Shown piece after piece: positions 1 to 64,000 of a DNA stretch of 64,000 bases. The stretch spans positions 186,001-250,000 of the forward strand of contig NZ_FNGC01000005.1 in the NCBI RefSeq assembly GCF_900102785.1. The letters are read 5' to 3'. The notes beneath the pieces were generated by a model, which saw nothing but the letters and a program-made list of their open reading frames with translations, did not search any database and was not told where the DNA came from. The position numbers and the translations under genes are program-made. This DNA is from Arthrobacter sp. ok362. Lineage in GTDB: Bacteria > Actinomycetota > Actinomycetes > Actinomycetales > Micrococcaceae. Numbering within the stretch: position 1 is the stretch's first letter; every line of letters starts with the position of its first letter.

Positions 1-737
1 AGTGGCTGGACCAGGCACTGGCACTGGTTCCGTCCGGTGTACCGGCCCAGACCCATCTCCGCAGCGGTGAGTCGGACGCGCACGCTCTGATCGAGGCTGC
101 CGAGGAGTTCGGAGCGGATCTGCTCATCATCGGCGCGACCAGCAACGGGATCTTCAAGCGGTTCTCGATCGGGCCGGTGGCCAGCGCTCTGCTCCACGCC
201 TCGACCGTCCCGGTAGCGCTGGCGCCGCACGGCTACCACCGCCAGGAGGCCCTGACGCGGATCAGTTGCGGACTCGGAAGCCGGGCGGGCGCCGAGAAGC
301 TGCTCGATTTGGCAATCGGCATGGCCGCGAACCGGGACCTGCCACTGCGCGTGGTGTCACTGCTGGAACTCGACGGCGGCGACGCGGCCGATGCAGCCGG
401 CGGCGCCGATGCGGCCCGGGAGTACGCGGCGAAGCACCTTGCCGCGGCCCTGCCGGGCGGCGATCAGGAAGCCGGGGAGGAACCGAAGACGGAAGTGGTC
501 GTCGGACACGGACGGAGCATCGAGGAAGCGGTGGACCGGCTGGACTGGGAAGACGGCGAGGTCCTGCTGATCGGATCGAGCAGGCTTGCCAAGGGCCGGT
601 CCATCTTCCTCGGCAGCACGGCCAACCGCATTCTGCGCGCCCTGCCGGTGCCGATGATTGTGGTCCCGAGCGACTATGAACTCAAGCAACCCAACCAGCC
701 GGCGTCGAACGACATTCCCGGAGAGGCACAAAAATGA
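1..737 (+). CDS. Universal stress protein, tandem Usp domains (5' end outside window)
   Basis: Reading frame is open from base 3, so the start lies upstream. Two Usp domains are visible. The end of the first has the nucleotide-binding signature GATSNG...GPVASALL followed by VPVALAPHG. The second, ending near base 690, has LIGSSRLAKG...LGSTANRIL then VPMIVVP. This G-x2-G-x9-G(S/T) arrangement is typical of ATP-binding Usp proteins. The stop overlaps the ATG of the following permease (ATGA), so the two are probably co-translated, perhaps linking stress sensing with amino acid transport. Specific function is not inferable. Confidence 0.9.
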   Translation, partial: WLDQALALVPSGVPAQTHLRSGESDAHALIEAAEEFGADLLIIGATSNGIFKRFSIGPVASALLHASTVPVALAPHGYHRQEALTRISCGLGSRAGAEKLLDLAIGMAANRDLPLRVVSLLELDGGDAADAAGGADAAREYAAKHLAAALPGGDQEAGEEPKTEVVVGHGRSIEEAVDRLDWEDGEVLLIGSSRLAKGRSIFLGSTANRILRALPVPMIVVPSDYELKQPNQPASNDIPGEAQK

Positions 738-2272
738 GCACCGAACGCGCGATGCCACAGGCATCGCACCCCGGACAACACACCGAACAGCACCACGGGC
801 TGAGCGAGAAGGGCCTGAAAGCCGGATCGGTGGGGCTGATTGGCGCCGTCGTTATTGGCATTTCATGCATCGCGCCGGCCTACACCCTCACGGCGGCCCT
901 GGGCCCCACGGTCTCCGAGGTCGGCGTGCACCTGCCGGCGATTTTCCTGGTGGGCTTCGTTCCCATGCTGCTGGTGGCGCTCGGCTACCGCGAGCTGAAC
1001 AACGCGATGCCCGATGCCGGAACCTCCTTCACCTGGGCCTCGCGGGCGTTCGGCCCGTGGCTCGGCTGGATGGGCGGCTGGGGCCTGATTGCCGCGACCA
1101 TCATTGTGCTCTCGAACCTGGCCGCCGTCGCGGTGGACTTCTTCTACCTCATGCTGGCGCAGATTTTCGGCAATCCTGAGCTCGCCGACCTCACTACGAA
1201 CCTGCCGCTGAATATCGCCACGACGCTGGTGTTCATCGCCCTCGCGTGCTGGATCTCCTACCGCGGCATGGAAACCACCAAGTCAGTCCAGTATGTGCTC
1301 GTGGGATTCCAGCTGCTGGTGCTCGGCTGGTTCTCCGTGGCTGCGTTCAGCCACGTCGCCAACGGCACCGCCTTTGACGCCACCGCCATCCAAGCGGACT
1401 GGTTCAACCCGTTCGCGGTCGAATCGTTCTCCGCCTTCGCCGCCGGCGTTTCCCTGTCCATCTTTATCTACTGGGGCTGGGACGTCACGCTGACCATGAA
1501 CGAGGAGACCAAGAACCCGGAGAAGACCCCGGGCCGTGCCGCCACCGTTACGGTGCTGGTCATCGTCATCATCTACATGACCGTCGCCCTGGCCACTCTT
1601 TCCTACGCCGGCATCGGCGACACCGGTCTCGGTGTCGGAAACCCGGAGAACCAGGGCAGCATCTTCGCCGTCCTGGCCGGCCCGGTGATGGGTCCCTTCG
1701 CGATCCTGATGTCCCTGGCCATCCTCAGCAGCTCGGCCGCGTCCCTGCAGTCCACCTTCGTCTCGCCGGCGCGCACCCTGCTGTCCATGGGCCACTACAA
1801 GGCCCTGCCGCAGAAGTTCAGCCGGATCAGCCCCACGCACAAGTCGCCAAGCTACGCCACGATTGCCTCGGCTGTGGCTGCCGCGGCGTTCTACGTCATT
1901 ACCCGCACCACGTCGGAAAACGCACTGTGGGACACCATCACGGCGCTGGGCATGATGATCTGCTTCTACTACGGCATCACCGCCCTGGCCTGTGTCTGGT
2001 TCTTCCGCGCCGAGGCTTTCAGCGGCGCGAAGGCGTTCTTCTTTAAGTTCCTCGCACCCCTCCTGGGCGGCGTCATGCTGCTGGTCATGTTCTTCAAGAC
2101 GGCCTACGATTCCATGGATCCCGCCTACGGTTCCGGCTCCTCGATCGGCGGTCTTGGCTTGGTCTTCATCCTCGGCATGGGCGTCATCCTGCTGGGCGTG
2201 GTGCTCATGCTGGTAATGGCCAAGCTCCGCCCGGAGTTCTTCAGGGGCAAGGTCCTGTCCCGCGGGCACTGA
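734..2272 (+). CDS. APC-family amino acid permease
   Basis: 512-residue polytopic membrane protein with about 12-14 hydrophobic segments. It begins after a soluble N-terminus with the APC signature region GLIGAVVIGISCIAPAYTL, and a charged loop NEETKNPEKTPGRA lies after TM6, as in the amino acid-polyamine-organocation superfamily. It probably imports an amino acid or amine by proton symport; the substrate cannot be read from sequence. Its ATG overlaps the stop of the upstream Usp gene. Usp-permease pairs recur in actinobacteria, so coupled expression is likely. Confidence 0.88.
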   Translation: MSTERAMPQASHPGQHTEQHHGLSEKGLKAGSVGLIGAVVIGISCIAPAYTLTAALGPTVSEVGVHLPAIFLVGFVPMLLVALGYRELNNAMPDAGTSFTWASRAFGPWLGWMGGWGLIAATIIVLSNLAAVAVDFFYLMLAQIFGNPELADLTTNLPLNIATTLVFIALACWISYRGMETTKSVQYVLVGFQLLVLGWFSVAAFSHVANGTAFDATAIQADWFNPFAVESFSAFAAGVSLSIFIYWGWDVTLTMNEETKNPEKTPGRAATVTVLVIVIIYMTVALATLSYAGIGDTGLGVGNPENQGSIFAVLAGPVMGPFAILMSLAILSSSAASLQSTFVSPARTLLSMGHYKALPQKFSRISPTHKSPSYATIASAVAAAAFYVITRTTSENALWDTITALGMMICFYYGITALACVWFFRAEAFSGAKAFFFKFLAPLLGGVMLLVMFFKTAYDSMDPAYGSGSSIGGLGLVFILGMGVILLGVVLMLVMAKLRPEFFRGKVLSRGH

Positions 2273-2358
2273 GTGCGCGGCCAGCTCACAGCGTTCGGAC
2301 GTCGGCGCAGCACGTCGTCACGTTATCGTTGGTCCAACACATCTCATTAGGAGGGCGC

Positions 2359-2823
2359 ATGCCGTACGTTGTTGACTTCGAGAACGTTTCCACTGTCGGC
2401 CTGGAATCGTCTCCGGTCGCCGAGGCACTCGCTGGGTTACGCGCCAACGAGGGCCGCTACTACCGCAACAAGTACGACCACATCTTCACCGTTAGCCCTG
2501 CAAGCGAGGTTCCCGAGGTGGTCGACCGGGTGAGTCGTATCCTCAGGGACGAGCGCGACATCGTCATCGGCTCCCGCCCGCTCGAAGCAACCGCCTTCGA
2601 AGTCGACGGTTTGCGGATGGATTACGTGTTCTACGAGTCCGGGCTGTCGATCAACGTCATGTACAGCATCGAGGACGGCGGGAAGCGAGCGGTCGGATTC
2701 AAACTGACCGACGGCATGGAGGTTCCAGAGGAACTGGCATCACGTTTCAAGTTCGCCCGCCAGAAATCAAAGCTGGCAGGCGTTATCCGCGGCTCCTACT
2801 TCGTGATCAAGGGCGAGTACTGA
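2359..2823 (+). CDS. Hypothetical protein, 154 aa
   Basis: I do not recognise this family. The start at 2359 is chosen because a strong Shine-Dalgarno (AGGAGGG, 2349-2355) lies just upstream; an in-frame start 30 bases earlier lacks one. The protein begins MPYVVDFENV and is soluble, acidic-to-neutral and without signal peptide or membrane segment. It mixes beta-rich stretches (MDYVFYESGLSINVMYSI) with a basic C-terminal part (SRFKFARQKSKLAGVIRG). It stands alone between the permease and a convergent reductase gene. No function is proposed. Confidence 0.75.
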   Translation: MPYVVDFENVSTVGLESSPVAEALAGLRANEGRYYRNKYDHIFTVSPASEVPEVVDRVSRILRDERDIVIGSRPLEATAFEVDGLRMDYVFYESGLSINVMYSIEDGGKRAVGFKLTDGMEVPEELASRFKFARQKSKLAGVIRGSYFVIKGEY

Positions 2824-2858
2824 TCAACTGATTTGGTGACGCCAACAGGGAGTCCGCC

Positions 2859-3497
2859 CTAATCGATGATTTTCAGGCCGGTGCCCCAGTTGAAGTTGGG
2901 ATACGCGGGGTTGGCCTGCAGCGCCATCACCAGCAGCTGGAAGCCCTCCAGTTCGCGGGCGTGGCGTAGCCCGCCCACTTGGAGCGGACGCAGCCCGGCG
3001 GCCGCGGCGAAGGCCGCGACCTCGTTGCGGGCCTCTTCGGAGTCCGAGGCGATGAACACATCCACCGGCATGCCGCCGGCCGATCCGGAGCCCAGCGGGC
3101 CGGCGAAGGTGGTGTTGAAGGCTTTCACCACGCGTGCGCCCGGCAGCAGAGCGGCTATTTCCTCGGCGGCCGACGTCCCCGGGGCAACAACCAGCGAATC
3201 GAAGGTCTCGGTGTCGATCGGATTGCTGATCTCCACCACGGTTTTGCCGCTGAGCGTATCGCCGAAGTGCGTGGCAACTTCCTTGGCCGGGCCGAAGTAA
3301 AGCGCCAGGACGACGATGTCGCCGCCGGGAACCTCGCTCAGGCCGCCGGAGGTAGCGTTGCCGCCAAGTTCACCCGCGAGCTTGGCGGCATTCTCCGGCG
3401 TCCGGTCCAGAACCTGAACGGAGCGGGCGGCGGCGACGGCCCGGGTGCCGATCGCCCGAGCCATGTTGCCGCTGCCGATGATCGTGATGTCAGTCAT
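2859..3497 (-). CDS. NAD(P)-binding F420-reductase-like protein
   Basis: 212 aa. An N-terminal Rossmann fold opens with ITIIGSGNMARAIG (GxGxxA type), followed by a basic/acidic cofactor-discriminating turn VLDRTPENAAK. A middle segment VVEISNPID and KAFNTTFAGPL matches the NADPH-dependent F420 reductase / F420_oxidored family, in which NADP and a deazaflavin or flavin cofactor exchange hydride. Length agrees with that family. Whether this one uses F420 cannot be decided from sequence. It is divergent from nothing obvious and ends convergent with the hypothetical gene on the other strand. Confidence 0.8.
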   Translation of the reverse strand: MTDITIIGSGNMARAIGTRAVAAARSVQVLDRTPENAAKLAGELGGNATSGGLSEVPGGDIVVLALYFGPAKEVATHFGDTLSGKTVVEISNPIDTETFDSLVVAPGTSAAEEIAALLPGARVVKAFNTTFAGPLGSGSAGGMPVDVFIASDSEEARNEVAAFAAAAGLRPLQVGGLRHARELEGFQLLVMALQANPAYPNFNWGTGLKIID

Positions 3498-3548
3498 GGT
3501 GTTTCCTTCCGAAGTTGCCTGGAACTGCGGGATCAGCAGTTCCCGGAG

Positions 3549-4181
3549 TCAGTTGCGGGCGTGGTCCGGGCCGGGCAGCCCCGTCGGGTTGACGCCGGCC
3601 GCGCGTTCGGCGACAGCCAGGGCGCGTTCCAGCTGTTCCACTGCAGGAGCGTAGGCGGCGTCCGTGCTGCCGCGCTCCGTATGACCACCGAGGCGCTCGG
3701 CAGTCCTGATGGCCCGGATCAGGGCCGCAGTTTCCGGCTGCCGGGGGTCGCTCATCGCGGGATAGTCAATCGAGAACCCCGGATCCAGTTCGTACCGCTG
3801 CCACCGGGCGAGGGCGCTCCGGTGCCGTGCGGCCGCCGCCTCGTTCTTGTGCTGGGTCTCCCGGCTGGCCCGGCGGGCATCCTGCCTGGCCAGCAGCCGG
3901 GGTGCCGCAGCCAGTGCCGCGAGGGCCGCCCCTGCGGCCAGCATCCCGAGCACCAGGCCGGCCCAGGGCCACGTCGAGGAGGCAAGGACCATGACGGGCA
4001 CAACGACGGCGAGTCCGGCGAAAACGTCCCAAAATGCGCCGTCTGCACCTTCTGAGAGTCCGTCTTTATCTGCTAGATGCTTGCGGGCCAAGTAGACCGA
4101 GGCGAACGCCGCCCCGGTAACCAGGACGGCGAGGGCGAGGAACTGCCAGGCCGCGAGGGCACCGGATAGTGAAAGCGTCAT
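3549..4181 (-). CDS. Membrane protein of unknown function, 210 aa
   Basis: Starts at ATG 4181 behind a good ribosome-binding site (GGGGAGGTG); the longer frame upstream runs antisense through the VOC gene and is not used. Two hydrophobic segments are seen, at about residues 9-28 and 50-95 (the latter long enough for two helices), then a basic alanine/arginine-rich soluble tail (ARRASRETQHKNEAAAARHR) of about 110 residues. The end ERAAGVNPTGLPGPDHARN is hydrophilic. The family is unknown to me; it resembles small integral membrane proteins common in Arthrobacter. Confidence 0.7.
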   Translation of the reverse strand: MTLSLSGALAAWQFLALAVLVTGAAFASVYLARKHLADKDGLSEGADGAFWDVFAGLAVVVPVMVLASSTWPWAGLVLGMLAAGAALAALAAAPRLLARQDARRASRETQHKNEAAAARHRSALARWQRYELDPGFSIDYPAMSDPRQPETAALIRAIRTAERLGGHTERGSTDAAYAPAVEQLERALAVAERAAGVNPTGLPGPDHARN

Positions 4182-4367
4182 TGCACACCTCCCCGGAACG
4201 GTCCCGGGCGGGCGCTGTTCCGCTAGTTCCATTGGAATCCCTGGCGGCGGGGTCGTCAATGCCCTGCCGGCCGGGGCGATGTCCGCCGCCAACACCGGGA
4301 GCCAAGGCCTGACCCGAAGGCCGCGTCGCGGTTCCGCCACGCTTTCTCCCGGCGTAGCCTTGGGGCC

Positions 4368-4745
4368 ATGCGACTGAAAATGTGCAGTATCCACGTCAAG
4401 GATCCAGCCTCGGCCCATGAGTTCTACACCGGCATCCTGGGCTTTGAAACCCTGATGGCCATGCCGGAGCACAACCTGTTCATCGTCAAGGATCCGGACG
4501 GTGCCGGGGGCGCCGGCCTGCTGCTGGAGCCCAGTGACAACCCGATCGGAGCGGCCTACATGAACGGCCTGCACGACGCCGGAATTCCAGCCATCGTGTT
4601 TGGCGTGCCCGACGTCCGCGCCGAATATGCCCGGCTCGCGGCCAAGGGCGTGATGTTCCAGGCAGAGCCGTCCGAGGGGCCTGCCGGGACCACCGTGGTG
4701 ATGGATGACGGCTGCGGGAACTTCGTGCAGCTGCACCAGGACTAG
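4368..4745 (+). CDS. VOC (glyoxalase/bleomycin-resistance) family protein
   Basis: 125 aa, the usual size for a single vicinal-oxygen-chelate unit with two beta-alpha-beta-beta-beta modules. N-terminal CSIHVKDPASAHEFYTGILGFE is the classic opening of glyoxalase-like proteins: a metal-ligand histidine followed by the tyrosine/leucine 'FYTGILGF' turn. The C-terminal module ends MDDGCGNFVQLHQD, where the last Glu/Gln-x-His strand supplies ligands. These enzymes typically handle toxic electrophiles or aromatic ring substrates using a divalent metal. The substrate is unknown. Confidence 0.88.
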   Translation: MRLKMCSIHVKDPASAHEFYTGILGFETLMAMPEHNLFIVKDPDGAGGAGLLLEPSDNPIGAAYMNGLHDAGIPAIVFGVPDVRAEYARLAAKGVMFQAEPSEGPAGTTVVMDDGCGNFVQLHQD

Positions 4746-4775
4746 TTACCGGACCAACCGCACCCAGGGCAGGGC

Positions 4776-5384
4776 CTAGCGGTTCACCTTGTCCTTGTCC
4801 GGGTGCTCATCGCCGATATGACCGGGCGCGTTGGCGGCCAGGACCCGCGCGACGAAGGAGGCATACTCCTCCATGTAGTGGCGCAGCAGCCCGGCCGTGG
4901 CTTCGTCCGTGACCTCGCCGTCCTCGCCGTAGACTTCCGGGACGAAGCGGATGTACGCCTCGGGCGCATTCAGCTGCGGAGCGTCGAGGAAGCTCAGCAC
5001 GCTGCGGAACGAGGACTGCATCACGGCCGTGCCGATGCCGCCAGGGGAGGCGCCGATGATCCCAGTGGGCTTGCGGGCGAAGGAGTTGGAGCCCCACGGC
5101 CGGGATCCCCAGTCGATGGCGTTCTTGAGCGCTCCGGGGATGGACCGGTTGTACTCGGGCGAGACGAACAAGATGCCGTCGGAAGCGGCGACGGCATCCT
5201 TGAGGGCCTGCCCTTCGGGAGGGTAGGCGGCATCAAAATCCGGGCTGTACAACGGCAGGTCCTTGATGGGGACCTCCGTGAACTCCAGCTCCGCGGGTGC
5301 AAGCCGGATCAAGGCCTTGGACAGCGTGCGGTTGATGGAATTGCTCGAGAGACTCCCGACAAAATATCCGATCTTGAAGGCCAT
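4776..5384 (-). CDS. NADPH-dependent FMN reductase (NAD(P)H quinone/azo reductase-like)
   Basis: 202 aa flavodoxin-like fold. IGYFVGSLSSNSINRTLSKAL is the phosphate-binding loop region, and LFVSPEYNRSIPGALKNAIDWGSRP is the conserved NADPH_dep_FMN_red motif. IIGASPGGIGTAVMQ forms the second flavin-contacting loop. Such enzymes reduce FMN, quinones, chromate or azo dyes with NAD(P)H. A second member of the same family is encoded at 55304-55897. It is transcribed alone, tail-to-tail with the VOC gene. Confidence 0.9.
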   Translation of the reverse strand: MAFKIGYFVGSLSSNSINRTLSKALIRLAPAELEFTEVPIKDLPLYSPDFDAAYPPEGQALKDAVAASDGILFVSPEYNRSIPGALKNAIDWGSRPWGSNSFARKPTGIIGASPGGIGTAVMQSSFRSVLSFLDAPQLNAPEAYIRFVPEVYGEDGEVTDEATAGLLRHYMEEYASFVARVLAANAPGHIGDEHPDKDKVNR

Positions 5385-5803
5385 GGCCTGTTCCTTCCCG
5401 ATGCTCCGCCGGAGGCTGGTGAATTGGGATACGGAGGGGGATCGGGCCGGCGGTCCCGACTCATTCCGCGAGCATAGTCCCGCGGCCGCGGGATGAGAAT
5501 AGGGGCCAGCGTTTAGGACGTCTCGGGACCTAAGGCTCTATCGTTCCTGTTCCGACGGTCAAGACTTGAGGTGAGAGACCGCGTCCCTCCAAGGTGCTCG
5601 AGCAACTGCTGGGGGCGACTGAGCGTCTTCGGCCGCCCCGAGGATGATATCTGAAGCATCCGGTCGTTGCCACGGGCCTCTAGCTCCGGGGCTTCGCCGC
5701 CGAACCGGCGGCAGAGCATCGCGGCACCGGGCGTCGACGCCGAATTGCAGCAACGGCCGCCGATCGTAGCGTGGCTCGTCCGCCGCAACTTCCGAGGAGA
5801 GCA
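5385..5803. other. Gap of about 420 bp without a recognisable gene
   Basis: Between the divergently placed FMN reductase start and the lipid-kinase-like gene. No reading frame on either strand looks coding, and no strong hairpin was found. The segment must carry the promoters of both flanking genes. I looked for a PAP2 phosphatase domain, which precedes the kinase domain in some actinobacterial fusions, and could not support one. Confidence 0.4.
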
Positions 5804-7036
5804 ATGCCCCGACTCCACCCGCCGCCGCCACTGCGCCAACACCCAGTCGTGACCAGGTTCCTGGAGAAGCGCGCCGAGCGACTGAACTTCGCGGTGAGTC
5901 GTTCGAGCAGATCCGACACCGGTTGGGTTGGGGCGTTCGTCGCCGGTATGGTGCTCGCCTTGGTGGGCATTGCGGTCATCCGCGGTATCCGCGTCCTGCG
6001 ACGGTCGGAACCTCCGGGCCGCGCCGTTCCGCCGGCGGGCCATGCCGCCTTGATCGTGAACCCCCGCAGCGGCGGCGGTAAGGCCGATCGCCTTGGCGTG
6101 GTCAATGAATGCCGGGTCCGCGGCATTGAGGTGCTCATCCTGGAACCGGGACAGGACCTGACCGGGCTGGCCGAGGCCGCGGTGGCCCGCGGCGCCGATG
6201 TGCTCGGCATGGCTGGCGGGGACGGCTCGCTTGGGCTGGTCGCGGACGTGGCCGCCCGGCACGGTGTGCCCATGGTCGTGGTGCCCGCTGGCACCCGCAA
6301 CCACTTAGCCGTGGACCTCGGCCTCGACCGCGGCAATGTTATCGGTGCGCTCGACGCGTTCGGAGCGGCGGTGGAACGCCGCATCGACCTCGGGCAGGTG
6401 AACGGCCGGGTGTTCGTCAACAACGTCTCGCTCGGGCTGTACGCGCAGATCGTCCGCTCCCCGGAGTACCGAAATGCCAAGGTGGACACCACCCTGAGCA
6501 TGCTGCCGAGCATGCTCGGGCCCGGGAGCCGACCTTTCGACCTGCGCTTCAACGATCCGGCGGGGGAGCGGTACACCCGCGCGCACGTCGTCCAGGTCTC
6601 GAACAACCCGTATGGTTGCACGCCCGCCACCCTCGCCAACCGGCCGCGACTCGACGGCGGCCACCTCGGGGTGATCGCCGTCAAGCTCCCGGACGATCCG
6701 GCGGAAGCACGGCGCCAGCTGGCCCAGGCCAGCGGGCACCCGGAGGCCTTTCCCGGCTCCGTCGCCTGGGAGCCCTCGAGGTTTGAGGTGGATTCGGGTG
6801 GGCCGATCGACGTCGGCATGGACGGGGAGGCGATCCGCATGGCGGCCCCACTGCGGTTCACCATTCGGCCGGGAGCGCTGCGGATCCGCCTTCCCCGAGA
6901 GACCCGGCTCTCACCGGCGGCCCGTCCGCTCCCGGCCCGCTCGGCTCTGCGGGACTTGCTGCGCAGCGCGCTCGACCGTTGGTTGGAACTCCGGCCACCG
7001 CGGCCGCGTACCACCCCGCATCACCCGCCCGGGTGA
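5804..7036 (+). CDS. Diacylglycerol kinase catalytic-domain protein (lipid kinase-like)
   Basis: About 410 aa from ATG 5804, chosen for the GAGGAGAGCA ribosome-binding site in front; a GTG 33 bases upstream is also possible. One membrane segment lies at about residues 40-59. The DAGK catalytic domain then shows the nucleotide loop NPRSGGGK (about residue 86), the signature MAGGDGSLG and PAGTRNHLA. It would phosphorylate diacylglycerol or a related lipid or sphingoid substrate at the membrane. The C-terminal 40 residues are basic and proline-rich. It appears monocistronic. Confidence 0.87.
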   Translation: MPRLHPPPPLRQHPVVTRFLEKRAERLNFAVSRSSRSDTGWVGAFVAGMVLALVGIAVIRGIRVLRRSEPPGRAVPPAGHAALIVNPRSGGGKADRLGVVNECRVRGIEVLILEPGQDLTGLAEAAVARGADVLGMAGGDGSLGLVADVAARHGVPMVVVPAGTRNHLAVDLGLDRGNVIGALDAFGAAVERRIDLGQVNGRVFVNNVSLGLYAQIVRSPEYRNAKVDTTLSMLPSMLGPGSRPFDLRFNDPAGERYTRAHVVQVSNNPYGCTPATLANRPRLDGGHLGVIAVKLPDDPAEARRQLAQASGHPEAFPGSVAWEPSRFEVDSGGPIDVGMDGEAIRMAAPLRFTIRPGALRIRLPRETRLSPAARPLPARSALRDLLRSALDRWLELRPPRPRTTPHHPPG

Positions 7037-7238
7037 AACGGCATCCCTACCGCGAAACTGGTATCCGAGTCCGACGCCGGAACTGCCCCTCTAATCTGCG
7101 CGCTAACCGCCATTTTCCGCTACCAGTCACATACCTCTAACGGCCCGCGGAAGAGTAGCAGGCCAAGTAGCGTTGCGAAAAACGTGCCAGCTGACTCTGC
7201 GAATCAGGGCCGGAAGGAAGCGTGTGGTGCTATTCAGC

Positions 7239-7634
7239 CTAGGCGCGGGCTTTTTTGGCGTCCTTCTTGGCGGCCTCGTCCTTGACCCGCTGGGCCTCGG
7301 CGCGGACGGCGGCATGAGTGGCGCGCTCGGCGACCAGCCATGCCGGGGGAGCCTGGAGCAGCGCGGTGATTTCCGCCGTCGTCAGCGCTTCCTCAACACC
7401 ACCGCGGGACAGGCCGCTGATGGAAACGTTGAGTTTCTGCGCCACCACGGGCCGCGGGTGCGGGCCGTTACGGCGCAGTTCCGCGAGCCACTCCGGCGGG
7501 TTGGCTTGGAGCTCGGCGAAATCAGCGCGGGTGATGGCCGAATCCTGGAACTCCTGGGGTGTAGCCGGCAGGTAGATGCCAAGCTTCTTGGCAACGGTGG
7601 CCGGCTTCATGGACTGGGAGTTTGCAGAGGTCAT
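7239..7634 (-). CDS. DUF5997 family protein
   Basis: 131 aa. Sequence such as MKPATVAKKLGIYLPATPQEFQ and ADFAELQANPPEWLAELRRNGPHPRPVVAQKL matches the actinobacterial family I know as DUF5997, of unknown function. The C-terminus is lysine/alanine-rich (KDEAAKKDAKKARA) and may contact nucleic acid. The gene looks leaderless: a -10-like TACCCT (7641-7646, minus strand) ends six bases before the ATG. It is divergent from a LysR-ligand-domain gene, and four 11 bp direct repeats lie between them. Confidence 0.8.
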   Translation of the reverse strand: MTSANSQSMKPATVAKKLGIYLPATPQEFQDSAITRADFAELQANPPEWLAELRRNGPHPRPVVAQKLNVSISGLSRGGVEEALTTAEITALLQAPPAWLVAERATHAAVRAEAQRVKDEAAKKDAKKARA

Positions 7635-7640
7635 AGTTCA

Positions 7641-7646
7641 AGGGTA
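7641..7646 (-). promoter_or_regulatory. -10 box of a leaderless promoter for the DUF5997 gene
   Basis: Reads TACCCT on the minus strand, then TGAACT, then ATG. The six-base gap puts the expected transcription start at or next to the start codon, the normal leaderless arrangement in actinobacteria. There is no Shine-Dalgarno sequence. Confidence 0.45.
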
Positions 7647-7666
7647 TCGGGCGGGATGCCCGCAGG

Positions 7667-7710
7667 GCACCAAACCCGCACCAAAACAGCACCAAACCAG
7701 CACCAAACCA
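7667..7710 (+). repeat. Four tandem 11 bp repeats GCACCAAAMCM between divergent genes
   Basis: GCACCAAA begins at 7667, 7678, 7689 and 7700, a strict 11 bp period close to one helical turn, so all copies face the same side of the DNA. The array begins about where the -35 element of the DUF5997 promoter should be and lies about 50 bp upstream of the facing promoter. This is the geometry of a multi-site operator. The binding protein is unknown. Confidence 0.75.
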
Positions 7711-7755
7711 ATAAGGTGCCGCCACCGGGGCGGACCCCGGCGCCACCCCGGGCGG

Positions 7756-7761
7756 TACTGT
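7756..7761 (+). promoter_or_regulatory. -10 box of a leaderless promoter for the LysR-ligand-domain gene
   Basis: TACTGT (TAnnnT) ends six bases before the GTG at 7768, with no ribosome-binding site in between, so the mRNA probably starts at the GTG. Confidence 0.45.
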
Positions 7762-7767
7762 GAACAT

Positions 7768-8523
7768 GTGTCCGCAGCAGAAGAAGCACCCCAGACCCCC
7801 GACGAAACCGCCGTCGCCCCGGCCGAAGAAGTTGGGCGAGAGCTGCGCTTCGCGTACGTCGCCGGTGTGACACCCGGAAAATGGATCCGGCGCTGGGAGG
7901 AGCGGATGCCGGGCGTGCCGTTGCACTCCTTCATGTCCGACGACGGCGCGCAGCTGTCCGTGCTCCGCGACGGTTCCGCTGACCTGAGCTTTGTCCGGCT
8001 CCCGGTCGAACGCGAGGGTCTCAGTGTGATCCCGCTCTACGAGGAACAGCCAGTGGTGGTGGCACCCAAGGGGCATGAGATCTCTTTGTTCGAGGAAGTG
8101 GACCTGGCGGACCTGTCTGCCGAGACTTTTCTCGACGCACACGAGCTCGGCGGCGCCGCGATGGCCCTGCAGGTGGTGGCGTCCGGTGCAGGGCTGGTGA
8201 TCCTGCCGATGTCCGTGGCCCGGCATTTCAACGTCAAGGACACCGTGGCGCGGAAACTCACGGGTGCGCCCGGCACGGAGATCGCCCTGGCCTGGCCCAG
8301 CGACGCCACGGACGAGGTCATCGAGGAATTCATCGGGATTGTCCGCGGACGCACCGCGGCGAGCTCCCGCCAGCCCTCGGCGCAGCAGGAGAAACCCAAA
8401 CGCGAGCCCAAGCCGGACAGGCGCGGCACCGGAGCCGCCAAGAAGCCCAAGGTGGCGCAGCGTTATGCGCCGAACCCGGACAAGGGCCGCGGCAAGGGAT
8501 CCCGGAAAAAGGGGAAACGTTAG
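7768..8523 (+). CDS. LysR-substrate-binding-domain protein lacking a DNA-binding domain
   Basis: 251 aa from GTG 7768. The protein enters directly into a LysR-type ligand-binding fold: GRELRFAYVAGVTPGKWIRRW, LRDGSADLSFVRLPVEREGLSVIPLYEEQPVVVAPKGHE and VVASGAGLVILPMSVARH are the usual strands of lobes I and II. No winged helix-turn-helix precedes it. Instead the C-terminus is a very basic, probably disordered tail (KPKREPKPDRR...GRGKGSRKKGKR) of about 60 residues. This tail might bind nucleic acid directly or serve a partner. The divergent DUF5997 neighbour is the likely functional partner. Confidence 0.8.
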   Translation: MSAAEEAPQTPDETAVAPAEEVGRELRFAYVAGVTPGKWIRRWEERMPGVPLHSFMSDDGAQLSVLRDGSADLSFVRLPVEREGLSVIPLYEEQPVVVAPKGHEISLFEEVDLADLSAETFLDAHELGGAAMALQVVASGAGLVILPMSVARHFNVKDTVARKLTGAPGTEIALAWPSDATDEVIEEFIGIVRGRTAASSRQPSAQQEKPKREPKPDRRGTGAAKKPKVAQRYAPNPDKGRGKGSRKKGKR

Positions 8524-8550
8524 GCGTAGCCGTGTGAGCGCGGCCGCGCA

Positions 8551-8556
8551 TAGGCT
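8551..8556 (+). promoter_or_regulatory. -10 box of a leaderless promoter for the DUF6221 gene
   Basis: TAGGCT (TAnnnT) ends six bases before GTG 8563, and no ribosome-binding site is visible. This is the third leaderless-looking gene in a row. Confidence 0.4.
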
Positions 8557-8562
8557 CGGTTA

Positions 8563-8895
8563 GTGGACATCGTCGAGTTTTTGACCGCACGGATAAAAGA
8601 AGACGAAGCTGCCGCCCTGAAGCTGCTCGGCGACCCCACCCTTGCCGTGTCCGGCGAGTGGTATGAACGCCGCCTGCTCCGCGAGTGCGAGGCCAAGCGC
8701 CAGCTCATCGGCATCATTGAATCCGCCCGCCAGTCCGTGCTGGCCACCTTGGTCAGCCAGGACTATGGCGACGCCGGATGGGTGCCGGACGTCATTGAAT
8801 GGACCACCCTGTCCCTGAACACCCTGGCCCTGCCGTACGCCGACCACCCTGAATACCAGGCCGACTGGCGGCCCCCGGGTAGGGACAACGGGTAG
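8563..8895 (+). CDS. DUF6221 family protein
   Basis: 110 aa from a GTG. MDIVEFLTARIKEDE at the front, a central RRLLRECEAKRQLIGII, and the C-terminal TLALPYADHPEYQADWRP match the small actinobacterial DUF6221 family, common in chromosomes and prophages and of unknown function. It is soluble with no cysteines. The 3' end of the gene is made from the first copies of a 13 bp tandem repeat (8877-8910), so the final residues (PPGRDNG) vary with that repeat. Probably leaderless. Confidence 0.78.
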   Translation: MDIVEFLTARIKEDEAAALKLLGDPTLAVSGEWYERRLLRECEAKRQLIGIIESARQSVLATLVSQDYGDAGWVPDVIEWTTLSLNTLALPYADHPEYQADWRPPGRDNG

Positions 8896-8910
8896 GGACA
8901 ACGGGTAGGG
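8877..8910 (+). repeat. 13 bp tandem repeat GGGTAGGGACAAC, 2.6 copies
   Basis: Units begin at 8877, 8890 and 8903 (the third is partial). The array spans the stop codon of the DUF6221 gene and runs into the LacI-remnant region. It is probably a slippage product. Confidence 0.8.
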
Positions 8911-8948
8911 CCACCCGGTAGCGGTCAACGCGGAAGCCGTCCACGTGC

Positions 8949-9143
8949 GCCGGAAACCTGCAGGAAACCTCTGCGGCCTACTCTGGTCACACCGCGGCAT
9001 CCGCGGTCGAGGCGCTCATCGACTCCGACAGCGGGCCGCCCACCAGGAACAGGACCTTCCCCGTGGACCTGGTCCTCCGGGCGTCCCGCTGCTGCGTGCC
9101 GGTGCCCGCTGCGCCCGCCGTCCCGGTGGTGGCTGGGAAGTAG
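8949..9143 (+). pseudogene. Remnant of a LacI-family regulator (C-terminus only)
   Basis: In the frame ending at TAG 9141-9143 the translation reads SAVEALIDSDSGPPTRNRTF then PVDLVLRASRCC and a short proline/valine tail. This is the characteristic end of LacI/GalR sugar regulators: helix with AVEALID, then a strand LPTELVVRAST. No start codon, HTH or upstream ligand domain is present; the sequence upstream is the 13 bp repeat and DUF6221. A strong hairpin follows 20 bases later, as expected at the end of a former transcription unit. Inferred to be a deletion remnant. Confidence 0.55.
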
Positions 9144-9163
9144 CGCGGGATACCGCAAACGAG

Positions 9164-9204
9164 AGCGACCCGGGTTGGCCCCCAAGAGGTCAGCCCGGGT
9201 CGCT
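9164..9204 (+). terminator. Hairpin terminator after the LacI remnant
   Basis: Perfect 11 bp arms, AGCGACCCGGG (9164-9174) and CCCGGGTCGCT (9194-9204), with a 19-base loop and a short GGTTTA tail. It probably terminated the decayed lacI-type gene. The 210 bases that follow, up to the GntR gene, hold nothing recognisable. Confidence 0.6.
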
Positions 9205-9415
9205 GGTTTATTGCGCGGGTATTCGCTGGGCTGCCAGCGGGCCGCCGACGGCGCCGGCCCACCCGAATGGCGGGAAGCGGAAGCAGGTGCAAGCCTGGAC
9301 CGGGCATCCGACGCGCAGAGTTTTCCTCGCCACGCGAATTTCCTACCGATACGGGAATGCCGGTGGCGGCAACAATTTCGCGCGTCGCGGGGCGTGCGCC
9401 CGGGCGGAATGCGGC

Positions 9416-10108
9416 TCAGTCCCCGTGGACGGCGGCCTGGCGCTCCTCGGAACGGTCCAGGTAAGCCAGCAGCAGCTCGCCGGCGCGGTCCAGGTCCCCG
9501 GCTTCGAGGGCGTTGCAGATTTCCTCGTTGTCCGGCAGGTAGCCCCGGTAGAAGTGCGCGTCCACGGTGGCCTTGTGGAAGAACAGCCGCATCTCGGCCA
9601 GGACCTGGGCCATGATGGTGTCCAGCCGCCGGCTGCCTGCCAGGGCCACGATCGCGCGATGGAAATGCTGGTTGGCGTTGCCTAGGCCCTCTTCGTCGTT
9701 GGCGGCGGCCGCGGCTTTGCCCTCTTCCACGGCCGCGCGGACCGCCGCCACGCGCTTGGCGCTGCCGCCGCCGCGGATTGCGCTCACTTCGATGGCGCGG
9801 CGCACGGTGTAGACATCGCGGATATCGCCGGGGCCAAGGCTGGCCACAAACACGCCCCGGTTCGGGTGTCGGACCACGAGGCGCTCGGCCGCAAGTTCGG
9901 CGAAGGCCTCGCGGACCGTGTTGCGGGAAACGCCCAGATCTTCGGCGATTGTCGATTCCGTGAGCCGGGCTCCCGGCAGGAGCAGGCCCTCCGCCAGTTG
10001 CAGGCGCAGTTCGGCCGCCACGCGGTCCGCCACGGAGGGAACGGCCACCCGCAGCCGCGCCGCGGCCGCGCCCAGGGCGGAGCCGGCAGCTGCGTCGGAA
10101 GTCGTCAT
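9416..10108 (-). CDS. GntR-family regulator, FadR subfamily (FCD domain)
   Basis: 230 aa. A winged HTH occupies about residues 25-90 (ESTIAEDLGVSRNTVREAFAELAAERLV). An all-helical FCD ligand domain follows, with VYTVRRAIEVSAI and the metal-ligand-type NQHFHRAIV. Such proteins repress a neighbouring catabolic operon until its substrate or metabolite binds. It is divergent from pxpA across a 106 bp region that contains a perfect 7-1-7 palindrome (10149-10163), so it very likely controls the 5-oxoproline operon and itself. Confidence 0.88.
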   Translation of the reverse strand: MTTSDAAAGSALGAAAARLRVAVPSVADRVAAELRLQLAEGLLLPGARLTESTIAEDLGVSRNTVREAFAELAAERLVVRHPNRGVFVASLGPGDIRDVYTVRRAIEVSAIRGGGSAKRVAAVRAAVEEGKAAAAANDEEGLGNANQHFHRAIVALAGSRRLDTIMAQVLAEMRLFFHKATVDAHFYRGYLPDNEEICNALEAGDLDRAGELLLAYLDRSEERQAAVHGD

Positions 10109-10124
10109 AGTGCCGAATCTACAC

Positions 10125-10163
10125 GATTGTCCAAATATTGAATCGTCGGATTGTTGAACAATC
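10125..10163. promoter_or_regulatory. Putative GntR operator region, pxpA / gntR
   Basis: GATTGTT-G-AACAATC (10149-10163) is a perfect inverted repeat with 7 bp arms. A second GATTGT half-site starts at 10125, 24 bp away, and is followed by a weaker opposite half ending AATC at 10144. Size and A/T-rich arms fit FadR-subfamily operators. Both sites lie between the divergent regulator and pxpA, where repression of both promoters is possible. Confidence 0.6.
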
Positions 10164-10214
10164 GGCCGAAGTGATGCATCCTAGTAGGGGGCTATCATGA
10201 GACGAGGATCACAA

Positions 10215-10973
10215 ATGGCAACCATTGACCTGAACAGCGACGTCGGCGAGTCTTTCGGACGCTGGACCCTGGGCGACGACTCGGCGATGTTCCGCTCGGT
10301 CACCAGCGCCAATGTGGCTTGCGGATTCCACGCGGGCGACCCCAGCGTCATCCGACGGACCTGCCGCGAGGCGGTTGCCGCGGGCGTCGTGATCGGCGCC
10401 CACGTCGGCTACCGCGACCTGGCCGGGTTCGGCCGCCGCTTCCTGGACATCGATCCGACCGAGCTGGCGGACGACGTCGTCTACCAAATCGGCGCGCTGC
10501 AGGCGCTGGCCGCCGCCGAGGGCGGCACGGTCCGGTACGTAAAGCCGCACGGCGGACTCTACAACGCGATCGTCGCGCACACGGGCCAGGCGAAGGCCGT
10601 CGTCGACGCCGTGAAGTCCGTTGACCCGAACCTGCCGATCCTGGGCCTGCCGGGCTCGGAAGTGCTGCGCCTCGCCGAGGCCGCCGGCCTCCGCGCGGTC
10701 ACCGAAGCTTTCGCCGACCGCGCCTACAACCCGGATGGCACCCTCGTATCCCGTACGCTCCCCGGAGCCGTGTTGGAGGACCCCGCTCTCGTCACTGAGC
10801 ATGTCCTCCGGATGGCCACCGATTCCGCCGTCCGCACCATCGATGGCTCCATCCTGAAGATCCATGCAGAGAGCATCTGTGTGCACGGCGACTCCCCGGG
10901 AGCCGTCACCATGGCCGCTGCAGTGCGTGAGGCGCTCAACGCCGCCGGGATCGACACCGCCGCGTTCGTCTAA
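10215..10973 (+). CDS. pxpA: 5-oxoprolinase subunit PxpA (LamB/YcsF family)
   Basis: 252 aa from ATG 10215, which has GAGGA at 10204-10208; an ATG 18 bases upstream lacks this. The LamB/YcsF signature is clear: [12 protein letters not shown] at the start, [10 protein letters not shown] with the conserved His, [15 protein letters not shown], and VKPHGGLYN. PxpA acts with PxpB and PxpC to hydrolyse 5-oxoproline to glutamate using ATP. It is the first gene of an operon with an MHS transporter, a pxpBC fusion and a biotin carboxylase. It is probably repressed by the divergent GntR protein. Confidence 0.93.
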
Positions 10974-11084
10974 GGCACCTGCCTTCGCCCCGGCCGAACC
11001 TCACAGCGTTCCGCCGGACCCACCCGTATTTACCGCTGACTCCGCCCAAACAACAGGCAGCACCCGCACACCTGGAGGAAAACC

Positions 11085-12422
11085 ATGACCACACCGCAGC
11101 AGGCCACCCCGGCCGCCCGCAAGCGGAAGATGCCGCCCGGCGCCCTCAAGGCCTACGTCGCGAGCCTTACGGGCACGTCGCTGGAATACTATGACTTCGC
11201 GATCTACTCCGTGGCGTCGGCCCTGGTGTTCCCCAAGGTCTTCTTCCCCGGAAACGACGAATACGTCGGGCTGCTGCTGTCCTTCTCGACCTTTGCAGTG
11301 GGCTACCTCGCTCGTCCCATCGGCGGCGTGATCTTCGGCCGGCTCGGTGACAAGATCGGCCGCAAGCACGTCCTCGTGACCACCCTGCTGCTGATCGGCC
11401 TCGCGACCGTGCTGATCGGCGCGCTTCCGGGCTACGCCACCATCGGCCTGGCCGCTCCAACCATCTTGGTGCTGCTGCGCCTGGCACAGGGCATCGGGGT
11501 CGGCGGCGAATGGGGCGGTGCCGTCCTGCTCTCGAGCGAATTCGGTGACGCCAAGCGGCGCGGCTTCTGGTCCTCCGCCGCGCAGATCGGTCCACCTGCC
11601 GGCAACCTGATGGCCAACGGCGTCCTGGCCGTGCTCGCCGCGACGCTGAGTGACGAGGCCTTCCTCTCCTGGGGCTGGCGTGTGGCCTTCCTCGCCTCGG
11701 CCTTGTTGGTGGGCTTCGGCCTGCTGATCCGGCTGAAGCTGGAGGAAACCCCCGTTTTCAAGGCCATCCAGGCCCACGGCGAACAGCCCAAGGCCCCCAT
11801 CAAGGATGTCTTTACCAAGGAACCGCGCGCTCTCGTGTCGGCCGCCCTGTGCCGCGTCGGCCCGGATGTGCTGTACTCCCTGCTCACCGTCTTCATGGCC
11901 GTCTATGCCACCAAGGAGCTGGGCATGACCACGAGCAACGTCCTCAGCGCCATCCTGATCGGCTCGGCCTTTCAGCTGGTCCTGATCCCCGCGGCCGGGG
12001 CCCTCACGGACCGAGTCAACCGCCGTCTCGTTTACGGCATCGCCGCCGTCGGAACCGCAGCGTACATCCCCCTGTTCTTCCTCATGATCCAAGGCAAGTC
12101 GGTTCTCATGCTGACCATCGGCATCGTGATCGGACTGGCGTTCCACGCCTTCATGTACGGCCCGCAGGCCGCCTTCATCACCGAGCAGTTCCCGGCCCGG
12201 CTGCGCTACGCCGGCAGCTCGCTGGCTTACACCCTGGCCGGTGTGGTCGGCGGCGCCATCGCACCGTTGGTCTTCACCGCCCTCTTCGCCGCCAGCGGCA
12301 ACTGGTTCCTGATCGCCGGCTACCTCGCGGTCGCCTCGGTCGTGACGGTGATCGGGCTCGCCATCGGACGCAACCCGCAGACCGACGAAGAAGAGCGGCT
12401 CCTCCAGGATGCCCGAGCCTGA
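11085..12422 (+). CDS. MFS transporter, metabolite:H+ symporter (MHS) family
   Basis: 445 aa with 12 predicted membrane segments. It starts after a strong ribosome-binding site (GGAGGAAAACC). Hallmarks of the MHS group (ShiA, KgtP, ProP relatives) are TGTSLEYYDFAIYSVASALVF in TM1, GYLARPIGGVIFGRLGDKIGRK in the TM2-3 loop, and RLAQGIGVGGEWGGAVLL in TM4-5. These carry organic acids or betaines with protons. Its place between pxpA and pxpBC makes 5-oxoproline or a related acid the likely substrate, which is an inference from context only. Confidence 0.88.
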   Translation: MTTPQQATPAARKRKMPPGALKAYVASLTGTSLEYYDFAIYSVASALVFPKVFFPGNDEYVGLLLSFSTFAVGYLARPIGGVIFGRLGDKIGRKHVLVTTLLLIGLATVLIGALPGYATIGLAAPTILVLLRLAQGIGVGGEWGGAVLLSSEFGDAKRRGFWSSAAQIGPPAGNLMANGVLAVLAATLSDEAFLSWGWRVAFLASALLVGFGLLIRLKLEETPVFKAIQAHGEQPKAPIKDVFTKEPRALVSAALCRVGPDVLYSLLTVFMAVYATKELGMTTSNVLSAILIGSAFQLVLIPAAGALTDRVNRRLVYGIAAVGTAAYIPLFFLMIQGKSVLMLTIGIVIGLAFHAFMYGPQAAFITEQFPARLRYAGSSLAYTLAGVVGGAIAPLVFTALFAASGNWFLIAGYLAVASVVTVIGLAIGRNPQTDEEERLLQDARA

Positions 12423-12459
12423 GCGGCGCGGATCCTGTCCACCGGCACCGGCACAATGA

Positions 12460-14148
12460 GTGAGGCACCTCGTGATTGAGACAGCAGGGGAACCCCCGAA
12501 GGTAGGGAACGCAACAGTTCACAAGGTCCGCTCCGTGCGGGCCGTGGGAACGCGCGCGGTCCTGGCCGAGCTCTCCGGCACCCAGGACGTGCTTGCCCTG
12601 CAGGCACTGCTGCTGGAGAAGCCGCTGCCGGGCCAGCAGGACGTCCTGGCCGCGGCCGAGACCGTCCTGGTCAAGGCCGATTCCCCGGCCTCGGCCCGGC
12701 GCATCGCCGCCCGGCTGCTGCACCTCGACCTCACCGCGCCCGTCCGGCTCGACGGCGGGCTGGTGGTCATCGACACCGTGTACGACGGCGAGGACCTCGC
12801 CGAGGTCGGCCGGCTCACCGGACTGGGAACGGAGGGCGTGATTTCCGCCCATTCCGGCCAGGTCTGGACTGTGGCCTTCGCCGGCTTCGCCCCCGGCTTC
12901 GGCTACATGGTGGGGGAGAACCAGCAGCTGGAGGTGCCCCGGCGCAGCTCGCCGCGCACCGCCGTGCCCGCAGGTTCCGTGGCGCTGGCCGGCAACTATT
13001 CGGCCGTGTACCCGCGCCGCTCCCCGGGCGGCTGGCAGCTGATCGGGCGCACCAACGCCCGGATGTGGGACCTGAACCGGGACCAGCCCGCCCTGGCCGC
13101 CCCCGGCCACCGGGTGCAGTTCCGGCCCGTCCGGGATGCGGTCACGCTCGCCCCTGAGCCGGCCGGCACCGCGCCGGAACCGGCTGCCGCGGACGTCGCT
13201 TCCGGACTCCGGATCGTTGCGCCGGGCCTGCAGAGCCTTGTCGAGGACCTCGGTCGGCACGGCCATTCCGGCCTCGGCGTGTCCGCCGCCGGTGCGCTGG
13301 ACCGGGCCTCGCTGCGCCGGGCCAACCGCCTTGTCGGGAACGCGCCGTCGGCCGCGGCCATCGAGACCGTCGCCGGCGGCCTCAAGGTCCAGGCCGTGGC
13401 GGACCAGGTCCTCGCGGTCACCGGCGCGCCGTCGGCACTGAGTATCGAGTCGGCGCCGGACAGCGCCGGCGAAACGTGGCACCGCACGGTGCCGATGGCC
13501 GCCCCGTTCGCGCTGCTCGACGGCGAAACCCTCAGCCTTGGCGCGCCGCGGAGCGGCTTCCGCAGCTATCTCGCGGTCCGCGGCGGGGTGGTTGCAGCCC
13601 TGGTGCTGGGTAGCCGCTCCACGGACACCATGTCCGGGATCGGCCCGGCGCCCCTGACCGCCGGGCAGGTGCTGGCCGCAGGCGGGGAGGCCGAATCCGG
13701 CGTCGTCGGGGCCCCCGAACTGCAGCCGGACTACCCGGGCACCGGGGTGACCGTCCTCGACGTCGTCCCCGGCCCCCGCGCCGACTGGTTCGATCAGGCG
13801 GCGCTGGACTCTTTCACCGCCCAGGACTGGTCCGTGCTGCCGCAGTCCAACCGGGTCGGCATGCGGCTGGACGGGACCGCGCTGCAGCGCAGCCGCCAGG
13901 GCGAACTGCCCAGCGAGGGCACCGTGGCGGGCGCCCTGCAGGTCCCGCCGGAGGGCCTGCCCGTGCTCTTCCTGGCCGACCATCCCATCACCGGCGGCTA
14001 CCCGGTGATCGCCGTGGTGGTCGACTCCCAGCTGGACCTCGCCGCGCAGGTACCCATCGGCGGCAAGATCCGCTTCCGCTGGGCCGAATCTGCCACCACC
14101 GAACACGGCAACGAAGCCGCCACCACCGAAGAAGAAGCGAGTAACTGA
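12460..14148 (+). CDS. Fused 5-oxoprolinase subunits PxpB-PxpC
   Basis: 562 aa combining two proteins that are separate in most bacteria. Residues about 20-220 are PxpB (allophanate hydrolase subunit 1 fold): [30 protein letters not shown] and [12 protein letters not shown]. Residues about 240-550 are PxpC (subunit 2 fold): [36 protein letters not shown] and [17 protein letters not shown] 12460 is given as start; GTG 12472 has a better-spaced GTGAGG and may be the true one. The stop overlaps the ATG of the next gene (TGATG), indicating coupled translation. Confidence 0.9.
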
Positions 14149-15911
14149 TGCGCAAGGTCCTGATCGCCAACCGTGGAGAAATCGCGGTCCGCATAGCCCG
14201 GGCCTGCGATGACGCGCAGCTGGCGTCCGTCGCCGTCTACGCCGATATCGACGCCGACGCCCTGCACGTCTCCGCCGCAGATGTTGCCTTCAGCCTGGAC
14301 GGCAACTCGCCCGCGGACACGTACCTGAACATCCCCAAGCTCCTCGCCGTGGCGGCCGAGTCCGGAGCGGACGCCGTCCACCCCGGCTACGGCTTCCTCT
14401 CCGAGAACGCCGACTTTGCCCAGGCGGTCCTGGACGCCGGACTGACCTGGATCGGTCCGACGCCGGACGCGATCCGGCTGCTCGGCAACAAGATCACGGC
14501 CCGCGAGGCGGCCGTGCGGGCCGGCGCACCCTTGGTGGCCGGCAGCGACGGTCCCGTCGACACGGCTGCCGAGGCCCGGACCTTCGCCGAACAGCACGGC
14601 CTGCCGATCGCCATCAAGGCCGCTTTTGGCGGCGGCGGCCGCGGCATGAAGGTGGTCCGGGCCATCGACGAGGTCGAGGAAGCCTTCGACTCCGCCGTCC
14701 GTGAAGCAGTGTCCGCCTTCGGACGCGGCGAGTGCTTCGTGGAGCGCTACCTGGACCGCCCGCGCCACGTCGAGGCGCAGGTCCTGGCGGACTCGCACGG
14801 CAACGTCGTGGTCGTCGGAACCCGCGACTGCTCACTGCAGCGCCGGCACCAGAAGCTCCTGGAGGAGGCACCCGCACCGTTCCTCAGCCAAGAGCAGACC
14901 AAACTGATTTACGACGCCGCCAAGGCTGTCTGCCGGGAAGCCGGCTACTCCGGCGCCGGCACGGTGGAATTCCTGGTCGCCGCGGACGGCACCGTGGCAT
15001 TCCTCGAGGTCAACACCCGACTCCAGGTGGAGCACCCCATCACCGAGGAAACCACGGGGATCGACCTCGTCCAGGAACAGTTCCGGATCGCAGCGGGGGA
15101 GCCGCTGCGCCTGGCAGAGGATCCGGCCCCGCGCGGACACGCCTTCGAATTCCGGCTCAACGCCGAGGACGTGGGCCGCGGCTTCCTGCCCTCACCCGGC
15201 ACCATCGGCGAGTTCGCCGGCCCCACCGGCCCGGGCATCCGCCTCGACACCGGCGTCCGCTCCGGCTCCTTCGTCGCGCCGCAGTTCGATTCCCTGCTCG
15301 CGAAGCTGATCGTCACTGGCGCGGACCGCCAGCAGGCCCTGCGCCGCGCCCGCCGTGCCCTCGCCGAAATGCGCATCACCGGGGTCGCCACCGTGCTGCC
15401 GTTCCACCGGGCCGTGCTGGAGTCCCCGGACTTCACGTCCGAGGACGGGCTGGGCATCCACACCCGCTGGATCGAAACCGATTTCGCGGACAGTGCCTCG
15501 ATCTCTGCCGATCCCGATTACAGCACCGCGGCGCCCGGCGGCGAACGCCGCACCATCACCGTCGACGTGGACGGCCGGCGCCTCGCCGTCGGCCTTCCGG
15601 CCGACTTGCTGGACGGTTGGACGCGCTCTGGCAGTCCGCTGCCCGCCGGGCTGTCCCTGGAAGCAGCGTCCGACGGCGGCGCTGCCGCCCCTGCCGACGC
15701 CGGGGAGCTGCGCGCCGACATGGCCGGGACCGTGGTGAAGTGGCTCGTTGAACCCGGCGCCGAGGTCTCGGCAGGGGACCCGGTTGTGGTCCTTGAAGCC
15801 ATGAAGATGGAAACCCAGGTCTCCGCGCACCGGGACGGCACTGTCACTGACGTCCGCACCGGAGCCGGTGGAGTGGTCGCGGCCGGGGCAGTGTTGGCGC
15901 TGATCGGCTAG
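14148..15911 (+). CDS. Biotin carboxylase with biotin carboxyl carrier domain
   Basis: 587 aa. The N-terminal biotin carboxylase has [17 protein letters not shown], the ATP-grasp glycine loop [14 protein letters not shown], and [22 protein letters not shown]. The C-terminal BCCP domain carries the biotinylation motif EAMKMETQ. It overlaps the end of the pxpBC fusion by one base. Such acetyl-CoA-carboxylase-like alpha chains often sit with pxp genes; no carboxyltransferase is encoded here. The role in oxoproline metabolism (substrate carboxylation, or use of a beta chain encoded elsewhere) is undetermined. Confidence 0.88.
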
Positions 15912-16355
15912 GTTCCCGAAAGTCCGGCTGGGCCGTCTCGCCGGTTTCACTGTCTCGATTTCGCCGGTGGATGACCGGCGCTGGTGTTCGGATCAATTCC
16001 CTGGGGATAGTCGCGCGGGGATGGCGTCGCCAAGGCTCAATTGTCCAGACAACGACTGGCAATTGAGTGGCGGCCAGAACGTCGATTCCCAGACCGAACA
16101 TCGACAACCGATCATGTGCCGCCCTGCCGCTGGCAATCGAGTCAATAGCGTCAAGTTAGGGTCTGAGAGTTTCCCGCGCCATTGTCAGAAAAGATGCATC
16201 CGAACCCTATTCTGATACCCTTTCGGCCCCCTGCCTGACGTCAGGTTGGGGTGTACGGCAAGCTGGCTCTACCTCCGCGATCCCCTACTCCCGATCCGAG
16301 TGCCCAGGGGTTCCCAGGCCTGCGCGTGAAGCTCTAGCAACAGGTTTGGTACGTC
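15912..16355. other. Convergent gap of 444 bp with one hairpin
   Basis: No coding frame is convincing. An imperfect hairpin pairs CTCAATTG-T-CCAG (16036-16048) with CTGG-CAATTGAG (16056-16067) around a short loop and may terminate the pxp operon, though no T-run follows. The rest is of ordinary composition. Confidence 0.4.
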
Positions 16356-17006
16356 TCATGTGCCTGTCGTGGCTTCCGCAATCCGGCGTGCGGCCTGAAC
16401 CACCACATCGCCATAGTCCTTTCCGGGGGAAGTGGAGACCCGGGCCAGGGGCATGGCGAGGCAGACCGCGGCAATGATCGCCCCGTCGGCCCAGACGGGA
16501 GCACTGATCGAGCCCAGTCCGGGAGTGCGAACCCCAACAGATTCGATCCAGCCCGTCGCCGCCAATTCAGCCATAACCTCGTCGTCACCTGCGAGTAGAC
16601 GGCCGCTGGACCCAAACGGCAAGGGCAGCCTTGACCCGGGAGGCAGTGTGGCCCGGAGCTCGTGCCGGCTGTCGACGCTGAGCAGGCAGAGGCGGTCATC
16701 ACCCCGACGGACCCACAGCTGCGCTGACTCACCGGTACGGTCGCGCAGGTCATGAAGGACAGGCAAGCTGGCGTTTTCCAGCGCCGACCGGACGAACCGG
16801 TCACCCAGACGGAAGGCGCCGGAGTCGGCACGGCGAAGGAAGCCGTATTCGGCCAGTTGCAGCGCCAGGCGGTGCGCCGTGGACAGCGATAGGCCGGTGC
16901 GGCGGGACAGCTCACTGGCTGAAACGGCAGACCGGCCTACGGAATCGAGGATGGCGGCTGCACGTTCCAGAGTGCGGTTGCCGCCGTTTTTCTCAGGAGT
17001 GGGCAT
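16356..17006 (-). CDS. IclR-family transcriptional regulator
   Basis: 216 aa. The winged HTH at about residues 10-70 reads RTLERAAAILDSVGRSAVSASELSRRTGLSLSTAHRLALQL. The IclR effector domain follows, with QLWVRRGDDRLCLLSVDS, LPLPFGSSGRLLAG and GLGSISAPVWADGAIIAAVCLAMP. It lies 20 bp after the TPP-enzyme gene as the last gene of the leftward operon. It therefore probably reports on the pathway substrate and controls its own operon and the divergent dehydrogenases through the 15 bp palindromes at 22468 and 22701. Confidence 0.88.
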   Translation of the reverse strand: MPTPEKNGGNRTLERAAAILDSVGRSAVSASELSRRTGLSLSTAHRLALQLAEYGFLRRADSGAFRLGDRFVRSALENASLPVLHDLRDRTGESAQLWVRRGDDRLCLLSVDSRHELRATLPPGSRLPLPFGSSGRLLAGDDEVMAELAATGWIESVGVRTPGLGSISAPVWADGAIIAAVCLAMPLARVSTSPGKDYGDVVVQAARRIAEATTGT

Positions 17007-17026
17007 AGGGTCAGCCTACGTGTCCT

Positions 17027-18718
17027 CTATCCCTTCGCGGCCACGGACTCCACCATCCATTCGGCCACCACTTTCTGGGAGATCGCTACGTCCAGGACGA
17101 AGACGCCTTCGTCATGGGTGGCGAGCCAATTCTGAAGGTGCTGCAGGTCTGCCATGGTGCGAACCTTTGCGCCGGAGGTGCCGAGGGCGCGGCCGACGGC
17201 GGCGAAGTCTACTTCGTCAATCAGCATCGCGTGATCGTGCAGCCCCTTGACGGCGTATTGGTGCAGCTCTGCACCGTACGCCGAATCGTTGAGCACCACC
17301 ACCACGCCTCTGCGGGTGGCCCGGATGAAGGTTTCGAAGTCGGCGAGGCCCATCAAGCCGCCGCCATCACCGCTGACTAGCACGGTGGTGCGCTCGGGGC
17401 GGGCAACAGAGGCACCGGCGGCGGACCCGAACCCGAGGCCGATTGACTGGAATCCACTGCCCACGAGGATCATGCCATGAGGGTCGGGGACGGACAGGTA
17501 CATGGGTGCCCAGCCGATGAAGTGTCCGCCGTCCATCACCACGGAGCGTTCCGATGGCAGGATTGCGTTCAGGGCGGCTACGACTGCCCGGGGATTCAGC
17601 CGGCCGTCCGGGCCGAACTCCTCGGGGTTCTCGCTGGGGAGGGACGAGCGGAACGCGGGGCTTGCTACTTCGGGGGCACTGTCCCGCCAAGTTGTTGTCG
17701 TGGCAGTGGCCACGCGGTCCAGCAGGCCCTCGACGAAGGGGCGGATGTCCGCCCGGATGTACTCCGCGGACGGGATGTTGCCTGGGTCCGGTTCGTTATC
17801 GATCCGGACGATCTTCGTTTCCGCGGGGAACAGGGTGCCATAGCGGGTTTGGAACAGGTTCTGGCTGGCTCCCACGACCAGGACCATGTCTGCCTGGCGG
17901 GCGATGTCGAGGCGGTGAAGTCGGGTGAAGCCGCCTGCTATGCCCAGGTCCCAGGAGCTGTTGAATGCGTTGGCTGCCATGAGAGAGGTCATGAAGAGGG
18001 CGCCCAGGCGGTCGCCGAGATGGAGAAGGGGAGCTACTGCGTCGGCCAGGAGCATGCCCCGTCCGCCCAGGATCAGCGGCCGCTTTGCGGCGGTGAGAAG
18101 TCGGGCCACCAGGTCGAGGTCGCCAGGATTGGCGGGCCACGCCCGTTTGGTGGGCATAGGTTCAAGGGGCAGGGGATCGGATGGCGGGGCCGTGGCAAGG
18201 TCGTAAGGGATGGCCAGCACCACGGGCTGGACGGTCTGCAGGGCGAGGTCGAAGGCGCGGTGGGTGATGGCCTCTGCGTTGCCCGGGCCGGCGACGAGGG
18301 TGACGACACCGGCAGCTTCTGCCGCTTTGGCCTGGTCGACGTCGAAGGGCCGGGGACCGGTGGAGGGCGCGTCCCCCACCACCAGGACCAGCGGGATCCG
18401 GGCTATCCGCGCCTCGGCGAGGGTGGTGTAGGCGTTAGTAAAGCCGGCGCCGTAGGTTGTAGTCGCTGCTGCGATGTTTCCGGTGGCCCGATAGTAGGCG
18501 TCAGCCATGGCAACTGTGGCTGACTCGTGGCGTGCGGAGGTGAAGGGGCAGCCGCGGCGCGTCAGGCGGCTGATGAGGTGGACGTTGCCGTTGCCCATGA
18601 GGCCGAACAGGTGCGCCGCGCGCTGCGCAACGACGTCGGCGACAGCGGCCGCGACATGTCCCTCGTCCGGGAGTCGTGGCCGGTCCGCGAGTATGGCTTC
18701 AGTGCTGGTGCTGGTCAT
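17027..18718 (-). CDS. Thiamine-diphosphate-dependent 2-oxoacid decarboxylase / acetolactate synthase-like enzyme
   Basis: 563 aa from ATG 18718, behind AAAGGACAACC. Three-domain TPP enzyme: N-terminal pyrimidine-binding domain with the catalytic glutamate in SARHESATVAMADAYYRATG; central domain with KRPLILGGRGMLLADAV; C-terminal pyrophosphate domain with GDGGGLMGLADFETFIRA...NDSAYG, the GDG-x(~25)-N Mg-TPP motif. It lacks the usual oxalyl-CoA decarboxylase sequence features. In this operon it would decarboxylate or ligate a 2-oxo acid made by the dehydrogenases; the substrate is unknown. Confidence 0.85.
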   Translation of the reverse strand: MTSTSTEAILADRPRLPDEGHVAAAVADVVAQRAAHLFGLMGNGNVHLISRLTRRGCPFTSARHESATVAMADAYYRATGNIAAATTTYGAGFTNAYTTLAEARIARIPLVLVVGDAPSTGPRPFDVDQAKAAEAAGVVTLVAGPGNAEAITHRAFDLALQTVQPVVLAIPYDLATAPPSDPLPLEPMPTKRAWPANPGDLDLVARLLTAAKRPLILGGRGMLLADAVAPLLHLGDRLGALFMTSLMAANAFNSSWDLGIAGGFTRLHRLDIARQADMVLVVGASQNLFQTRYGTLFPAETKIVRIDNEPDPGNIPSAEYIRADIRPFVEGLLDRVATATTTTWRDSAPEVASPAFRSSLPSENPEEFGPDGRLNPRAVVAALNAILPSERSVVMDGGHFIGWAPMYLSVPDPHGMILVGSGFQSIGLGFGSAAGASVARPERTTVLVSGDGGGLMGLADFETFIRATRRGVVVVLNDSAYGAELHQYAVKGLHDHAMLIDEVDFAAVGRALGTSGAKVRTMADLQHLQNWLATHDEGVFVLDVAISQKVVAEWMVESVAAKG

Positions 18719-18746
18719 GGTTGTCCTTTCATTGGTATGGCACACA

Positions 18747-18777
18747 GCGGTGCCCGGCTGCTTGAGCCGGGCACCGC
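18747..18777 (-). terminator. Intercistronic GC-rich hairpin
   Basis: GCGGTGCCCGGCT pairs perfectly with AGCCGGGCACCGC around a five-base loop (13 bp stem), between the transporter stop and the TPP-enzyme start. No T-run follows on the minus strand, and the downstream genes would depend on read-through. A partial terminator or mRNA-stabilising element is more likely than a full stop. Confidence 0.6.
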
Positions 18778-18794
18778 CGTCGAAGATCCTGCTG

Positions 18795-20228
18795 TTAGGC
18801 GAGGAATGGGACGATCAGCGACGTCACGAACAGGACGAGTGCTCCGCCCAGGCGGTTGGTGAGGGCGGCGAAGGGCATGAGGTGCATGCGGTTGGCGGCG
18901 CTCAGGACTGAGACGTCGCCGCTGCCGCCGGTGTCTGCCATGACCAGGCCTGGTGTGATGGATGCTTCGACGAAGTTGAACTTCACCAGCCAGCCAAGGA
19001 CGCCGGAGGTCAGGGTGGCGATGACCACGGTGCATACGGTGAGCAGGATGAACAGCGGGTTGCTCAATGAAGCGAGGACATCGGTGATGTTGATGTAGGT
19101 CAGGCTGACGCCCACCAGGAGTGCCGGGACCAGGATGGCGCCGATCAGGTCGCCCCAGTCCGCTGTGGAGTCCTCAACATCCTGCGGGAGCAGGCCGAAG
19201 ATCTTGACGGCAGCTGCTGCGATGATGGCCCACGCGTAGGGGTGCAGTCCGGGGGCGAAGGCGCCCATCAGGTTCCCGAAGACGAACAGGCTGCCGGCGA
19301 TGAGCAGGCCTTTGCCCAGGGCGATGAACGAGGAGGCGTCGCGCTTGGGCGGCAGGGTTAGCTCGTCGGAGCGGCCCTTGATGCGCAGCAGCTGGCCGTG
19401 GCCGTTGAAGCCGACGAAGAGTTGCTTTTTGCGTTTGCCGAGGCCGTTGTAGATGCCGGCGATGAGGATGCACACGACGTTGGCCATGACGACGGCGGAC
19501 ATCAGGTCCCCCATGAAGTTGGCGGAATCGCCGCCGGTTGCCGAGGCGTACATTTTGGACATCGGCAGGGCTCCAACGCCCAGGCCGCCTGCCATAATGG
19601 GCGCGGCGACAAAGAGGATGCCTTGGATGAACCCGAAGCCCGTTGCGGCGGCGATGAGCCCGACCAGGACGAACGTGGCGATCAGGCAGCCCACAACGGG
19701 GACCGCGAAGCGCGGGCCGGCCTTGAGCAGGAGGGCGCGGGGCATGCCGAGGATGGATCCGGCGATGATGCCGACGACGAAGAAGTCCAGGAAGCCGTGG
19801 CCGTCGATGAAGTTCTGGACCACGGTGACCAGGTTTTCGGGCATGAGGCCGAGGTAAGCCAGCGTGGCGGGAGCGAAGGTGCACAGGATGGTCGGCAGCC
19901 CGAAGTCGCGGACCACCGGGAAGAGGTTGCCGATCCAGATGAAGAGCCCGCCGAGGAGGATGGTGGTGGCAAAGCCGACCACCATCGTGTCCGGGAGGTT
20001 GCCCGTAATTGCGGCGGTGAGGACCAAAGCGGCGAGGACGAGATAGAGCGGGGCGGGGATACTGGCGATTTTAAACCCGAGCCTGCCGGGGTAATGGGTG
20101 CCGGGACGGGTTCCCACAGTCTTGGTGACGGGGTGTTCGATACCACCGGTGGGGCCGGGGCTTGTCTCGCTCATGGCGTCATCCGTTTGTTCTTTAGTGG
20201 TCTCCGTGGTGCGTGGGTTTGTTGACAT
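18795..20228 (-). CDS. 2-hydroxycarboxylate transporter (2HCT family, CitS/MleP-like)
   Basis: 477 aa from the second of two adjacent ATG codons (GGAGACG spacing favours 20228). About 11 membrane segments. Both GGxG re-entrant-loop motifs of the 2HCT family are present: PIMAGGLGVGALPMSKMYA in the first half and VMADTGGSGDVSVLSAANRM in the second, followed by LMPFAALTNRLGGALVL. Known members exchange or symport citrate, malate, lactate or similar 2-hydroxy acids. It defines the probable substrate class of the whole cluster. Confidence 0.9.
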   Translation of the reverse strand: MSTNPRTTETTKEQTDDAMSETSPGPTGGIEHPVTKTVGTRPGTHYPGRLGFKIASIPAPLYLVLAALVLTAAITGNLPDTMVVGFATTILLGGLFIWIGNLFPVVRDFGLPTILCTFAPATLAYLGLMPENLVTVVQNFIDGHGFLDFFVVGIIAGSILGMPRALLLKAGPRFAVPVVGCLIATFVLVGLIAAATGFGFIQGILFVAAPIMAGGLGVGALPMSKMYASATGGDSANFMGDLMSAVVMANVVCILIAGIYNGLGKRKKQLFVGFNGHGQLLRIKGRSDELTLPPKRDASSFIALGKGLLIAGSLFVFGNLMGAFAPGLHPYAWAIIAAAAVKIFGLLPQDVEDSTADWGDLIGAILVPALLVGVSLTYINITDVLASLSNPLFILLTVCTVVIATLTSGVLGWLVKFNFVEASITPGLVMADTGGSGDVSVLSAANRMHLMPFAALTNRLGGALVLFVTSLIVPFLA

Positions 20229-20318
20229 CATCGTCTCCAGAATGGTGGGAAGGAACTGTTCGGTGTGGAGGGTTTATTGAAGTGTTTTGAGGTTGAGCAG
20301 GGTTTAGCCGGTCGGGAG

Positions 20319-21191
20319 TTAGGGTGCCGGGTCCAGCAGCGCTGCGGGGGAGTGCGCCAGCACGTCGCGAGCCAGACGGACTGCGTCTGCCAGGCGGTTC
20401 TCATCGATGCCTGTCTCGTGGCCGGCGTCGTGCAGGTATTTGACGAGTTCCTCGGTGGCGATGTTGCCGTGGGCGCCGGGAGCAAACGGGCAGCCGCCGT
20501 AGCCGCCCAGGGCGGCGTCAAAGCGGACGACGCCGGCACTTGCCGCCGCGCCCGCCGTCGCCAGCGCCTGGTGGTGGGCGTTGTGCAGGTGGAGGTAGTA
20601 GGTCAGGTCTGGTTCGGCGTCGCGGACGTAGTCCAGGCTGGCCAGCACCTGCGCGGTGGGTGTGGTGCCCAGGGTGTCGGCCAGGCCGACGTCTTTGATT
20701 CCCATGTCTCTGAAGGCACGGACCACGCGAAGCAGGTACTTGGGGTCGATGCTGCCCTCGAAGGGGCAGGTGAATGCTGTGGAAATGCCCGCGAAGAAAT
20801 GGGTTTGCGGGTACCGGGCAACGGTTGCGCCGATGTTGGCGAGGGCGTCCTCGACGGCTTGTCCGGCGTTGGCGTTGCTGTGCGCCTGGCTGGCCGAGGT
20901 GACTACCTGGATGTCCTGGGCGCCGGCCCCGACGGCACGTTCGATGCCCTTTCCGTTGAGGGCAAGGCTGGTATAGGTCACGCCCTCGACTGCCGGGAGC
21001 GAAGAGACTACGTCAGCGGCGTCGGCCATTTGCGGAACCCGCCGGGGATTTACGAAGGAGGCGGCCTCGAGGCGCCTGATTCCAGCTGCGATGAGGGCTT
21101 GGGCGATTTCCAGCTTGTGGGCTGTGGAGACGATGACCGGTTCATCCTGCAGGCCGTCACGCAGGAAGACGTCGGTGATCTGCACCTTCAC
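20319..21191 (-). CDS. Hydroxymethylglutaryl-CoA lyase-like enzyme
   Basis: 290 aa TIM-barrel lyase of the HMGL family. Visible are the N-terminal VQITDVFLRDGLQDEP (catalytic Arg-Asp), ADTLGTTPTAQVLAS, the metal-binding HLHNAHHQALA, and the Cys loop GGYGGCPFAPGAHGNIATEELV. It would cleave a 3-hydroxy-acyl-CoA to acetyl-CoA plus a keto acid. Its GTG start follows the CoA-transferase stop directly, so CoA activation and cleavage are coupled. HMG-CoA, citramalyl-CoA-like or another branched hydroxyacyl-CoA are possible substrates. Confidence 0.88.
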   Translation of the reverse strand: MKVQITDVFLRDGLQDEPVIVSTAHKLEIAQALIAAGIRRLEAASFVNPRRVPQMADAADVVSSLPAVEGVTYTSLALNGKGIERAVGAGAQDIQVVTSASQAHSNANAGQAVEDALANIGATVARYPQTHFFAGISTAFTCPFEGSIDPKYLLRVVRAFRDMGIKDVGLADTLGTTPTAQVLASLDYVRDAEPDLTYYLHLHNAHHQALATAGAAASAGVVRFDAALGGYGGCPFAPGAHGNIATEELVKYLHDAGHETGIDENRLADAVRLARDVLAHSPAALLDPAP

Positions 21192-22427
21192 CTAGCGCAC
21201 CTCCTGCAGTCCGAGTTCGGCGATTTGGTCGTCGTCCATGCCCGCTAGGTCCCGGAGAACCTCATGGGTGTGTTGGCCCAGCTCGGGGCCGATCCACTTG
21301 ACCTGGCCCTGGTGACCCGGGATTTTGGGCACGACGCCCGGGAAGCGGATCAACTCAGGTTCGTCCTCGATGACCACCTCGTGGGTCTGGATCATGTCGC
21401 GGGCCAGGTAGTGCTTGTCAACGGCGATGCTGGGCGCGTCATAGACGGGGCCAGCCGGGACGCCGGCGTGGTCCAGCTTGTCCAGCACCTCCGTCAGCGG
21501 CATGCTTCCGGTCCAGGCGGAGATGGCGCCGTTAAGCTCTTCCTCGCGGGCGCCGCGGGCCTCAGTGCCGAGGAGGGTTTCGTCCTCGGCGAGGTCGTCG
21601 CGGCCGATGGCCCGCATGAGCCGTTCAAAAACGGAGTTCGAGTTTCCCCCGATGACCACCTCGAGGTTGTCCTGGCACAGGTACGAGCCGGTAGGAACGA
21701 CACCGGGCAGGGCGCCGCCGGTACGCTTGCGGATCATGCCGTAGGCGTCATAGTCCGGGACGAGGGATTCGAGGAGGCTGAAAACGCCTTCGTAAAGCGC
21801 GACATCGACCACTTTGGAGGTGCCCGTGTCCAGTCCACGGGCTTTCTGCAGCATAAGCATCAGGGCACCGATCACCCCGTAAAGGCCGGCGACGGTGTCA
21901 CCCATGCTTGCTGCCGCCCGGCCCGCGGGACGGTCCGGCTCGCCGGTGACGTAGCGGAGTCCGGCGAAGGACTCGGCAGAGCTGCCGAAGCCGGCGCGGT
22001 TCTTATACGGGCCGGTCTGGCCGTAGCCGGAGATGCGGACCATTACGAGGTCGGGGTTGAGTGCCTGCAGTACTTCCGGGCCCAGGCCCCACCTTTCCAG
22101 CGTGCCGGGACGGAAGTTTTCGATCACGACGTCGCACTGCGCGGCGATCTTCTTGACCGCCTCGAGGCCGCAATCGGAGCGGAGGTCAAGGGCCACGGAC
22201 TTCTTATTGCGGCCGATGGTGCGGAACAGCATGGACGTCGTGCCGCGGGTCTTGCGCCAGTCGCGAAGCTCATCGCCGCCGTCAGGCTTTTCAATCTTGA
22301 TGACCTCCGCGCCGAAATCGGCAAAGAGGCGGGCCGCAAACGGCCCTGCGATAAAGCTGCCAAGTTCCAGCACGCGGATGCCCTGGAGCGGGAGGGAGTT
22401 CCCCTCAAAGTGAAGTTCCTGCGTCAT
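21192..22427 (-). CDS. CaiB/BaiF family (class III) CoA-transferase
   Basis: 411 aa. It starts after AGGAAAAC. Class III CoA-transferase features: LQGIRVLELGSFIAGPFAARLFADFGAEVIKIEKP, WRKTRGTTSMLFRTIGRNKKSVALDLR, and the catalytic-aspartate region AAASMGDTVAGLYGVIGALM. It moves CoA from a donor such as succinyl-CoA to a carboxylic acid. It is the first gene of the leftward operon, 41 bp from a 15 bp palindrome that probably binds IclR. It would activate the acid imported by the 2HCT carrier. Confidence 0.9.
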   Translation of the reverse strand: MTQELHFEGNSLPLQGIRVLELGSFIAGPFAARLFADFGAEVIKIEKPDGGDELRDWRKTRGTTSMLFRTIGRNKKSVALDLRSDCGLEAVKKIAAQCDVVIENFRPGTLERWGLGPEVLQALNPDLVMVRISGYGQTGPYKNRAGFGSSAESFAGLRYVTGEPDRPAGRAAASMGDTVAGLYGVIGALMLMLQKARGLDTGTSKVVDVALYEGVFSLLESLVPDYDAYGMIRKRTGGALPGVVPTGSYLCQDNLEVVIGGNSNSVFERLMRAIGRDDLAEDETLLGTEARGAREEELNGAISAWTGSMPLTEVLDKLDHAGVPAGPVYDAPSIAVDKHYLARDMIQTHEVVIEDEPELIRFPGVVPKIPGHQGQVKWIGPELGQHTHEVLRDLAGMDDDQIAELGLQEVR

Positions 22428-22467
22428 GTTTTCCTGCCTGCGTCATTGAGTGCAAAGTCACCCCAAT

Positions 22468-22482
22468 TCCCACTGAGTGGGA
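22468..22482. promoter_or_regulatory. Putative IclR operator, leftward promoter
   Basis: TCCCACTGAGTGGGA is a perfect 7-1-7 palindrome, 41 bp upstream of the CoA-transferase start. It matches the site at 22701 in 13 of 15 positions (consensus TCCCAYTGMGTGGGA). Confidence 0.65.
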
Positions 22483-22700
22483 GAAGCTTGCCATATGGCG
22501 GATCGACGATAGCAGCGCAATGTGATGTGCGCAACAGGTCGGGGGTGGGTTCTCAGAAAGAAGGAGGAGTCGCGGCGGTGGTCGCGGCGGCGGCGGTCAC
22601 CAGGCGCGGTGGGCTCCACGTGCTGCGTCAGCTGCTCCGAAGTTCATCTTGTGAGCTAGGTCATCTTCTGCTAGCGTCTTCCCACTTAGCAAACAATCTT

Positions 22701-22715
22701 TCCCATTGCGTGGGA
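22701..22715. promoter_or_regulatory. Putative IclR operator, rightward promoter
   Basis: TCCCATTGCGTGGGA, 95 bp upstream of the rightward dehydrogenase. A further half-site TCCCACTTAG starts at 22680. The pair of related palindromes in one divergent region supports a shared regulator. Confidence 0.62.
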
Positions 22716-22810
22716 TTTGCTCGAGGGAACGCATCCGCGAAAGCGATGCTTACGCCCCCGGAGCGGACACCCTGCGCGGAAGCGCTCGTAATCAGCAAGG
22801 CAGGAAAACC

Positions 22811-23881
22811 ATGACTCACTATGACATCGCTGTCATCCCCGGGGACGGAATCGGACCTGAAGTCGTCGAAGCGGCTCTGTCCGTATTGAATGAATGCGAA
22901 GCGCGCTATGGGCTGAAGCTTAATTACACGTTCTACGACTTCAGCGCAGACCTTTACCGCCGTACAGGAAGAAAAATCACCGCTGCCGATATGGATGAAA
23001 TCGGCCAGAAGGACGCTGTGCTGTTCGGCGCGATGGGGCTCCCGGACGTGCGCGGACCGGAGGGTCTGGAACTGGGCGCCCAGGTTGAAATGCGGGCCCA
23101 CTACGGACTTTTCTCAAGCCTTCGGCCGGTCCGGCTTTTTGAGGGAGTCGAGAGCCCTGTTAAGGCGAAGGACATCGACATGCTCGTGATCCGTGAAACC
23201 TCTGAAGGAATGTTTGCCGGACTGGCGGATCATCATGAGCCCAGTGACGAGAGTGCCAGTGACCGTATGACGATCACCCGCGCCACGTGCGAGAAGCTGT
23301 TTGACGTCGCATTTTCACAGGCGCGGGCACGCCGCAAGAGGGGCACGCCGGGGCATGTGACGTTGCTGCACAAGTCGAACGCATTGCGCAGCAACGTTTT
23401 GATGGAGAAGGTTTTCGACGAAGTCGCCGCCAAAAGCCCCGATGTCGGAAGTGCAAAATACTACATCGATGCGGGATCCATGTACATGGTGACTGATCCG
23501 GAACGCTACGACGTCGTCGTTTCAGAGAACATTTTCGGCGACATCGTGTCGGAGATCGCCGCCGGCCTCGTCGGAGGTCTCGGCGTCGCGCCTTCTGCGG
23601 ACGTCAGCCTTACACACGGCGTGTTCCAGCCGTCGCACGGGAGTGCCCCGGATATCGCGGGCCAGGGGGTTGCAAACCCGGCCGCGATGATCCTGTCTGC
23701 CGCGATGATGCTGGAATGGCTGGGCGAACGCCGCGGCGACGACCTCTGCACCCAAATAGCACAGAACATTCAAATCGCCGTCGAGTCAGCGCTGGCAACA
23801 GGACCCTTGGCACGCGACTTAGGGGGACCAGCCGGAACCCAGGAAGTGCTGGACACCGTCGTAAAAGCCTTGCCGGCCTAG
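22811..23881 (+). CDS. Isocitrate/isopropylmalate dehydrogenase-family enzyme
   Basis: 356 aa from ATG 22811 (AGGAAAACC in front). Family signatures: IAVIPGDGIGPEVVEAAL, the substrate arginines in VEMRAHYGLFSSLRPVRL, VIRETSEGMFAG, the metal aspartates in YDVVVSENIFGDIVSEIAAGLVGGLG, and QPSHGSAPDIAGQG. It would oxidise and often decarboxylate an (R)-2-hydroxy acid bearing a second carboxylate (malate, tartrate, isopropylmalate or an analogue) with NAD(P). It is a different, distant member from the TtuC-like protein at 28636. Its position opposite the CoA-transferase operon suggests a pathway-specific acid. Confidence 0.88.
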   Translation: MTHYDIAVIPGDGIGPEVVEAALSVLNECEARYGLKLNYTFYDFSADLYRRTGRKITAADMDEIGQKDAVLFGAMGLPDVRGPEGLELGAQVEMRAHYGLFSSLRPVRLFEGVESPVKAKDIDMLVIRETSEGMFAGLADHHEPSDESASDRMTITRATCEKLFDVAFSQARARRKRGTPGHVTLLHKSNALRSNVLMEKVFDEVAAKSPDVGSAKYYIDAGSMYMVTDPERYDVVVSENIFGDIVSEIAAGLVGGLGVAPSADVSLTHGVFQPSHGSAPDIAGQGVANPAAMILSAAMMLEWLGERRGDDLCTQIAQNIQIAVESALATGPLARDLGGPAGTQEVLDTVVKALPA

Positions 23882-24012
23882 CTGATAGGTAGGCGGCCCC
23901 GTCGGCCCGCCGTGGCCATGACCGACTGACACCCCTCGCAGACACTCGTGTTCTGCTCACTCAGATTGTCAGGTCGCAGTCGACAGACATTGACTCAAGA
24001 AAGATGCCACCA

Positions 24013-25002
24013 ATGACATACAAGGTTCTGTTCGTAAACCCACTGAACGATTACGTCGACCGTATTCTGGAATCGACGCCAGAGGGCTTCAACGTGAAAG
24101 TAATGCCGCTATCGGCGGATGTGTCGGAAATCTGCCGTGAAGTCGCGGACGCAGATTTCCTGATCTCCGGCGTCGACGTTCCCGAAGAGGTATTCCGGGC
24201 CGCCAAGAACGTGCAGTTTATCCAATACATGAGCTCCGGCTACGGCCAGCTTCCAGTCAGCATCCTGGACGAACTGGGTGTTCCGGTGGCCCAGATGAAG
24301 ACCCATTCCATCTCTGTCGCGGAGCATGCTCTGACGTTGATGCTGACGGTGCTGCGGCGGATTCCAGCCTCCACGCAGTTGCTACGAGAAGGAAAATGGC
24401 GCCAGGACCTGGACGAGACGTCCTATTCAGAGCTGTACAACAAAACAGTCGGCATTGTCGGGCTGGGGAATATCGGCCGCTGGGTCGGCAAGATCGTCCA
24501 CCACGGTTTCGGCGCCAATGTGATCTTCTACGACAATGCCGAGATCCCGCTGACCGTGTCGGAATTGGTCCCCGCCCGCGGCGTCCCGCTGGAGGAGCTG
24601 ATGGCGGTGTCCGACGTCGTTTGCCTGAGTCTTCCCCTCGACGAGCAAACAAACAAGCTGATCGGACGGGACGAACTTGCCCTGATGAAGCGAAGCGGCA
24701 TTCTCGTCAATGTTGGTCGCGGTGAAGTTGTGGATGAGGACGCGCTCATTGAAAGTTTGCGGCAGGGGCGCATCGCAGGAGCCGGACTTGATGTCTTCGA
24801 CAAGGAGCCGCTGGATACCGGCAGTGAGCTGCTGAATATGGAACAGGTAGTCTGCACGCCCCACATGGCAGGCGTGGGCTGGGAAAACGTCCAACGCCGG
24901 ATCGCGACCGTGTGGCAAAACTTCGACGCGGTCCTCCGTGGCGATCTTCCAAGCGGAGTTGTCACGGCGACGAAGCGCGCGGCCAGCGTCTCGGCCGCTT
25001 AG
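24013..25002 (+). CDS. D-isomer-specific 2-hydroxyacid dehydrogenase
   Basis: 329 aa from ATG 24013, best spaced from AAGAAAG; ATG 24004 is the alternative. The NAD-binding domain shows TVGIVGLGNIGRWVGKI (GxGxxG). Catalytic residues are seen in order: Arg in VNVGRGEVVDEDALI, Glu in GLDVFDKEPLD, and His in CTPHMAGVG. It interconverts a D-2-hydroxy acid and a 2-oxo acid with NAD(P)H. It follows the isopropylmalate-dehydrogenase-like gene by 131 bp on the same strand, so the two are probably co-expressed. Confidence 0.9.
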   Translation: MTYKVLFVNPLNDYVDRILESTPEGFNVKVMPLSADVSEICREVADADFLISGVDVPEEVFRAAKNVQFIQYMSSGYGQLPVSILDELGVPVAQMKTHSISVAEHALTLMLTVLRRIPASTQLLREGKWRQDLDETSYSELYNKTVGIVGLGNIGRWVGKIVHHGFGANVIFYDNAEIPLTVSELVPARGVPLEELMAVSDVVCLSLPLDEQTNKLIGRDELALMKRSGILVNVGRGEVVDEDALIESLRQGRIAGAGLDVFDKEPLDTGSELLNMEQVVCTPHMAGVGWENVQRRIATVWQNFDAVLRGDLPSGVVTATKRAASVSAA

Positions 25003-25127
25003 AGTCCGTCCGGGCGGAGCCGCCGATCTTCATCAGCAGCAACGTAGCCGTGTTTGCTCCGTCAGTACTTCAAGCACCGGCTTGCGGCCAGCCCCGCCCA
25101 GCCTCGTTCAGGTTGAGGAAAGGTACG

Positions 25128-25711
25128 CTATCGGCTCATTACACAGTCGAGGGGGGAGCGAGGTGTAGGTGATCCGCGCACGAAACCCGGAACGCAGGAG
25201 TCGTTGAAGGACCCAAGCCGGTCCCTGAACTCCATCGGCGCGAGGCCGAGCTGCATGTTCAGTTCAACGTCGCCTTCGAAACCGTTCATCGTCAAGCAGG
25301 CCGCGCCAGCCGTCCCCAGGGTCAAGCGCGTACAGGTCCTCGATGACTTCCACTTGGTCCAGCAGGCACCGGACCGCCAACTCCTGGGCCACGCGGGAGG
25401 GACCGGTCCAACCGTGGATCAGCGCACCGGCCATGTCGGCGGCAATGACCAGAAACTGCTGGGCAAACCGGGCTTCGTAATTCTCGGCGTGTCTGGGCGG
25501 CAGCCCGGACAGCACGAAGCTGCCGGCAATGTCCTGCCGGGTGATGTGGGCGAGGCTTCGCAGCTCGGCGACGTCCTGGAAGAGCTGCAATCAGGACAGC
25601 AGATGCCTCCCAGCGCGCACCGGCCAGCAGCCCTGCCTGGAACAGGCACTCGTCCCGCTGCCCGGGGGCGACAACTCCACGCGTTCTACGTCTCCAGGTC
25701 ATCCCGTTCAT
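25128..25711 (-). pseudogene. Frameshifted hypothetical gene
   Basis: Three successive minus-strand frames each carry coding-like sequence. First comes MNGMTWRRRTRGVVAPGQRD then LFQAGLLAGARWEASAVL. Next is LQLFQDVAELRSLAHITRQD...GDGWRGLLDDERF. Last is FEGDVELNMQLGLAPMEFRD. The joins fall near 25590 and 25265. Merged, they would make a soluble protein of about 190 residues. The family is unknown to me, though the first two parts read as one continuous helical protein. Sequencing error is an alternative to true decay. Confidence 0.45.
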
Positions 25712-25821
25712 AGCGCTGGGGTCTTCAGGACGCAGCTTGTACCCCCGACTGCTCAATACTGATGCCGGTCAGCTCGTTTCCCGGGTGCCGGCAGCACTAG
25801 CCAGGACCTTTTAGCGCAGCG

Positions 25822-25853
25822 AACGCCCGCCTCGGGTTACCCGGGCGGGCGTT
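25822..25853 (-). terminator. Hairpin terminator after glycerate kinase
   Basis: AACGCCCGCC (25822-25831) pairs with GGCGGGCGTT (25844-25853), with further pairing in the loop, just past the glycerate kinase stop. The palindrome has a T-rich flank on the plus side and may act on both strands. Confidence 0.65.
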
Positions 25854-25872
25854 TCTGTCTTCCGCGGCGAGG

Positions 25873-27033
25873 CTACAGCAGGCTCGTGCCGATGTCCTTG
25901 CCGATCCGGCGAAGCAGCGCGGCGGAAAGCTCGGGGTCTTTGGACGAGTTCTGATCGGTGTACTCGGCCAAGGTGTAGACCCGGGTGAGGTCCATTTCGG
26001 ACCACCGTTCCTGGGGCAGGAGGGAGCGGCCGGCGACGGCGATGATTGGACGGGATCCGGATCGCCGGGCCACGGCCGCGGGCAACTTCCCGGCAAGGGT
26101 TTGTTCGTCGATGCTGCCTTCGCCGGTGATGACGACGTCGCAGGTGTCCTTGCGGGCATTGAAGTCCAGCAGGTCCAGGAAATAGTCGGCGCCCGAGACC
26201 TGCTTTGCCCCCAGCAGCAGGCACGCGTAGCCGATTCCTCCGGCGCTGCCGGCGCCCGCGTGTCCAGCCAACCGGGCCGCATCGGTGATGCCCGCCGCCG
26301 TCAGCCTGGCGACGACATGTTTGAGGCCCTTGTCGAGGGCCGCGATCTCCGCCGGTCCGGCGCCCTTTTGCGGACCGAAGACCGCCGGTGCGCCCTGGGC
26401 GCCGAGCAGCGGGTTGTGAACATCGCTGGCGACAATGAGCTCCGTGTCGGCCAGTTCGGGAAATGTGGTCCGTTCGATGGTGTGGATCTGTGCCAGCGCC
26501 CCGCCGCTGCCGTAGAGCTGCCGGCCGTCGGCGTCGCGGAAGCTGAACCCGAGGGCGGTGAGCATGCCCATGCCGCCGTCGGTGCTGGCGCTGCCGCCCA
26601 GGGCAAGGACGATCCTGGCCGGTTTCAGGCTGAGCGCGAACAGAATCGCCTCGCCGAAGCCGCGGCTGGAGGCATCCAGCGGCTCCATTGTTCCGCCCGG
26701 CAGGAGTCCGAGGCCGCAGGTGTTGGCCACCTCGACGACGGCGGTGGCGCCGTCGAACGCGATGCTGGCCTGGACGGGCCGGCCGGTGGGTCCTGCGACG
26801 GTGTAGCTGCGCCGGGTGAAGCCGGAGGCGACGGCGGCGTCCACGCTGCCGTCACCTCCGTCCGCCAGCGGAAGCAGTTCGCAGTGGATCGTCCCGGCCC
26901 CGCCGGTGACACCAGATGCGGAGCGGAGTCCTGATGCCAGGGCATCGGCCACTTCGCCGGCCGTGAGGCTGCCTTTGAACTTGTCGGGTGCGATCAGGGC
27001 TCGAACGCTTTTCGGGGCGGGTGCTGTGAACAT
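25873..27033 (-). CDS. Glycerate 2-kinase
   Basis: 386 aa from ATG 27033, one base after the symporter stop. Glycerate kinase (GarK/GlxK) family: RALIAPDKFKGSLTAGEVADAL at the start, LPLADGGDGSVDAAVAS, LALGGSASTDGGMGMLTALG, and VITGEGSIDEQTLAGKLPAAVA. It phosphorylates D-glycerate to 2-phosphoglycerate for entry into glycolysis. Being the last gene of the operon with a TtuC-like dehydrogenase and dicarboxylate symporter, it completes a tartrate to glycerate to 2-phosphoglycerate route. Confidence 0.92.
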   Translation of the reverse strand: MFTAPAPKSVRALIAPDKFKGSLTAGEVADALASGLRSASGVTGGAGTIHCELLPLADGGDGSVDAAVASGFTRRSYTVAGPTGRPVQASIAFDGATAVVEVANTCGLGLLPGGTMEPLDASSRGFGEAILFALSLKPARIVLALGGSASTDGGMGMLTALGFSFRDADGRQLYGSGGALAQIHTIERTTFPELADTELIVASDVHNPLLGAQGAPAVFGPQKGAGPAEIAALDKGLKHVVARLTAAGITDAARLAGHAGAGSAGGIGYACLLLGAKQVSGADYFLDLLDFNARKDTCDVVITGEGSIDEQTLAGKLPAAVARRSGSRPIIAVAGRSLLPQERWSEMDLTRVYTLAEYTDQNSSKDPELSAALLRRIGKDIGTSLL

Positions 27034-27034
27034 G

Positions 27035-28522
27035 TCAGATGGTTTTCGAGTAGGCGGAACGGCGGTCGTCGCTGGATGGCTGGTCAACGTCGGCCGGTTC
27101 TGGGCGCTGGGGACTGATTTCCCTGGGCGTGTGACGGTCGTAGTCGGTCAGGTCAGCAGCGATGTCCGTGAACTCGTCGAGTGGTGTCGGATCCTCGCTG
27201 GGCAGGGGCTCAACCACTTCGCCGTTGAAGACGCGGCGGACACGGTCCGCGTCCAGCGTCCGGTCCCACCAGGCGATGAACAGGGTGGCGACGGCGTTGC
27301 CGGTGAAGTTCACCAAGGCCCGGCATTCGGACATGAACTTGTCGATGCCGAAGATGAGCATGATGCCGGCAGCCGGGATGGTTCCGATGGTGGCCAGGGT
27401 GGCCGTCAGGGCGATGAAGCCGCCGCCGGCGACGCCGGCCGCGCCCTTGGACGTGAGCAGCATGACCGCGATCAGGCCCAACTGCTGGCCGATGGTCAGC
27501 TCGGTGTTCGTGGCCTGGGCGATGTACACGGCGGCCAGCGAAAGGTAGATGGCGGCGCCGTCGAGGTTGAAGCTGTATCCGGTGGGGACCACGAGTCCGA
27601 CGGTTTCCTTCTTGACCCCTGCATGCTCAAGCTTGCGCATCAGGCCCGGCAACGCCGGTTCGGCGGTGGAGGTGCCGAGGATGAGCAGGTATTCCTCCCT
27701 GAGGTGGCGGATCATCTTGAAGATGTTCAGCTTCAAAAAGGCCATGACGGATCCGAGGACCACGACGACGAACAGGATCGAGGTGGCGTAGAAGAGCACG
27801 ATCAGCCCGCCCATGCTGGAGAGGGAGGAGACGCCGTACTTGCCGACGGCGAAGGCCATCGCGCCGAAGGCACCCAGCGGGGCGGCCTTCATGATGAAGC
27901 CTAGGATCTTGAACATGACCCCGGTGAGGCGTTGGACCCCGTCCAGGACCGGCGCGCCGACTTTGCCCATGGCGTTCAGGGCGATGCCGAAGATCACGGC
28001 GATGAAGATGATCTGGAGGATGTCGCCCTCCACGAAGGGCGCGGCGATGCTGGTCGGAATGATGTGGGTGAGGAACTGCCACCATTCCTGGTGGGCGCCG
28101 GCGTCGATGAGCTTGGCCGCGGAGTCCGTGGTCTTGATGGCGCTGGCATCGGCGTTGACGCCGTCGCCGAGGCGGAAGATGTTGATGGCGACTAGGCCGA
28201 AGAGCAGGGCGAAAATCGTGCCGATCTGGAAGTACGTCAGGGCCTTCAAGCCGGTCATGCCGACCTTCTTTAGGTCCGCGACGCTGGCGATGCCGCCGAC
28301 GATGGTCAGGAACACGATCGGACCGATCAGCATTCTCATGGCGTTGACGAACGTGGTGCCGATCGGTTCCAGGGCGACGGCGGCGGTGGGCGCAAGCCAG
28401 CCCACGAGAATGCCGAGGACTATGCCGGTCAATACCCAGAAGTACAACTGCCTGTACCAGCGTGTCTTGGGGGCCGCTGTTTTCGCTGCCGCGGCGGTGC
28501 CCGTGGTGGTGATTGGTGCCAT
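27035..28522 (-). CDS. Dicarboxylate:cation symporter (DAACS family, DctA-like)
   Basis: 495 aa, eight or more membrane helices. Family motifs: FVNAMRMLIGPIVFLTIVGGIA, the serine-rich hairpin region LILGTSTAEPALPGLMRKLE, GYSFNLDGAAIYLSLAAVYIAQA, and GFIALTATLATIGTIPAAGIMLIFGIDKFMSECRALVNFTGNAVAT with the substrate Arg/Asp. DctA proteins import succinate, fumarate, malate and related C4 acids with H+ or Na+. The operon context suggests tartrate. A 12 bp stem-loop precedes it, between its gene and ttuC. Confidence 0.92.
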   Translation of the reverse strand: MAPITTTGTAAAAKTAAPKTRWYRQLYFWVLTGIVLGILVGWLAPTAAVALEPIGTTFVNAMRMLIGPIVFLTIVGGIASVADLKKVGMTGLKALTYFQIGTIFALLFGLVAINIFRLGDGVNADASAIKTTDSAAKLIDAGAHQEWWQFLTHIIPTSIAAPFVEGDILQIIFIAVIFGIALNAMGKVGAPVLDGVQRLTGVMFKILGFIMKAAPLGAFGAMAFAVGKYGVSSLSSMGGLIVLFYATSILFVVVVLGSVMAFLKLNIFKMIRHLREEYLLILGTSTAEPALPGLMRKLEHAGVKKETVGLVVPTGYSFNLDGAAIYLSLAAVYIAQATNTELTIGQQLGLIAVMLLTSKGAAGVAGGGFIALTATLATIGTIPAAGIMLIFGIDKFMSECRALVNFTGNAVATLFIAWWDRTLDADRVRRVFNGEVVEPLPSEDPTPLDEFTDIAADLTDYDRHTPREISPQRPEPADVDQPSSDDRRSAYSKTI

Positions 28523-28583
28523 GATTCCTACCTCATTGTGGAATGTGAATGCCAGTGGTGTTTGAAGAATGAAGAGCTGGGTC

Positions 28584-28621
28584 GGGCGGGCGGCGGCGAC
28601 GGTGCGCGGCGCCGCCCGCCC
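28584..28621 (-). terminator. Intercistronic hairpin between ttuC-like and dctA-like genes
   Basis: GGGCGGGCGGCG (28584-28595) pairs with CGCCGCCCGCCC (28610-28621), a 12 bp GC-only stem 15 bp after the dehydrogenase stop and without a T-run. It may make distal expression lower than proximal expression. Confidence 0.6.
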
Positions 28622-28635
28622 CGAACGTGGCCTGG

Positions 28636-29733
28636 CTAGACGGCGGCCAGGGTGTGGGTGAGGGCCTTGATGATGGCGTCGGTGACGTCATCGGTGTTGG
28701 TCTCGCCGCCGACGTCGCGCGTCAGGTGGCCGGCGGCCGTGGTCTGCTCGATGGCGGCCTCGATGCGGCGGGCTTCCTCGTGCAGGCCGAAGTGGTCCAG
28801 CATTAGGGCGGCGCTGGCAATCGCGCCGATCGGGTTGCTGATGCCTTTGCCGGCGATGTCCGGCGCGGAGCCGTGGACCGGTTCGAACATGGACGGGAAG
28901 CGGCGTTCAGGGTTCAGGTTCGCGCTGGCCGCCAGGCCGAGGCTTCCGGCCAGGGCCGAGCCGAGGTCCGAGAGGATGTCCGCGTTCAGGTTCGAGGCGA
29001 CGACGACGGAGAGGTCTTCGGGGTGCAGGATGAACTTGGCGCTCATGGCGTCGACCAAGACGCTTTCGGTGGCCACGTCCGGGTAGTCCACGGCGACACG
29101 GTTGAAGACTTCGTCCCAGAGGACCATGCCGTACTGCTGGGCGTTGGACTTGGTGACGGAGGAGACCTTCTTCACCATGCGGGTCCGGGCGAGGTCGAAG
29201 GCGAAGCGCATGATCCGCTCGCAGCCCTTTTCGGTGAACAGTGCGGTCTGCAGGGCCACCTCGTTGCCCGGGCCGCGGCCGCTGAGGTTGCGGCCGCCGA
29301 GGCCGGCGTATTCGCCCTCGCTGTTTTCGCGGACCACGATCCAGTCGAGTTCGGTGTTGTCGGCCTTGCGCAGCGGGGACTCGATGCCCGGAAGGAACTT
29401 CACCGGGCGGATGTTGGCCCACTGGTCGAAGTTCTGGGTGATGTTCAGGCGCAGGCCCCAGAGGCTGATGTGGTCCGGGACATTTTCCCAGCCGACGGCA
29501 CCGAAGTATATGGCGTCGAAGTCCTTCAGGGTTTCCAGGCCCTTGGGGTCCATCATCTGGCCGGTCTTTTCGTAGTAGCCGCAGCCCCACGGGAACTCGG
29601 TCCAGTCAAAGGCGAACTTCCCGGCGGAGTTCTCCGCCAGGGCGTCCAGGACGCGGCGGCCGGCGGAGACAACTTCCTTGCCGACGCCGTCGGCGGGAAT
29701 TGAAGCGATGCTGAATTTCTGGGTGGCGCTCAT
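28636..29733 (-). CDS. ttuC: Tartrate dehydrogenase/decarboxylase (TtuC-like)
   Basis: 365 aa of the isocitrate/isopropylmalate dehydrogenase family. ASIPADGVGKEVV and DWTEFPWGCGYYEKTGQMM are typical of TtuC/YeaU proteins. Others seen are DWIVVRENSEGEYAG, LSVVVASNLNADILSDLGSALAGSLGLA and EPVHGSAPDIAGKGISNP. The enzyme oxidises tartrate, or D-malate, with NAD, and from meso-tartrate yields D-glycerate. First gene of the operon with dctA-like and glycerate kinase genes. A LysR-type dyad lies 106 bp upstream. Confidence 0.88.
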   Translation of the reverse strand: MSATQKFSIASIPADGVGKEVVSAGRRVLDALAENSAGKFAFDWTEFPWGCGYYEKTGQMMDPKGLETLKDFDAIYFGAVGWENVPDHISLWGLRLNITQNFDQWANIRPVKFLPGIESPLRKADNTELDWIVVRENSEGEYAGLGGRNLSGRGPGNEVALQTALFTEKGCERIMRFAFDLARTRMVKKVSSVTKSNAQQYGMVLWDEVFNRVAVDYPDVATESVLVDAMSAKFILHPEDLSVVVASNLNADILSDLGSALAGSLGLAASANLNPERRFPSMFEPVHGSAPDIAGKGISNPIGAIASAALMLDHFGLHEEARRIEAAIEQTTAAGHLTRDVGGETNTDDVTDAIIKALTHTLAAV

Positions 29734-29838
29734 GTGCCTACCTCCTCGTTGAGTGTGTTAGCAGCGTCACACTGCTTGTCCTCTTCAAGTAGACGGCCCG
29801 GCACCAGCCGCCGTCCAAGACCAAGATTCGATGCGCTA

Positions 29839-29855
29839 AATAGGCTCAACCTATT
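29839..29855. promoter_or_regulatory. Putative LysR-type binding site, tartrate operon
   Basis: AATAGG-CTCAA-CCTATT is a perfect 6-5-6 dyad containing T-N11-A, placed between the lysR stop and the ttuC start. It shares the pattern ATAGGC-N4-(C/G)CTAT with the dyad in front of lysR. Confidence 0.6.
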
Positions 29856-29874
29856 GGTCGCCGGCGTGGGGCCC

Positions 29875-30765
29875 TTAGGCGGCCGCCACATGCAGCTCTG
29901 CGACGGCCAAGAAGGCTTTGGCGGCGGGCGTCAGGTCGTCCTTCCGGCTCAGGATGGCGACGTCGAGATGGGACACGGGTTCGATCAGCAGGGTCCGCAA
30001 TCCTGACTTGTGCGCCAGCGGCGCCCAGGATGAGGGCATCACGGCGTGGCCCACCCCGGCCAGGACCAGCGGCAGGATCGAGGTCCGGTGCGCGACCTCC
30101 ACCACGATTTCAGTGTTGACGCCACGGGCCAGCGCATCGTCGACCAGCCAGCGCATCAGGGACCCGCGCTGGCTTGCGATCAGCCGGTGACCGCCCAGAT
30201 CCTCACGCTGAATGGCCGTCCCCGGACCGTACGTGTCCGCCTGCGGGTTGACGATGAGGATCAACGGCTGGCGCTCAAGCTCCAGGACCTGGACGCCCAG
30301 GACTCGGATGGGGTTTGGGGATCCGGCCAGGCCGATCTCGGTGCTGCCGCTGCGGACGGACTCAACTACCTCCTCGGGCGTGAACGCCGCACTGACGTTG
30401 AGCCGCACCGACGGATGCGCCCGGGTGTACTCGGCGATCATGGACGTCAGCGGCTCAATGCCGGGGGAGGGCATAGTGATAATGTCCAACCGCCCGCTCC
30501 GCACGCCCCGCAGCGCCTGCACCGCGGACTGCGCGGCATCCAGGTCCCGCATGACGAGTCTGGCCGGCCCGACGAGTTCCTTGCCCGCTTCGCTGAGCAC
30601 CGCGCGGCGGCCGATGCGGTGAAAGAGCGGCACCCCAAGGTCCTTCTCCAGGCCCGCGATTGTCTGGGAGAGGGACGGCTGGGCGATGAGCAGGTGCTCT
30701 GCGGCGCGGTTGAAACCGTCGTGGTCAACGACGGCCAGAAAATACTTCAGCTTCCGTGTGTCCAC
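29875..30765 (-). CDS. LysR-family transcriptional regulator
   Basis: 296 aa from GTG 30765 (GGAGCTGGC in front). HTH at residues 1-60: MDTRKLKYFLAVVDHDGFNRAAEHLLIAQPSLSQTIAGLEKDLGVPLF. The ligand domain follows, with SGRLDIITMPSPGIEP, STEIGLAGSP and VLAGVGHAVMPSSWAPLA. It is encoded directly upstream of, and on the same strand as, the tartrate operon. Dyads sharing the pattern ATAGGC-N4-(C/G)CTAT precede both it and the operon, indicating autoregulation and activation of the operon by an imported acid. Confidence 0.9.
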   Translation of the reverse strand: MDTRKLKYFLAVVDHDGFNRAAEHLLIAQPSLSQTIAGLEKDLGVPLFHRIGRRAVLSEAGKELVGPARLVMRDLDAAQSAVQALRGVRSGRLDIITMPSPGIEPLTSMIAEYTRAHPSVRLNVSAAFTPEEVVESVRSGSTEIGLAGSPNPIRVLGVQVLELERQPLILIVNPQADTYGPGTAIQREDLGGHRLIASQRGSLMRWLVDDALARGVNTEIVVEVAHRTSILPLVLAGVGHAVMPSSWAPLAHKSGLRTLLIEPVSHLDVAILSRKDDLTPAAKAFLAVAELHVAAA

Positions 30766-30852
30766 GCCAGCTCCTTCACGGTCCGGTCCTGGGGCTCGCG
30801 GTGCCCTGGAATACACGCCCGAGGGTGGCATCGCGTGAGGACCGTAAGCATA

Positions 30853-30869
30853 GATAGCCTACGCCTATC
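30853..30869. promoter_or_regulatory. Putative LysR autoregulatory site
   Basis: GATAGCCTACGCCTATC has outer arms GATAG/CTATC and a T-N11-A core. Read on the minus strand it is ATAGGCGTAGGCTAT, close to ATAGGCTCAACCTAT before ttuC. It lies 88 bp upstream of the lysR start. Confidence 0.55.
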
Positions 30870-31030
30870 AGGACAGGGCGGGCAGCCTGCCCGGCATTGC
30901 TGACGGTCTGGTCGGGCTGTTCCTGCGGGCCTAGAATCGGGCTGGGCGCAAGGAGCCAAGGCACCGGCCGGAAACGCCCGCGGGAGAATCAAGTCCCTGT
31001 TCCACCGGTGCCAGTAGGGGGAGGACCGCC

Positions 31031-32560
31031 ATGGAGACCACCGGAAAACTTGAAACGGAACAAAAGTACGACGCCGAGACCTCCTCAACGCTTCCGGACC
31101 TGCCGGGAATCCAGGGTGTGGACCACGTCGCGGAGCCCGTGACGGATCACCTTGAGGCTGTGTACTTCGACACCCCGGCCCTGACCCTCGCCGCACGGCG
31201 CCTGACCCTGCGGCGGCGCACGGGCGGAGCGGACGCCGGGTGGCACCTCAAGCTTCCCGCCGGAACGGACCAGCGGGAGGAAATCCATGCACCGCTGGGC
31301 CAGCCGGAGACCGTTCCTGAAGAACTGTCAGATCGTCTGCAAGTATTCACACGGGGCGACGAACTGGTGCCCGTCGCCCGGCTGAGTACGCGGCGCACCA
31401 CCTACCGGCTCTACGGGCCTGAGGGTGAGCACCTGGCCGACTTCGCCGACGACCTCGTCCATGCCGAGGCCCTGCAGCCGCCAGGGCCGGCCCTCGACTG
31501 GCGTGAATGGGAGCTCGAACTCGTCCACGGAACCCGGGAGTTCCTCGACGCTACCGCCGAAACCCTGACGTCCACGGGAGCAGGCCACTCCGCCTATCCG
31601 TCCAAACTGGCCCGAACTTTTGGGGATGCCTGGCCGGCCGAACTCAGTCCCCGGACCGGAAAACCCCGGAAGAAACTCCGGAAGAAGGGGCCGGCAGCCG
31701 ACGTCGTGACGGCCTATCTGGACGCACGGATCGAGGACTACATCGCCCATGATCCGGGCGTGCGGCTGGGGACACCGGATTCCGTCCACAAGATGCGGTC
31801 AGCGACCCGCCGGGCGCGCTCCGCCCTGGCCACCTATCGCAAACTCTTCAACCGCGCAGCGGTCCGGGAACTCCAGGCTGAACTGAAGTGGCTGGGCCAG
31901 ATCCTGGGTCCGGCCCGCGACGCCGAAGTCATGCTGGAGCGGCTTCGCCAGCACCTGGTGGAACTCCCCGAAGAACAGAGGTCCGGCTCTTTGAACCAGA
32001 TGATCGAACTGGAGCTGGTCGCAGCCCACAACGCAGGTTACAGAAACGTCCTCCAGACGCTCCAGACCGACCGCTATTTCCGTCTCCTTGGCTCCCTTGA
32101 GGACTTCCGGGACCACCCGCCTGCCAAGCCTCGCGCCTTCCGCCCCGCGCGCAAAGTGACGGGAAAGCTGGTGAACAAGGCAGCAAAACGGGTGGAGCGT
32201 TCCCGGAAGGCCGTCAAACGCTCCGCCGGCCGGACCGCCGGCGACACGGCGCTGCACGAGGTCCGAAAAGACGCCAAACGCCTGCGCCACGCGGGCGAAT
32301 CGGTCATGGAGATCCACGGCAAACGCGCCGTCAAGCTCACTAAATCCGCTGGACGGCTCCAGAGCGTACTCGGCGACCATCAAGACAGCGTCATGGCGAC
32401 CGCCCTGCTGCGGAGACTGGCGGCCATCCCGGACCTGCCCGTCGACGCTGATCTCGGCTTGCAAAGTTTGCTGGAGATGGAAGAACGCATTGCCCGGAAG
32501 ACGGAGAAGAAAGCCCGCAAGGCAGGGAAAAAGCTTCGCGGCCTGCGGCTCCGCTCCTGA
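31031..32560 (+). CDS. CYTH-CHAD domain protein
   Basis: 509 aa. The N-terminal CYTH domain (about 1-200) opens with ETEQK (ExExK), followed by YFDTPALTLAARRLTLRRRTGG and WHLKLP, the tunnel-fold residues that bind triphosphates. The C-terminal CHAD domain (about 220-500) is helical and rich in His, Lys and Arg: VHKMRSATRRARSALATYRKLF, LGPARDAEVM, HEVRKDAKRLRHAGE and LQSVLGDHQDSV. CHAD domains bind polyphosphate, so a role in polyphosphate or triphosphate metabolism or granule association is likely. Confidence 0.92.
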   Translation: METTGKLETEQKYDAETSSTLPDLPGIQGVDHVAEPVTDHLEAVYFDTPALTLAARRLTLRRRTGGADAGWHLKLPAGTDQREEIHAPLGQPETVPEELSDRLQVFTRGDELVPVARLSTRRTTYRLYGPEGEHLADFADDLVHAEALQPPGPALDWREWELELVHGTREFLDATAETLTSTGAGHSAYPSKLARTFGDAWPAELSPRTGKPRKKLRKKGPAADVVTAYLDARIEDYIAHDPGVRLGTPDSVHKMRSATRRARSALATYRKLFNRAAVRELQAELKWLGQILGPARDAEVMLERLRQHLVELPEEQRSGSLNQMIELELVAAHNAGYRNVLQTLQTDRYFRLLGSLEDFRDHPPAKPRAFRPARKVTGKLVNKAAKRVERSRKAVKRSAGRTAGDTALHEVRKDAKRLRHAGESVMEIHGKRAVKLTKSAGRLQSVLGDHQDSVMATALLRRLAAIPDLPVDADLGLQSLLEMEERIARKTEKKARKAGKKLRGLRLRS

Positions 32561-32668
32561 TCCGGGAACGCGGAGGCCACCTGTCGTTTTACTGGTCGGA
32601 CAGCGAGCGGGCAATCGCGGCAACTGTGCCGCCGTGGCGTTGCCGGGGCCTGCGTGTCAGGATCAGTC

Positions 32669-33607
32669 ATGACCGACCGTCTGATGCTGCTCGATACCGC
32701 GTCGCTGTACTTTCGCGCGTTCTACGGCGTGCCCGACACGATCCGCCGCGCCGACGGCACCCCGGTGAACGCCGTCCGCGGGCTGCTCGACATGATCGCG
32801 CGGCTCACCACCGACTACGACGCGACGCATCTCGTTGCGTGCTGGGACGACGATTGGCGTCCGCAGTGGCGGGTGGACCTCATCCCGAGCTACAAGTCGC
32901 ATCGAGTCGCCGAGGTGGTGGCCGGCGCCCCTGATGTGGAAGTCGTGCCGGACGCGCTCGAGGCGCAGATTCCGATGATCCGCCGGGTGCTCGAGCTCGC
33001 CGGCATCGCCGTCGTTGGGGCTGCCGAACACGAGGCCGACGACGTCATCGGCACCTACGCCAGCCACGCCGAGCTTCCGGTCGACGTGGTGACGGGCGAC
33101 CGTGATCTCTTCCAGGTCGTCGACGACGCCCGTCAGGTGCGGGTGATCTACACCGCGCGCGGGATGAAGAACCTCGAAGTGCTGACCGACGCCGTCGTCG
33201 TCGGCAAGTACCGCGTGCTGCCCGGGCAGTATGCCGACTACGCGACCCTGCGCGGTGACAGCTCTGACGGGCTGCCGGGCGTCGCCGGCATCGGCGAGAA
33301 AACCGCCGCGTCGCTGCTCGGGGAGTACGGCACGCTCGACGGGCTGCTCGCGGCTGCCGCGGACGCAGGGAGCGGGCTATCCACTGCCGTGCGGTCGAAG
33401 CTCGCCGCGGCGGCGGACTACCTCACGGTCGCGCCCGCCGTCGTGAAGATCGTGCGGGACCTGGAGCTGCCGACGCTCGAGGCGGCGGGCGCGCAACTGC
33501 ACCCGGTCCTCGGCGGTTCGTGGGCCGACCTTGAGCGTCTCGCCACAGAGTGGAACCTCGGCGGCTCCGTCGGGCGGCTCCGCGAGGCATTCGACCTGCG
33601 TCGGTAG
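32669..33607 (+). CDS. 5'-3' exonuclease (Pol I exonuclease-domain family)
   Basis: 312 aa from ATG 32669 (AGGATC upstream). Stand-alone FEN-type nuclease: LMLLDTASLYFRAFYG, the acidic metal site AAEHEADDVIGTYA and VVTGDRDLFQVV, and the H3TH region DYATLRGDSSDGLPGVAGIGEKTAASLLGEYGTLDGLLAAA. It resembles the N-terminal domain of DNA polymerase I without the polymerase. Probable role in RNA-primer or flap removal. It is monocistronic and followed by a strong terminator. Confidence 0.92.
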   Translation: MTDRLMLLDTASLYFRAFYGVPDTIRRADGTPVNAVRGLLDMIARLTTDYDATHLVACWDDDWRPQWRVDLIPSYKSHRVAEVVAGAPDVEVVPDALEAQIPMIRRVLELAGIAVVGAAEHEADDVIGTYASHAELPVDVVTGDRDLFQVVDDARQVRVIYTARGMKNLEVLTDAVVVGKYRVLPGQYADYATLRGDSSDGLPGVAGIGEKTAASLLGEYGTLDGLLAAAADAGSGLSTAVRSKLAAAADYLTVAPAVVKIVRDLELPTLEAAGAQLHPVLGGSWADLERLATEWNLGGSVGRLREAFDLRR

Positions 33608-33640
33608 GAAGAGCCCGTGGATTGTGTGGACAAAAGGCCG

Positions 33641-33674
33641 GGGCGGAGGTGCGATCCGGACCGCACCTCCGCCC
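33641..33674. terminator. Bidirectional terminator hairpin
   Basis: GGGCGGAGGTGCG (33641-33653) pairs perfectly with CGCACCTCCGCCC (33662-33674) between two convergent genes, the exonuclease and CsbD. Confidence 0.8.
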
Positions 33675-33689
33675 TCCGGCTGCCTGTTT

Positions 33690-33866
33690 TCAGTGTTTCT
33701 TGAAGGCGTCCTTGACTTTTTCGCCGGCCTGCTTCAGGTCTGCTTTGACTTGGTGGCTCTTGCCTTCGGCCTTCAGCTTTTCGTCGCCGGTGGCTTTGCC
33801 AGCCGTCTCTTTGCCTTTGCCGTGGAGTTTCTCGGCGGCATTGTGGATCTTGTCACCCAGGCCCAT
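33690..33866 (-). CDS. CsbD-family stress protein
   Basis: 58 aa from ATG 33866, behind a near-perfect AAGGAGG ribosome-binding site; longer frames lack one. MGLGDKIHNAAEKLHGKGKETAGKATGD followed by QVKADLKQAGEKVKDAFKKH is the highly charged, helical CsbD repeat pattern. CsbD-like proteins accumulate under general stress; their biochemical role is unknown. A strong ribosome-binding site fits abundant expression. Confidence 0.92.
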   Translation of the reverse strand: MGLGDKIHNAAEKLHGKGKETAGKATGDEKLKAEGKSHQVKADLKQAGEKVKDAFKKH

Positions 33867-34072
33867 GATGATCCTCCTTATTTGGTCGCCCCCGGGACGT
33901 GAATGCCATGGAGGCCACAATTAATTGTAGGGACAGAAGTGCCGAAAGTGGGGGGCGATAGTCCATCACCATTTGCGGTGGTCCGGGCCGCCGTGGTGTT
34001 CCCGGGGTCATTTCCGGGAGGGCCATCGGCAGGGGTCAGCGCCCGAAGCGGGGGCTGCCGTAAGCGGCGGTG

Positions 34073-34690
34073 TTAGTCGGCGAGGATGCGGTAGAGCGCG
34101 CGGCGGGTGTCATCGATTACTTCCATTGCGGCATTGCGTTGTTCCTCGGATGCCGAGAAGCGGAACTGGTGGATGACTCCCATGAGCTTGCCCACGCTCT
34201 GGTGAAACGCCGGCCCGGATCCCTGAGGATCGGTGTTCCACGCGTTCCCCAACTCCTCGGCGTGATCGGCCACATAAGCCTTGCCCGCCTCGGTGAGCGT
34301 GAACTCAGTGCGCCGGCCGTCACCCACGGGCGCGATCAGCTCCTCATCAACGAGCTGCTGGAGCGTCGGGTAGACGGACCCCGGGCTCGGACGCCAGGCC
34401 CCCGACGTCTTATCGGCAATTGTCTTGATCAGCCCGTAGCCGTTGGACGGTGATTCGGCCAAGAGGGACAGAATCGCCGAACGAACATCGCCCCTGTTGG
34501 CCCGCCGTGAACCGCCGGGACCAAAGCCGGGACCGAATCCTGGCCCGAATCCCGGACCGAAACCTGGCCCAAACCCGCGGCCCGGCCCGAAACCGCCGTG
34601 TCCGTGGGGTCCGCGCCGGCTCCTGCCGCGACCGAAGCGTCCCGGCGTGGGTGCGCCGTCCGTGAATTTGTCCTCGTGAATGCCTTTCAT
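34073..34690 (-). CDS. PadR-family regulator with an FGPG-repeat N-terminus
   Basis: 205 aa from ATG 34690 (GGAAGGG upstream). Residues about 10-60 are low complexity, GRFGRGRSRRGPHGHGGFGPG then five or so GFGP repeats. The PadR winged HTH follows: RGDVRSAILSLLAESPSNGYGLIKTI, GAWRPSPGSVYPTLQQLVDEELI and RRTEFTLTEAGKAYV. The C-terminal helices probably dimerise. It is likely autoregulated through the CGAT-rich site just upstream. The His/Gly/Arg-rich extension may bind metal or nucleic acid. Confidence 0.88.
   Translation of the reverse strand: MKGIHEDKFTDGAPTPGRFGRGRSRRGPHGHGGFGPGRGFGPGFGPGFGPGFGPGFGPGGSRRANRGDVRSAILSLLAESPSNGYGLIKTIADKTSGAWRPSPGSVYPTLQQLVDEELIAPVGDGRRTEFTLTEAGKAYVADHAEELGNAWNTDPQGSGPAFHQSVGKLMGVIHQFRFSASEEQRNAAMEVIDDTRRALYRILAD
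34500..34590 (-). repeat. Degenerate tandem repeat encoding GFGP units
   Basis: About six imperfect copies of a 12 bp unit (GGxCCxGGxTTC on the minus strand) encode the GFGP/GPGF stretch of the PadR protein. Unit number is prone to change by slippage. Confidence 0.7.
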
Positions 34691-34744
34691 AACGGCATCG
34701 CCCTTCCATGTCAGTTGAATCTTCCTGATGGTCACCGATCAATC

Positions 34745-34776
34745 GGCGATAATTAACGATATATCGGTGAGTATCG
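34745..34776. promoter_or_regulatory. Putative PadR autoregulatory operator
   Basis: An AT-rich island upstream of padR holds the palindrome CGATATATCG (34757-34766), flanked by further CGAT and TATCG half-sites at 34747, 34757 and 34772, within otherwise GC-rich DNA. Confidence 0.5.
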
Positions 34777-34843
34777 CAGGTCAATGGTCGGTTCAACTGG
34801 ATATTCGATGACTCCGGCAGGTTGCCAAGCGCCGGCGGACACG

Positions 34844-35758
34844 TCACTGAGACAGCAGGTCATCGAGCAGCCGTTGCACTTGCTCCGGCCGCTCGAGGTT
34901 CGCGAAGTGGCCGCAACGCGGGATCGTCACCTTCTGGACGTGCGGGACGATGCTGGCCAGCCGGACCAGGTCGGACGCAGGCGTGAACACATCGCGGTCC
35001 CCGCGGATCGCCAGGACGGGGGAGCGGATGCCGCGCCACTGGCCAAAATCGTAGTGCGCCGCAGCCCGGGCTGCCGCTGAGAAGCTGGCCGGCCGGGCGT
35101 CGTCGCCGAGCCCGCGGAGCACCCCGGCGGGGATGGTTGCGGGTTCTGCGAAGAATGGCGACATCAGCGGTCGCATCACACGGGTGGTCCCGATTGCGCG
35201 GACCAGTGCCGACCCTGCCGGACCCAGGGCCGCCATGGAGCGCATGGCCAGCAGCATGCCAACAAATGCCGGAAACCTGAGCAGGCTGCGAAGCGGCTTG
35301 CGGGCCGCCCCGGACACGCCGAATGTGGTAGCCGAAATGGTGGCCACGCTGGCGGTGCGCTCCGGCTGCGCCGCGGCAATGTGCAACGCCACGAAGCCTC
35401 CCATTGAGTGGCCAACCAGGTTCCACCGCCGGTAGCCGAGTGAGTTCAGCACCTCGGTGACAGCCCGTGCCATTGCCTCAATGCTGAATTGTTCCAGTCG
35501 GGCACCCGTGGTCGATTCACCCCAGCCCGGAAGATCAATCAGCACCCGATCATGGGCCGACGCCGCGGGAAGCAGCGCCCGGAAAGTAGTCCAGGATCCC
35601 GCGGCGCCATGAAGGTAGACATCCGCTGTGCCGGACGCGGTACGCCTGCCCCCGGTACCCCGCTGGACCCGTACCGTGCAGGGACCCAGCTCCGTGGGAA
35701 CTAGCTCCCGCCGCAGCGCGGCCGTTCCCGTGGCGGCGGGTTCCTGCTGAACACTCAT
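34844..35758 (-). CDS. Alpha/beta hydrolase
   Basis: 304 aa from ATG 35758 (AGAAGGTG upstream). Alpha/beta-hydrolase fold with oxyanion region VYLHGAAGSWTTF, nucleophile elbow VGHSMGGFVALH, acid in LAIRGDRDVFTP, and catalytic histidine in IPRCGHFANLERPEQV. No signal peptide is visible, so it is cytoplasmic. The substrate is unknown; sequence type resembles esterases and C-C hydrolases. It stands between the padR and CDF genes on the same strand. Confidence 0.88.
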   Translation of the reverse strand: MSVQQEPAATGTAALRRELVPTELGPCTVRVQRGTGGRRTASGTADVYLHGAAGSWTTFRALLPAASAHDRVLIDLPGWGESTTGARLEQFSIEAMARAVTEVLNSLGYRRWNLVGHSMGGFVALHIAAAQPERTASVATISATTFGVSGAARKPLRSLLRFPAFVGMLLAMRSMAALGPAGSALVRAIGTTRVMRPLMSPFFAEPATIPAGVLRGLGDDARPASFSAAARAAAHYDFGQWRGIRSPVLAIRGDRDVFTPASDLVRLASIVPHVQKVTIPRCGHFANLERPEQVQRLLDDLLSQ

Positions 35759-35842
35759 GGTCACCTTCTGTCCATGGTCTTTGAAAGTCATGGTCTCTGA
35801 AAGTGATTCGGAGCAGCAGGGGTGGAGGACCGGAGGCCGCCG

Positions 35843-36952
35843 TTATCCGTGGCTCGGGGGACGAGCTGGTTCGGCCGGCCCTGCCTGGGCGAACGTGGGC
35901 ACGGTCGTCACGGATCCCACGTTCGGGAGTGCCTGGCGGGTGGCGTGGTCGAGTTCGTCGTGGATAGTGGCAAGCTCCCCTAAAAGGGTGATCGCGGTCA
36001 GTGGGATGGAAACCTCGACGTGAAGCCGGTGGCCGGACCAGCGCAGCCGGGACGTTGCGCCCTCGGGGGCGTGGGCGGTGACAACTGCTGCCAGGCGGTC
36101 CGTGAGGTTCGGGTCGACGCCGTCCATGAGCCGGCGCCCAATGTCGCGAATGGTTCCCCACAGCAGCACGGCGATTGCTGCGGAGATGAGCAGGCCCACG
36201 ATCGGGTCCGCGAGGGGGAACCCGAGCCATATGCCGATGACTCCTGCGACGACGGCCAGTGAGGTGAAGCCGTCCGTGCGGGCGTGAATGCCATCGGCGA
36301 CGAGCGCGGCGGAGCCGATCCGTCGTCCCACGCGGATCCTGTAGATCGCGACGAGTTCGTTGCCGGCAAAGCCCACAAGCCCGGCGGCGAGCACCCAGCC
36401 CAGGTTCTGGACCGGCTGGGGTTCAAAGAAACGGCGGATGGATTCGACGGCGGCCACGACGGCCGAGAGTGCGATCATCGCCACGATGAATAGCCCTGCG
36501 AGGTCCTCGGCACGGCCGAATCCGTAAGTGTACGTCCGGGTCGCGCGGCGGCGTCCGAGCAGGAAGGCGATCCACAGCGGCACGGCGGTCAGGGCATCGG
36601 AAAAATTGTGGACCGTGTCCGCCAGCAACGCCACGGAGCCGCTGATGAGGACGATGACCAGCTGGAACAGTGACGTGGCCCCCAGCCCGAGCAGGGAGAC
36701 CTTGACAGCGCGAATGCCCTGGGAGCTTGTCTCCATGGCTGAGTCGATCGAGTCTGCCGCATCATGGGAGTGGGGCACGAAGAGCTCTTGCAGCCACCCC
36801 TTGAACCCGGTCGCGTGAACATGCCCGTGCGGGCCGTGGTGATGGTGATGGTCGTCGTCGTGAGCTTGAAGGTCGCCCTTGTCTGCGCCGCGGTCAGAGT
36901 GACCGTGCGCGTGCGGGTGGATGTCGTGGCCGGGATGCATCGGCTGGTTCAT
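35843..36952 (-). CDS. Cation diffusion facilitator (zinc-type) with His-rich N-terminus
   Basis: 369 aa. The first 60 residues hold about 18 histidines (HPHAHGHSD, DDDHHHHHGPHGHVH). Six membrane helices follow. The metal-site motifs HNFSD in TM2 and HARTD in TM5 are the HxxxD pair typical of Zn2+ CDF proteins (CzcD/ZitB). A C-terminal cytoplasmic domain includes LRWSGHRLHVEVSIPL. It exports zinc or a similar divalent metal by proton exchange. It overlaps the preceding ArsR/SmtB gene by 4 bp, so the pair forms a metal-sensing efflux unit. Confidence 0.92.
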   Translation of the reverse strand: MNQPMHPGHDIHPHAHGHSDRGADKGDLQAHDDDHHHHHGPHGHVHATGFKGWLQELFVPHSHDAADSIDSAMETSSQGIRAVKVSLLGLGATSLFQLVIVLISGSVALLADTVHNFSDALTAVPLWIAFLLGRRRATRTYTYGFGRAEDLAGLFIVAMIALSAVVAAVESIRRFFEPQPVQNLGWVLAAGLVGFAGNELVAIYRIRVGRRIGSAALVADGIHARTDGFTSLAVVAGVIGIWLGFPLADPIVGLLISAAIAVLLWGTIRDIGRRLMDGVDPNLTDRLAAVVTAHAPEGATSRLRWSGHRLHVEVSIPLTAITLLGELATIHDELDHATRQALPNVGSVTTVPTFAQAGPAEPARPPSHG

Positions 36953-37326
36953 GCGCCGGTCTCCCTCTTGAGGCTGTGCGGAGCTGTGGTGTGATGCGGA
37001 GCTGTGCCGAGGGTGTGTTCGGCCTGGTGAATGGCGTCGGCCACGAGCTGCCAGGCGTGCCCATCCTGCAGGCGGTAGTAAACCTTGGTGCCTTCCTGGC
37101 GGGTGGCGACCATGCGCGCCAGCCGCATCTTGGCCAGATGCTGGGAAACTGCAGCCGCAGATTTCCCGGCCTTTTCAGCAAGCACGTTGACGGGCAGTTC
37201 GCCGTGGCGTAGGGCCAGGATCAGCCTGACCCGGGTGGCATCGGCCAGCATGGCAAAAACCTCCACCGCCAGTTCGACGTACTGGCTGTCCGCGGTGAGG
37301 GTGCAATCATCGCTATCTGCATTCAT
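36949..37326 (-). CDS. ArsR/SmtB-family metal sensor repressor
   Basis: 125 aa. Winged HTH: VFAMLADATRVRLILALRHGELPVNVLAEKAGKSAAAVSQHLAKMRLARMVATRQEGTKVYYRL. The alpha-5 region and C-terminus are histidine-rich (DGHAWQLVADAIHQAEHTLG...HHTTAPH), as in alpha5-type zinc or nickel sensors (CzrA, NmtR). Coupled by a 4 bp overlap to the zinc CDF gene. Its putative operator overlaps its own start codon and the end of the upstream gene. Confidence 0.9.
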   Translation of the reverse strand: MNADSDDCTLTADSQYVELAVEVFAMLADATRVRLILALRHGELPVNVLAEKAGKSAAAVSQHLAKMRLARMVATRQEGTKVYYRLQDGHAWQLVADAIHQAEHTLGTAPHHTTAPHSLKRETGA

Positions 37327-37346
37327 ACGCAGATACTTGCATATAG
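37322..37346. promoter_or_regulatory. Putative SmtB-type operator
   Basis: ATAC-GCA-GATACT-TGC-ATAT (around 37325-37344), an imperfect inverted repeat in an AT-rich patch overlapping the sensor's start codon. SmtB/ArsR repressors commonly bind such 12-2-12-like sites. Confidence 0.45.
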
Positions 37347-37772
37347 CGGCGCCTCTCTCAAGACGGCGGCCAATCGTTGCTCCTCGTGGGAGCTCTCGCG
37401 TTCGAGCCGGCGGGAGAGTGCAGTGATGGTCTTGTCCAGCTTCCGGCTCATCCTGCGCCTGTCGTAGACGCGGGCGGCGGCCCGGGAACCCCAGTAGTTC
37501 ACCACATCAAAGGGGCCGGTGCCCGCGTTCAGGACGGCAGCGAAAGCCCTGCCGACCGGGCGGGGGAGCCGACTGGCGACGTGGACCAGGGGAAGCAGGG
37601 CGCGGACCACCATGTAGCCGAAGACCATGTGGAAGAGCAGCTCCTCGTTGGTCCAGCGCCTGCCCTTACTCCTGCGGTCGAGATCTGCGGGCGTTGCGCC
37701 CTGCAGCAAGGCACTGAGGTCGCGGCGGTCGCGGCTGTACCCGGCCAGGATCTCTTCCCTCATCGGCTCCAC
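37323..37772 (-). CDS. DinB-like protein, C-terminus apparently truncated
   Basis: 149 aa from GTG 37772. The four-helix DinB/DinB_2-like N-terminus reads EILAGYSRDRRDLSALLQGATPADLDRRSKGRRWTNEELLFHMVFGYM, with one conserved helix histidine. Homologues as I recall them continue another 30 or so residues to a final HFDFHR-type motif with the third metal histidine, which is absent. Here the frame instead ends LYASICV, encoded by the AT-rich operator of the downstream metal sensor, with an ATGA overlap. It probably represents a recombination junction; enzyme activity is doubtful. Confidence 0.65.
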   Translation of the reverse strand: MEPMREEILAGYSRDRRDLSALLQGATPADLDRRSKGRRWTNEELLFHMVFGYMVVRALLPLVHVASRLPRPVGRAFAAVLNAGTGPFDVVNYWGSRAAARVYDRRRMSRKLDKTITALSRRLERESSHEEQRLAAVLREAPLYASICV

Positions 37773-37854
37773 GATGTGCGCTCCGGCGTCTTTGGTCCTC
37801 AGCCCGGCGCCGCAGATGGCCTCGCGGATCCTGGTGGCAGCGGGTGAGGTACGG

Positions 37855-38277
37855 TCAGTTTCCGGTGAGCTCCGCGTACAGCTTCTCGACGCGCGCCCGG
37901 ATGTCGTCCCGGACCAGGTTCATGCGTTCTATGCCTTCGATGCCGCGTTCGGAGGGCTCGTCCGTATCCCAGAACTCGAGCCGCTTGCCCTCGCGAGGCT
38001 CGACTTTAGCTTCGTTGCCCAGGACGATAACGACGTCGGCCGCGTCCAGGACTTCGTAGGTGACGGGTTTGGGGTGTTCGCCGGTGATGTCGATGCCGAG
38101 CTCTGCCAGGGAGTCCACGGACTGGGGGTTCAGCGATTCGGCGGGCTTGGTCCCGGCGGAGTGCACCGTGACGGTTCCATTGGCGAGCTGGTTCATGAGT
38201 CCGGCGGCGAGCTGGGATTTTCCGCCGTTCTTGCTGCAGACGAACAGGACGCTGGGTGTTTTCGTGGTTTCGGTCAT
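37855..38277 (-). CDS. Second ArsC-like low-molecular-weight phosphatase-fold protein
   Basis: 140 aa. Fold identical to thioredoxin/mycothiol-type arsenate reductases: VLFVCSKNGGKSQLAAGLMNQLA, TVHSAGTKPAESLNPQSVDSLAELGIDITGEHPK, then ADVVIVLGNEAKVEP. The phosphate loop is C14-SKNGG-K20-S, so the usual arginine of Cx5R is lysine. This may alter oxyanion affinity. The protein could be an arsenate reductase variant or an arsenic-handling partner. Its ATG overlaps the ArsO-like stop by 4 bp. Confidence 0.82.
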   Translation of the reverse strand: MTETTKTPSVLFVCSKNGGKSQLAAGLMNQLANGTVTVHSAGTKPAESLNPQSVDSLAELGIDITGEHPKPVTYEVLDAADVVIVLGNEAKVEPREGKRLEFWDTDEPSERGIEGIERMNLVRDDIRARVEKLYAELTGN

Positions 38278-39704
38278 GCGTTCGATTCTTCCTTATCGGA
38301 GCTGGGGCTGCTGAGCAGTGATGCTGCCAGTTTTTCTTGGCTGGAGCGGCCGTGGGACAGCCCGGTGGGGAATCCGATGAGGACCGGCTCAGCAGCCGCG
38401 CAGCACGAGGACTCGGACGCGACGGCAACTGCGGCCGGAACATCGCAGCTGGTGCCGGCGTCGGTTGAGCAGACACCGGTTTCGGGGAGTTCGAGCTGGA
38501 CGGTGTCCGCGGCCTCGCGGTCACCGGCCAGGGCGGCGGCGACGGAGCGGACCTGTTCGTAGCCGGTGGCCAGCAGAAACGTCGGCGCTCTGCCGTAGGA
38601 CTTCATGCCGACAATGTAGAAGTCCTTTTCCGGGTGCGCCAGCAGCGCTGCCCCGTGCGGGGGGACCGTGCCGCACGAGTGGAATTCAGGGTCGATCAGC
38701 GGACCTAGCTCCACGGGAGCTTCGACGGCCGGGTCCAGGTTCAACCGGAGTTCGCGGAGGATGTTCAGGTCCGGGCGGAAACCGGTGCACGGCACAACGA
38801 CGTCGGCCTCCAGCGTCCGCCCGTCAACCGAAGCTACGGTGACGGCGCCGCCGGTTGACGCGAGGGAAGCGATGCCGAAGCCGGTATGCAGCTCGATGGT
38901 TCCGGCCTCGACCAGGCGGCGGAGCCGTGCGCCGAGCTGGCCGCGGGCAGGCAGGTCGTCCAGATCCCCGCCGCCGTAGACTTTCGCGGCAGAGGCGCCG
39001 CGGATGGCCCAGAGGATCCGGGTGTCAGGTTCGTCCTTGGCGAGGTCGGCGAGGTTGATCAGGGTGTTGGCGGCGGAGTGGCCGGCGCCGACGACCAGGA
39101 CACGGCGGGCGGCGAAAGCTCCACGGTCACTGCCGGTGACGTCGGGCAGCGGGGAGGAAATCCTGGAGGCGACGGCGGGTTCGCCGACGGCGGCCAGCCC
39201 GGAGGTGCCCAGCGGGTTGCGGTTGGACCACGTGCCCGAGGCGTCTATGACACCGGCGGTCGGGTAATCGCGGATGTCGCCGCCGTCGTGCTCGACGCGG
39301 ACCACGAACGGTATGGTGTCGCGGCCGCGCGTGTGGGTCTTGTCCAGGCCCTGGCGAGTGATTGCGAGCACGCGGGCGCCGGTCTGCAGGCGCGAGGCGA
39401 TCTCGGGAAGGGCGGCCAACGGTGTCAGGTACTGGTCGATGAGTTCCCCGCCGTAGGGCACGGCTGTGGGGCGGGGTGCTTCCCAGCCGGAGGCTTCGAG
39501 CAGGCGGACGGCGGCGTCGTCGATGTTGAACCGCCACGGGGAGAAGAGCCGGATGTGGCGCCACTGTTCGATCGCGGCTCCCGCGGAAGGCCCCGCTTCG
39601 AGGATCAGCGGTTCCAGGCCGCGTTCGAGCAGGTGGGCCGCGGCGGCCAGGCCCACGGGGCCGGCGCCGATCACTGCAACGGGAAGGTTTTTCGTTGAAT
39701 CCAT
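38274..39704 (-). CDS. ArsO-like FAD/NAD(P)-binding flavoprotein
   Basis: 476 aa from ATG 39704 (AAAGAGGAC upstream). FAD-binding AVIGAGPVGLAAAAHLLERG at the start; second Rossmann VLVVGAGHSAANTLINLADLA for NAD(P)H; VVPCTGFRPDLNILRELRL and FLLATGYEQVRSVAAAL. This is the flavin-dependent monooxygenase/thioredoxin-reductase-like family found in ars operons (ArsO). The extra C-terminal tail of about 60 residues contains four cysteines (GVCSTDAGTSCD, SESSCCAAAE), suitable for As(III) ligation. It lies between the Cys-rich peptide and the second ArsC. Confidence 0.82.
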   Translation of the reverse strand: MDSTKNLPVAVIGAGPVGLAAAAHLLERGLEPLILEAGPSAGAAIEQWRHIRLFSPWRFNIDDAAVRLLEASGWEAPRPTAVPYGGELIDQYLTPLAALPEIASRLQTGARVLAITRQGLDKTHTRGRDTIPFVVRVEHDGGDIRDYPTAGVIDASGTWSNRNPLGTSGLAAVGEPAVASRISSPLPDVTGSDRGAFAARRVLVVGAGHSAANTLINLADLAKDEPDTRILWAIRGASAAKVYGGGDLDDLPARGQLGARLRRLVEAGTIELHTGFGIASLASTGGAVTVASVDGRTLEADVVVPCTGFRPDLNILRELRLNLDPAVEAPVELGPLIDPEFHSCGTVPPHGAALLAHPEKDFYIVGMKSYGRAPTFLLATGYEQVRSVAAALAGDREAADTVQLELPETGVCSTDAGTSCDVPAAVAVASESSCCAAAEPVLIGFPTGLSHGRSSQEKLAASLLSSPSSDKEESNA

Positions 39705-39733
39705 GTTTGTCCTCTTTCTCATCAGTGAGCGGG

Positions 39734-39753
39734 TTCGGGCGGGCCCGCCCGAA
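39734..39753. repeat. Perfect 20 bp palindrome between the Cys-rich peptide and arsO
   Basis: TTCGGGCGGGCCCGCCCGAA is fully self-complementary. It sits 23 bp after the peptide stop and 30 bp before arsO, without a T-run. As RNA it would form a tight stem-loop protecting or partly terminating the acr3-arsC-peptide message. Confidence 0.75.
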
Positions 39754-39775
39754 GGGGACCGGCGGACAGGGGGGG

Positions 39776-39832
39776 TCAGCAGCAGTCCTGATCCTCGTCG
39801 CAGCAACCGCCGCCGCAGCATCCGGTGTTCAT
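39776..39832 (-). CDS. 18-residue Cys-rich peptide in the arsenic operon
   Basis: ATG 39832 to TGA 39776 encodes MNTGCCGGGCCDEDQDCC: six cysteines in three adjacent pairs (5-6, 10-11, 17-18), four acidic residues and no hydrophobic core. A strong purine run (GGAGAGGGGG) ends eight bases before the ATG. It lies 44 bp after arsC and 71 bp before arsO, on the same strand. Vicinal Cys pairs are ideal As(III) ligands, so an arsenite-binding micro-metallothionein or chaperone is plausible. It could also be a cysteine-sensing leader peptide. I know of no described family. Confidence 0.6.
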   Translation of the reverse strand: MNTGCCGGGCCDEDQDCC

Positions 39833-39876
39833 TCAGCTCACCCCCTCTCCGTCCTTTGTCAGGCGTGCGGTGCCCG

Positions 39877-40299
39877 TTACTGGGCGGCCGGGGTGAGGGA
39901 CGCGATCAGGCCCTCGATGCGGGCCCTGATCTCGTCGCGGATCGGGCGGACGGACTCGACGCCCTGGCCGGCCGGGTCTTCGAGTTCCCAGTCCTCGTAG
40001 CGCTTGCCCGGGAAGACCGGGCAGGTGTCGCCGCAGCCCATGGTGATCACTACGTCGGATTCCTTCACGGCCTCGGTGGTGAGGATCTTCGGGATTTCAG
40101 TGGACATGTCGATGCCGAGTTCTGCCATGGCCTCAACGGCTGCAGGGTTGACCTTGTCCGCGGGCTGGGAACCGGCGGAGCGGACCTCGATCCGGCCCTC
40201 GCCGAGGGTGGTGAGGAAGGCTGCGGCCATCTGGGAGCGGCCGGCGTTGTGGACGCAAACGAACAGGACTGACGGCTTCTTGGCGGTTTCGGTGGTCAT
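39877..40299 (-). CDS. arsC: Arsenate reductase ArsC (arsenate-mycothiol transferase type)
   Basis: 140 aa from ATG 40299 (AGGAGAAC upstream). The low-molecular-weight phosphatase-fold loop is VLFVCVHNAGRSQMAAAF with C15-x5-R21-S. RSAGSQPADKVNPAAVEAMAELGIDMS and VVITMGCGDTCPVFPGKRYEDWELEDPAGQ complete the ArsC pattern, including further cysteines in the GCGDTC loop. It reduces arsenate to arsenite for export by Acr3, using mycothiol or thioredoxin. It follows acr3 by 28 bp in the same operon. Confidence 0.92.
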   Translation of the reverse strand: MTTETAKKPSVLFVCVHNAGRSQMAAAFLTTLGEGRIEVRSAGSQPADKVNPAAVEAMAELGIDMSTEIPKILTTEAVKESDVVITMGCGDTCPVFPGKRYEDWELEDPAGQGVESVRPIRDEIRARIEGLIASLTPAAQ

Positions 40300-40327
40300 G
40301 GTGATGTTCTCCTGCGGGTGTAAGTGG

Positions 40328-41428
40328 TCAGAGGGAGGCAGGGGCGGCTGGTTCGAAGAACCGCTTCCGCGCCCACAGCGCGGCGTAGACGAGGGCAACG
40401 AGCGCGGGGACCTCGATGAGGGGGCCGACGACGCCGGCCAGCGCCTGGCCGGAGGTCACGCCGAAGGTGCCGATCGCCACAGCGATGGCGAGTTCGAAGT
40501 TGTTTCCTGCGGCGGTGAACGCAAGCGTGGTGGTTTTGGCGTAGCCGAGGTCCAGCCGCTTTCCGATCAGCATGCCAGCACCGAAGACCACGAGGAAGTA
40601 GACCAGCAGGGGCAAGGCGATGCGGGCGACATCCAGAGGGCGTGAGGTGATGGTGCCGCCCTGGAGGGCGAACAGCAGCGTGATGGTGAATAGCAGGCCG
40701 TACAGCGCCCACGGCCCCAGTTTCGGCAGGAACGTGTTCTCGTACCAGTCCCTGCCCTTGGCACGTTCACCCATGGTGCGGGTGAGGAAGCCGGCGAGCA
40801 GCGGTAGCCCTAGGAAGACCAGCACGGACGCAGTGATGGCCCAGACGGAGAAGTCCGCGCTGGTGGTGGGCAGGCCCAGCCAGGAGGGCAGGAACTGGAG
40901 GTAGAACCAGCCCAGGGCGCCGAACGCGACAACCTGGAACACCGAGTTGATGGCCACCAGCACTGCGGCCGACTCCCGGTCGCCGCAGGCAAGCTCGTTC
41001 CAGATCATCACCATGGCGATGCAGCGGGCCAGCCCCACGATGATCAGGCCCGTGCGGTACTCGGGAAGGTCGGCGAGGAAAATCCAGGCGAGGGCGAACA
41101 TGAAGGCCGGTGCCAGCACCCAGTTGATCACCAGGGAGGCGAACATCAGTTTGCGGTCGGCAATGACGCGGTGCGTGTGGTCGTAGCGGACCTTGGCCAG
41201 CACCGGGTACATCATCACCAGCAGACCGATGGCGATGGGCAGGGACACTTCGCCGATCTTGACCGCTTCCAGGGCAGTGTTCAGGCCGGGGATCACGTTG
41301 CCCAGAGCCAGGCCCAGCAACATGGCAGCCACGATCCAGGCCGGCAGGAACCGGTCCAGGGTGGAGAGTTTGCCGATGACGGCAGCCTTCCCGGGGTGGT
41401 GCGGCAGTGATTGGGTCTGGACGCTCAC
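40328..41428 (-). CDS. acr3: Arsenite efflux permease Acr3
   Basis: 366 aa from GTG 41428 (AGGAGC upstream). Ten membrane helices. Acr3 hallmarks: LPIAIGLLVMMYPVLAKVRY, the essential-cysteine segment GLARCIAMVMIWNELACGD in TM4, AINSVFQVVAFGALGWFYL, and LAFTAAGNNFELAIAVAIGTFG in TM9. It exports As(OH)3/arsenite (some also antimonite) driven by the membrane potential. First gene of the leftward arsenic operon, divergent from arsR. Confidence 0.95.
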   Translation of the reverse strand: MSVQTQSLPHHPGKAAVIGKLSTLDRFLPAWIVAAMLLGLALGNVIPGLNTALEAVKIGEVSLPIAIGLLVMMYPVLAKVRYDHTHRVIADRKLMFASLVINWVLAPAFMFALAWIFLADLPEYRTGLIIVGLARCIAMVMIWNELACGDRESAAVLVAINSVFQVVAFGALGWFYLQFLPSWLGLPTTSADFSVWAITASVLVFLGLPLLAGFLTRTMGERAKGRDWYENTFLPKLGPWALYGLLFTITLLFALQGGTITSRPLDVARIALPLLVYFLVVFGAGMLIGKRLDLGYAKTTTLAFTAAGNNFELAIAVAIGTFGVTSGQALAGVVGPLIEVPALVALVYAALWARKRFFEPAAPASL

Positions 41429-41454
41429 GGTGCTCCTGTGCTGCTCAGCAAGAT

Positions 41455-41520
41455 TGATGAATGTCGATATGTGCAGTATCACCATCTATATCGATCAATG
41501 TCAATCTATGTGCATAATGG
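41455..41520. promoter_or_regulatory. Divergent ars promoter/operator
   Basis: AT-rich 66 bp between acr3 and arsR. Minus-strand TTGACA (41499-41504) with a GATACT-like -10 serves acr3. Plus-strand CATAAT (41513-41518) ends six bases before the arsR ATG, making arsR probably leaderless. Repeated elements TATGTGCA (about 41469 and 41507) and ATCTATATCGAT form candidate ArsR sites overlapping both promoters. Confidence 0.55.
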
Positions 41521-41524
41521 GTTC

Positions 41525-41875
41525 ATGAATTCTCTGCAAACTCTCGAACCCGTGGTCGAAGCCTCGTGCTGCGTGCCGTCGGCGAAGCCGGCGATGAGCG
41601 CCGAGGTTGCCCAGCAGAGGGCTCTGATCTTCAAAGCGCTGGCCGACCCCAACCGGCTCCGGCTGCTTTCCATCGTCAAGGCCGGCGAGTCCGGAGAGGC
41701 ATGCGTCTGCGACCTCACCGAGCCCCTGGACCTCGGCCAGCCCACCGTCTCCCACCACCTCAAGATCCTGGTCGAGGCCGGGCTGCTGCGCCGTGAAAAG
41801 CGCGGCACTTGGGCCTACTACTCCCTGGTGCCCGGGGCGCTCGAGCAGGCTGCCGGGCTCCTGGCAACCCTGTGA
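41525..41875 (+). CDS. arsR: ArsR-family arsenite-responsive repressor
   Basis: 116 aa. Winged HTH: RALIFKALADPNRLRLLSIVKAGESGEACVCDLTEPLDLGQPTVSHHLKILVEAGLLRREKRGTWAYY. Cysteines occur as an N-terminal pair C15-C16 (EASCCVPS), as in the Corynebacterium-type ArsR, and as C60-x-C62 (ACVCDL), as in the plasmid R773 type. Two classes of As(III) site residue therefore occur in one protein. Probably leaderless. It represses acr3 and itself until arsenite binds. The stop overlaps the next start (GTGA). Confidence 0.92.
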   Translation: MNSLQTLEPVVEASCCVPSAKPAMSAEVAQQRALIFKALADPNRLRLLSIVKAGESGEACVCDLTEPLDLGQPTVSHHLKILVEAGLLRREKRGTWAYYSLVPGALEQAAGLLATL

Positions 41876-42396
41876 CGGCAAAGGAAACATCCGCGCCCGT
41901 GGTTCGTCCCATGCGCGAGGACGACTGGCCGGCCGTCCAGGGGATTTACCGCGAAGGAATCGCCACCGGACACGCCACCTTTGAAGCGGAGGTGCCGGAC
42001 TGGGAGCGCTTCACCAGCTCCAGGCTGCCCGGCCATCGTCTGGTTGCCGAGGCGCCCGATGGCGCGATCCTTGGCTGGGCGGCTGTCTCCGCCGTGTCCG
42101 CGCGGCCCGTGTATGCCGGCGTGGTCGAACACTCCGTCTACGTCGCCGCGGAAGCCCGCGGCAGGGGAGTGGGGGCCGCCCTGCTGCGGGCCCTGGCGGC
42201 ATCGACCGAGCAATGCGGGATCTGGACCATCCAGGCCAGTGTCTTCCCTGAAAACGAAGCAAGCCTGAAGCTCCACCTCGCGAACGGATTCGCAGTCGTC
42301 GGCCGGCGGAACCGCATCGCCCGCATGGGCTACGGCCCCACCGCGGGGCAATGGCGGGATACGGTGCTGATCGAGCGGCGCTCCCCGGTTCTCTAG
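41872..42396 (+). CDS. GNAT N-acetyltransferase, ArsN1/phosphinothricin-acetyltransferase type
   Basis: 174 aa from GTG 41872, overlapping the arsR stop by 4 bp. GNAT fold of the PAT class: VRPMREDDWPAVQGIYREGIATGHATFE at the start; EHSVYVAAEARGRGVGAALLRAL with the acetyl-CoA loop R-G-x-G-x-G/A; and ENEASLKLHLANGFAVVGRRNRIARMGYG. ArsN1 members in ars operons acetylate arsinothricin, an organoarsenical antibiotic, and phosphinothricin. Coupling to arsR strongly suggests this role, but a general PAT-like acetyltransferase cannot be excluded. Confidence 0.82.
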   Translation: MTAKETSAPVVRPMREDDWPAVQGIYREGIATGHATFEAEVPDWERFTSSRLPGHRLVAEAPDGAILGWAAVSAVSARPVYAGVVEHSVYVAAEARGRGVGAALLRALAASTEQCGIWTIQASVFPENEASLKLHLANGFAVVGRRNRIARMGYGPTAGQWRDTVLIERRSPVL

Positions 42397-42492
42397 AACG
42401 CCAGGCAGCGAAGGCCCGAACCCGGCGGTGGTGAATCCGCAGAGCAGCTAGGCGTCTCCTGCCATCCTGTCAGCGCGGTTCGTCCGGGCAAA

Positions 42493-43131
42493 CTATTCCG
42501 GGCCGGGCCGCCGGGGTGACCCGGCCCCGCCAAACCGCTGGACGGATGCGCTTTGCTGGGCCAGCCGGCGCATGGCCAGGAGCACCGGTTCCATCAGGAG
42601 TGTCCCGAGGACCACGTGCTGCATGGCGGCCTCGGCCGAATCCGTGGGAACACTTTCGACGTCGGCCTCCGCGATGTCCTGCATTGCCGCGGCGTAGCGG
42701 TCCAAGAGCGCCGCCGGCGCCTCGAATCCAGCCTCCGAGAGCCCGTGCAGGGCCTCCACCAGGGCAGCCTGGGTATCGCGGTCGCACGCCGCTGCGCCCC
42801 AGCCCCAGCGGTCCAGGAGCTTTTGTGCCGCGGAGAGGTCGACGTCGTCCGCTGCGGTCCGGGTGACCGCGTGGTGCGCGATTCCGAGGAGATCGTGGCC
42901 GGACTCTGGCGGGTTTTCCAGGCCAAGCAGTACCTCGCGGGTGGCGCTGACGCTGAGCCCGGCGGTGCCAATGAGTGCCCGGATGAGCTTCAGCCGCCTC
43001 ACATGCGAGTCGTCGTAGCGAGCCTGGGTCGCGGAAGTCAGCACGCCGTCGTGAAGCAAATTCTCGCGAAGGTAGTACTTGATGGTGGCCACCGGAATCT
43101 CCGTGGCCGCGGCCAGCTGTGAGATGCGCAA
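42493..43131 (-). CDS. MerR-family transcriptional regulator
   Basis: 212 aa. The N-terminal MerR HTH reads MRISQLAAATEIPVATIKYYLRENLL then RYDDSHVRRLKLIRALIGTAGLSVSATREVL. The long C-terminal helical domain (about 120 residues, one cysteine) is not a metal-binding loop and resembles the drug or ligand sensors of actinobacteria. It is divergent from a DUF4188 gene across 71 bp that contain a near-perfect 20 bp palindrome. It probably activates that gene and regulates itself. Confidence 0.88.
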   Translation of the reverse strand: MRISQLAAATEIPVATIKYYLRENLLHDGVLTSATQARYDDSHVRRLKLIRALIGTAGLSVSATREVLLGLENPPESGHDLLGIAHHAVTRTAADDVDLSAAQKLLDRWGWGAAACDRDTQAALVEALHGLSEAGFEAPAALLDRYAAAMQDIAEADVESVPTDSAEAAMQHVVLGTLLMEPVLLAMRRLAQQSASVQRFGGAGSPRRPGPE

Positions 43132-43157
43132 ATTTTCTCCTTGACTTAGATAGTGAC

Positions 43158-43177
43158 ACTCGCCAATATTGGGGAGT
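43158..43177. promoter_or_regulatory. Putative MerR operator
   Basis: ACTC-G-CCAATATTGG-G-GAGT is a 20 bp palindrome with one mismatched pair, inside a wider TTAGATA...TATCTA dyad (43146-43152 / 43183-43188). A TTGACT sits at 43141. The position in the middle of the 71 bp divergent spacer is as expected for a MerR target. Confidence 0.6.
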
Positions 43178-43202
43178 AACGGTATCTAGTTAGGAGAAAA
43201 GT

Positions 43203-43679
43203 ATGGCACGCATCAATGCTGGCCGCTTCACGCACCGCCATTCCGGTGATTTGGTGGTCTTCCTCATTGGCATGCGCATCAACAGTCCCTGGCGCCCGGA
43301 TCTGTGGCTCCCGGTCTTCTTTGCGATGCCCAGGATGCTGACCGAACTCTTCCGGGAGCCGGGTTCCGGCCTTCGTGGTTTTCGGTTTGCCCTCGGGGCC
43401 GGCGGGCCGGTCATCGTGCAGTACTGGGATTCGCTGGACAAGCTGTATGCCTACGCGAGTGCGCCCGATTCCGAGCACAGGCCGGCCTGGGCTGCCTTCA
43501 ACCGCCGGGCAAGAAAGGCCCCCAAAGCCGTCGGCATCTGGCATGAGACATTCGAGGTGAGCCGGGCCGAGAGCATGTATGTCTCGATGCCTACCGAAGG
43601 TCTCGCGCAAGCCACCGAGCTTGTGCCCGTCGGGCCCGGAAGCCATCACGCGAAGGACCGGCTGTCCAAGCCCCGCTGA
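43203..43679 (+). CDS. DUF4188 domain protein (monooxygenase-like)
   Basis: 158 aa. MARINAGRFTHRHSGDLVVFLIGMRINSPWRPDLWLPVFFAMPRML, GAGGPVIVQYWDSLDKLYAYA, and the end WHETFEVSRAESMYVSMPTEGLAQATELVPV match DUF4188, a family with a ferredoxin-like dimeric barrel often annotated as monooxygenase or fumigatonoid-type stress protein. Its reaction is unknown. Good ribosome-binding site (TTAGGAGAAAAGT). It is probably the target of the divergent MerR regulator. Confidence 0.85.
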   Translation: MARINAGRFTHRHSGDLVVFLIGMRINSPWRPDLWLPVFFAMPRMLTELFREPGSGLRGFRFALGAGGPVIVQYWDSLDKLYAYASAPDSEHRPAWAAFNRRARKAPKAVGIWHETFEVSRAESMYVSMPTEGLAQATELVPVGPGSHHAKDRLSKPR

Positions 43680-43695
43680 TGCCGTCGCCGGCTTC

Positions 43696-43926
43696 CTAGC
43701 GCAGGAGCATGTTTTTCTGTCGCGGCTTGACGATCGAGTTCTGTCCGCAGTTGGAGCAGGTGATGTTGTAGGCCCTGGAGGTCGTGAAGACGGGGAGGAA
43801 AAACAGGGTGAATTTGGTGGCGCGTTCTTGCAGTCGATGCTGGACGAATTGGTGGCAGTACTGGCACGTTGCCATCCGTCCGGGAAGGCCACGCAGCACG
43901 GTCTTGAGGCCGAGGAGGAGAAACAT
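43696..43926 (-). CDS. Zinc-ribbon domain protein, 76 aa
   Basis: ATG 43926 behind AAAGGATCC. MFLLLGLKTVLRGLPGR is a hydrophobic start; then CQYCHQFVQHRLQERATKFTLFFLPVFTTSRAYNITCSNCGQNS gives two CxxC knuckles 33 residues apart, i.e. a zinc ribbon around a hydrophobic loop (zinc_ribbon_15-like). The end is basic (KPRQKNMLLR). Function unknown, often membrane-associated. It lies 28 bp downstream of the tetR gene on the same strand. Confidence 0.85.
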   Translation of the reverse strand: MFLLLGLKTVLRGLPGRMATCQYCHQFVQHRLQERATKFTLFFLPVFTTSRAYNITCSNCGQNSIVKPRQKNMLLR

Positions 43927-43954
43927 GGCGGATCCTTTCAAAAGAATTTCCGGA

Positions 43955-44665
43955 TCAGGGTTTGGTCGAGGCTCCCGGTAGCGGGAGGCGGGCTGCGAGG
44001 CCCGAAACCAGGATGGTGATTCCTTCATCCAGTTCGGCCATCCCGTCGTAGTCGGCGAGGACGGGGGCGAGGGCGCGGAGGCGGGGGAACTCTTTCGGCG
44101 GCAAGCGGTGCAGGCCCAGGCGGAGAAGGGCCTCGTTTTCGTCGGGGTCGACGACGAATTCCTGCAGCTCGTTGAGGATGTGCCCGTAGAGGTATCCGTA
44201 GTACGCGCGGTAGACGTGCAGGGCGTCCTCAGGTGCGAACCCGGCGTCGATCAGCAGGGACAGGATCTGCTCCAGCGGCCGCAGCGTCCCCAGCGGCCGC
44301 AGGCCAAGGGGTGTTGACAGGGGGCGGGTCACGAGGAGGGGTACCACGTTGGGGTGCCGGAGTGCCAGGAGCCGCAGGTCGTGGGCAATACGCCGGAGCT
44401 GCGCCTGCCAGTCGGGGTCATCGGGAATGATGTCCAGTTCATCCAGGACGAGTTCTGAGACTCCATCCAGCAGTGCCGCCCGGTTGGCGGCGTAGCGGTA
44501 CAGGCTCATGGGATCCCGCCCGAGTTCCTGCCCGAGCCTGCGCATGGTGAGGGCGTCGAGTCCTTCGGCGTCCACCAGCGCCAGCGCCGCGGACAGAACA
44601 AGCTCCCGGCTGAGCCGAGTCTTGCCGGGAGTCGCTGGGGGCGCCGAATGATCTTCGGGCGACAT
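43955..44665 (-). CDS. TetR-family regulator (TetR_C tetracycline-repressor type)
   Basis: 236 aa from ATG 44665. HTH: LSRELVLSAALALVDAEGLDALTMRRLGQELGRDPMSLYRYAANRAALLDGV. The ligand domain, with LRRIAHDLRLLALRHPNVVPLL and AFRAYYGYLYGHILNELQEF-type helices, resembles the TetR_C_1 class, which senses hydrophobic ligands. A repeat-rich region at 44731-44759 upstream probably includes its operator. It may control the zinc-ribbon gene and itself. Confidence 0.88.
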   Translation of the reverse strand: MSPEDHSAPPATPGKTRLSRELVLSAALALVDAEGLDALTMRRLGQELGRDPMSLYRYAANRAALLDGVSELVLDELDIIPDDPDWQAQLRRIAHDLRLLALRHPNVVPLLVTRPLSTPLGLRPLGTLRPLEQILSLLIDAGFAPEDALHVYRAYYGYLYGHILNELQEFVVDPDENEALLRLGLHRLPPKEFPRLRALAPVLADYDGMAELDEGITILVSGLAARLPLPGASTKP

Positions 44666-44730
44666 GGTGTTCCGTTCGGGTCGGTGCGGAAAAGCCGCAT
44701 TTCCAAGGCAATAAAAAGGTTGCTTATTAT

Positions 44731-44759
44731 GTAGTCTACGCCTAGAGTCTACGTTGTAG
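44731..44759. promoter_or_regulatory. Putative TetR operator region
   Basis: GTAGTCTAC (44731-44739) and CTACGTTGTAG (44749-44759) are two short palindromes, with TCTACG directly repeated 14 bp apart, just after the AT-rich promoter-like stretch before tetR. Confidence 0.45.
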
Positions 44760-44936
44760 AGAAGTTGTTTTGAGTGGTTCCGCGGCACATGGATTTCCAG
44801 CCCAACAACGCTTTATCCCCGGATCCGCGGTGACGGAGCAGTCCGGAATCATGCTTCAGCGCCCCGTGCGGCCTTGACGCTTAGCTGCTGTAGCCACATG
44901 GCGGCACAAAATGCACCGCAAGGAAACGAGCCACTC

Positions 44937-45194
44937 ATGGCAATTTCTCAATACGACCAATTCCTGCAGGAATCCACCACCAAAGACCCCGGATCCGACC
45001 ACGCCCTTGGCGGGGACTGCCTCTACGGCCTGTACACCAGCTGGTGCTTCCTGAAGCAGATCACGCCCCGCCCCGAAGATGCCTTCTGGGCGGCCATGAA
45101 AGAGAAGCAGATCCATCCCAAACGCACCGGCCTCCGCATGAAAGGACCGGCCGCAGCGGACTACATCCTGGCCAGCTACCCGGGCCTGGTCTGA
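44937..45194 (+). CDS. Small conserved-looking hypothetical protein, 85 aa
   Basis: ATG 44937 behind AAGGAAAC. The soluble protein MAISQYDQFLQESTTKDPGS...DCLYGLYTSWCFLKQITPRP then EDAFWAAMKEKQIHPKRTGLRMKGPAAADYILASYPGLV has a dense aromatic core (W, Y, F) unusual for a spurious frame. I do not recognise a named domain. First of three closely spaced rightward genes. Confidence 0.7.
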   Translation: MAISQYDQFLQESTTKDPGSDHALGGDCLYGLYTSWCFLKQITPRPEDAFWAAMKEKQIHPKRTGLRMKGPAAADYILASYPGLV

Positions 45195-45199
45195 CCCGG

Positions 45200-45670
45200 A
45201 TGACAGTCACGTCGAGCACGTACCTGCCCCGGGATGCCGACCAGCCCCGAGGGCGCCGGCCATGGTGCGCCACATGCGACACCGACCGGCACCTCCTCCT
45301 GGACTCGGTCACCACGATGAATCCGCAGCAGGAGACCCTCGCGGCCGCCATCAGCTGCACCACTTGCGGGGGCTCGCACGTGGTGGCTACGACCGCGGCC
45401 TTCCTCGCAGCCATCCCGGGGCGGAGCGGGAACAGCGGCGGCGCCGCGCCTAGGGAGGACGTCTACCGCCACTGCCAGGAGCCGATGTCCGCGGTGGACC
45501 CAGAGCGCCGCAGCGCGCAACGGCCGGTTTCCACTCACGCCGGGACCCCGGATTTTCTGGGCGACTATCTCCGGACACGTGTTCTGCGGTGCCGGTGCGG
45601 GTTTCAGATGGAAATCCCCCGTCCCATGACAGGCAGTATCCTCCCGGGTCTGTATCCAACAAAGTATTAG
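45200..45670 (+). CDS. Hypothetical protein with zinc-knuckle-like CxxC motifs, 156 aa
   Basis: ATG 45200, six bases after the preceding stop. Cysteine pairs occur in WCATCDTDRH, SCTTCGGSHV and LRCRCGFQME, with another Cys in YRHCQEP, consistent with one or two zinc-binding sites. The remainder is polar and proline/arginine-rich, and the C-terminus PRPMTGSILPGLYPTKY is neutral. No known family. Probably co-transcribed with its neighbours. Confidence 0.6.
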   Translation: MTVTSSTYLPRDADQPRGRRPWCATCDTDRHLLLDSVTTMNPQQETLAAAISCTTCGGSHVVATTAAFLAAIPGRSGNSGGAAPREDVYRHCQEPMSAVDPERRSAQRPVSTHAGTPDFLGDYLRTRVLRCRCGFQMEIPRPMTGSILPGLYPTKY

Positions 45671-45679
45671 GGACGCATC

Positions 45680-45832
45680 GTGACCAATCACAGCACACCC
45701 ACCACCGGGCACCCCGCGGCCCACAATCAACAACCCGGACTTATGGACATGGATCTGTCCCCGCAGGGGCTTGCGGATGCCCCGGCGAACGAAGTCGACC
45801 CCGACAGCCTCGTCTACACCGGCAACAGCTAA
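45680..45832 (+). CDS. Small acidic protein, 50 aa
   Basis: GTG 45680 behind AGGGA. It encodes a His/Asn/Pro-rich start (MTNHSTPTTGHPAAHNQQP) and an acidic end (LMDMDLSPQGLADAPANEVD then PDSLVYTGNS). It begins 9 bp after the CxxC-protein stop and overlaps the convergent phzF-like stop by four bases. It is too short for most gene callers; support comes from the ribosome-binding site and tight spacing. Function unknown. Confidence 0.5.
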   Translation: MTNHSTPTTGHPAAHNQQPGLMDMDLSPQGLADAPANEVDPDSLVYTGNS

Positions 45833-46713
45833 ACGGCTGAGCTGTTGCCCGTAGCGGCGGGGATGCGGACGGCCCTGCCGCTGACCACTATTCCGCCGGC
45901 AGCGGGAATGTCCACTGTGAGGAGGCTCGGGCGGCCGACGTGCCGTCCCTGGTGGATCAAGACCCTCGACGGGGGCTCGACCAGGCCCAGGATGCGCAGG
46001 TAAGCGCCGACCGCCGCCGCGGCGGCCCCTGTTGCGGGGTCCTCCGTGATGGCTCCCACAGGGAACAGATTCCGGGCTTCGAATTCGCCATCTGCCATGC
46101 GGTACAGGACGGCTACCGTTGCGGCCCAGCCCTGTGCGTCCATGAGCTGGCGCACCGCCTCCGGATCGAAGCCAAAGGAGTCGAAAAGGTTGCGGACGGC
46201 GAAGACCAGCACCGGATGCCAGTTCCCCGAATACGCGATTCGCGGCGGATAGGCCGGATCGAGATCGGCCAGCCCGACGCCGAGCAAGCCCAGGAGGTCG
46301 GCCAGGACGTTGTCGTCGAATGCGGCCAGCTTTGGTTCAACGGCGGTGAACGATGCGGTGATGTCGGCGCCGTCGCCCGCTGTTTCGATGAGGACGGGGC
46401 CGACCGGGGTGTCGAAGGTGAAGGATCCTGCCCCGTCGCGTGCGCTCAGGGCAACGGCCAGCGCAATGGTCGCATGGCCGCAGAATGGCACCTCGGCGAT
46501 CGGCGAGAAGTATCGGACCCGGCTCCGGCGCGGGTCCCCGTCGACGCCCGGCTCCGTCACGAAGGCCGTTTCGGCGTACCCGACGGCGGCCGCCACCGCC
46601 AGCATCCCGGCATCGTCCAGATGGCTGGCATCCAGCACCAGTCCGGCGGGATTACCGCCGTTTGGCGTCCTGGAAAAGGCTGCATAACGGAGGACCTCGG
46701 GGGTGTTTTCCAT
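45829..46713 (-). CDS. PhzF-family isomerase/epimerase-like protein
   Basis: 294 aa from ATG 46713 behind GGAGGATCGGGGT. The PhzF/DapF-like fold begins VLRYAAFSRTPNGGNPAGLVLDA. The catalytic glutamate sits in VGYAETAFVTEP. Substrate loops SPIAEVPFCGHATIALAVAL and GAITEDPATGAAAAAVGAYL are diagnostic of PhzF proteins. Most members are not in phenazine pathways and their substrates are unknown; no phenazine genes are nearby. Confidence 0.9.
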   Translation of the reverse strand: MENTPEVLRYAAFSRTPNGGNPAGLVLDASHLDDAGMLAVAAAVGYAETAFVTEPGVDGDPRRSRVRYFSPIAEVPFCGHATIALAVALSARDGAGSFTFDTPVGPVLIETAGDGADITASFTAVEPKLAAFDDNVLADLLGLLGVGLADLDPAYPPRIAYSGNWHPVLVFAVRNLFDSFGFDPEAVRQLMDAQGWAATVAVLYRMADGEFEARNLFPVGAITEDPATGAAAAAVGAYLRILGLVEPPSRVLIHQGRHVGRPSLLTVDIPAAGGIVVSGRAVRIPAATGNSSAV

Positions 46714-46995
46714 ACCCCGATCCTCCCACGGCCAGCCGCCGCGGCCGCGGTGATCCACTAGTGCTCACGGTTGGTTTCGGCCGGCTGCAGCCGAGCGCGC
46801 GTTCCCCCCTTTTCCGGGGTGAGTTTCTGTGCCCCTGACGTTTCGTTTGAGACCTGCCAGGTGGTGCCTCGGCCGAGGGCTCTGGTCCCCGTCGACGCTC
46901 GGCCCCTTTTGGGCGCAATGGCGGACGACGACAGAGCGGCAAACGGGTAAACAGCCAGCGAATTGGAAAATAAAGCATATTTTTTTTGAAACATT

Positions 46996-47014
46996 TGACT
47001 CAAGATTTGAGTCA
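46996..47014. promoter_or_regulatory. Perfect 8-3-8 palindrome upstream of levansucrase
   Basis: TGACTCAA GAT TTGAGTCA, in the AT-rich patch. Likely a dimeric regulator site; the regulator is unknown. Confidence 0.5.
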
Positions 47015-47036
47015 TGGCACGCGCCCGGAGATGTTG

Positions 47037-47050
47037 TGCAAGCGCTTACA
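47037..47050. promoter_or_regulatory. LacI/GalR-type operator-like site
   Basis: TGCAAGCGCTTACA has the AAGCGCTT core and flanking TG/CA of LacI-family sites, consistent with sucrose or fructan control. No intact LacI gene lies in the window; only a remnant at 8949-9143. Confidence 0.55.
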
Positions 47051-47303
47051 TGCCGCGGGTTCGGGGCCTCTTTCGTGCCGGAAATGTGGTTTTGAATCCT
47101 CGCCAGCACTGTCTACGGTGATGTACGTCCAGGAAGTCAGCACCCTCCTGGGCCACCAGGCGGGACCCTACCGAGGTCCCGTCCCCTCGACACAATGGCG
47201 TCCTCGATGACGCCTGCGGTGTCATCGGGGTTGCCGGAGTTTCGGGGAATGAGGGCACACGCCCGTCTTCCACGAATGGTCTCACTCCGCGAGAAGAGCA
47301 ATA

Positions 47304-48902
47304 ATGCACGAGCACCCCAATACACCCCGGAAGCTGCGGTGGCGTTCTGTCGCCGCGGCACTGGCAGCGGCCGTTGCGGCCTCCGTCTTCCTTTCCGTCC
47401 CGTCGGCGCAGGCAAACGCGCCCTCGGATCCGCCGAGCGGCGGGCAGATGCCGGCTCCGACGCCCGGCTTCCCCCTACCCACTAAGCACACCCAGCAGCC
47501 GTTCGATCCAGCCGCGGCCTTCACCTCCAAGTGGACGCGTGCGGATGCCAAGCAGATCATGGCCCAAAGCAGCACAACCGTGTCCCCGGGCCAGAATTCC
47601 ATGAACCCGAACGTCACCATGCCGGAAATCCCCGAGGACTTCCCGGCCATGAACGACGACGTGTGGGTTTGGGACACCTGGTCCCTGACCGACGAGAACG
47701 CGAACCAGATCAGCTACAAGGGCTGGGACGTCATCTTCTCACTCGTTGCCGACCGCCACGCCGGCTACGGCTTCGACCAGCGGCACTGGAACGCCCGGAT
47801 CGGCTATTTCTTCCGCAAGACCAACGCCGACCCGGCCAAGGACAAGTGGAACTATGGTGGACACCTGTTCCTGGACAACACGTCCATCGGCAACACCGAA
47901 TGGTCCGGTTCCACCCGTCTGATGCAGGGGAACCACGTCAACGTCTTCTACACGGCAACCACGTTCTACGACGTTGCCGAGCGCAACGCCGGCGGCGGCG
48001 GAATCGCCCCGGATGCCGTAATTGCCAAGGCGCTGGGCAACATCCACGCTGACAAGAACGGCGTGAGCTTCGACGGCTTCGAACACACCAAGCTCCTTGC
48101 GCCGGACGGCGTCATGTACCAGAACAAGGCCCAGAACCCCGGATTCGCCTTCCGTGACCCGTACACGTTCGAAGACCCGGCGCACCCGGGCAAGACCTTC
48201 ATGGTCTTCGAAGGCAATACCGGCGGCAAACGGGGCGACTACAAGTGCACGGACGAGGACCTTGGCTACCAGCCCGGCGATCCCCACGCCGAATCCACGA
48301 ACACCGTGAACGCCACGACCGGTTCGTGGTTCCAGACCGCCAACGTAGGCCTGGCCGTGGCGGACAACAAGGACCTGACAAAGTGGCACTTCCTGCCGCC
48401 GATCCTCTCCGCCAACTGCGTCAACGACCAGACCGAGCGTCCGCAGATTTTCATCCAGAACGAGGGCGGCAAGAACAAGTACTACCTGTTCACCATCAGT
48501 CACCAGTTCACGTACGCGGATGGAATGCGCGGCCCTGATGGCGTCTACGGCTTTGTCGGCGACGGTGTCCGTTCCGACTACCAGCCCATGAACAACAGTG
48601 GCCTGACTCTGGCATCCCCCACGGACCTGAACATGCCAGCCAATGCACCCGAAGGGCCGGATCCCCGCCAGAACGGCCGCCAGTTCCAGGCTTACTCGCA
48701 CTACGTGCAGCCGGGCGGACTGGTGCAGTCCTTCATCGACAACGTAAACGGTGTCCGCGGCGGTTCACTCTCGCCCACCGTGAAGATCAACTTCCGCAAC
48801 GGAGTTTCGGCAGTTGACCGCACCTTCGGCCAGAACGGTCTGGGCCCGTTCGGGTACCTGCCCACGAACGTCAACGTCGGCGGTACCGGGCTCTACAAGT
48901 AG
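47304..48902 (+). CDS. Levansucrase, secreted (GH68)
   Basis: 532 aa. The signal peptide (basic RKLRWR, hydrophobic core at 15-32, cleavage near SAQA-NA) indicates export. GH68 catalytic residues are in place: nucleophile D124 in VWVWDTWSLTD, transition-state stabiliser RDP at 284-286 (FAFRDPY), acid/base E378 in DQTERPQIF. It splits sucrose and polymerises fructose to levan. Length and the Cys pair fit the Gram-negative/actinobacterial type. A GH32 gene follows behind a terminator, suggesting synthesis and reuse of levan. Confidence 0.93.
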   Translation: MHEHPNTPRKLRWRSVAAALAAAVAASVFLSVPSAQANAPSDPPSGGQMPAPTPGFPLPTKHTQQPFDPAAAFTSKWTRADAKQIMAQSSTTVSPGQNSMNPNVTMPEIPEDFPAMNDDVWVWDTWSLTDENANQISYKGWDVIFSLVADRHAGYGFDQRHWNARIGYFFRKTNADPAKDKWNYGGHLFLDNTSIGNTEWSGSTRLMQGNHVNVFYTATTFYDVAERNAGGGGIAPDAVIAKALGNIHADKNGVSFDGFEHTKLLAPDGVMYQNKAQNPGFAFRDPYTFEDPAHPGKTFMVFEGNTGGKRGDYKCTDEDLGYQPGDPHAESTNTVNATTGSWFQTANVGLAVADNKDLTKWHFLPPILSANCVNDQTERPQIFIQNEGGKNKYYLFTISHQFTYADGMRGPDGVYGFVGDGVRSDYQPMNNSGLTLASPTDLNMPANAPEGPDPRQNGRQFQAYSHYVQPGGLVQSFIDNVNGVRGGSLSPTVKINFRNGVSAVDRTFGQNGLGPFGYLPTNVNVGGTGLYK

Positions 48903-48919
48903 TGCAGTAGGCACTCATG

Positions 48920-48955
48920 AGGCGGAAGCGTCCGGAATTCCGGGCGCTTCCGCCT
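48920..48955 (+). terminator. Terminator between GH68 and GH32 genes
   Basis: AGGCGGAAGCG (48920-48930) pairs perfectly with CGCTTCCGCCT (48945-48955) around an inner CCGGAATTCCGG palindrome. It rules out the apparent early ATG at 48917 as the start of the GH32 gene. Confidence 0.8.
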
Positions 48956-49006
48956 CCGCACATACAGGCCATAGCTGGGGCGGGATGGCTTCCACCAGAA
49001 CCAGGA

Positions 49007-50758
49007 ATGAATTATGAAAAACCTCGAACGCCCGCTGAGGCTGAAAAATTGAACCCATTTCGACGCCGGGAACTGCCACCGTGGCGGCCTGCAGTTTCGC
49101 TTGCCAGACGGATCGGCCGACAGGTCGTAGAGGGGGTCTCTTCCAGAACGCCGGGCCACCGGACGATCTGGATTGTGTTGGCAGCAGCTGCTGCGGCTGT
49201 TCTGATCGCGGTGGCGCTGATTCCTGCGGCGGGATCCCGGCCGGGCGCCCAGAGCCAGGCCGAGCAGGCGCATTCGGCTTTCGACCGGCCCGAGGGGGCA
49301 TCCGAGTTCCGGCCGAGCTATCACATCACGCCCCGGACGAACTGGATGAATGATCCGCAGCGCCCGATTCTGCTGGACGGTGTGTGGCACTACTACTACC
49401 TCTACAACGCCGGGTACCCGAAGGAGAACGGCACCGAGTGGTACCACCTGACAAGCACAGACCTGGTGCACTGGAAGGACGAGGGGGTGGCGATCGCCAA
49501 GTACAAGAACGGGCTGGGCGACATCGAGACCGGAAGCGCCGTGGTGGACAAAGACAACTCGGCCGGCTTTGGCCAAGGAGCCGTGATCGCGGTCATGACG
49601 CAGCAGGATCAGGGAATCCAGCGGCAATCCCTGTTCTATTCCACCGACAACGGGTACTCCTTCACCGCGTATGCGCAGAACCCGGTCATGGAAAACCCCG
49701 GCGAACCGAACTGGCGGGATCCCAAGATCATCCGCGATGAAGCCCACGGCCAATGGGTGATGGCCCTGGCCGAAGGCGACAAAATCGGCATGTATACGTC
49801 GCCGGACCTGAAGAAGTGGCGCTACGCTTCGGGCGTCGAACGCCCCGGTCTGGGCGCCCTCGAATGCCCGGACCTCTTCCAGTTGGATCTCGACGGTGAG
49901 CCATCCAAACGGACCTGGGTCCTTGCCGCAAGCGCCAATGGGAGCGACGAGGGATTCACTACGGGCGTTGCCTACTGGACTGGCGAGTGGGACGGAACCC
50001 GGTTCACCCCGTCCGGCGCGCCGCATCAGTGGCTCGACGCCGGCTCCGACTTCTACGCCGCCGTGACGTGGGATGATCCGAGACTCACCGAAAGCCAGCG
50101 GATGTCCTCCCGGCACGCTATCGGGTGGATGAACAACTGGGCGTACGCCCGGCAGCTGCCCACCGAGGACTGGCACGGCGGCACCGACTCCATTGTGCGC
50201 GACATACGACTAGAAACTATCGCGGGAAAGCCGACGCTTGTGTCGAACCCCTCCGCCGCCATGAAGTCCATTGAAGGCCCGGTGGCAACAACTGGGGAAC
50301 GTCGATTGACACGGGATGGCGCAGGACAGTTGCCGCCTCCGGAGGGCGGGGCGTACCGGCTCGATGTGACTCTTGAGCGAACGGCGGACGACGACGGATC
50401 CGAAGCGAGGATCGAGCTCGGAAGCGACGGGGGAACGTTCGCGACGGTCGGATATGACTTTGCCGACGAATCGGCATTCATTGCCCGCGAGGCTGATGCT
50501 GCCGCCACCGGCAAGGCCGAAATCAGTCCGGACTATCGGGCATCGCGACGCGCAGTCAGCCCAGCGCGTGACGGGAAAGTGGAGCTATCGATTTTCGTCG
50601 ACTATTGCTCGGTGGAGGTTTTCATCAACGGCGGGGAAAAGACCATGACGTCACTCGTTTTCCCCACCGCGGGGACGCCGAGCATCAGAGCCGTCACGGC
50701 CGGGGGCACGCTGACGCTAAAGTCCTTCAGCTCCAGGCGGTTGGCCTCCACGCACTGA
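49007..50758 (+). CDS. GH32 fructan hydrolase (levanase-like), membrane-anchored
   Basis: 583 aa from ATG 49007; an upstream ATG lies within the terminator stem and is rejected. The N-terminus is cytoplasmic (1-50), then one hydrophobic helix (about 53-75) acting as uncleaved signal anchor. GH32 five-bladed propeller residues: nucleophile D116 in NWMNDPQRP, RDP 237-239 in NWRDPK, acid/base E286 in ALECPDLF. A C-terminal beta-sandwich follows, with FVDYCSVEVFINGG. It would release fructose from levan or sucrose-like fructans outside the cell. Confidence 0.9.
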   Translation: MNYEKPRTPAEAEKLNPFRRRELPPWRPAVSLARRIGRQVVEGVSSRTPGHRTIWIVLAAAAAAVLIAVALIPAAGSRPGAQSQAEQAHSAFDRPEGASEFRPSYHITPRTNWMNDPQRPILLDGVWHYYYLYNAGYPKENGTEWYHLTSTDLVHWKDEGVAIAKYKNGLGDIETGSAVVDKDNSAGFGQGAVIAVMTQQDQGIQRQSLFYSTDNGYSFTAYAQNPVMENPGEPNWRDPKIIRDEAHGQWVMALAEGDKIGMYTSPDLKKWRYASGVERPGLGALECPDLFQLDLDGEPSKRTWVLAASANGSDEGFTTGVAYWTGEWDGTRFTPSGAPHQWLDAGSDFYAAVTWDDPRLTESQRMSSRHAIGWMNNWAYARQLPTEDWHGGTDSIVRDIRLETIAGKPTLVSNPSAAMKSIEGPVATTGERRLTRDGAGQLPPPEGGAYRLDVTLERTADDDGSEARIELGSDGGTFATVGYDFADESAFIAREADAAATGKAEISPDYRASRRAVSPARDGKVELSIFVDYCSVEVFINGGEKTMTSLVFPTAGTPSIRAVTAGGTLTLKSFSSRRLASTH

Positions 50759-50812
50759 CCAGTGACTTGCGGCCCTGTCCACGGTGCACCGCACGACGGG
50801 GAAAAGAATCTC

Positions 50813-51466
50813 TTAGCGGAGATAGTCCGGGGCCGCTTCCAGACCGAAGTACTTCTCAAGGGTCATCCCGGTGCTTTGGATATCCCCGGCGATGGGCCGT
50901 CCCACATAGCGCAGATGCCATGGCTCGTAGGTGTAGCCGGTAGTGGCCTCGGCCCCGGCCGGATATCGGATGATGAATCCGTACTCCCAGCCGTGCTCAG
51001 CCGCCCACCGCCCCGCCGGGGTATTTGCGAAGCAGGCTTGCAGGGCGCAGATTCCGCTGGCATTGCCAATGTCCATCGCCAGGCCGGTCTGGTGTTCGCT
51101 GTAGCCGGGCCTGGCGGCAAGGGTATCCGCCGTCGCCTGTCCGTACTGGCGCACGTAGCTGTCATAGAGGCTGGCCTGCTCGCTGAACGAACGGTAGCCG
51201 CTGATCGGCATGATGTTCACGCCGCCTGCCTTGGCGGCTTTGGCAAACTGCTTGTAGGCGTCCGCGGCCTGCGTCCGCAACCGTTCCCCCTGGACTCTGA
51301 CCAGTTGCCCCGGCACATACCCGACCGGGTTCAGTTGCCGATGCTTGTTGACCACCACCTGCAGACTGGAGGCAGAATTGAAGTCGTAACCCACTGCGGC
51401 CACTGCCGTCACCGACGGTGCGATCATGCCGAGCGAAAGCACAAGCCCCGCCACAGCACCTGTCAT
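50813..51466 (-). CDS. D-alanyl-D-alanine carboxypeptidase (VanY/M15B), secreted
   Basis: 217 aa from ATG 51466 (AAAGGAATC upstream). A signal peptide TGAVAGLVLSLGMIAPSVTAVAA precedes the peptidase. M15B zinc-site motifs: GYRSFSEQASLYDSYVRQYG, SEHQTGLAMDIG (SxHxxGxAxD), and EPWHLRYVG with the third ligand histidine. It trims the terminal D-Ala of peptidoglycan stem peptides. Alone on its strand; no vancomycin-resistance genes are nearby, so cell-wall maintenance is likely. Confidence 0.92.
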   Translation of the reverse strand: MTGAVAGLVLSLGMIAPSVTAVAAVGYDFNSASSLQVVVNKHRQLNPVGYVPGQLVRVQGERLRTQAADAYKQFAKAAKAGGVNIMPISGYRSFSEQASLYDSYVRQYGQATADTLAARPGYSEHQTGLAMDIGNASGICALQACFANTPAGRWAAEHGWEYGFIIRYPAGAEATTGYTYEPWHLRYVGRPIAGDIQSTGMTLEKYFGLEAAPDYLR

Positions 51467-51617
51467 CCTGCTGATTCCTTTAAGCACGATGGCCCCCAAG
51501 AATTGTCCGGAACAGATTCGGGAACTCTACCGGTCGGCTGGGGCCATAGTCGAGGGGGCGCGTTGGCGGCCGCGACGGCCAGTGGGCAATCCATCAAGTT
51601 CCGCGGAGTGCGGAGTC

Positions 51618-52112
51618 TTAGTTTTGGTGTTCGCGGCTTTGCCTCATGGAGATCACTTCCCACATCTGGTCACCCATCGGGGTACACCTGACAACCTCGG
51701 ATCCCTGGAAGCCAAGCGACTCGTAGAGGCTTCGGGCTGCGGTGTTGTGCGCGATCACGCCCAGAGTCAATTCGGTTACGGTCGTCGTCCCGTAGGCTGT
51801 GGCCTTCAACAGCTCCATCAGCTTCCGCCCCAATCCTTCGCCCCGGCGGCCGGGATCAACGATGACGGAGCCGAGCCGACATGCCCGTGCCTCATCGTCG
51901 AGCAGCAGGGTGCCGTGCCCGACAATCGCTCCGGTGGTTTCATCGATTCCAGTCCAGTACTGGCGGTTCGCATTGGTCAGGTACCTCTCCAGCTGGAACC
52001 GGTTTAGTGGCCACGAGAACGTAGGCCCTGTCCACAGCACCATGGCCTCCTCGTCGGGAATCCAGCTCAGGAAAACGTCCAGATCGGCGACTGACGTGGG
52101 CCTTAGCAACAT
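51618..52112 (-). CDS. GNAT-family N-acetyltransferase
   Basis: 164 aa. MLLRPTSVADLDVFLSWIPDEEAMVLWTGP begins a RimJ/L-like GNAT domain. The acetyl-CoA signature is RLGSVIVDPGRRGEGLGRKLMELL (R-x2-G-x-G), followed by LGVIAHNTAARSLYESLGFQG. The acceptor substrate is unknown. It is followed on the opposite strand by a decayed transport gene. Confidence 0.88.
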   Translation of the reverse strand: MLLRPTSVADLDVFLSWIPDEEAMVLWTGPTFSWPLNRFQLERYLTNANRQYWTGIDETTGAIVGHGTLLLDDEARACRLGSVIVDPGRRGEGLGRKLMELLKATAYGTTTVTELTLGVIAHNTAARSLYESLGFQGSEVVRCTPMGDQMWEVISMRQSREHQN

Positions 52113-52123
52113 TCCTGCATTCT

Positions 52124-52462
52124 ATGAGCTTTGACTTCGTGCAGAAGAACCCGCAGACCGTGCAGAAGGTCATGTCAACGCCTTCGTCGGTGCGCTCCGC
52201 TTCATCAACAGCCACACAGCCGCCGAGATCGCGGCCAAGATGCCCAAGGAATACGCCAACGCCGGTCAGGCCCTGTATGAGAAATCCATCAACGACACCA
52301 AAACCATGTTCAACAAAGACGGCATGATGAACGCCGACGGCGCCAAGAACGTCCTGAGCATCCCTGGATAAATACTTCACTAACGTCAAGGGCAAGGCCT
52401 CGACCATCGACCTGGCAAAGACCTACACCACCGAGTTCGCAAGCAAGGTCCCCGCATCGTAG
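52124..52462 (+). pseudogene. Remnant of an ABC transporter solute-binding protein (NMT1/TauA-like C-terminus)
   Basis: Three successive frames join into one C-terminal domain. They are FDFVQKNPQTVQKV; then VNAFVGALRFINSHTAAEIA...MPKEYANAGQALYEKSIN...NADGAKNVLSI; then KYFTNVKGKASTIDLAKTYT and TEFASKVPAS before TAG 52460. The repertoire (KNPxTVQKxVxAxxxAxxFI, helices with AExIA, final DxxFA) is that of nitrate/taurine/thiamine-precursor-type binding proteins. The N-terminal two thirds and the ABC partners are missing. Two frameshifts make it non-functional. Confidence 0.7.
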
Positions 52463-52623
52463 GCTGAGGCAGCTATATAGGTGACCACGTGCGCCGCTGT
52501 CGCCAACGACGGGGGCGCACGTGTGAGCGGCACGACCGAGACGGCCGGTGCGTTCAAGCCGAGCTGCAGACCGGTGATGGCGGCAGCGCCGATGACCTGC
52601 AGCGGCATAAGTGGCATAGATCC

Positions 52624-53316
52624 TTAGCCCAGCAGGGAGACGGCGTGGGCGATCACGAGCGCCAGGAGAACGAATCCACTGGCGGCTTCGAGTCCCATCA
52701 TCATTTTGGCTCGGGGTGACAGAGGCATGGTGTCGGTGGGACTGAAGGCCATGGAGTTGGAAAGGGAGAAATAGGTGTAGTCGACGAAGGAGGCCACCCA
52801 GCCGCTCTTGACTGAGGACCGCGTCGCAACTTCCGTGACGGCGTCGTGGTCTTCGTCCTGGGGAAACCGGAAGTCAGCGGCCGGGAGGTTGTCCCGGTGG
52901 GTATTCCGCCGTGCGACCGGTCCACCGCGGTCCAGCTCCCAGAAGACCAGGGCGAAAGCGATGACGTTTGTTACCCAGATCTGCAGTGCTGCCAGAAGGA
53001 GTGTGCGCCCGTCGCCGCTGCTGGAGTCGGTCAGCAGAATGATGAGTTGCACCAGGGCGACGCCATTGGCTGCGACGAGGAGGAGTGCCTGGCCCGTGGC
53101 TAATCGTTTGGACCAGCGTGTCTCCTTGTGCAGGCGGCGGGGGTTAAGGATCAGTAGGGGAATCAGCATCACGAGTCCGATTCCCACCACTGTGTAGCGG
53201 ATGGCCGGCAGGAAGGCGCTGGGAAGGGCGGCATAGAGGCCCAGCGCGATGAGCAGCCCGATTACGGCCGGCCAGCGGTGTTCAGCGCTGTCCTTCGGGT
53301 TCGCAATATCAGACAT
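52624..53316 (-). CDS. DUF1345 family membrane protein
   Basis: 230 aa with about five membrane helices: WPAVIGLLIALGLYAALP, YTVVGIGLVMLIPLLIL, LLLVAANGVALVQLIILL, IWVTNVIAFALVFWELDRGGP, and the last FVLLALVIAHAVSLLG. The segment VASFVDYTYFSLSNSMAFSPTDTMPLSPRAKMMMGLEA is the conserved DUF1345 core (pore-loop-like). Function unknown; some relatives look like ion-channel-type proteins. It appears to be a single-gene unit. Confidence 0.88.
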   Translation of the reverse strand: MSDIANPKDSAEHRWPAVIGLLIALGLYAALPSAFLPAIRYTVVGIGLVMLIPLLILNPRRLHKETRWSKRLATGQALLLVAANGVALVQLIILLTDSSSGDGRTLLLAALQIWVTNVIAFALVFWELDRGGPVARRNTHRDNLPAADFRFPQDEDHDAVTEVATRSSVKSGWVASFVDYTYFSLSNSMAFSPTDTMPLSPRAKMMMGLEAASGFVLLALVIAHAVSLLG

Positions 53317-53325
53317 CCATCGAGT

Positions 53326-53508
53326 CTAGGTAAAGCTGCGGTGCATCCGGGCCTGGGCGCGCAGTGAGGCCGTGAGCATGCAGATGGCCGTCCGTCTTCG
53401 GGGAACCTCAAGGACGAAAACCACCACATCACCCGGTCCTTCGTCTGCTGTCGGAACTTCGAAGTGATCGAAATATTCGGCAGCCAGCTCCTCACTTAGT
53501 GTGACGCC
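53326..53508 (-). pseudogene. Orphan ORF fragment, about 61 aa
   Basis: A minus-strand frame without a start codon reads GVTLSEELAAEYFDHFEVPT then ADEGPGDVVVFVLEVPRR and RTAICMLTASLRAQARMHRSFT before TAG. Its balanced acidic/hydrophobic pattern looks coding, but an in-frame TAG lies immediately upstream. It abuts a perfect 14 bp tandem duplication (53514-53541) at the end of the lipoprotein gene. Probably the tail of a decayed gene; the family is unknown. Confidence 0.35.
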
Positions 53509-53513
53509 ATGGA

Positions 53514-53541
53514 GCTAGCACTTGACCGCTAGCACTTGACC
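53514..53541 (+). repeat. Perfect 14 bp tandem duplication
   Basis: GCTAGCACTTGACC occurs twice back to back. The second copy contains the stop codon and last residues of the lipoprotein gene (minus strand). A recent slippage or repair event is likely. Confidence 0.85.
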
Positions 53542-53990
53542 TCAGCCCTGAGGTCGCGGACCGCGGCCTCGACATTGGAGGCCTCGTCCCGGAGGGAATC
53601 AGCTGCCTGAGTCAACGTGGCGTTGTTAGGCACCGCGGCGACTGCGGCATTGAACTTGGCTTCGGCGGCCTTAACGGCCTCCGCCCGTTGTTGGGCGAGG
53701 TTCTCGCTTGCCTTGGCCAGCTCTTCATAGGTCTTGGATACTTCGTCTTGGGCCGCGCGGACCTGCTCGATCGTGGCGTCCGGCTTCAGCGTGGCCTTGA
53801 AATTTGCCAGGGCCGCGGCATGGGCATCGGCAGCAGCGCAGACCTGCGACACGCTCGCGGGCGGGCTCGAGATGGCCGCGGTGGGGCTCGAAGTGGCCGC
53901 CGGCGGGTTGGCGGGGCTGCATCCGGTGAGCAGAGCGACGGCGGCCCCGAGCGCGATGGATCCCACGAGGATTGCGTGCGGTCTCGACAT
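53529..53990 (-). CDS. Lipoprotein with helical coiled-coil domain
   Basis: 153 aa from ATG 53990 behind GGAGAGGAGC. A type II signal peptide ends in the lipobox LLTGC (about residue 24). A Ser/Pro/Ala linker follows, then a long alpha-helical region (VRAAQDEVSKTYEELAKASENLAQQRAEAVKAAEAKFNAAV...NVEAAVRDLRAEVKC) with heptad-like spacing. It is anchored on the outer face of the membrane. Function unknown. The final Cys and stop are duplicated in a 14 bp repeat. Confidence 0.82.
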   Translation of the reverse strand: MSRPHAILVGSIALGAAVALLTGCSPANPPAATSSPTAAISSPPASVSQVCAAADAHAAALANFKATLKPDATIEQVRAAQDEVSKTYEELAKASENLAQQRAEAVKAAEAKFNAAVAAVPNNATLTQAADSLRDEASNVEAAVRDLRAEVKC

Positions 53991-54427
53991 TGGAAGCTCC
54001 TCTCCCAGCTGGGCTGTTGCCTCCGAGCACCGGGGGCCATATTCATCCTCCGCCTGGCCGCGGGCGAGGTCCTCATCCGCCGGGGGTGAAATGGATGGGG
54101 ATGCCCGGCCAGCCGGCACGGGTCAAATGGCTCTAGTGGGGCCGGGCGAACGCGCGTAGAAATGGTTGTGCCACGGCGGACGGGTCCTCCGCGACTGGTG
54201 TTGAAGCCGGGGCGGGCGGTCCAGGGAAGGACGTTGGAACTTCCCTGGGCCGCCGCGGGGCTGACGGGGTTCTGCAATCACCGGAACAGCTCACCGGAAT
54301 GGGCGGGGACCAACGGTAATTCGGCGGGACCTTCGGCTCTGACAGATGGATGGCGCGGCGGTGTCCGCCCGGACGTATGCTGTTTTCATCGGTTCAGCAG
54401 TGCGTGCTTTGATCTCGAGCGTGGAAC
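53991..54427. other. Divergent gap of 437 bp with a long hairpin
   Basis: No convincing gene. The stem GGCGG-T-CCAGGGAA (54215-54228) / TTCCCTGG-G-CCGCC (54241-54254) is 14 bp with one G-T pair and a 12-base loop, 174 bp upstream of the GAF-ANTAR gene. It could be an RNA element of the ANTAR transcript or a terminator of a lost gene. Confidence 0.45.
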
Positions 54428-55246
54428 ATGACCCAAGGAACTGCAAGGGACGGCCGGCAGGATCGTCACGCCTCCTTCTGGGAGCTGCACTTCAACGACC
54501 CGGATGTCGGTGCCTTCCTCAGCGAGGCCATGAGCGAGTTTGTCGACGACATCAGTGGTCCCGGCCGTGGGATCAGCTGGGCGATCACCCTGCTCGGATC
54601 CGCGGAGGCCCTCACCCTGACCGCGGGCAGCGCACCGGCGCGGGCCGCCGATGAGGCGCAGCGCTCCTTCGACGACGGGCCGGCCCGCACGGCGGTTCGC
54701 AGCGGTGAATTTGTGTTCGTGGGCGACACTTCCCTGGAGCGCCGCTGGCCCGGGTATGCCAGCGCAGCCGCAGCCTACGGAGTCCGGTCCCTCGTGTCTG
54801 TTCCGCTGATCCCACAATCGGTATTCCATGCCGCGGTGAACCTGTATGCGCCGTGGCCGCACGTCTTCACCAGCGCAGACATCACTGCAGCGGCACGGCT
54901 GGCCCGCCACCTGTCCCGTGCACTGCGTTTGGTCCAGGAGCTGGCGCTGAGGTCCGGAAGCAGCGCCGATCTCTCCTCGGCGCAACTCTCCCGGGCGCTG
55001 GCTGGCCTGGCGTTGCGGACGCTGGTGCGGGAGTATGGGCTTAGTGAAGAGGGAGCCCTTGACTATCTTCGGAGCGTCGCGGGCGGAGCCACGCGGGAAT
55101 CCGGCGGCGGCACGGTCCATGTCCTCGTGCCCGATTCCGTTCAGGTCCAGAAAGAACCCCAGCCCAGTCCCTATGCCGCGGCACCGCACGGCGGGGACAC
55201 GCCTCCCGTCCGTCGACGGCGGCGCAGGACGGGGACCCCGGCCTAG
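54428..55246 (+). CDS. GAF-ANTAR domain protein (probable RNA-binding antiterminator)
   Basis: 272 aa. A GAF-like sensor domain covers about residues 20-160 (ISWAITLLGSAEALTLTAGS, DDGPARTAVRSGEFVFVGD, YGVRSLVSVPLIPQSVFHAAVNLYA). The ANTAR three-helix unit follows at about 175-225 (LSRALAGLALRTLVREYGLSEEGALDYLRSVA). ANTAR proteins bind paired hexaloop stem-loops in nascent RNA and prevent termination. The tail is basic and low complexity. No kinase partner is adjacent. Confidence 0.8.
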   Translation: MTQGTARDGRQDRHASFWELHFNDPDVGAFLSEAMSEFVDDISGPGRGISWAITLLGSAEALTLTAGSAPARAADEAQRSFDDGPARTAVRSGEFVFVGDTSLERRWPGYASAAAAYGVRSLVSVPLIPQSVFHAAVNLYAPWPHVFTSADITAAARLARHLSRALRLVQELALRSGSSADLSSAQLSRALAGLALRTLVREYGLSEEGALDYLRSVAGGATRESGGGTVHVLVPDSVQVQKEPQPSPYAAAPHGGDTPPVRRRRRRTGTPA

Positions 55247-55303
55247 GCGGACACCGGCACTCGGCCTGCCGCCCCGCCCAGCCGCGCTCCGCCCGGGCAG
55301 CGG

Positions 55304-55897
55304 TTAGGCAGCGCTGGCGTCTTCTTTCCCGTGGGCGTGGTCCGGGCGGAGGATCTTCAGCGCGCGGGCCCAGGCGATTACTTGGTCAAGCAGCGTCTGC
55401 AGAGTCGTCTCCGCGGCCGCCGTCGGGATGAAGGTGCGGTAATTGACGAACTCCGTGGCCAATGGCAGCGCAACCTGGGCCCGGACGTCTGCCATCTGCA
55501 GTTCTGCCGCCACACCCCTCAGGTGTTCGACGGCGCGGATGCCGCCGCTGCTTCCGTAGCTGACGAACCCGGCCGCCTTGTTGTTCCACTCCTTGTACAG
55601 GTAGTCCAGCGCGTTTTTAAGCGCCCCGGGGATCGAGTGGTTGTACTCGCCGGTGACGAAGATGTAGCCGTCGAATCCGTCAACAGCCTCGGACCAGGCC
55701 TTGGTGTAGGGCTGGCTGTACCGGCCGAGGGAGGGCGGCAGCGGCTCGTCGAGAAGGGGGAGCCGGAAGTCGGCGACGTCGAGGACGTCAAAGGTGGCAT
55801 CGCCGCGTTCTGATGCCCGGGAACTTACCCAGTCGGCGACGGCCTTTCCGAGGCGTCCGGGCCGAGTGCTCCCGAGCACGATAGCGATGCGGATCAT
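55304..55897 (-). CDS. NADPH-dependent FMN reductase family protein
   Basis: 197 aa from ATG 55897 behind AAAGGAGCCCGCC. Flavodoxin-like fold: IRIAIVLGSTRPGRLGKAVADWV, YIFVTGEYNHSIPGALKNALDYLYKEW, and FVSYGSSGGIRAVEHLRGV. A different branch from the protein at 4776-5384. Reduces FMN or quinones with NAD(P)H. It is monocistronic and convergent with the GAF-ANTAR gene. Confidence 0.9.
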   Translation of the reverse strand: MIRIAIVLGSTRPGRLGKAVADWVSSRASERGDATFDVLDVADFRLPLLDEPLPPSLGRYSQPYTKAWSEAVDGFDGYIFVTGEYNHSIPGALKNALDYLYKEWNNKAAGFVSYGSSGGIRAVEHLRGVAAELQMADVRAQVALPLATEFVNYRTFIPTAAAETTLQTLLDQVIAWARALKILRPDHAHGKEDASAA

Positions 55898-55997
55898 GGC
55901 GGGCTCCTTTCCGGAAATTTTTTTGCCCACTATTAGAACAACAAACCGGACTGCTCGAAACTTCCGCAACCGCCACCGGTGCCACCGGATCCGGGGG

Positions 55998-57266
55998 CTA
56001 AAGCGCGACGCGCCGGCGTTCGGGCAGGATCCGTCCGCCGCGCAGGACGGTCACGAGTTCGAAGCCCGGGTCAACGGCGATGACGTCGGCGCGCATTCCG
56101 GCCCGGAGGCCGCCGATCTCGGTTTCCAGGCCCAGGACACGGGCCGGGACCAGGGTCGCCGCCATGACGGCATGGGCAGGGCTCACGCCCGCCGCGATGG
56201 TGGTGCGGACAACCTCCAGCAGGGTCGCCGTGCCCCCGGCAAGGGCGCCGTTACTGCTCAGGGTGGCCACGCCGTCGTGCACCACAACATCCGAACTGCC
56301 GAGTTCGTAGTCGCCGTCGGGCAGCCCGGTTGCCGCCATGGAGTCCGTCACCAGCGCGATGCCCTCGGCTCCGACCAGGTCAAACACCATCCGGACCGTC
56401 TCCGGGTCGAGGTGGACGCCGTCGCCGACGAGTTCGACAACAACCGTGCCGGCCGCCGCCAGACGCAGGCACGCGGCGACTGGTCCGGGACTGCGGTGGT
56501 GCAGGGGAGGCATGCCGTTGAACAGATGGGTTACCGTGGGCCGGGCCTGCGGCCCGAAGGCCCCGCCGGGCGCGGCCCTGCCGATGAGGTCCGCGGCGTC
56601 CGCCAGCGAGGCGGCCGCCAGGTGGGCATCGGCATCGGTGTGGCCCAGCGAGGGGGTGACGCCGTGGTCCGTGAGCATCCGGAGCAGTTCACTGGCGCCG
56701 GGCAGTTCGGGGGCGTAGGTCATGGTCCGCAGGGCCCCGCCGGCGGCCGCCAGCAGGTGCCGGAGCAGTTCAGGATCGGGGTCCCGGAGCCAGCGGGGAT
56801 TCTGCGCGCCGCAGCGGGCGGAGGAGAGGAAGGGCCCTTCGGAATGGACGCCTGCGATCAGTCCCTCGGCCGCCAGGATCTTGAGTACGCCGAGCGACCG
56901 CACCAACTCGTCGCCCGGGGCCGTGACCAGGCTGGCCAGCAGGGTGGTGGTCCCGTTGCAGTGCAGGAAGTCCACCGCCTCCCGGCAGGCCCGGTCATCC
57001 CCGGTTGGGAATCCGCCGCCCGCGGCGCCATGGCAGTGGAGGTCAACAAGCCCGGGAAGCAGTGAACTGCCGTGCGGAAGCGGGATCTCCTCCGCCCCCG
57101 GGAACTGCCCGGCGTCAAAGCCGCCGCTGGGTCCCGCGTAGGCGATCCGGCCGTCTTTCACCGCCACCACGGAGTTCGGGGTGACGGCACCGTCGCTTAG
57201 GAGGGCGCCCCGCAGGAGGTAGGCGGGGCCGGCAGCGGCCTCGCGGTCCTCGAGGGTAAGGATCAT
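55998..57266 (-). CDS. nagA: N-acetylglucosamine-6-phosphate deacetylase
   Basis: 422 aa amidohydrolase. The metal and catalytic motifs are in order: LLPGLVDLHCHGAAGGGFPTGD, the Glu ligand in AGVHSEGPFLSSARCGAQ, THLFNGMPPLHHRSPG with metal histidine, VELVGDGVHLDPETVRMVFD, and catalytic Asp in ALVTDSMAATGLPDG. It removes acetate from GlcNAc-6-P in chitin or cell-wall sugar recycling. nagB is not adjacent. An inverted repeat (57308-57326) lies 42 bp upstream. Confidence 0.92.
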   Translation of the reverse strand: MILTLEDREAAAGPAYLLRGALLSDGAVTPNSVVAVKDGRIAYAGPSGGFDAGQFPGAEEIPLPHGSSLLPGLVDLHCHGAAGGGFPTGDDRACREAVDFLHCNGTTTLLASLVTAPGDELVRSLGVLKILAAEGLIAGVHSEGPFLSSARCGAQNPRWLRDPDPELLRHLLAAAGGALRTMTYAPELPGASELLRMLTDHGVTPSLGHTDADAHLAAASLADAADLIGRAAPGGAFGPQARPTVTHLFNGMPPLHHRSPGPVAACLRLAAAGTVVVELVGDGVHLDPETVRMVFDLVGAEGIALVTDSMAATGLPDGDYELGSSDVVVHDGVATLSSNGALAGGTATLLEVVRTTIAAGVSPAHAVMAATLVPARVLGLETEIGGLRAGMRADVIAVDPGFELVTVLRGGRILPERRRVAL

Positions 57267-57307
57267 GGTGCCTGGTTTCTGTGTGGCCGGGCGTTAGGGA
57301 CAGGTAC

Positions 57308-57326
57308 AGCTAGTTGAAGACTAGCT
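57308..57326. promoter_or_regulatory. Inverted repeat upstream of nagA
   Basis: AGCTAGT-TGAAG-ACTAGCT, perfect 7 bp arms, between the purU stop and the nagA start. It may be an operator for nagA or a weak terminator of the sox-purU operon. Confidence 0.45.
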
Positions 57327-57341
57327 TGGCGGGTGCCGTAC

Positions 57342-58217
57342 CTAGCGCAGAACGACTGTCCTGTTGCCCTGGAGGATGACGCGTCCCTCGCAGTGCCAGC
57401 GGACGGCGTTGGAGAGCGCCTTGCACTCCGTGTCGCGTCCAGCGGCCACGAGGTCGTCCGGCCCGAAGGTGTGATCCACTTCCACCACCTGCTGGGCGAT
57501 GATCGGCCCCTCGTCCAGCTCCGCGTTGACATAGTGGGCTGTGGCGCCGACCGTCTTCACGCCCCGGGCGTGCGCTTGGTGATAGGGCTTCGCGCCCTTG
57601 AAGCTGGGCAGGAAGGAGTGATGAATGTTGATGGCGCGGCCATCCAGCTGGCGGGTGAGGTTGTCACTGAGGACCTGCATGTAACGGGCCAGGACCACCA
57701 GTTCCACCTCCAGCCGGTCAATCAGTTCCAGGAGCCGCTGTTCGGCCGCAGGCTTGGTGTCCGGGGTGACCGGCACGTGGAAGAAGGGGATGCCGTGCCA
57801 TTCGACGGTCCGCCGGTGATCGGGATGGTTCGAGACGACGCCGACGATCTCGATGGGCAGTTCACCGGTGCGTGCCCGGTACAGCAGATCGTTGAGGCAG
57901 TGCTCGAATTTCGAGACCATGATCAGGACCCGCCGTTTGCTGCCGTGCCGCCGCAGCTCCCAGCGCATGCCGAATTTTTCGGCGACCGGAACGAAGGCTT
58001 CCCGGAGCGTGTCCAGGGTTGTTTGGTCCCCGGCCGAGGCGAAGTGGAGCCGCATGAAGAAGTGGCCGTCCAGCTGTGAGTCGAACTGTTTGCTTTCCAG
58101 GATGTCGCAGCCCTGGTCCAGCAGGAAGCCGGACACGGCGTGGACGATCCCGCGCGTTTCCGGGCAGTCCAGGGTCAGGACGTGCTCCACGGTTTCGGTG
58201 GTCTGGTTCTCGGTCAT
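57342..58217 (-). CDS. purU: Formyltetrahydrofolate deformylase
   Basis: 291 aa from ATG 58217. An N-terminal ACT domain (VLTLDCPETRGIVHAVSGFLLDQGCDILESKQF) precedes the formyltransferase-fold catalytic domain: VLARYMQVLS, the catalytic-site NIHHSFLPSFKGAKPYHQAHARGVKTVGATAHYV with Asn-His, and Asp in ELDEGPIIAQ. It hydrolyses 10-formyl-THF to formate and THF, draining one-carbon units from sarcosine oxidation. Last gene of the sox operon, starting 2 bp after the sdaA stop. Confidence 0.95.
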   Translation of the reverse strand: MTENQTTETVEHVLTLDCPETRGIVHAVSGFLLDQGCDILESKQFDSQLDGHFFMRLHFASAGDQTTLDTLREAFVPVAEKFGMRWELRRHGSKRRVLIMVSKFEHCLNDLLYRARTGELPIEIVGVVSNHPDHRRTVEWHGIPFFHVPVTPDTKPAAEQRLLELIDRLEVELVVLARYMQVLSDNLTRQLDGRAINIHHSFLPSFKGAKPYHQAHARGVKTVGATAHYVNAELDEGPIIAQQVVEVDHTFGPDDLVAAGRDTECKALSNAVRWHCEGRVILQGNRTVVLR

Positions 58218-58219
58218 GG

Positions 58220-59635
58220 TCAGCACTCCACAACGTTCACGGCGAGGCCCCCGCGGGAGGTTTCCTTGTACTTGGTTTTCATGTCAGCTCCTGTTTCACG
58301 CATGGTCTTGATGGCCTTGTCCAGCGAGACTTTGTGGCTGCCGTCCCCGTGCAGGCACAGGCGGGCGGCGTTGATGGCTTTGACGCTGGCAATGGCGTTG
58401 CGTTCGATGCAGGGGATCTGCACCAGCCCGCCGACGGGGTCGCAGGTCAGGCCGAGGTTGTGTTCGATTCCGACTTCGGCGGCGTTTTCCACCTGTTCCG
58501 GGGTGCCGCCCAATACTTCGCTGAGTCCCGCCGCCGCCATGGAGCAGGCCGATCCGACTTCGCCCTGGCAGCCCACTTCTGCCCCGGAGATGGAGGCATT
58601 GATCTTGAAGAGGATCCCGACGGCGGCCGCTGCCAGCAGGAAGCGGACGACGCCGTCGTCGTTGGCTCCGGGGACGAACTTGACGTAATAGTGCAGCACG
58701 GCTGGCACGATGCCTGCAGCGCCGTTGGTGGGAGCGGTGACAATCCGTCCCCCTGCGGCGTTTTCCTCGTTGACGGCCAGCGCGAAGAGGTTCACCCATT
58801 CCATGGCAAGCAGCGGGTCAGCTGGCACTTGGTCGAGCGACGGGTTCCGGGCATCCGCCTCGGCGCTGACGGCGGATGCTGCCAGCGTCCGAAACAACGA
58901 CGGGGCACGCCGTTTGACGTTCAGCCCGCCGGGCAGGATGCCTTCGGCAGCACAGCCGTTGTCCACGCACTGGCGCATGACCGCCCACAGTGCCAAGAGC
59001 TTCTCCCGGAGTTCGGCTTCGCTGCGCCAGACGAGTTCGTTGGCCAGCATGACGTCGGAGATCGACATATTCTCGCGGTCGCATATTTCCAGGAGCTCGT
59101 TGGCCGTGGTGAAGGGGTAGGGCAGCACCGTGTCGTCTGCCACCACGTGGTCAGCGCCTTGGGCATTGCCGTCGACGACGAAGCCGCCGCCGATCGAGTA
59201 GTAGCTGCGCTCCCGGAGCACTGTTCCGGTGTGGTCCAGTGCCCGGAAGGTCATGCCGTTGGGATGGGCCGGCAGAGACTTACGGCGGTGCAGGACCACG
59301 TCCTCGTCCCAGTTGAAGTCGACCCGGTGGTGGCCGGCGAGCCGCAGTTCGGCATCCAGGGCAGCGGCTGCCACCTGGTCATCGGCGGTGCCCGTGTCCA
59401 CATTCTCGGGGTCCTGGCCCTGAAGGCCCAGGACCACGGCCTTGTCCGAACCGTGGCCCCGGCCGGTGGCGCCGAGGGAACCGAACAGCTCCGCCTGCAC
59501 CCTGGCGGTTGAGCTCAGCTGCCCGTCGCTTTTTAGCCCGTCCGCGAACCGTTTGGCCGCCCGCATCGGGCCGACCGTGTGGGACGAGGACGGCCCGATG
59601 CCAACCGAAAACAGGTCCAGGACGCTGAGCGCCAT
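58220..59635 (-). CDS. sdaA: L-serine ammonia-lyase (iron-sulfur, single chain)
   Basis: 471 aa. The beta-like domain comes first ([27 protein letters not shown]) and the alpha-like domain second. Cluster cysteines are seen in [20 protein letters not shown] and [14 protein letters not shown], fitting a [4Fe-4S] site. [18 protein letters not shown] is the conserved substrate region. It converts serine to pyruvate and ammonia. In this operon it disposes of serine made from glycine plus methylene-THF. Its ATG overlaps the soxG stop (TGATG). Confidence 0.95.
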
Positions 59636-60270
59636 CAGGGGACCTCGGTGGACGCATATTCGCGCATGGCATCGAGGAGCCAGCGGCCCAGGAACTCCGC
59701 AAAGGATGCCCGCGGGAAGATCCGGTAGGTCTCTTCCGCGGTCTTCCACAGAATGGCCGGGATGCCGCCGATTTCCGTGGACAGCGCCGTCCCGGGTTTG
59801 AAGACGCGGGGGTGCAGGTCCAGGGCGCAGCCCTTCTCCAAAACGGCACTGGCCCGGGGGCCGGTGAGTTCGAGCGTGGTGCGGTTGGCGGAGAGATCCA
59901 CCACCTGGCCTTGGCCGTCCGCCAGTGCCGCAATGAGCGCCCGCGGGAGCTCCCCGCCCAGGCTTTCGTGGGATTCCGCGGGGGCCACGAGCAGGAATTC
60001 TGCCGGGCCCAGCCACAGCACCGCGGTGTCGCCGCTGCTGAGGACTTCCCCCGAAGCCGAGGGCAGGCCTCCGGTCACGGCGCCCAGCCGCTCCCCGGCC
60101 TCGCCGGCAGGATCGACCCGGAGCCCCGCCATGGTCAGAAACGGCACCTCGCGCAGCTCCACGGTGCCCGCGACGGAGCCCGCTTCAAAAGCTGTCCTCA
60201 GGAGCGACGCCGGACTCTTCCTGAGGGTCTGGATCTTCTTGGAATTTTCGAGTGCTGCAGTGTCAGCCAT
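59635..60270 (-). CDS. soxG: Sarcosine oxidase gamma subunit
   Basis: 211 aa from ATG 60270. GcvT-like fold with features of Sox[80 protein letters not shown] and [26 protein letters not shown]. It completes the heterotetrameric sarcosine oxidase. It overlaps the soxA end by 8 bp and the sdaA start by 1 bp, so the whole operon is translationally coupled. Confidence 0.92.
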
Positions 60271-63229
60271 CTTTGCGGGTCCCTTCAGAGTCAAAAAGCA
60301 CGGTTTCTGCGACGACTACGTCCACCAGTTGGTCGCCGGCGGCGGCCACCAGGGTTTCGCCAATGCGGTTGCGGCCGTTCTTGATCAGGGCCAGGGCAAA
60401 CGACCTGCCCAGCGCCGCACTGTGGTAGCTCGAGGTCACGAACCCCTGCATGGGCACGGGGCCGTAGGCGGGGTTGACGGTGATGCCCTGCTCCACCAGC
60501 TGGGTGCCTTCGGGGAGCCGAATGCTGCCGTCCACGGGGAGGACGCTGACCAGGTGTTTCCGGTCGGTGCGGCCGGCGTCCTTGCGGGCGTAGGAGCGTT
60601 TGCCGATGAAGTCCTTGACCTTGGACACGACCCATTCCATGCCGGCGTCCTGCGGGGTCACGGTCCCGTCGGTGTCCTGGCCGACGATCGGGTAGCCCTT
60701 CTCCGCACGCAGCACGTGCATGGTTTCGGTGCCGTACGGCGTGATGTTGAACTCCGCGCCGGCCGCCTCCACTGCTTCCCAGGTGCTCAGCCCGTACCAG
60801 GACGGGACGTTGATTTCGTAGGCCAGTTCACCGGAGAACGAGATCCGGCAGATCCGGGCCCGGACACCGGAAGCCAGGGTGGTCTCGCGGAACGTCATGA
60901 ACGGGAAGGCTTCGGGGTCCAAGCCCCCGTCGGCTGCCAGTTCCGGAGCCAGTTTGGCCACGACAGCGCGGGATTTCGGTCCGACGACGGCGATGGTGGT
61001 CCACTGCTCGGTGACGGAGGTGCAGTGCACGTCCAATTCGGGCCATTCGGTCTGCAGCCATTCCTCCAGCCAGTCCAGCACCTTGGCGGCGCCGCCGGTG
61101 GTGGTGGTCATGAAGAACCGGTCCTCGTCCAGGCGGAGCGTGACGCCGTCGTCGAAGATCATCCCGTCCGGGGTGCACATGACGCCGTAGCGGGCCGAGC
61201 CTGGTGCCAGTTTCTTGAACGCGTTGGTGTAGATGCGGTTCAGGAACTCGCCGGCGTCCTTGCCCCGGATCTCGATCTTGCCCAGCGTGGTGGCGTCCAT
61301 GAAGCCCACGGATTCCCGGACGGCGGCACATTCGCGAAGGACTGCGGTGTCCATGTCCTCCCCGTCCTGCGGGTAGTACCAGGGCCGCTTCCACTGGCCG
61401 ACGTCTTCGAAGAGGGCTCCGCGGGCAACGTGCCACGGGTGGATCGAGGTGAGACGGGCAGGGTCGAAAAGTTCTCCGCGCTGACGTCCGGCCAGCGCAG
61501 CGAACGCCACGGGGGTGAAAGGGGCACGGTACGCGGTGGTCCCGATTTCCCCAATGCTGGGTGTGCCATCGGCAGACTCCCCGCCGCCGTGCTTGAGGGC
61601 CGCGGCGATCACGCCGATCGCGTTGACCCCGGAGGTCTTGCCCTGATCGTTCGCGGTGCTGATCGAGGTATAGCGCTTGACGTGTTCCACCGAGCGCATG
61701 CCGGCCCCGGTGGAACGCAGGACGTCGGCCACGGACTGGTCGCGCTGGAAGTCGACGAAGTGGTGGTGCCAGTCCTCCGGGCCGCCCTGTTCCCCGGGGA
61801 CCAGCCAGAGCTGGCGGGTCGGGGCGGAGGCGTGCGGCGGCGTCGGCGTTACCGGCTTTGCACCGGAATCCGGACCGGAGTCGAAGCCCGCGGCGAGGAC
61901 CGCCGCGGCCCCGGCGGAGACGCCTTCGGCCACGCAGTCGCCGAGGGCGAAACTGCCGCGGCCGGAGCCGGCCACCTGCTGGTTGGGAACCACGCTGTTG
62001 GGGACGAAGGCGGCGAGGTCTTCGTCCCAGCGGAGCCTGCCCTGGCGCTGGGAGTGCAGGTGTACCACCGGTGACCAGCCGCCTGAGACGGCCAGCAGGT
62101 CGCAGGCGAGTTGTTCGATTCCCGACGTGAGTTCGCCGGCGTCGTTGATGCTCCGGACGGTGACGCCGAGGACGCGTTCCTGGCCCGTGGTGTTGGCGAC
62201 GGCGCTGCCGATCAGCACCCGCGTGCCGGCCGCGGCGGCTGCCGTGGCCGTTTCGCTCAATTGCGCGCGGGCGTCCACGACGGCTTCGACGGCGATGCCG
62301 GCGGCGCGGAGGTCGGCGGCCAGGGCGTAGGCGCTGTCGTTGGTGGTGCTGATGACCACCCGGGAACCGGCGGCCACGGCGTAGCGGTTCAGGTAGGTGC
62401 GCACCGCGGAGGCGAGCATGATGCCGGGGCGGTCGTTGTTTTCGAAGACCAGCGGGCGCTCGTGGGCGCCCGGGGCCAGGATGACCTGGGCGGCGCGGAT
62501 GTGCCAGATCCGCTGGCGGGACACGCCGGGCGCGGCCGGGGTCAGGAGGTGGTCCGTCCGGTTCTGGGCCGCGATGACGTAGTTGGAGTCGTAGGAGCCG
62601 AAGGCGGTGGTGCGGTTCAGCACCGTGCACTCGGCCGCGGAGATCAGTTCGGCCTCAACATTGGCCACCCAGTCCAGGGCGGGCTGTCCTTCGATGCTCT
62701 CCGCGAGGGCAGGATCGGTGGAGCCGGACAACAGCGTGCCGCCGAGCTCGGGCTGGTCGTCAATGAGGATCACCCTGGCACCGGCGCGGACGGCTTCCCG
62801 CGCTGCGGCCAGGCCTGCGGGTCCGCCGCCGACCACGAGGACGTCGGTGTGGACGTATTTCTTGTCGTATTCGGCGCGGTCCTCGGCCGGGTCCAGCTTG
62901 CCCAGTCCGCTGAGGAATTCGGCGCTGAGGCCGTCCACGAGGGACACCGTGGTGGCGGGGAGCATGGATTCGGCCACGTGGCCCGGGAACCGGGGGGCGA
63001 CCTTGACGAGGGCGTTGGATTCCTCCACCCCGGCGGACATGATGCCGCGGGGCCGGTCCTCGTAGAGGGAGTTCCCGGCCCTCAGCCGGCCGTTCGCCAG
63101 CAGCGCGGAGGCGAGGGTGTCGCCGGGGTGGCCCGTGTACTCACAGCCATCCAGGGTGAAGCGCCAGGTGACGCTGCGGTCGATGCGGCCGCCGGTGCTA
63201 AGGCGCGCGGGCTGCGGCTGAGCGCTCAT
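60263..63229 (-). CDS. soxA: Sarcosine oxidase alpha subunit
   Basis: 988 aa. An N-terminal ferredoxin-like segment ([21 protein letters not shown]) is followed by the NAD-binding Rossmann domain [28 protein letters not shown]. The C-terminal half is a folate-binding GcvT-like domain ([30 protein letters not shown] and [23 protein letters not shown]). The complex demethylates sarcosine to glycine, giving methylene-THF and H2O2. Start overlaps the soxD stop by 4 bp. Confidence 0.95.
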
Positions 63230-63555
63230 TTGATTGCTCCTTCCGGGGAAACGGGGCTGGTGACGGTGGGGGCTGTGGGTCCGGTGGCGGGCCGGAGCTG
63301 GCCCATCTGGTAGATGGCCTGGATGTCGTAGGTGACGGTGTCGCGGAGCATGTTGAACCATTGCCGGCAGCCCGTGCTGTGCAGCCAGCGTTCGGCGAAG
63401 GCGCCCTTGGTGTTGTCGCGGTAGAACAGGTACTCGGCCCATTCGCGGTCCGTAAGCTCTGCCGGGTTTTCGGGGTAGGCCACGTGGGCCTGGCCGCCGT
63501 AGTGGAATTCGGTCTCGTCGCGGGGACCGCAGTTGGGGCAGGAAATCAGGAGCAT
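63226..63555 (-). CDS. soxD: Sarcosine oxidase delta subunit
   Basis: 109 aa. SoxD zinc subunit: [26 protein letters not shown] with the CxxC and His, then [33 protein letters not shown] with the third cysteine. It stabilises the alpha/beta interface and binds one zinc. It lies 14 bp after soxB and overlaps soxA by 4 bp. Confidence 0.95.
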
Positions 63556-63569
63556 GTCCGTACCTCTTT

Positions 63570-64000
63570 CTAGTGGGCCACGGCGGCGGCGCCGTGTTCA
63601 TCGATCAGGGCGCCGGTTTCGAAGCGCTCGAGTGCAAAGGGCTTGTTGAGTTTGTGCGGTGTGCCGGTGGCGATCGTGTGCGCGAACGTCAGCCCGGCAG
63701 CCGGTGTGCCCTTGAATCCGCCGGTTCCCCACCCGCAGTTGACGAACATGTTCTCTACCGGGGTGGTGCCCACGATCGGGGAGGCGTCCAAGGTGGTGTC
63801 CACGATTCCGCCCCACGTCCGGAGCACGTGGGCCCTGGCGAAGATCGGGAAGAGTTCGACGGCGGCGGCCATCTGGTGCTCGATCACGTGGAATGATCCG
63901 CGCTGGCCGTAGCCGTTGTATGAATCCACGCCGGCGCCCATGACCAGTTCGCCCTTGTGCGCCTGGGAGACATAGACGTGGACGTGGTTGGACATGACCA
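63570..64000 (-). CDS. soxB: Sarcosine oxidase beta subunit (N-terminus outside window)
   Basis: Only the C-terminal 143 or so residues are in the window: [93 protein letters not shown]. These are the DAO/glycine-oxidase-fold FAD and substrate regions of SoxB (final GWGTGGFK motif). It carries the covalent FMN and FAD that oxidise sarcosine. The gene continues beyond base 64000; glyA would be expected further upstream. Confidence 0.95.

Follow-up and report, generated by a model that had tools for sequence, protein, structure and literature searches.

A conserved cysteine-rich small reading frame in the ars operons of Micrococcaceae and its predicted role as an arsenite-binding micro-metallothionein

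A complete reading frame of 18 codons, which carries six cysteines in three vicinal pairs, lies within the ars operon of Arthrobacter sp. ok362 and belongs to a conserved, in-frame, Shine-Dalgarno-led type of short reading frame that is tied to ars operons. It is very probably translated, to judge from its sequence and those of its relatives, and its product is rather probably a micro-metallothionein, predicted to bind the As(III) made by ArsC through its vicinal Cys pairs.

The small reading frame and its operon

The window, i.e., the whole stretch of 64,000 nucleotides that was analysed (contig NZ_FNGC01000005.1, positions 186,001 to 250,000), contains the following features around the small open reading frame (ORF).

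39776..39832, minus strand: six-Cys small ORF MNTGCCGGGCCDEDQDCC with its stop codon, three vicinal Cys pairs (translation of the minus strand and homologues)
39838..39850, minus strand: Shine-Dalgarno region GGAGAGGGGGTGA (window sequence; near-invariant among relatives)
39734..39753, minus strand: GC-rich palindrome TTCGGGCGGGCCCGCCCGAA, at the place of the relatives' intercistronic hairpin (window sequence)
40328..41428, minus strand: acr3, arsenite efflux transporter (TIGR00832, 420.6 bits, above the cut-off)
39877..40299, minus strand: arsC, arsenate reductase of the LMWP fold (family-model and sequence matches)
38274..39704, minus strand: FAD/NAD(P) flavoprotein of 476 aa, C-terminal tail with an SCC motif, ArsO-like, below the ArsO cut-off
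37855..38277, minus strand: second arsC-like LMWP gene
41525..41875, plus strand: arsR, CgArsR-like, with Cys15-Cys16, and Cys60 and Cys62 as candidate third ligands

On the minus strand, acr3 comes first and is followed by arsC, the small ORF, the flavoprotein, and the second arsC-like gene, with arsR divergent. The ATG of the small ORF is at 39832 and its stop codon at 39778-39776, and the translation of the minus strand bears out the complete six-Cys ORF of 18 residues that had been claimed in a preliminary description, in which the strand was unnamed; read on the plus strand, 39776..39832 gives SAAVLILVAATAAAASGVH. The strong Shine-Dalgarno with good spacing claimed there is also present, as GGAGAGGGGGTGA stands 5 bases ahead of the ATG. 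The ORF begins 44 bases past the stop codon of arsC, and 71 bases lie between its end and the start of the flavoprotein.

A chance ORF was considered and rejected, given that the Cys share of the frame (33%) tops those of the 882 short ORFs (10-60 aa) in the window, where the runner-up reaches 22%, and that no ORF with at least six Cys at 30% or more arose in 15 third-order Markov copies of the window. The region 37800-41600 has no Rfam matches at E up to 1.

The placement between arsC and arsO on one strand, as described previously, stands in respect of arsC and of the position, whereas the presumed arsO is a related flavoprotein instead, which is placed outside the ArsO family because it scores 58.6 bits against the NCBIfam ArsO model (NF040505), with its cut-off of 425. 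Among proteins of solved structure, its relatives by sequence are flavin monooxygenases, a thioredoxin reductase, and further pyridine-nucleotide oxidoreductases, the best of them at E 5.5e-8. The C-terminal tails of these flavoproteins carry an expandable SCC-xPEP-like module in one to four copies (L031-L110, e.g., L079, L068, L070, L075), with four reached in L079, and the distant homologues have CGCDDTCC-like stretches near the C-terminal end; tethers with Cys pairs thus seem to be a recurrent element of these ars operons.

The ArsR of the window resembles 6j0e, an arsenic-responsive ArsR of C. glutamicum (E 9e-17), with the Cys pair 15-16 aligned. Near the ars operon, a long ORF at 35843-36952 appears from its sequence to encode a cation diffusion efflux transporter whose N-terminus is strongly His-rich, and a second ArsR/SmtB gene lies beside it at 36949-37326.

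Conservation, selection, and range

A DNA profile of the Shine-Dalgarno and the ORF, run over all 337 fetched loci, yielded 110 matches at 65 distinct places. Three match records in which no ATG was recognised were excluded; two of them lie in a tandem-repeat member of one genome (L018, L134), which for this reason is outside the 65, and the third is a second match in L232, whose main match is counted. The 65 places share the ATG start and a near-invariant AGGGGGTGA/AGGAGGTGA, with length changes that stay in frame. By a first-ATG rule with a limit of 40 residues, the ORF is intact at 63 of the 65 places, and 25 of these intact ORFs were absent from the seed set. In L061 the frame is intact from a second ATG, and in L225/L231 (genome G797) the small ORF has no stop codon left and continues in phase into the flavoprotein.

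The 63 intact ORFs encode 12-31 residues, mostly 17-26, and end in TGA (31), TAA (23), or TAG (9); a plasmid copy (L115) is reduced to the 12 residues of MDTGCCTDTGCC. All have a C-terminal CC, preceded by D in 55. Their residues are dominated by C (32.7%) and D (26.6%), followed by G (13.3%), T (9.1%), and then S, Q, E, and N, while the basic and bulky hydrophobic residues are rare, together making up a few percent. The number of Cys per ORF ranges from 4 to 10 and varies by modules (e.g., MTTGCCGDSGCCGDSGCCDDDQDCC), with six in 45 of the 63 members; CC pairs dominate the family and CXC is rare. Among the distinct nhmmer matches with 30 upstream bases, positions -12, -10, and -9 of the Shine-Dalgarno are G in 100%, and the same set has T at -8 (92%), G at -7 (94%), and A at -6 (91%).

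The flavoprotein loci, for which 258 of 395 family genomes have a relative at E up to 1e-60 and to which named genomes contributed 80 loci, provide a second sample, in which 38 of 161 non-identical loci have the small ORF and 123 lack it. The 38 distinct ORFs, which encode 35 different peptides, all have an ATG preceded by a GGGGGTGA- or GGAGGTGA-like site, with stop codons divided among TGA (17), TAA (17), and TAG (4), and with 71-156 bases from the stop codon to the flavoprotein match. The preliminary description had itself staked the peptide on the retention of the Cys pairs, the start, and the Shine-Dalgarno in related ars loci, and these are conserved in the 38 loci and at the 65 places.

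Once seven divergent or long members of the 38 were left out, the remaining 31 ORFs gave a pN/pS of 0.37 over 465 pairs, with a pN of 0.004 at codons that are Cys in either sequence, a pN/pS of 0.47 at the non-Cys codons, and 948, 1212, and 1821 substitutions at the first, second, and third codon positions. In 27 nearest-neighbour pairs, the share of amino-acid changes was below the neutral share, with p 4e-7 under equal rates, and p 0.0017 and 0.015 when transitions were weighted three-fold and five-fold; at the non-Cys codons, the respective values were 1e-4, 0.014, and 0.056. The rows of this test that require both codons to be Cys, or both Asp/Glu, are circular and were left out. Judged from these substitution patterns, the small ORF is under purifying selection, which is modest at the non-Cys codons, and the two sets of results together indicate that the Cys are nearly fixed and the rest is confined to small polar and acidic residues, loosely in sequence. 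None of five members of 20-31 aa matched Pfam or NCBIfam at E up to 1, a search that has little power with queries this short.

Searches that were blind to position were performed on whole genomes. With a protein profile, matches at E up to 1 were obtained in 29 of 395 family genomes; the 16 with E < 0.006 all lie directly upstream of the flavoprotein, and the 14 weaker ones (E 0.009-1) comprise three that are real (L134, L135, L137) and 11 in which the genes of the query set are absent nearby. At E up to 0.02, a revised profile matched 50 of the 206 genus genomes and missed the window's own genome; the 39 positive genomes that were inspected all have the ORF (the copy of G797 without a stop codon), and the other 11 were counted by the profile match alone. 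A DNA pattern search gave one match in the window's own genome and, among the matches listed, all 15 fetched stretches hold the ORF, with 14 of those genomes outside the profile list; this pattern also matches TGG, with many false matches, and its tally of 124/204 is not a gene count. The ORFs of G000, G164, G371, and G393 were found through the flavoprotein loci. The small ORF was confirmed by inspection in 57 of the 206 genus genomes, i.e., in about a quarter.

The class-level profile search had no match in 394 genomes at E up to 0.02, a result that is uninformative because the window's own genome was missed too. An order-level scan through arsC (match in 155 of 248 genomes) provided 90 loci, 13 of them from the window's family, with only some 1.5-2 kb on each side, and the G009 copy, which lies farther from arsC, was missed; nothing similar was found in these loci beyond the window's own ORF, given that L259 is different and L275 offers an unlikely GTG frame. 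The ORF of L259 (774-818), from another family of the order, has 14 codons, is Cys-rich and preceded by a Shine-Dalgarno, reads MADTTCCGGCGCEC, and overlaps with the beginning of an aqpS-like gene, next to arsR and arsC. Nine stretches of viral contigs match a pattern of the ORF, none of which encodes a relative of the flavoprotein. The small ORF was found only in Micrococcaceae by these searches, which could have missed distant members.

The named hosts include Arthrobacter, Pseudarthrobacter, and Paenarthrobacter. All of the five best Arthrobacter-group plasmid records for the ars stretch have the small ORF, one of them in the 12-residue form, and four of these plasmids are typed as conjugative. 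The suspicion that the gene may be unannotated across genomes was supported by these records, in four of which the ORF is uncovered by any listed gene, in a PLSDB gene table that is incomplete; in the fifth, pTC2 of P. aurescens TC1, the call of the flavoprotein gene begins within the small ORF, in another frame. This call (L113, 4983-6512), deposited as a putative secreted protein, is the flavoprotein, to which a start too far upstream was assigned.

When mapped onto a tree of 130 flavoprotein rows, of which 37 have the ORF, the presence label needs 16 changes in comparison with 32.5 for shuffled labels (none of 500 as low), and at least five of the 16 changes are forced by well-supported branches. 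This pattern indicates that the small ORF is inherited within clades, with repeated loss or gain, and it is regarded as accessory because its presence is patchy, both in these changes and in the flavoprotein loci that lack it.

Operon place, hairpins, and the alternatives

Within the searched set of genes, the closest upstream gene on the same strand at the 65 places is trxB (39), arsC (22), aqpS (3), or arsC2 (1), i.e., an ars-operon gene in every case, and the next gene downstream is the flavoprotein (58), arsC (2), or none (5), counts that are partly built in because most loci were fetched through the flavoprotein or arsC, with a position-blind subset that is smaller than the fetched set. 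The ORF is intact after arsC in L209/L229 and L215/L230, where the flavoprotein is gone or left as apparent remnants, and in L324 and L326 the order is arsR-aqpS-ORF-arsC-trxB. In L325, the small ORF is the last matched ars feature, and an unrelated ORF of 423 residues starts 143 bases on.

In two other loci, the small ORF is the final cistron ahead of a terminator-like hairpin. One is L228, which is the same place as L137; here the ORF comes after arsR-aqpS-arsC and ahead of a 15-pair hairpin without a T-run, beyond which a convergent gene reads as a histidine ammonia-lyase; a consensus terminator scan of this locus picked up a short stem with a T-poor tail but passed over the 15-pair hairpin. 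The other is L232, where acr3-arsC-trxB come before the ORF and a long hairpin with a T-run comes after it.

The spacer between the ORF and the flavoprotein carries a hairpin as well. In all 38 loci, a stem of eight or more pairs begins 5-27 bases past the stop codon, whereas shuffled spacers reach eight pairs in 12% on average, and it is longer than 95% of its own shuffles in 35, the exceptions being the window, L005, and L046. When whole spacers were folded and compared with mononucleotide shuffles, 17 of the 38 had a z of -2 or below. The window's own hairpin is within chance (fold z +1.5; an 8-pair stem in 12.5% of shuffles). Most relatives thus have a genuine hairpin at this place, while that of the window is unproven.

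By sequence, 28 of the 38 hairpins are of a CTGCCGG type, nine of a longer CCAACTAGG type, and one, that of the window, of another kind. The longer type forms part of a dispersed palindrome, about 66 bases long with CCCAACTAGGTAGC as its arms, which stands before the flavoprotein in L010, L012, L022, L036, L017, and L024, and whose arm occurs in six of 19 genomes searched, with up to 15 copies per genome in some Arthrobacter. Hairpins identified by eye precede the flavoprotein in loci without the small ORF as well (e.g., L017, L024, L029, L159, L160, L161, L167). The ORFs of L036 and L040 differ at one of 60 bases, and those of L004 and L015 at one of 57, and in both pairs the hairpins are unrelated, so pairing of the ORF with the hairpin is impossible in at least one member of each pair, which leaves antiterminator pairing unsupported.

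An intercistronic hairpin within an ars operon is also found in ars1 of Bacillus CDB3, where the arsC-arsD hairpin is described as a read-through terminator, so that both a short and a long transcript are made (PMC4562236). The present hairpin differs in that it follows the small ORF and has an exchangeable sequence; if it had a role of the CDB3 kind, more of the small ORF than of the flavoprotein would be produced.

Some of these observations bear on a polycysteine leader, in which the stalling of ribosomes at the Cys codons under cysteine shortage would switch the expression of the flavoprotein. A short Cys-rich ORF with a strong Shine-Dalgarno, followed by the stems described above, speaks for such a leader, and cysteine-responsive attenuators exist in Actinobacteria; leaderless polycysteine attenuators that respond to cysteine reportedly govern operons in mycobacteria (Canestrari et al. 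2020). The peptide is like these mycobacterial leaders in being encoded by a very short Cys-rich ORF of an Actinobacterium, but, unlike them, it is Shine-Dalgarno-led, lies inside or at the end of ars operons, and is independent of the hairpin. This explanation is, however, very unlikely, given that the window's ORF is inside the operon, away from the 5' end, that no flavoprotein follows in the fetched stretch at seven of the 65 places (in L228 and L232 a terminator-like hairpin stands there instead), that near-identical ORFs are paired with unrelated hairpins, that such hairpins also precede the flavoprotein in ORF-less loci, that the hairpin of the window falls within the shuffle range, and that the residues between the Cys are limited to a few small polar and acidic kinds. 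The cysteine-sensing form of the leader put forward in the preliminary description is disfavoured because the ORF can be the final cistron and because near-identical ORFs come before unrelated hairpins, as is an attenuator that would use the downstream hairpin, since no alternative pairing is kept and the gene is not always upstream of the flavoprotein.

On the other hand, the peptide might serve one partner. As a chaperone or substrate carrier that brings As(III) to the flavoprotein in particular, it would in effect be a detached version of the flavoprotein's Cys-rich C-terminal tail. Such a role would agree with the flavoprotein being next at 58 of the 65 places, with the SCC modules and CGCDDTCC stretches of the tails, and with the lost stop codon of L225 that joins both frames; it is nonetheless unlikely, given that intact ORFs persist where the flavoprotein is absent from the fetched stretch or a remnant (L209/L229, L215/L230, L228, L232, L324-L326) and that most flavoprotein loci have no ORF. 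The earlier proposal of a chaperone passing As(III) to Acr3 or the flavoprotein is weakened on both counts, by the places without a following flavoprotein and, for an Acr3-only chaperone, by the arsR-aqpS-arsC operons that hold the ORF with acr3 absent from the fetched stretch. A broader function, in which the peptide would serve other soft metals (Cd, Zn, Cu, Ag) as a general metallothionein or thiol reserve or would act as a dithiol reductant for ArsC, is quite unlikely. Cys pairs bind many soft metals and would suit such a reserve, a cation efflux transporter-like ORF lies near the window's ars genes, and trxB, as the commonest upstream gene, makes redox work with ArsC possible; against this, all 65 places are ars loci and none was seen with metal genes alone, in searches that, besides the profile and pattern searches, leaned on ars genes, and vicinal CC dominates the family where CXC is rare. 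A general cytosolic buffer of As(III) fits better than a chaperone with one partner because the ORF occurs in operons of both the Acr3 and the AqpS type, with or without the flavoprotein.

Predicted arsenite capture and its significance

Metallothioneins are small proteins with about 15-35% Cys, clustered as CXC or CC, of which CXC is usual, and the bacterial and fungal ones include SmtA, MymT, and the small fungal Cu-metallothioneins. The present family is likewise small and very Cys-rich (about one third over the 63 members), has its Cys clustered as CC, lacks a hydrophobic core, and is predicted to bind metal through thiolates; it is set apart by being far shorter than the bacterial metallothioneins, by CC in the place of CXC, by its richness in Asp, and by its location in ars operons.

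The binding of As(III) through CC pairs is inferred by analogy with the vicinal-Cys sites of ArsR and with ArsD. In CgArsR, the As(III) site consists of Cys15-Cys16 and Cys55 (PMC11868830), and the vicinal pair recurs in the small peptide and, at 15-16, in the window's ArsR, although the former is the site of a repressor and the peptide a proposed buffer. The site of AfArsR is formed by Cys95-Cys96-Cys102 (PMC2440759). ArsD, described as a protein of 124 residues with the pairs Cys12-Cys13 and Cys112-Cys113 that delivers As to ArsAB (PMC2440759), shares with the peptide the vicinal Cys pairs and the ars operon; it serves ArsA, however, whereas the neighbours of the peptide are acr3, arsC, the flavoprotein, and the second arsC. 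With 18 residues, the peptide does not match an ArsD metallochaperone, which has about 120 residues and ArsA as a partner.

In the micro-metallothionein reading, the release of ArsR would induce the operon, and ArsC would reduce arsenate and thus free As(III), which the Cys pairs may capture before the vicinal thiols of essential enzymes are hit. With three thiolates per As(III), a six-Cys peptide would hold about two As(III), which could then be handed by thiol exchange to whichever exit the operon provides, i.e., Acr3, the aquaporin AqpS, or the flavoprotein, while the peptide would owe its solubility and charge to the Asp-rich body.

No published description of such a peptide was found in the open-access literature, a scope outside which most subscription journals lie. 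The genome paper of an arsenic-resistant Arthrobacter describes an arsR-acr3-arsC operon (PMC5259909), and the terms "cysteine-rich" and "small peptide" are absent from a review of metals in Actinobacteria (PMC7767326). There is about an even chance that the small ORFs represent a family, hitherto undescribed, of micro-metallothioneins that are encoded in the genome, bind arsenite, and rank with the smallest metal-binding proteins known. Such a family would be a ribosomal counterpart of phytochelatin, carried by Arthrobacter relatives on chromosomes and conjugative plasmids and tuned by the gain or loss of whole CC modules.

Few bacterial resistance systems have been studied as closely as the ars operons, yet about one genome in four of a single soil genus has this gene of mostly 17-26 codons. 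The joint conservation of the Shine-Dalgarno, the frame, and the place in the operon can thus reveal genes that fall short of the usual length limit. If the peptide traps arsenite, it would be among the smallest metal-binding proteins known and would offer a minimal arsenic-binding tag for sensors or clean-up, and the arsenic resistance of these bacteria would gain a missing step, i.e., cytosolic buffering between ArsC and efflux.
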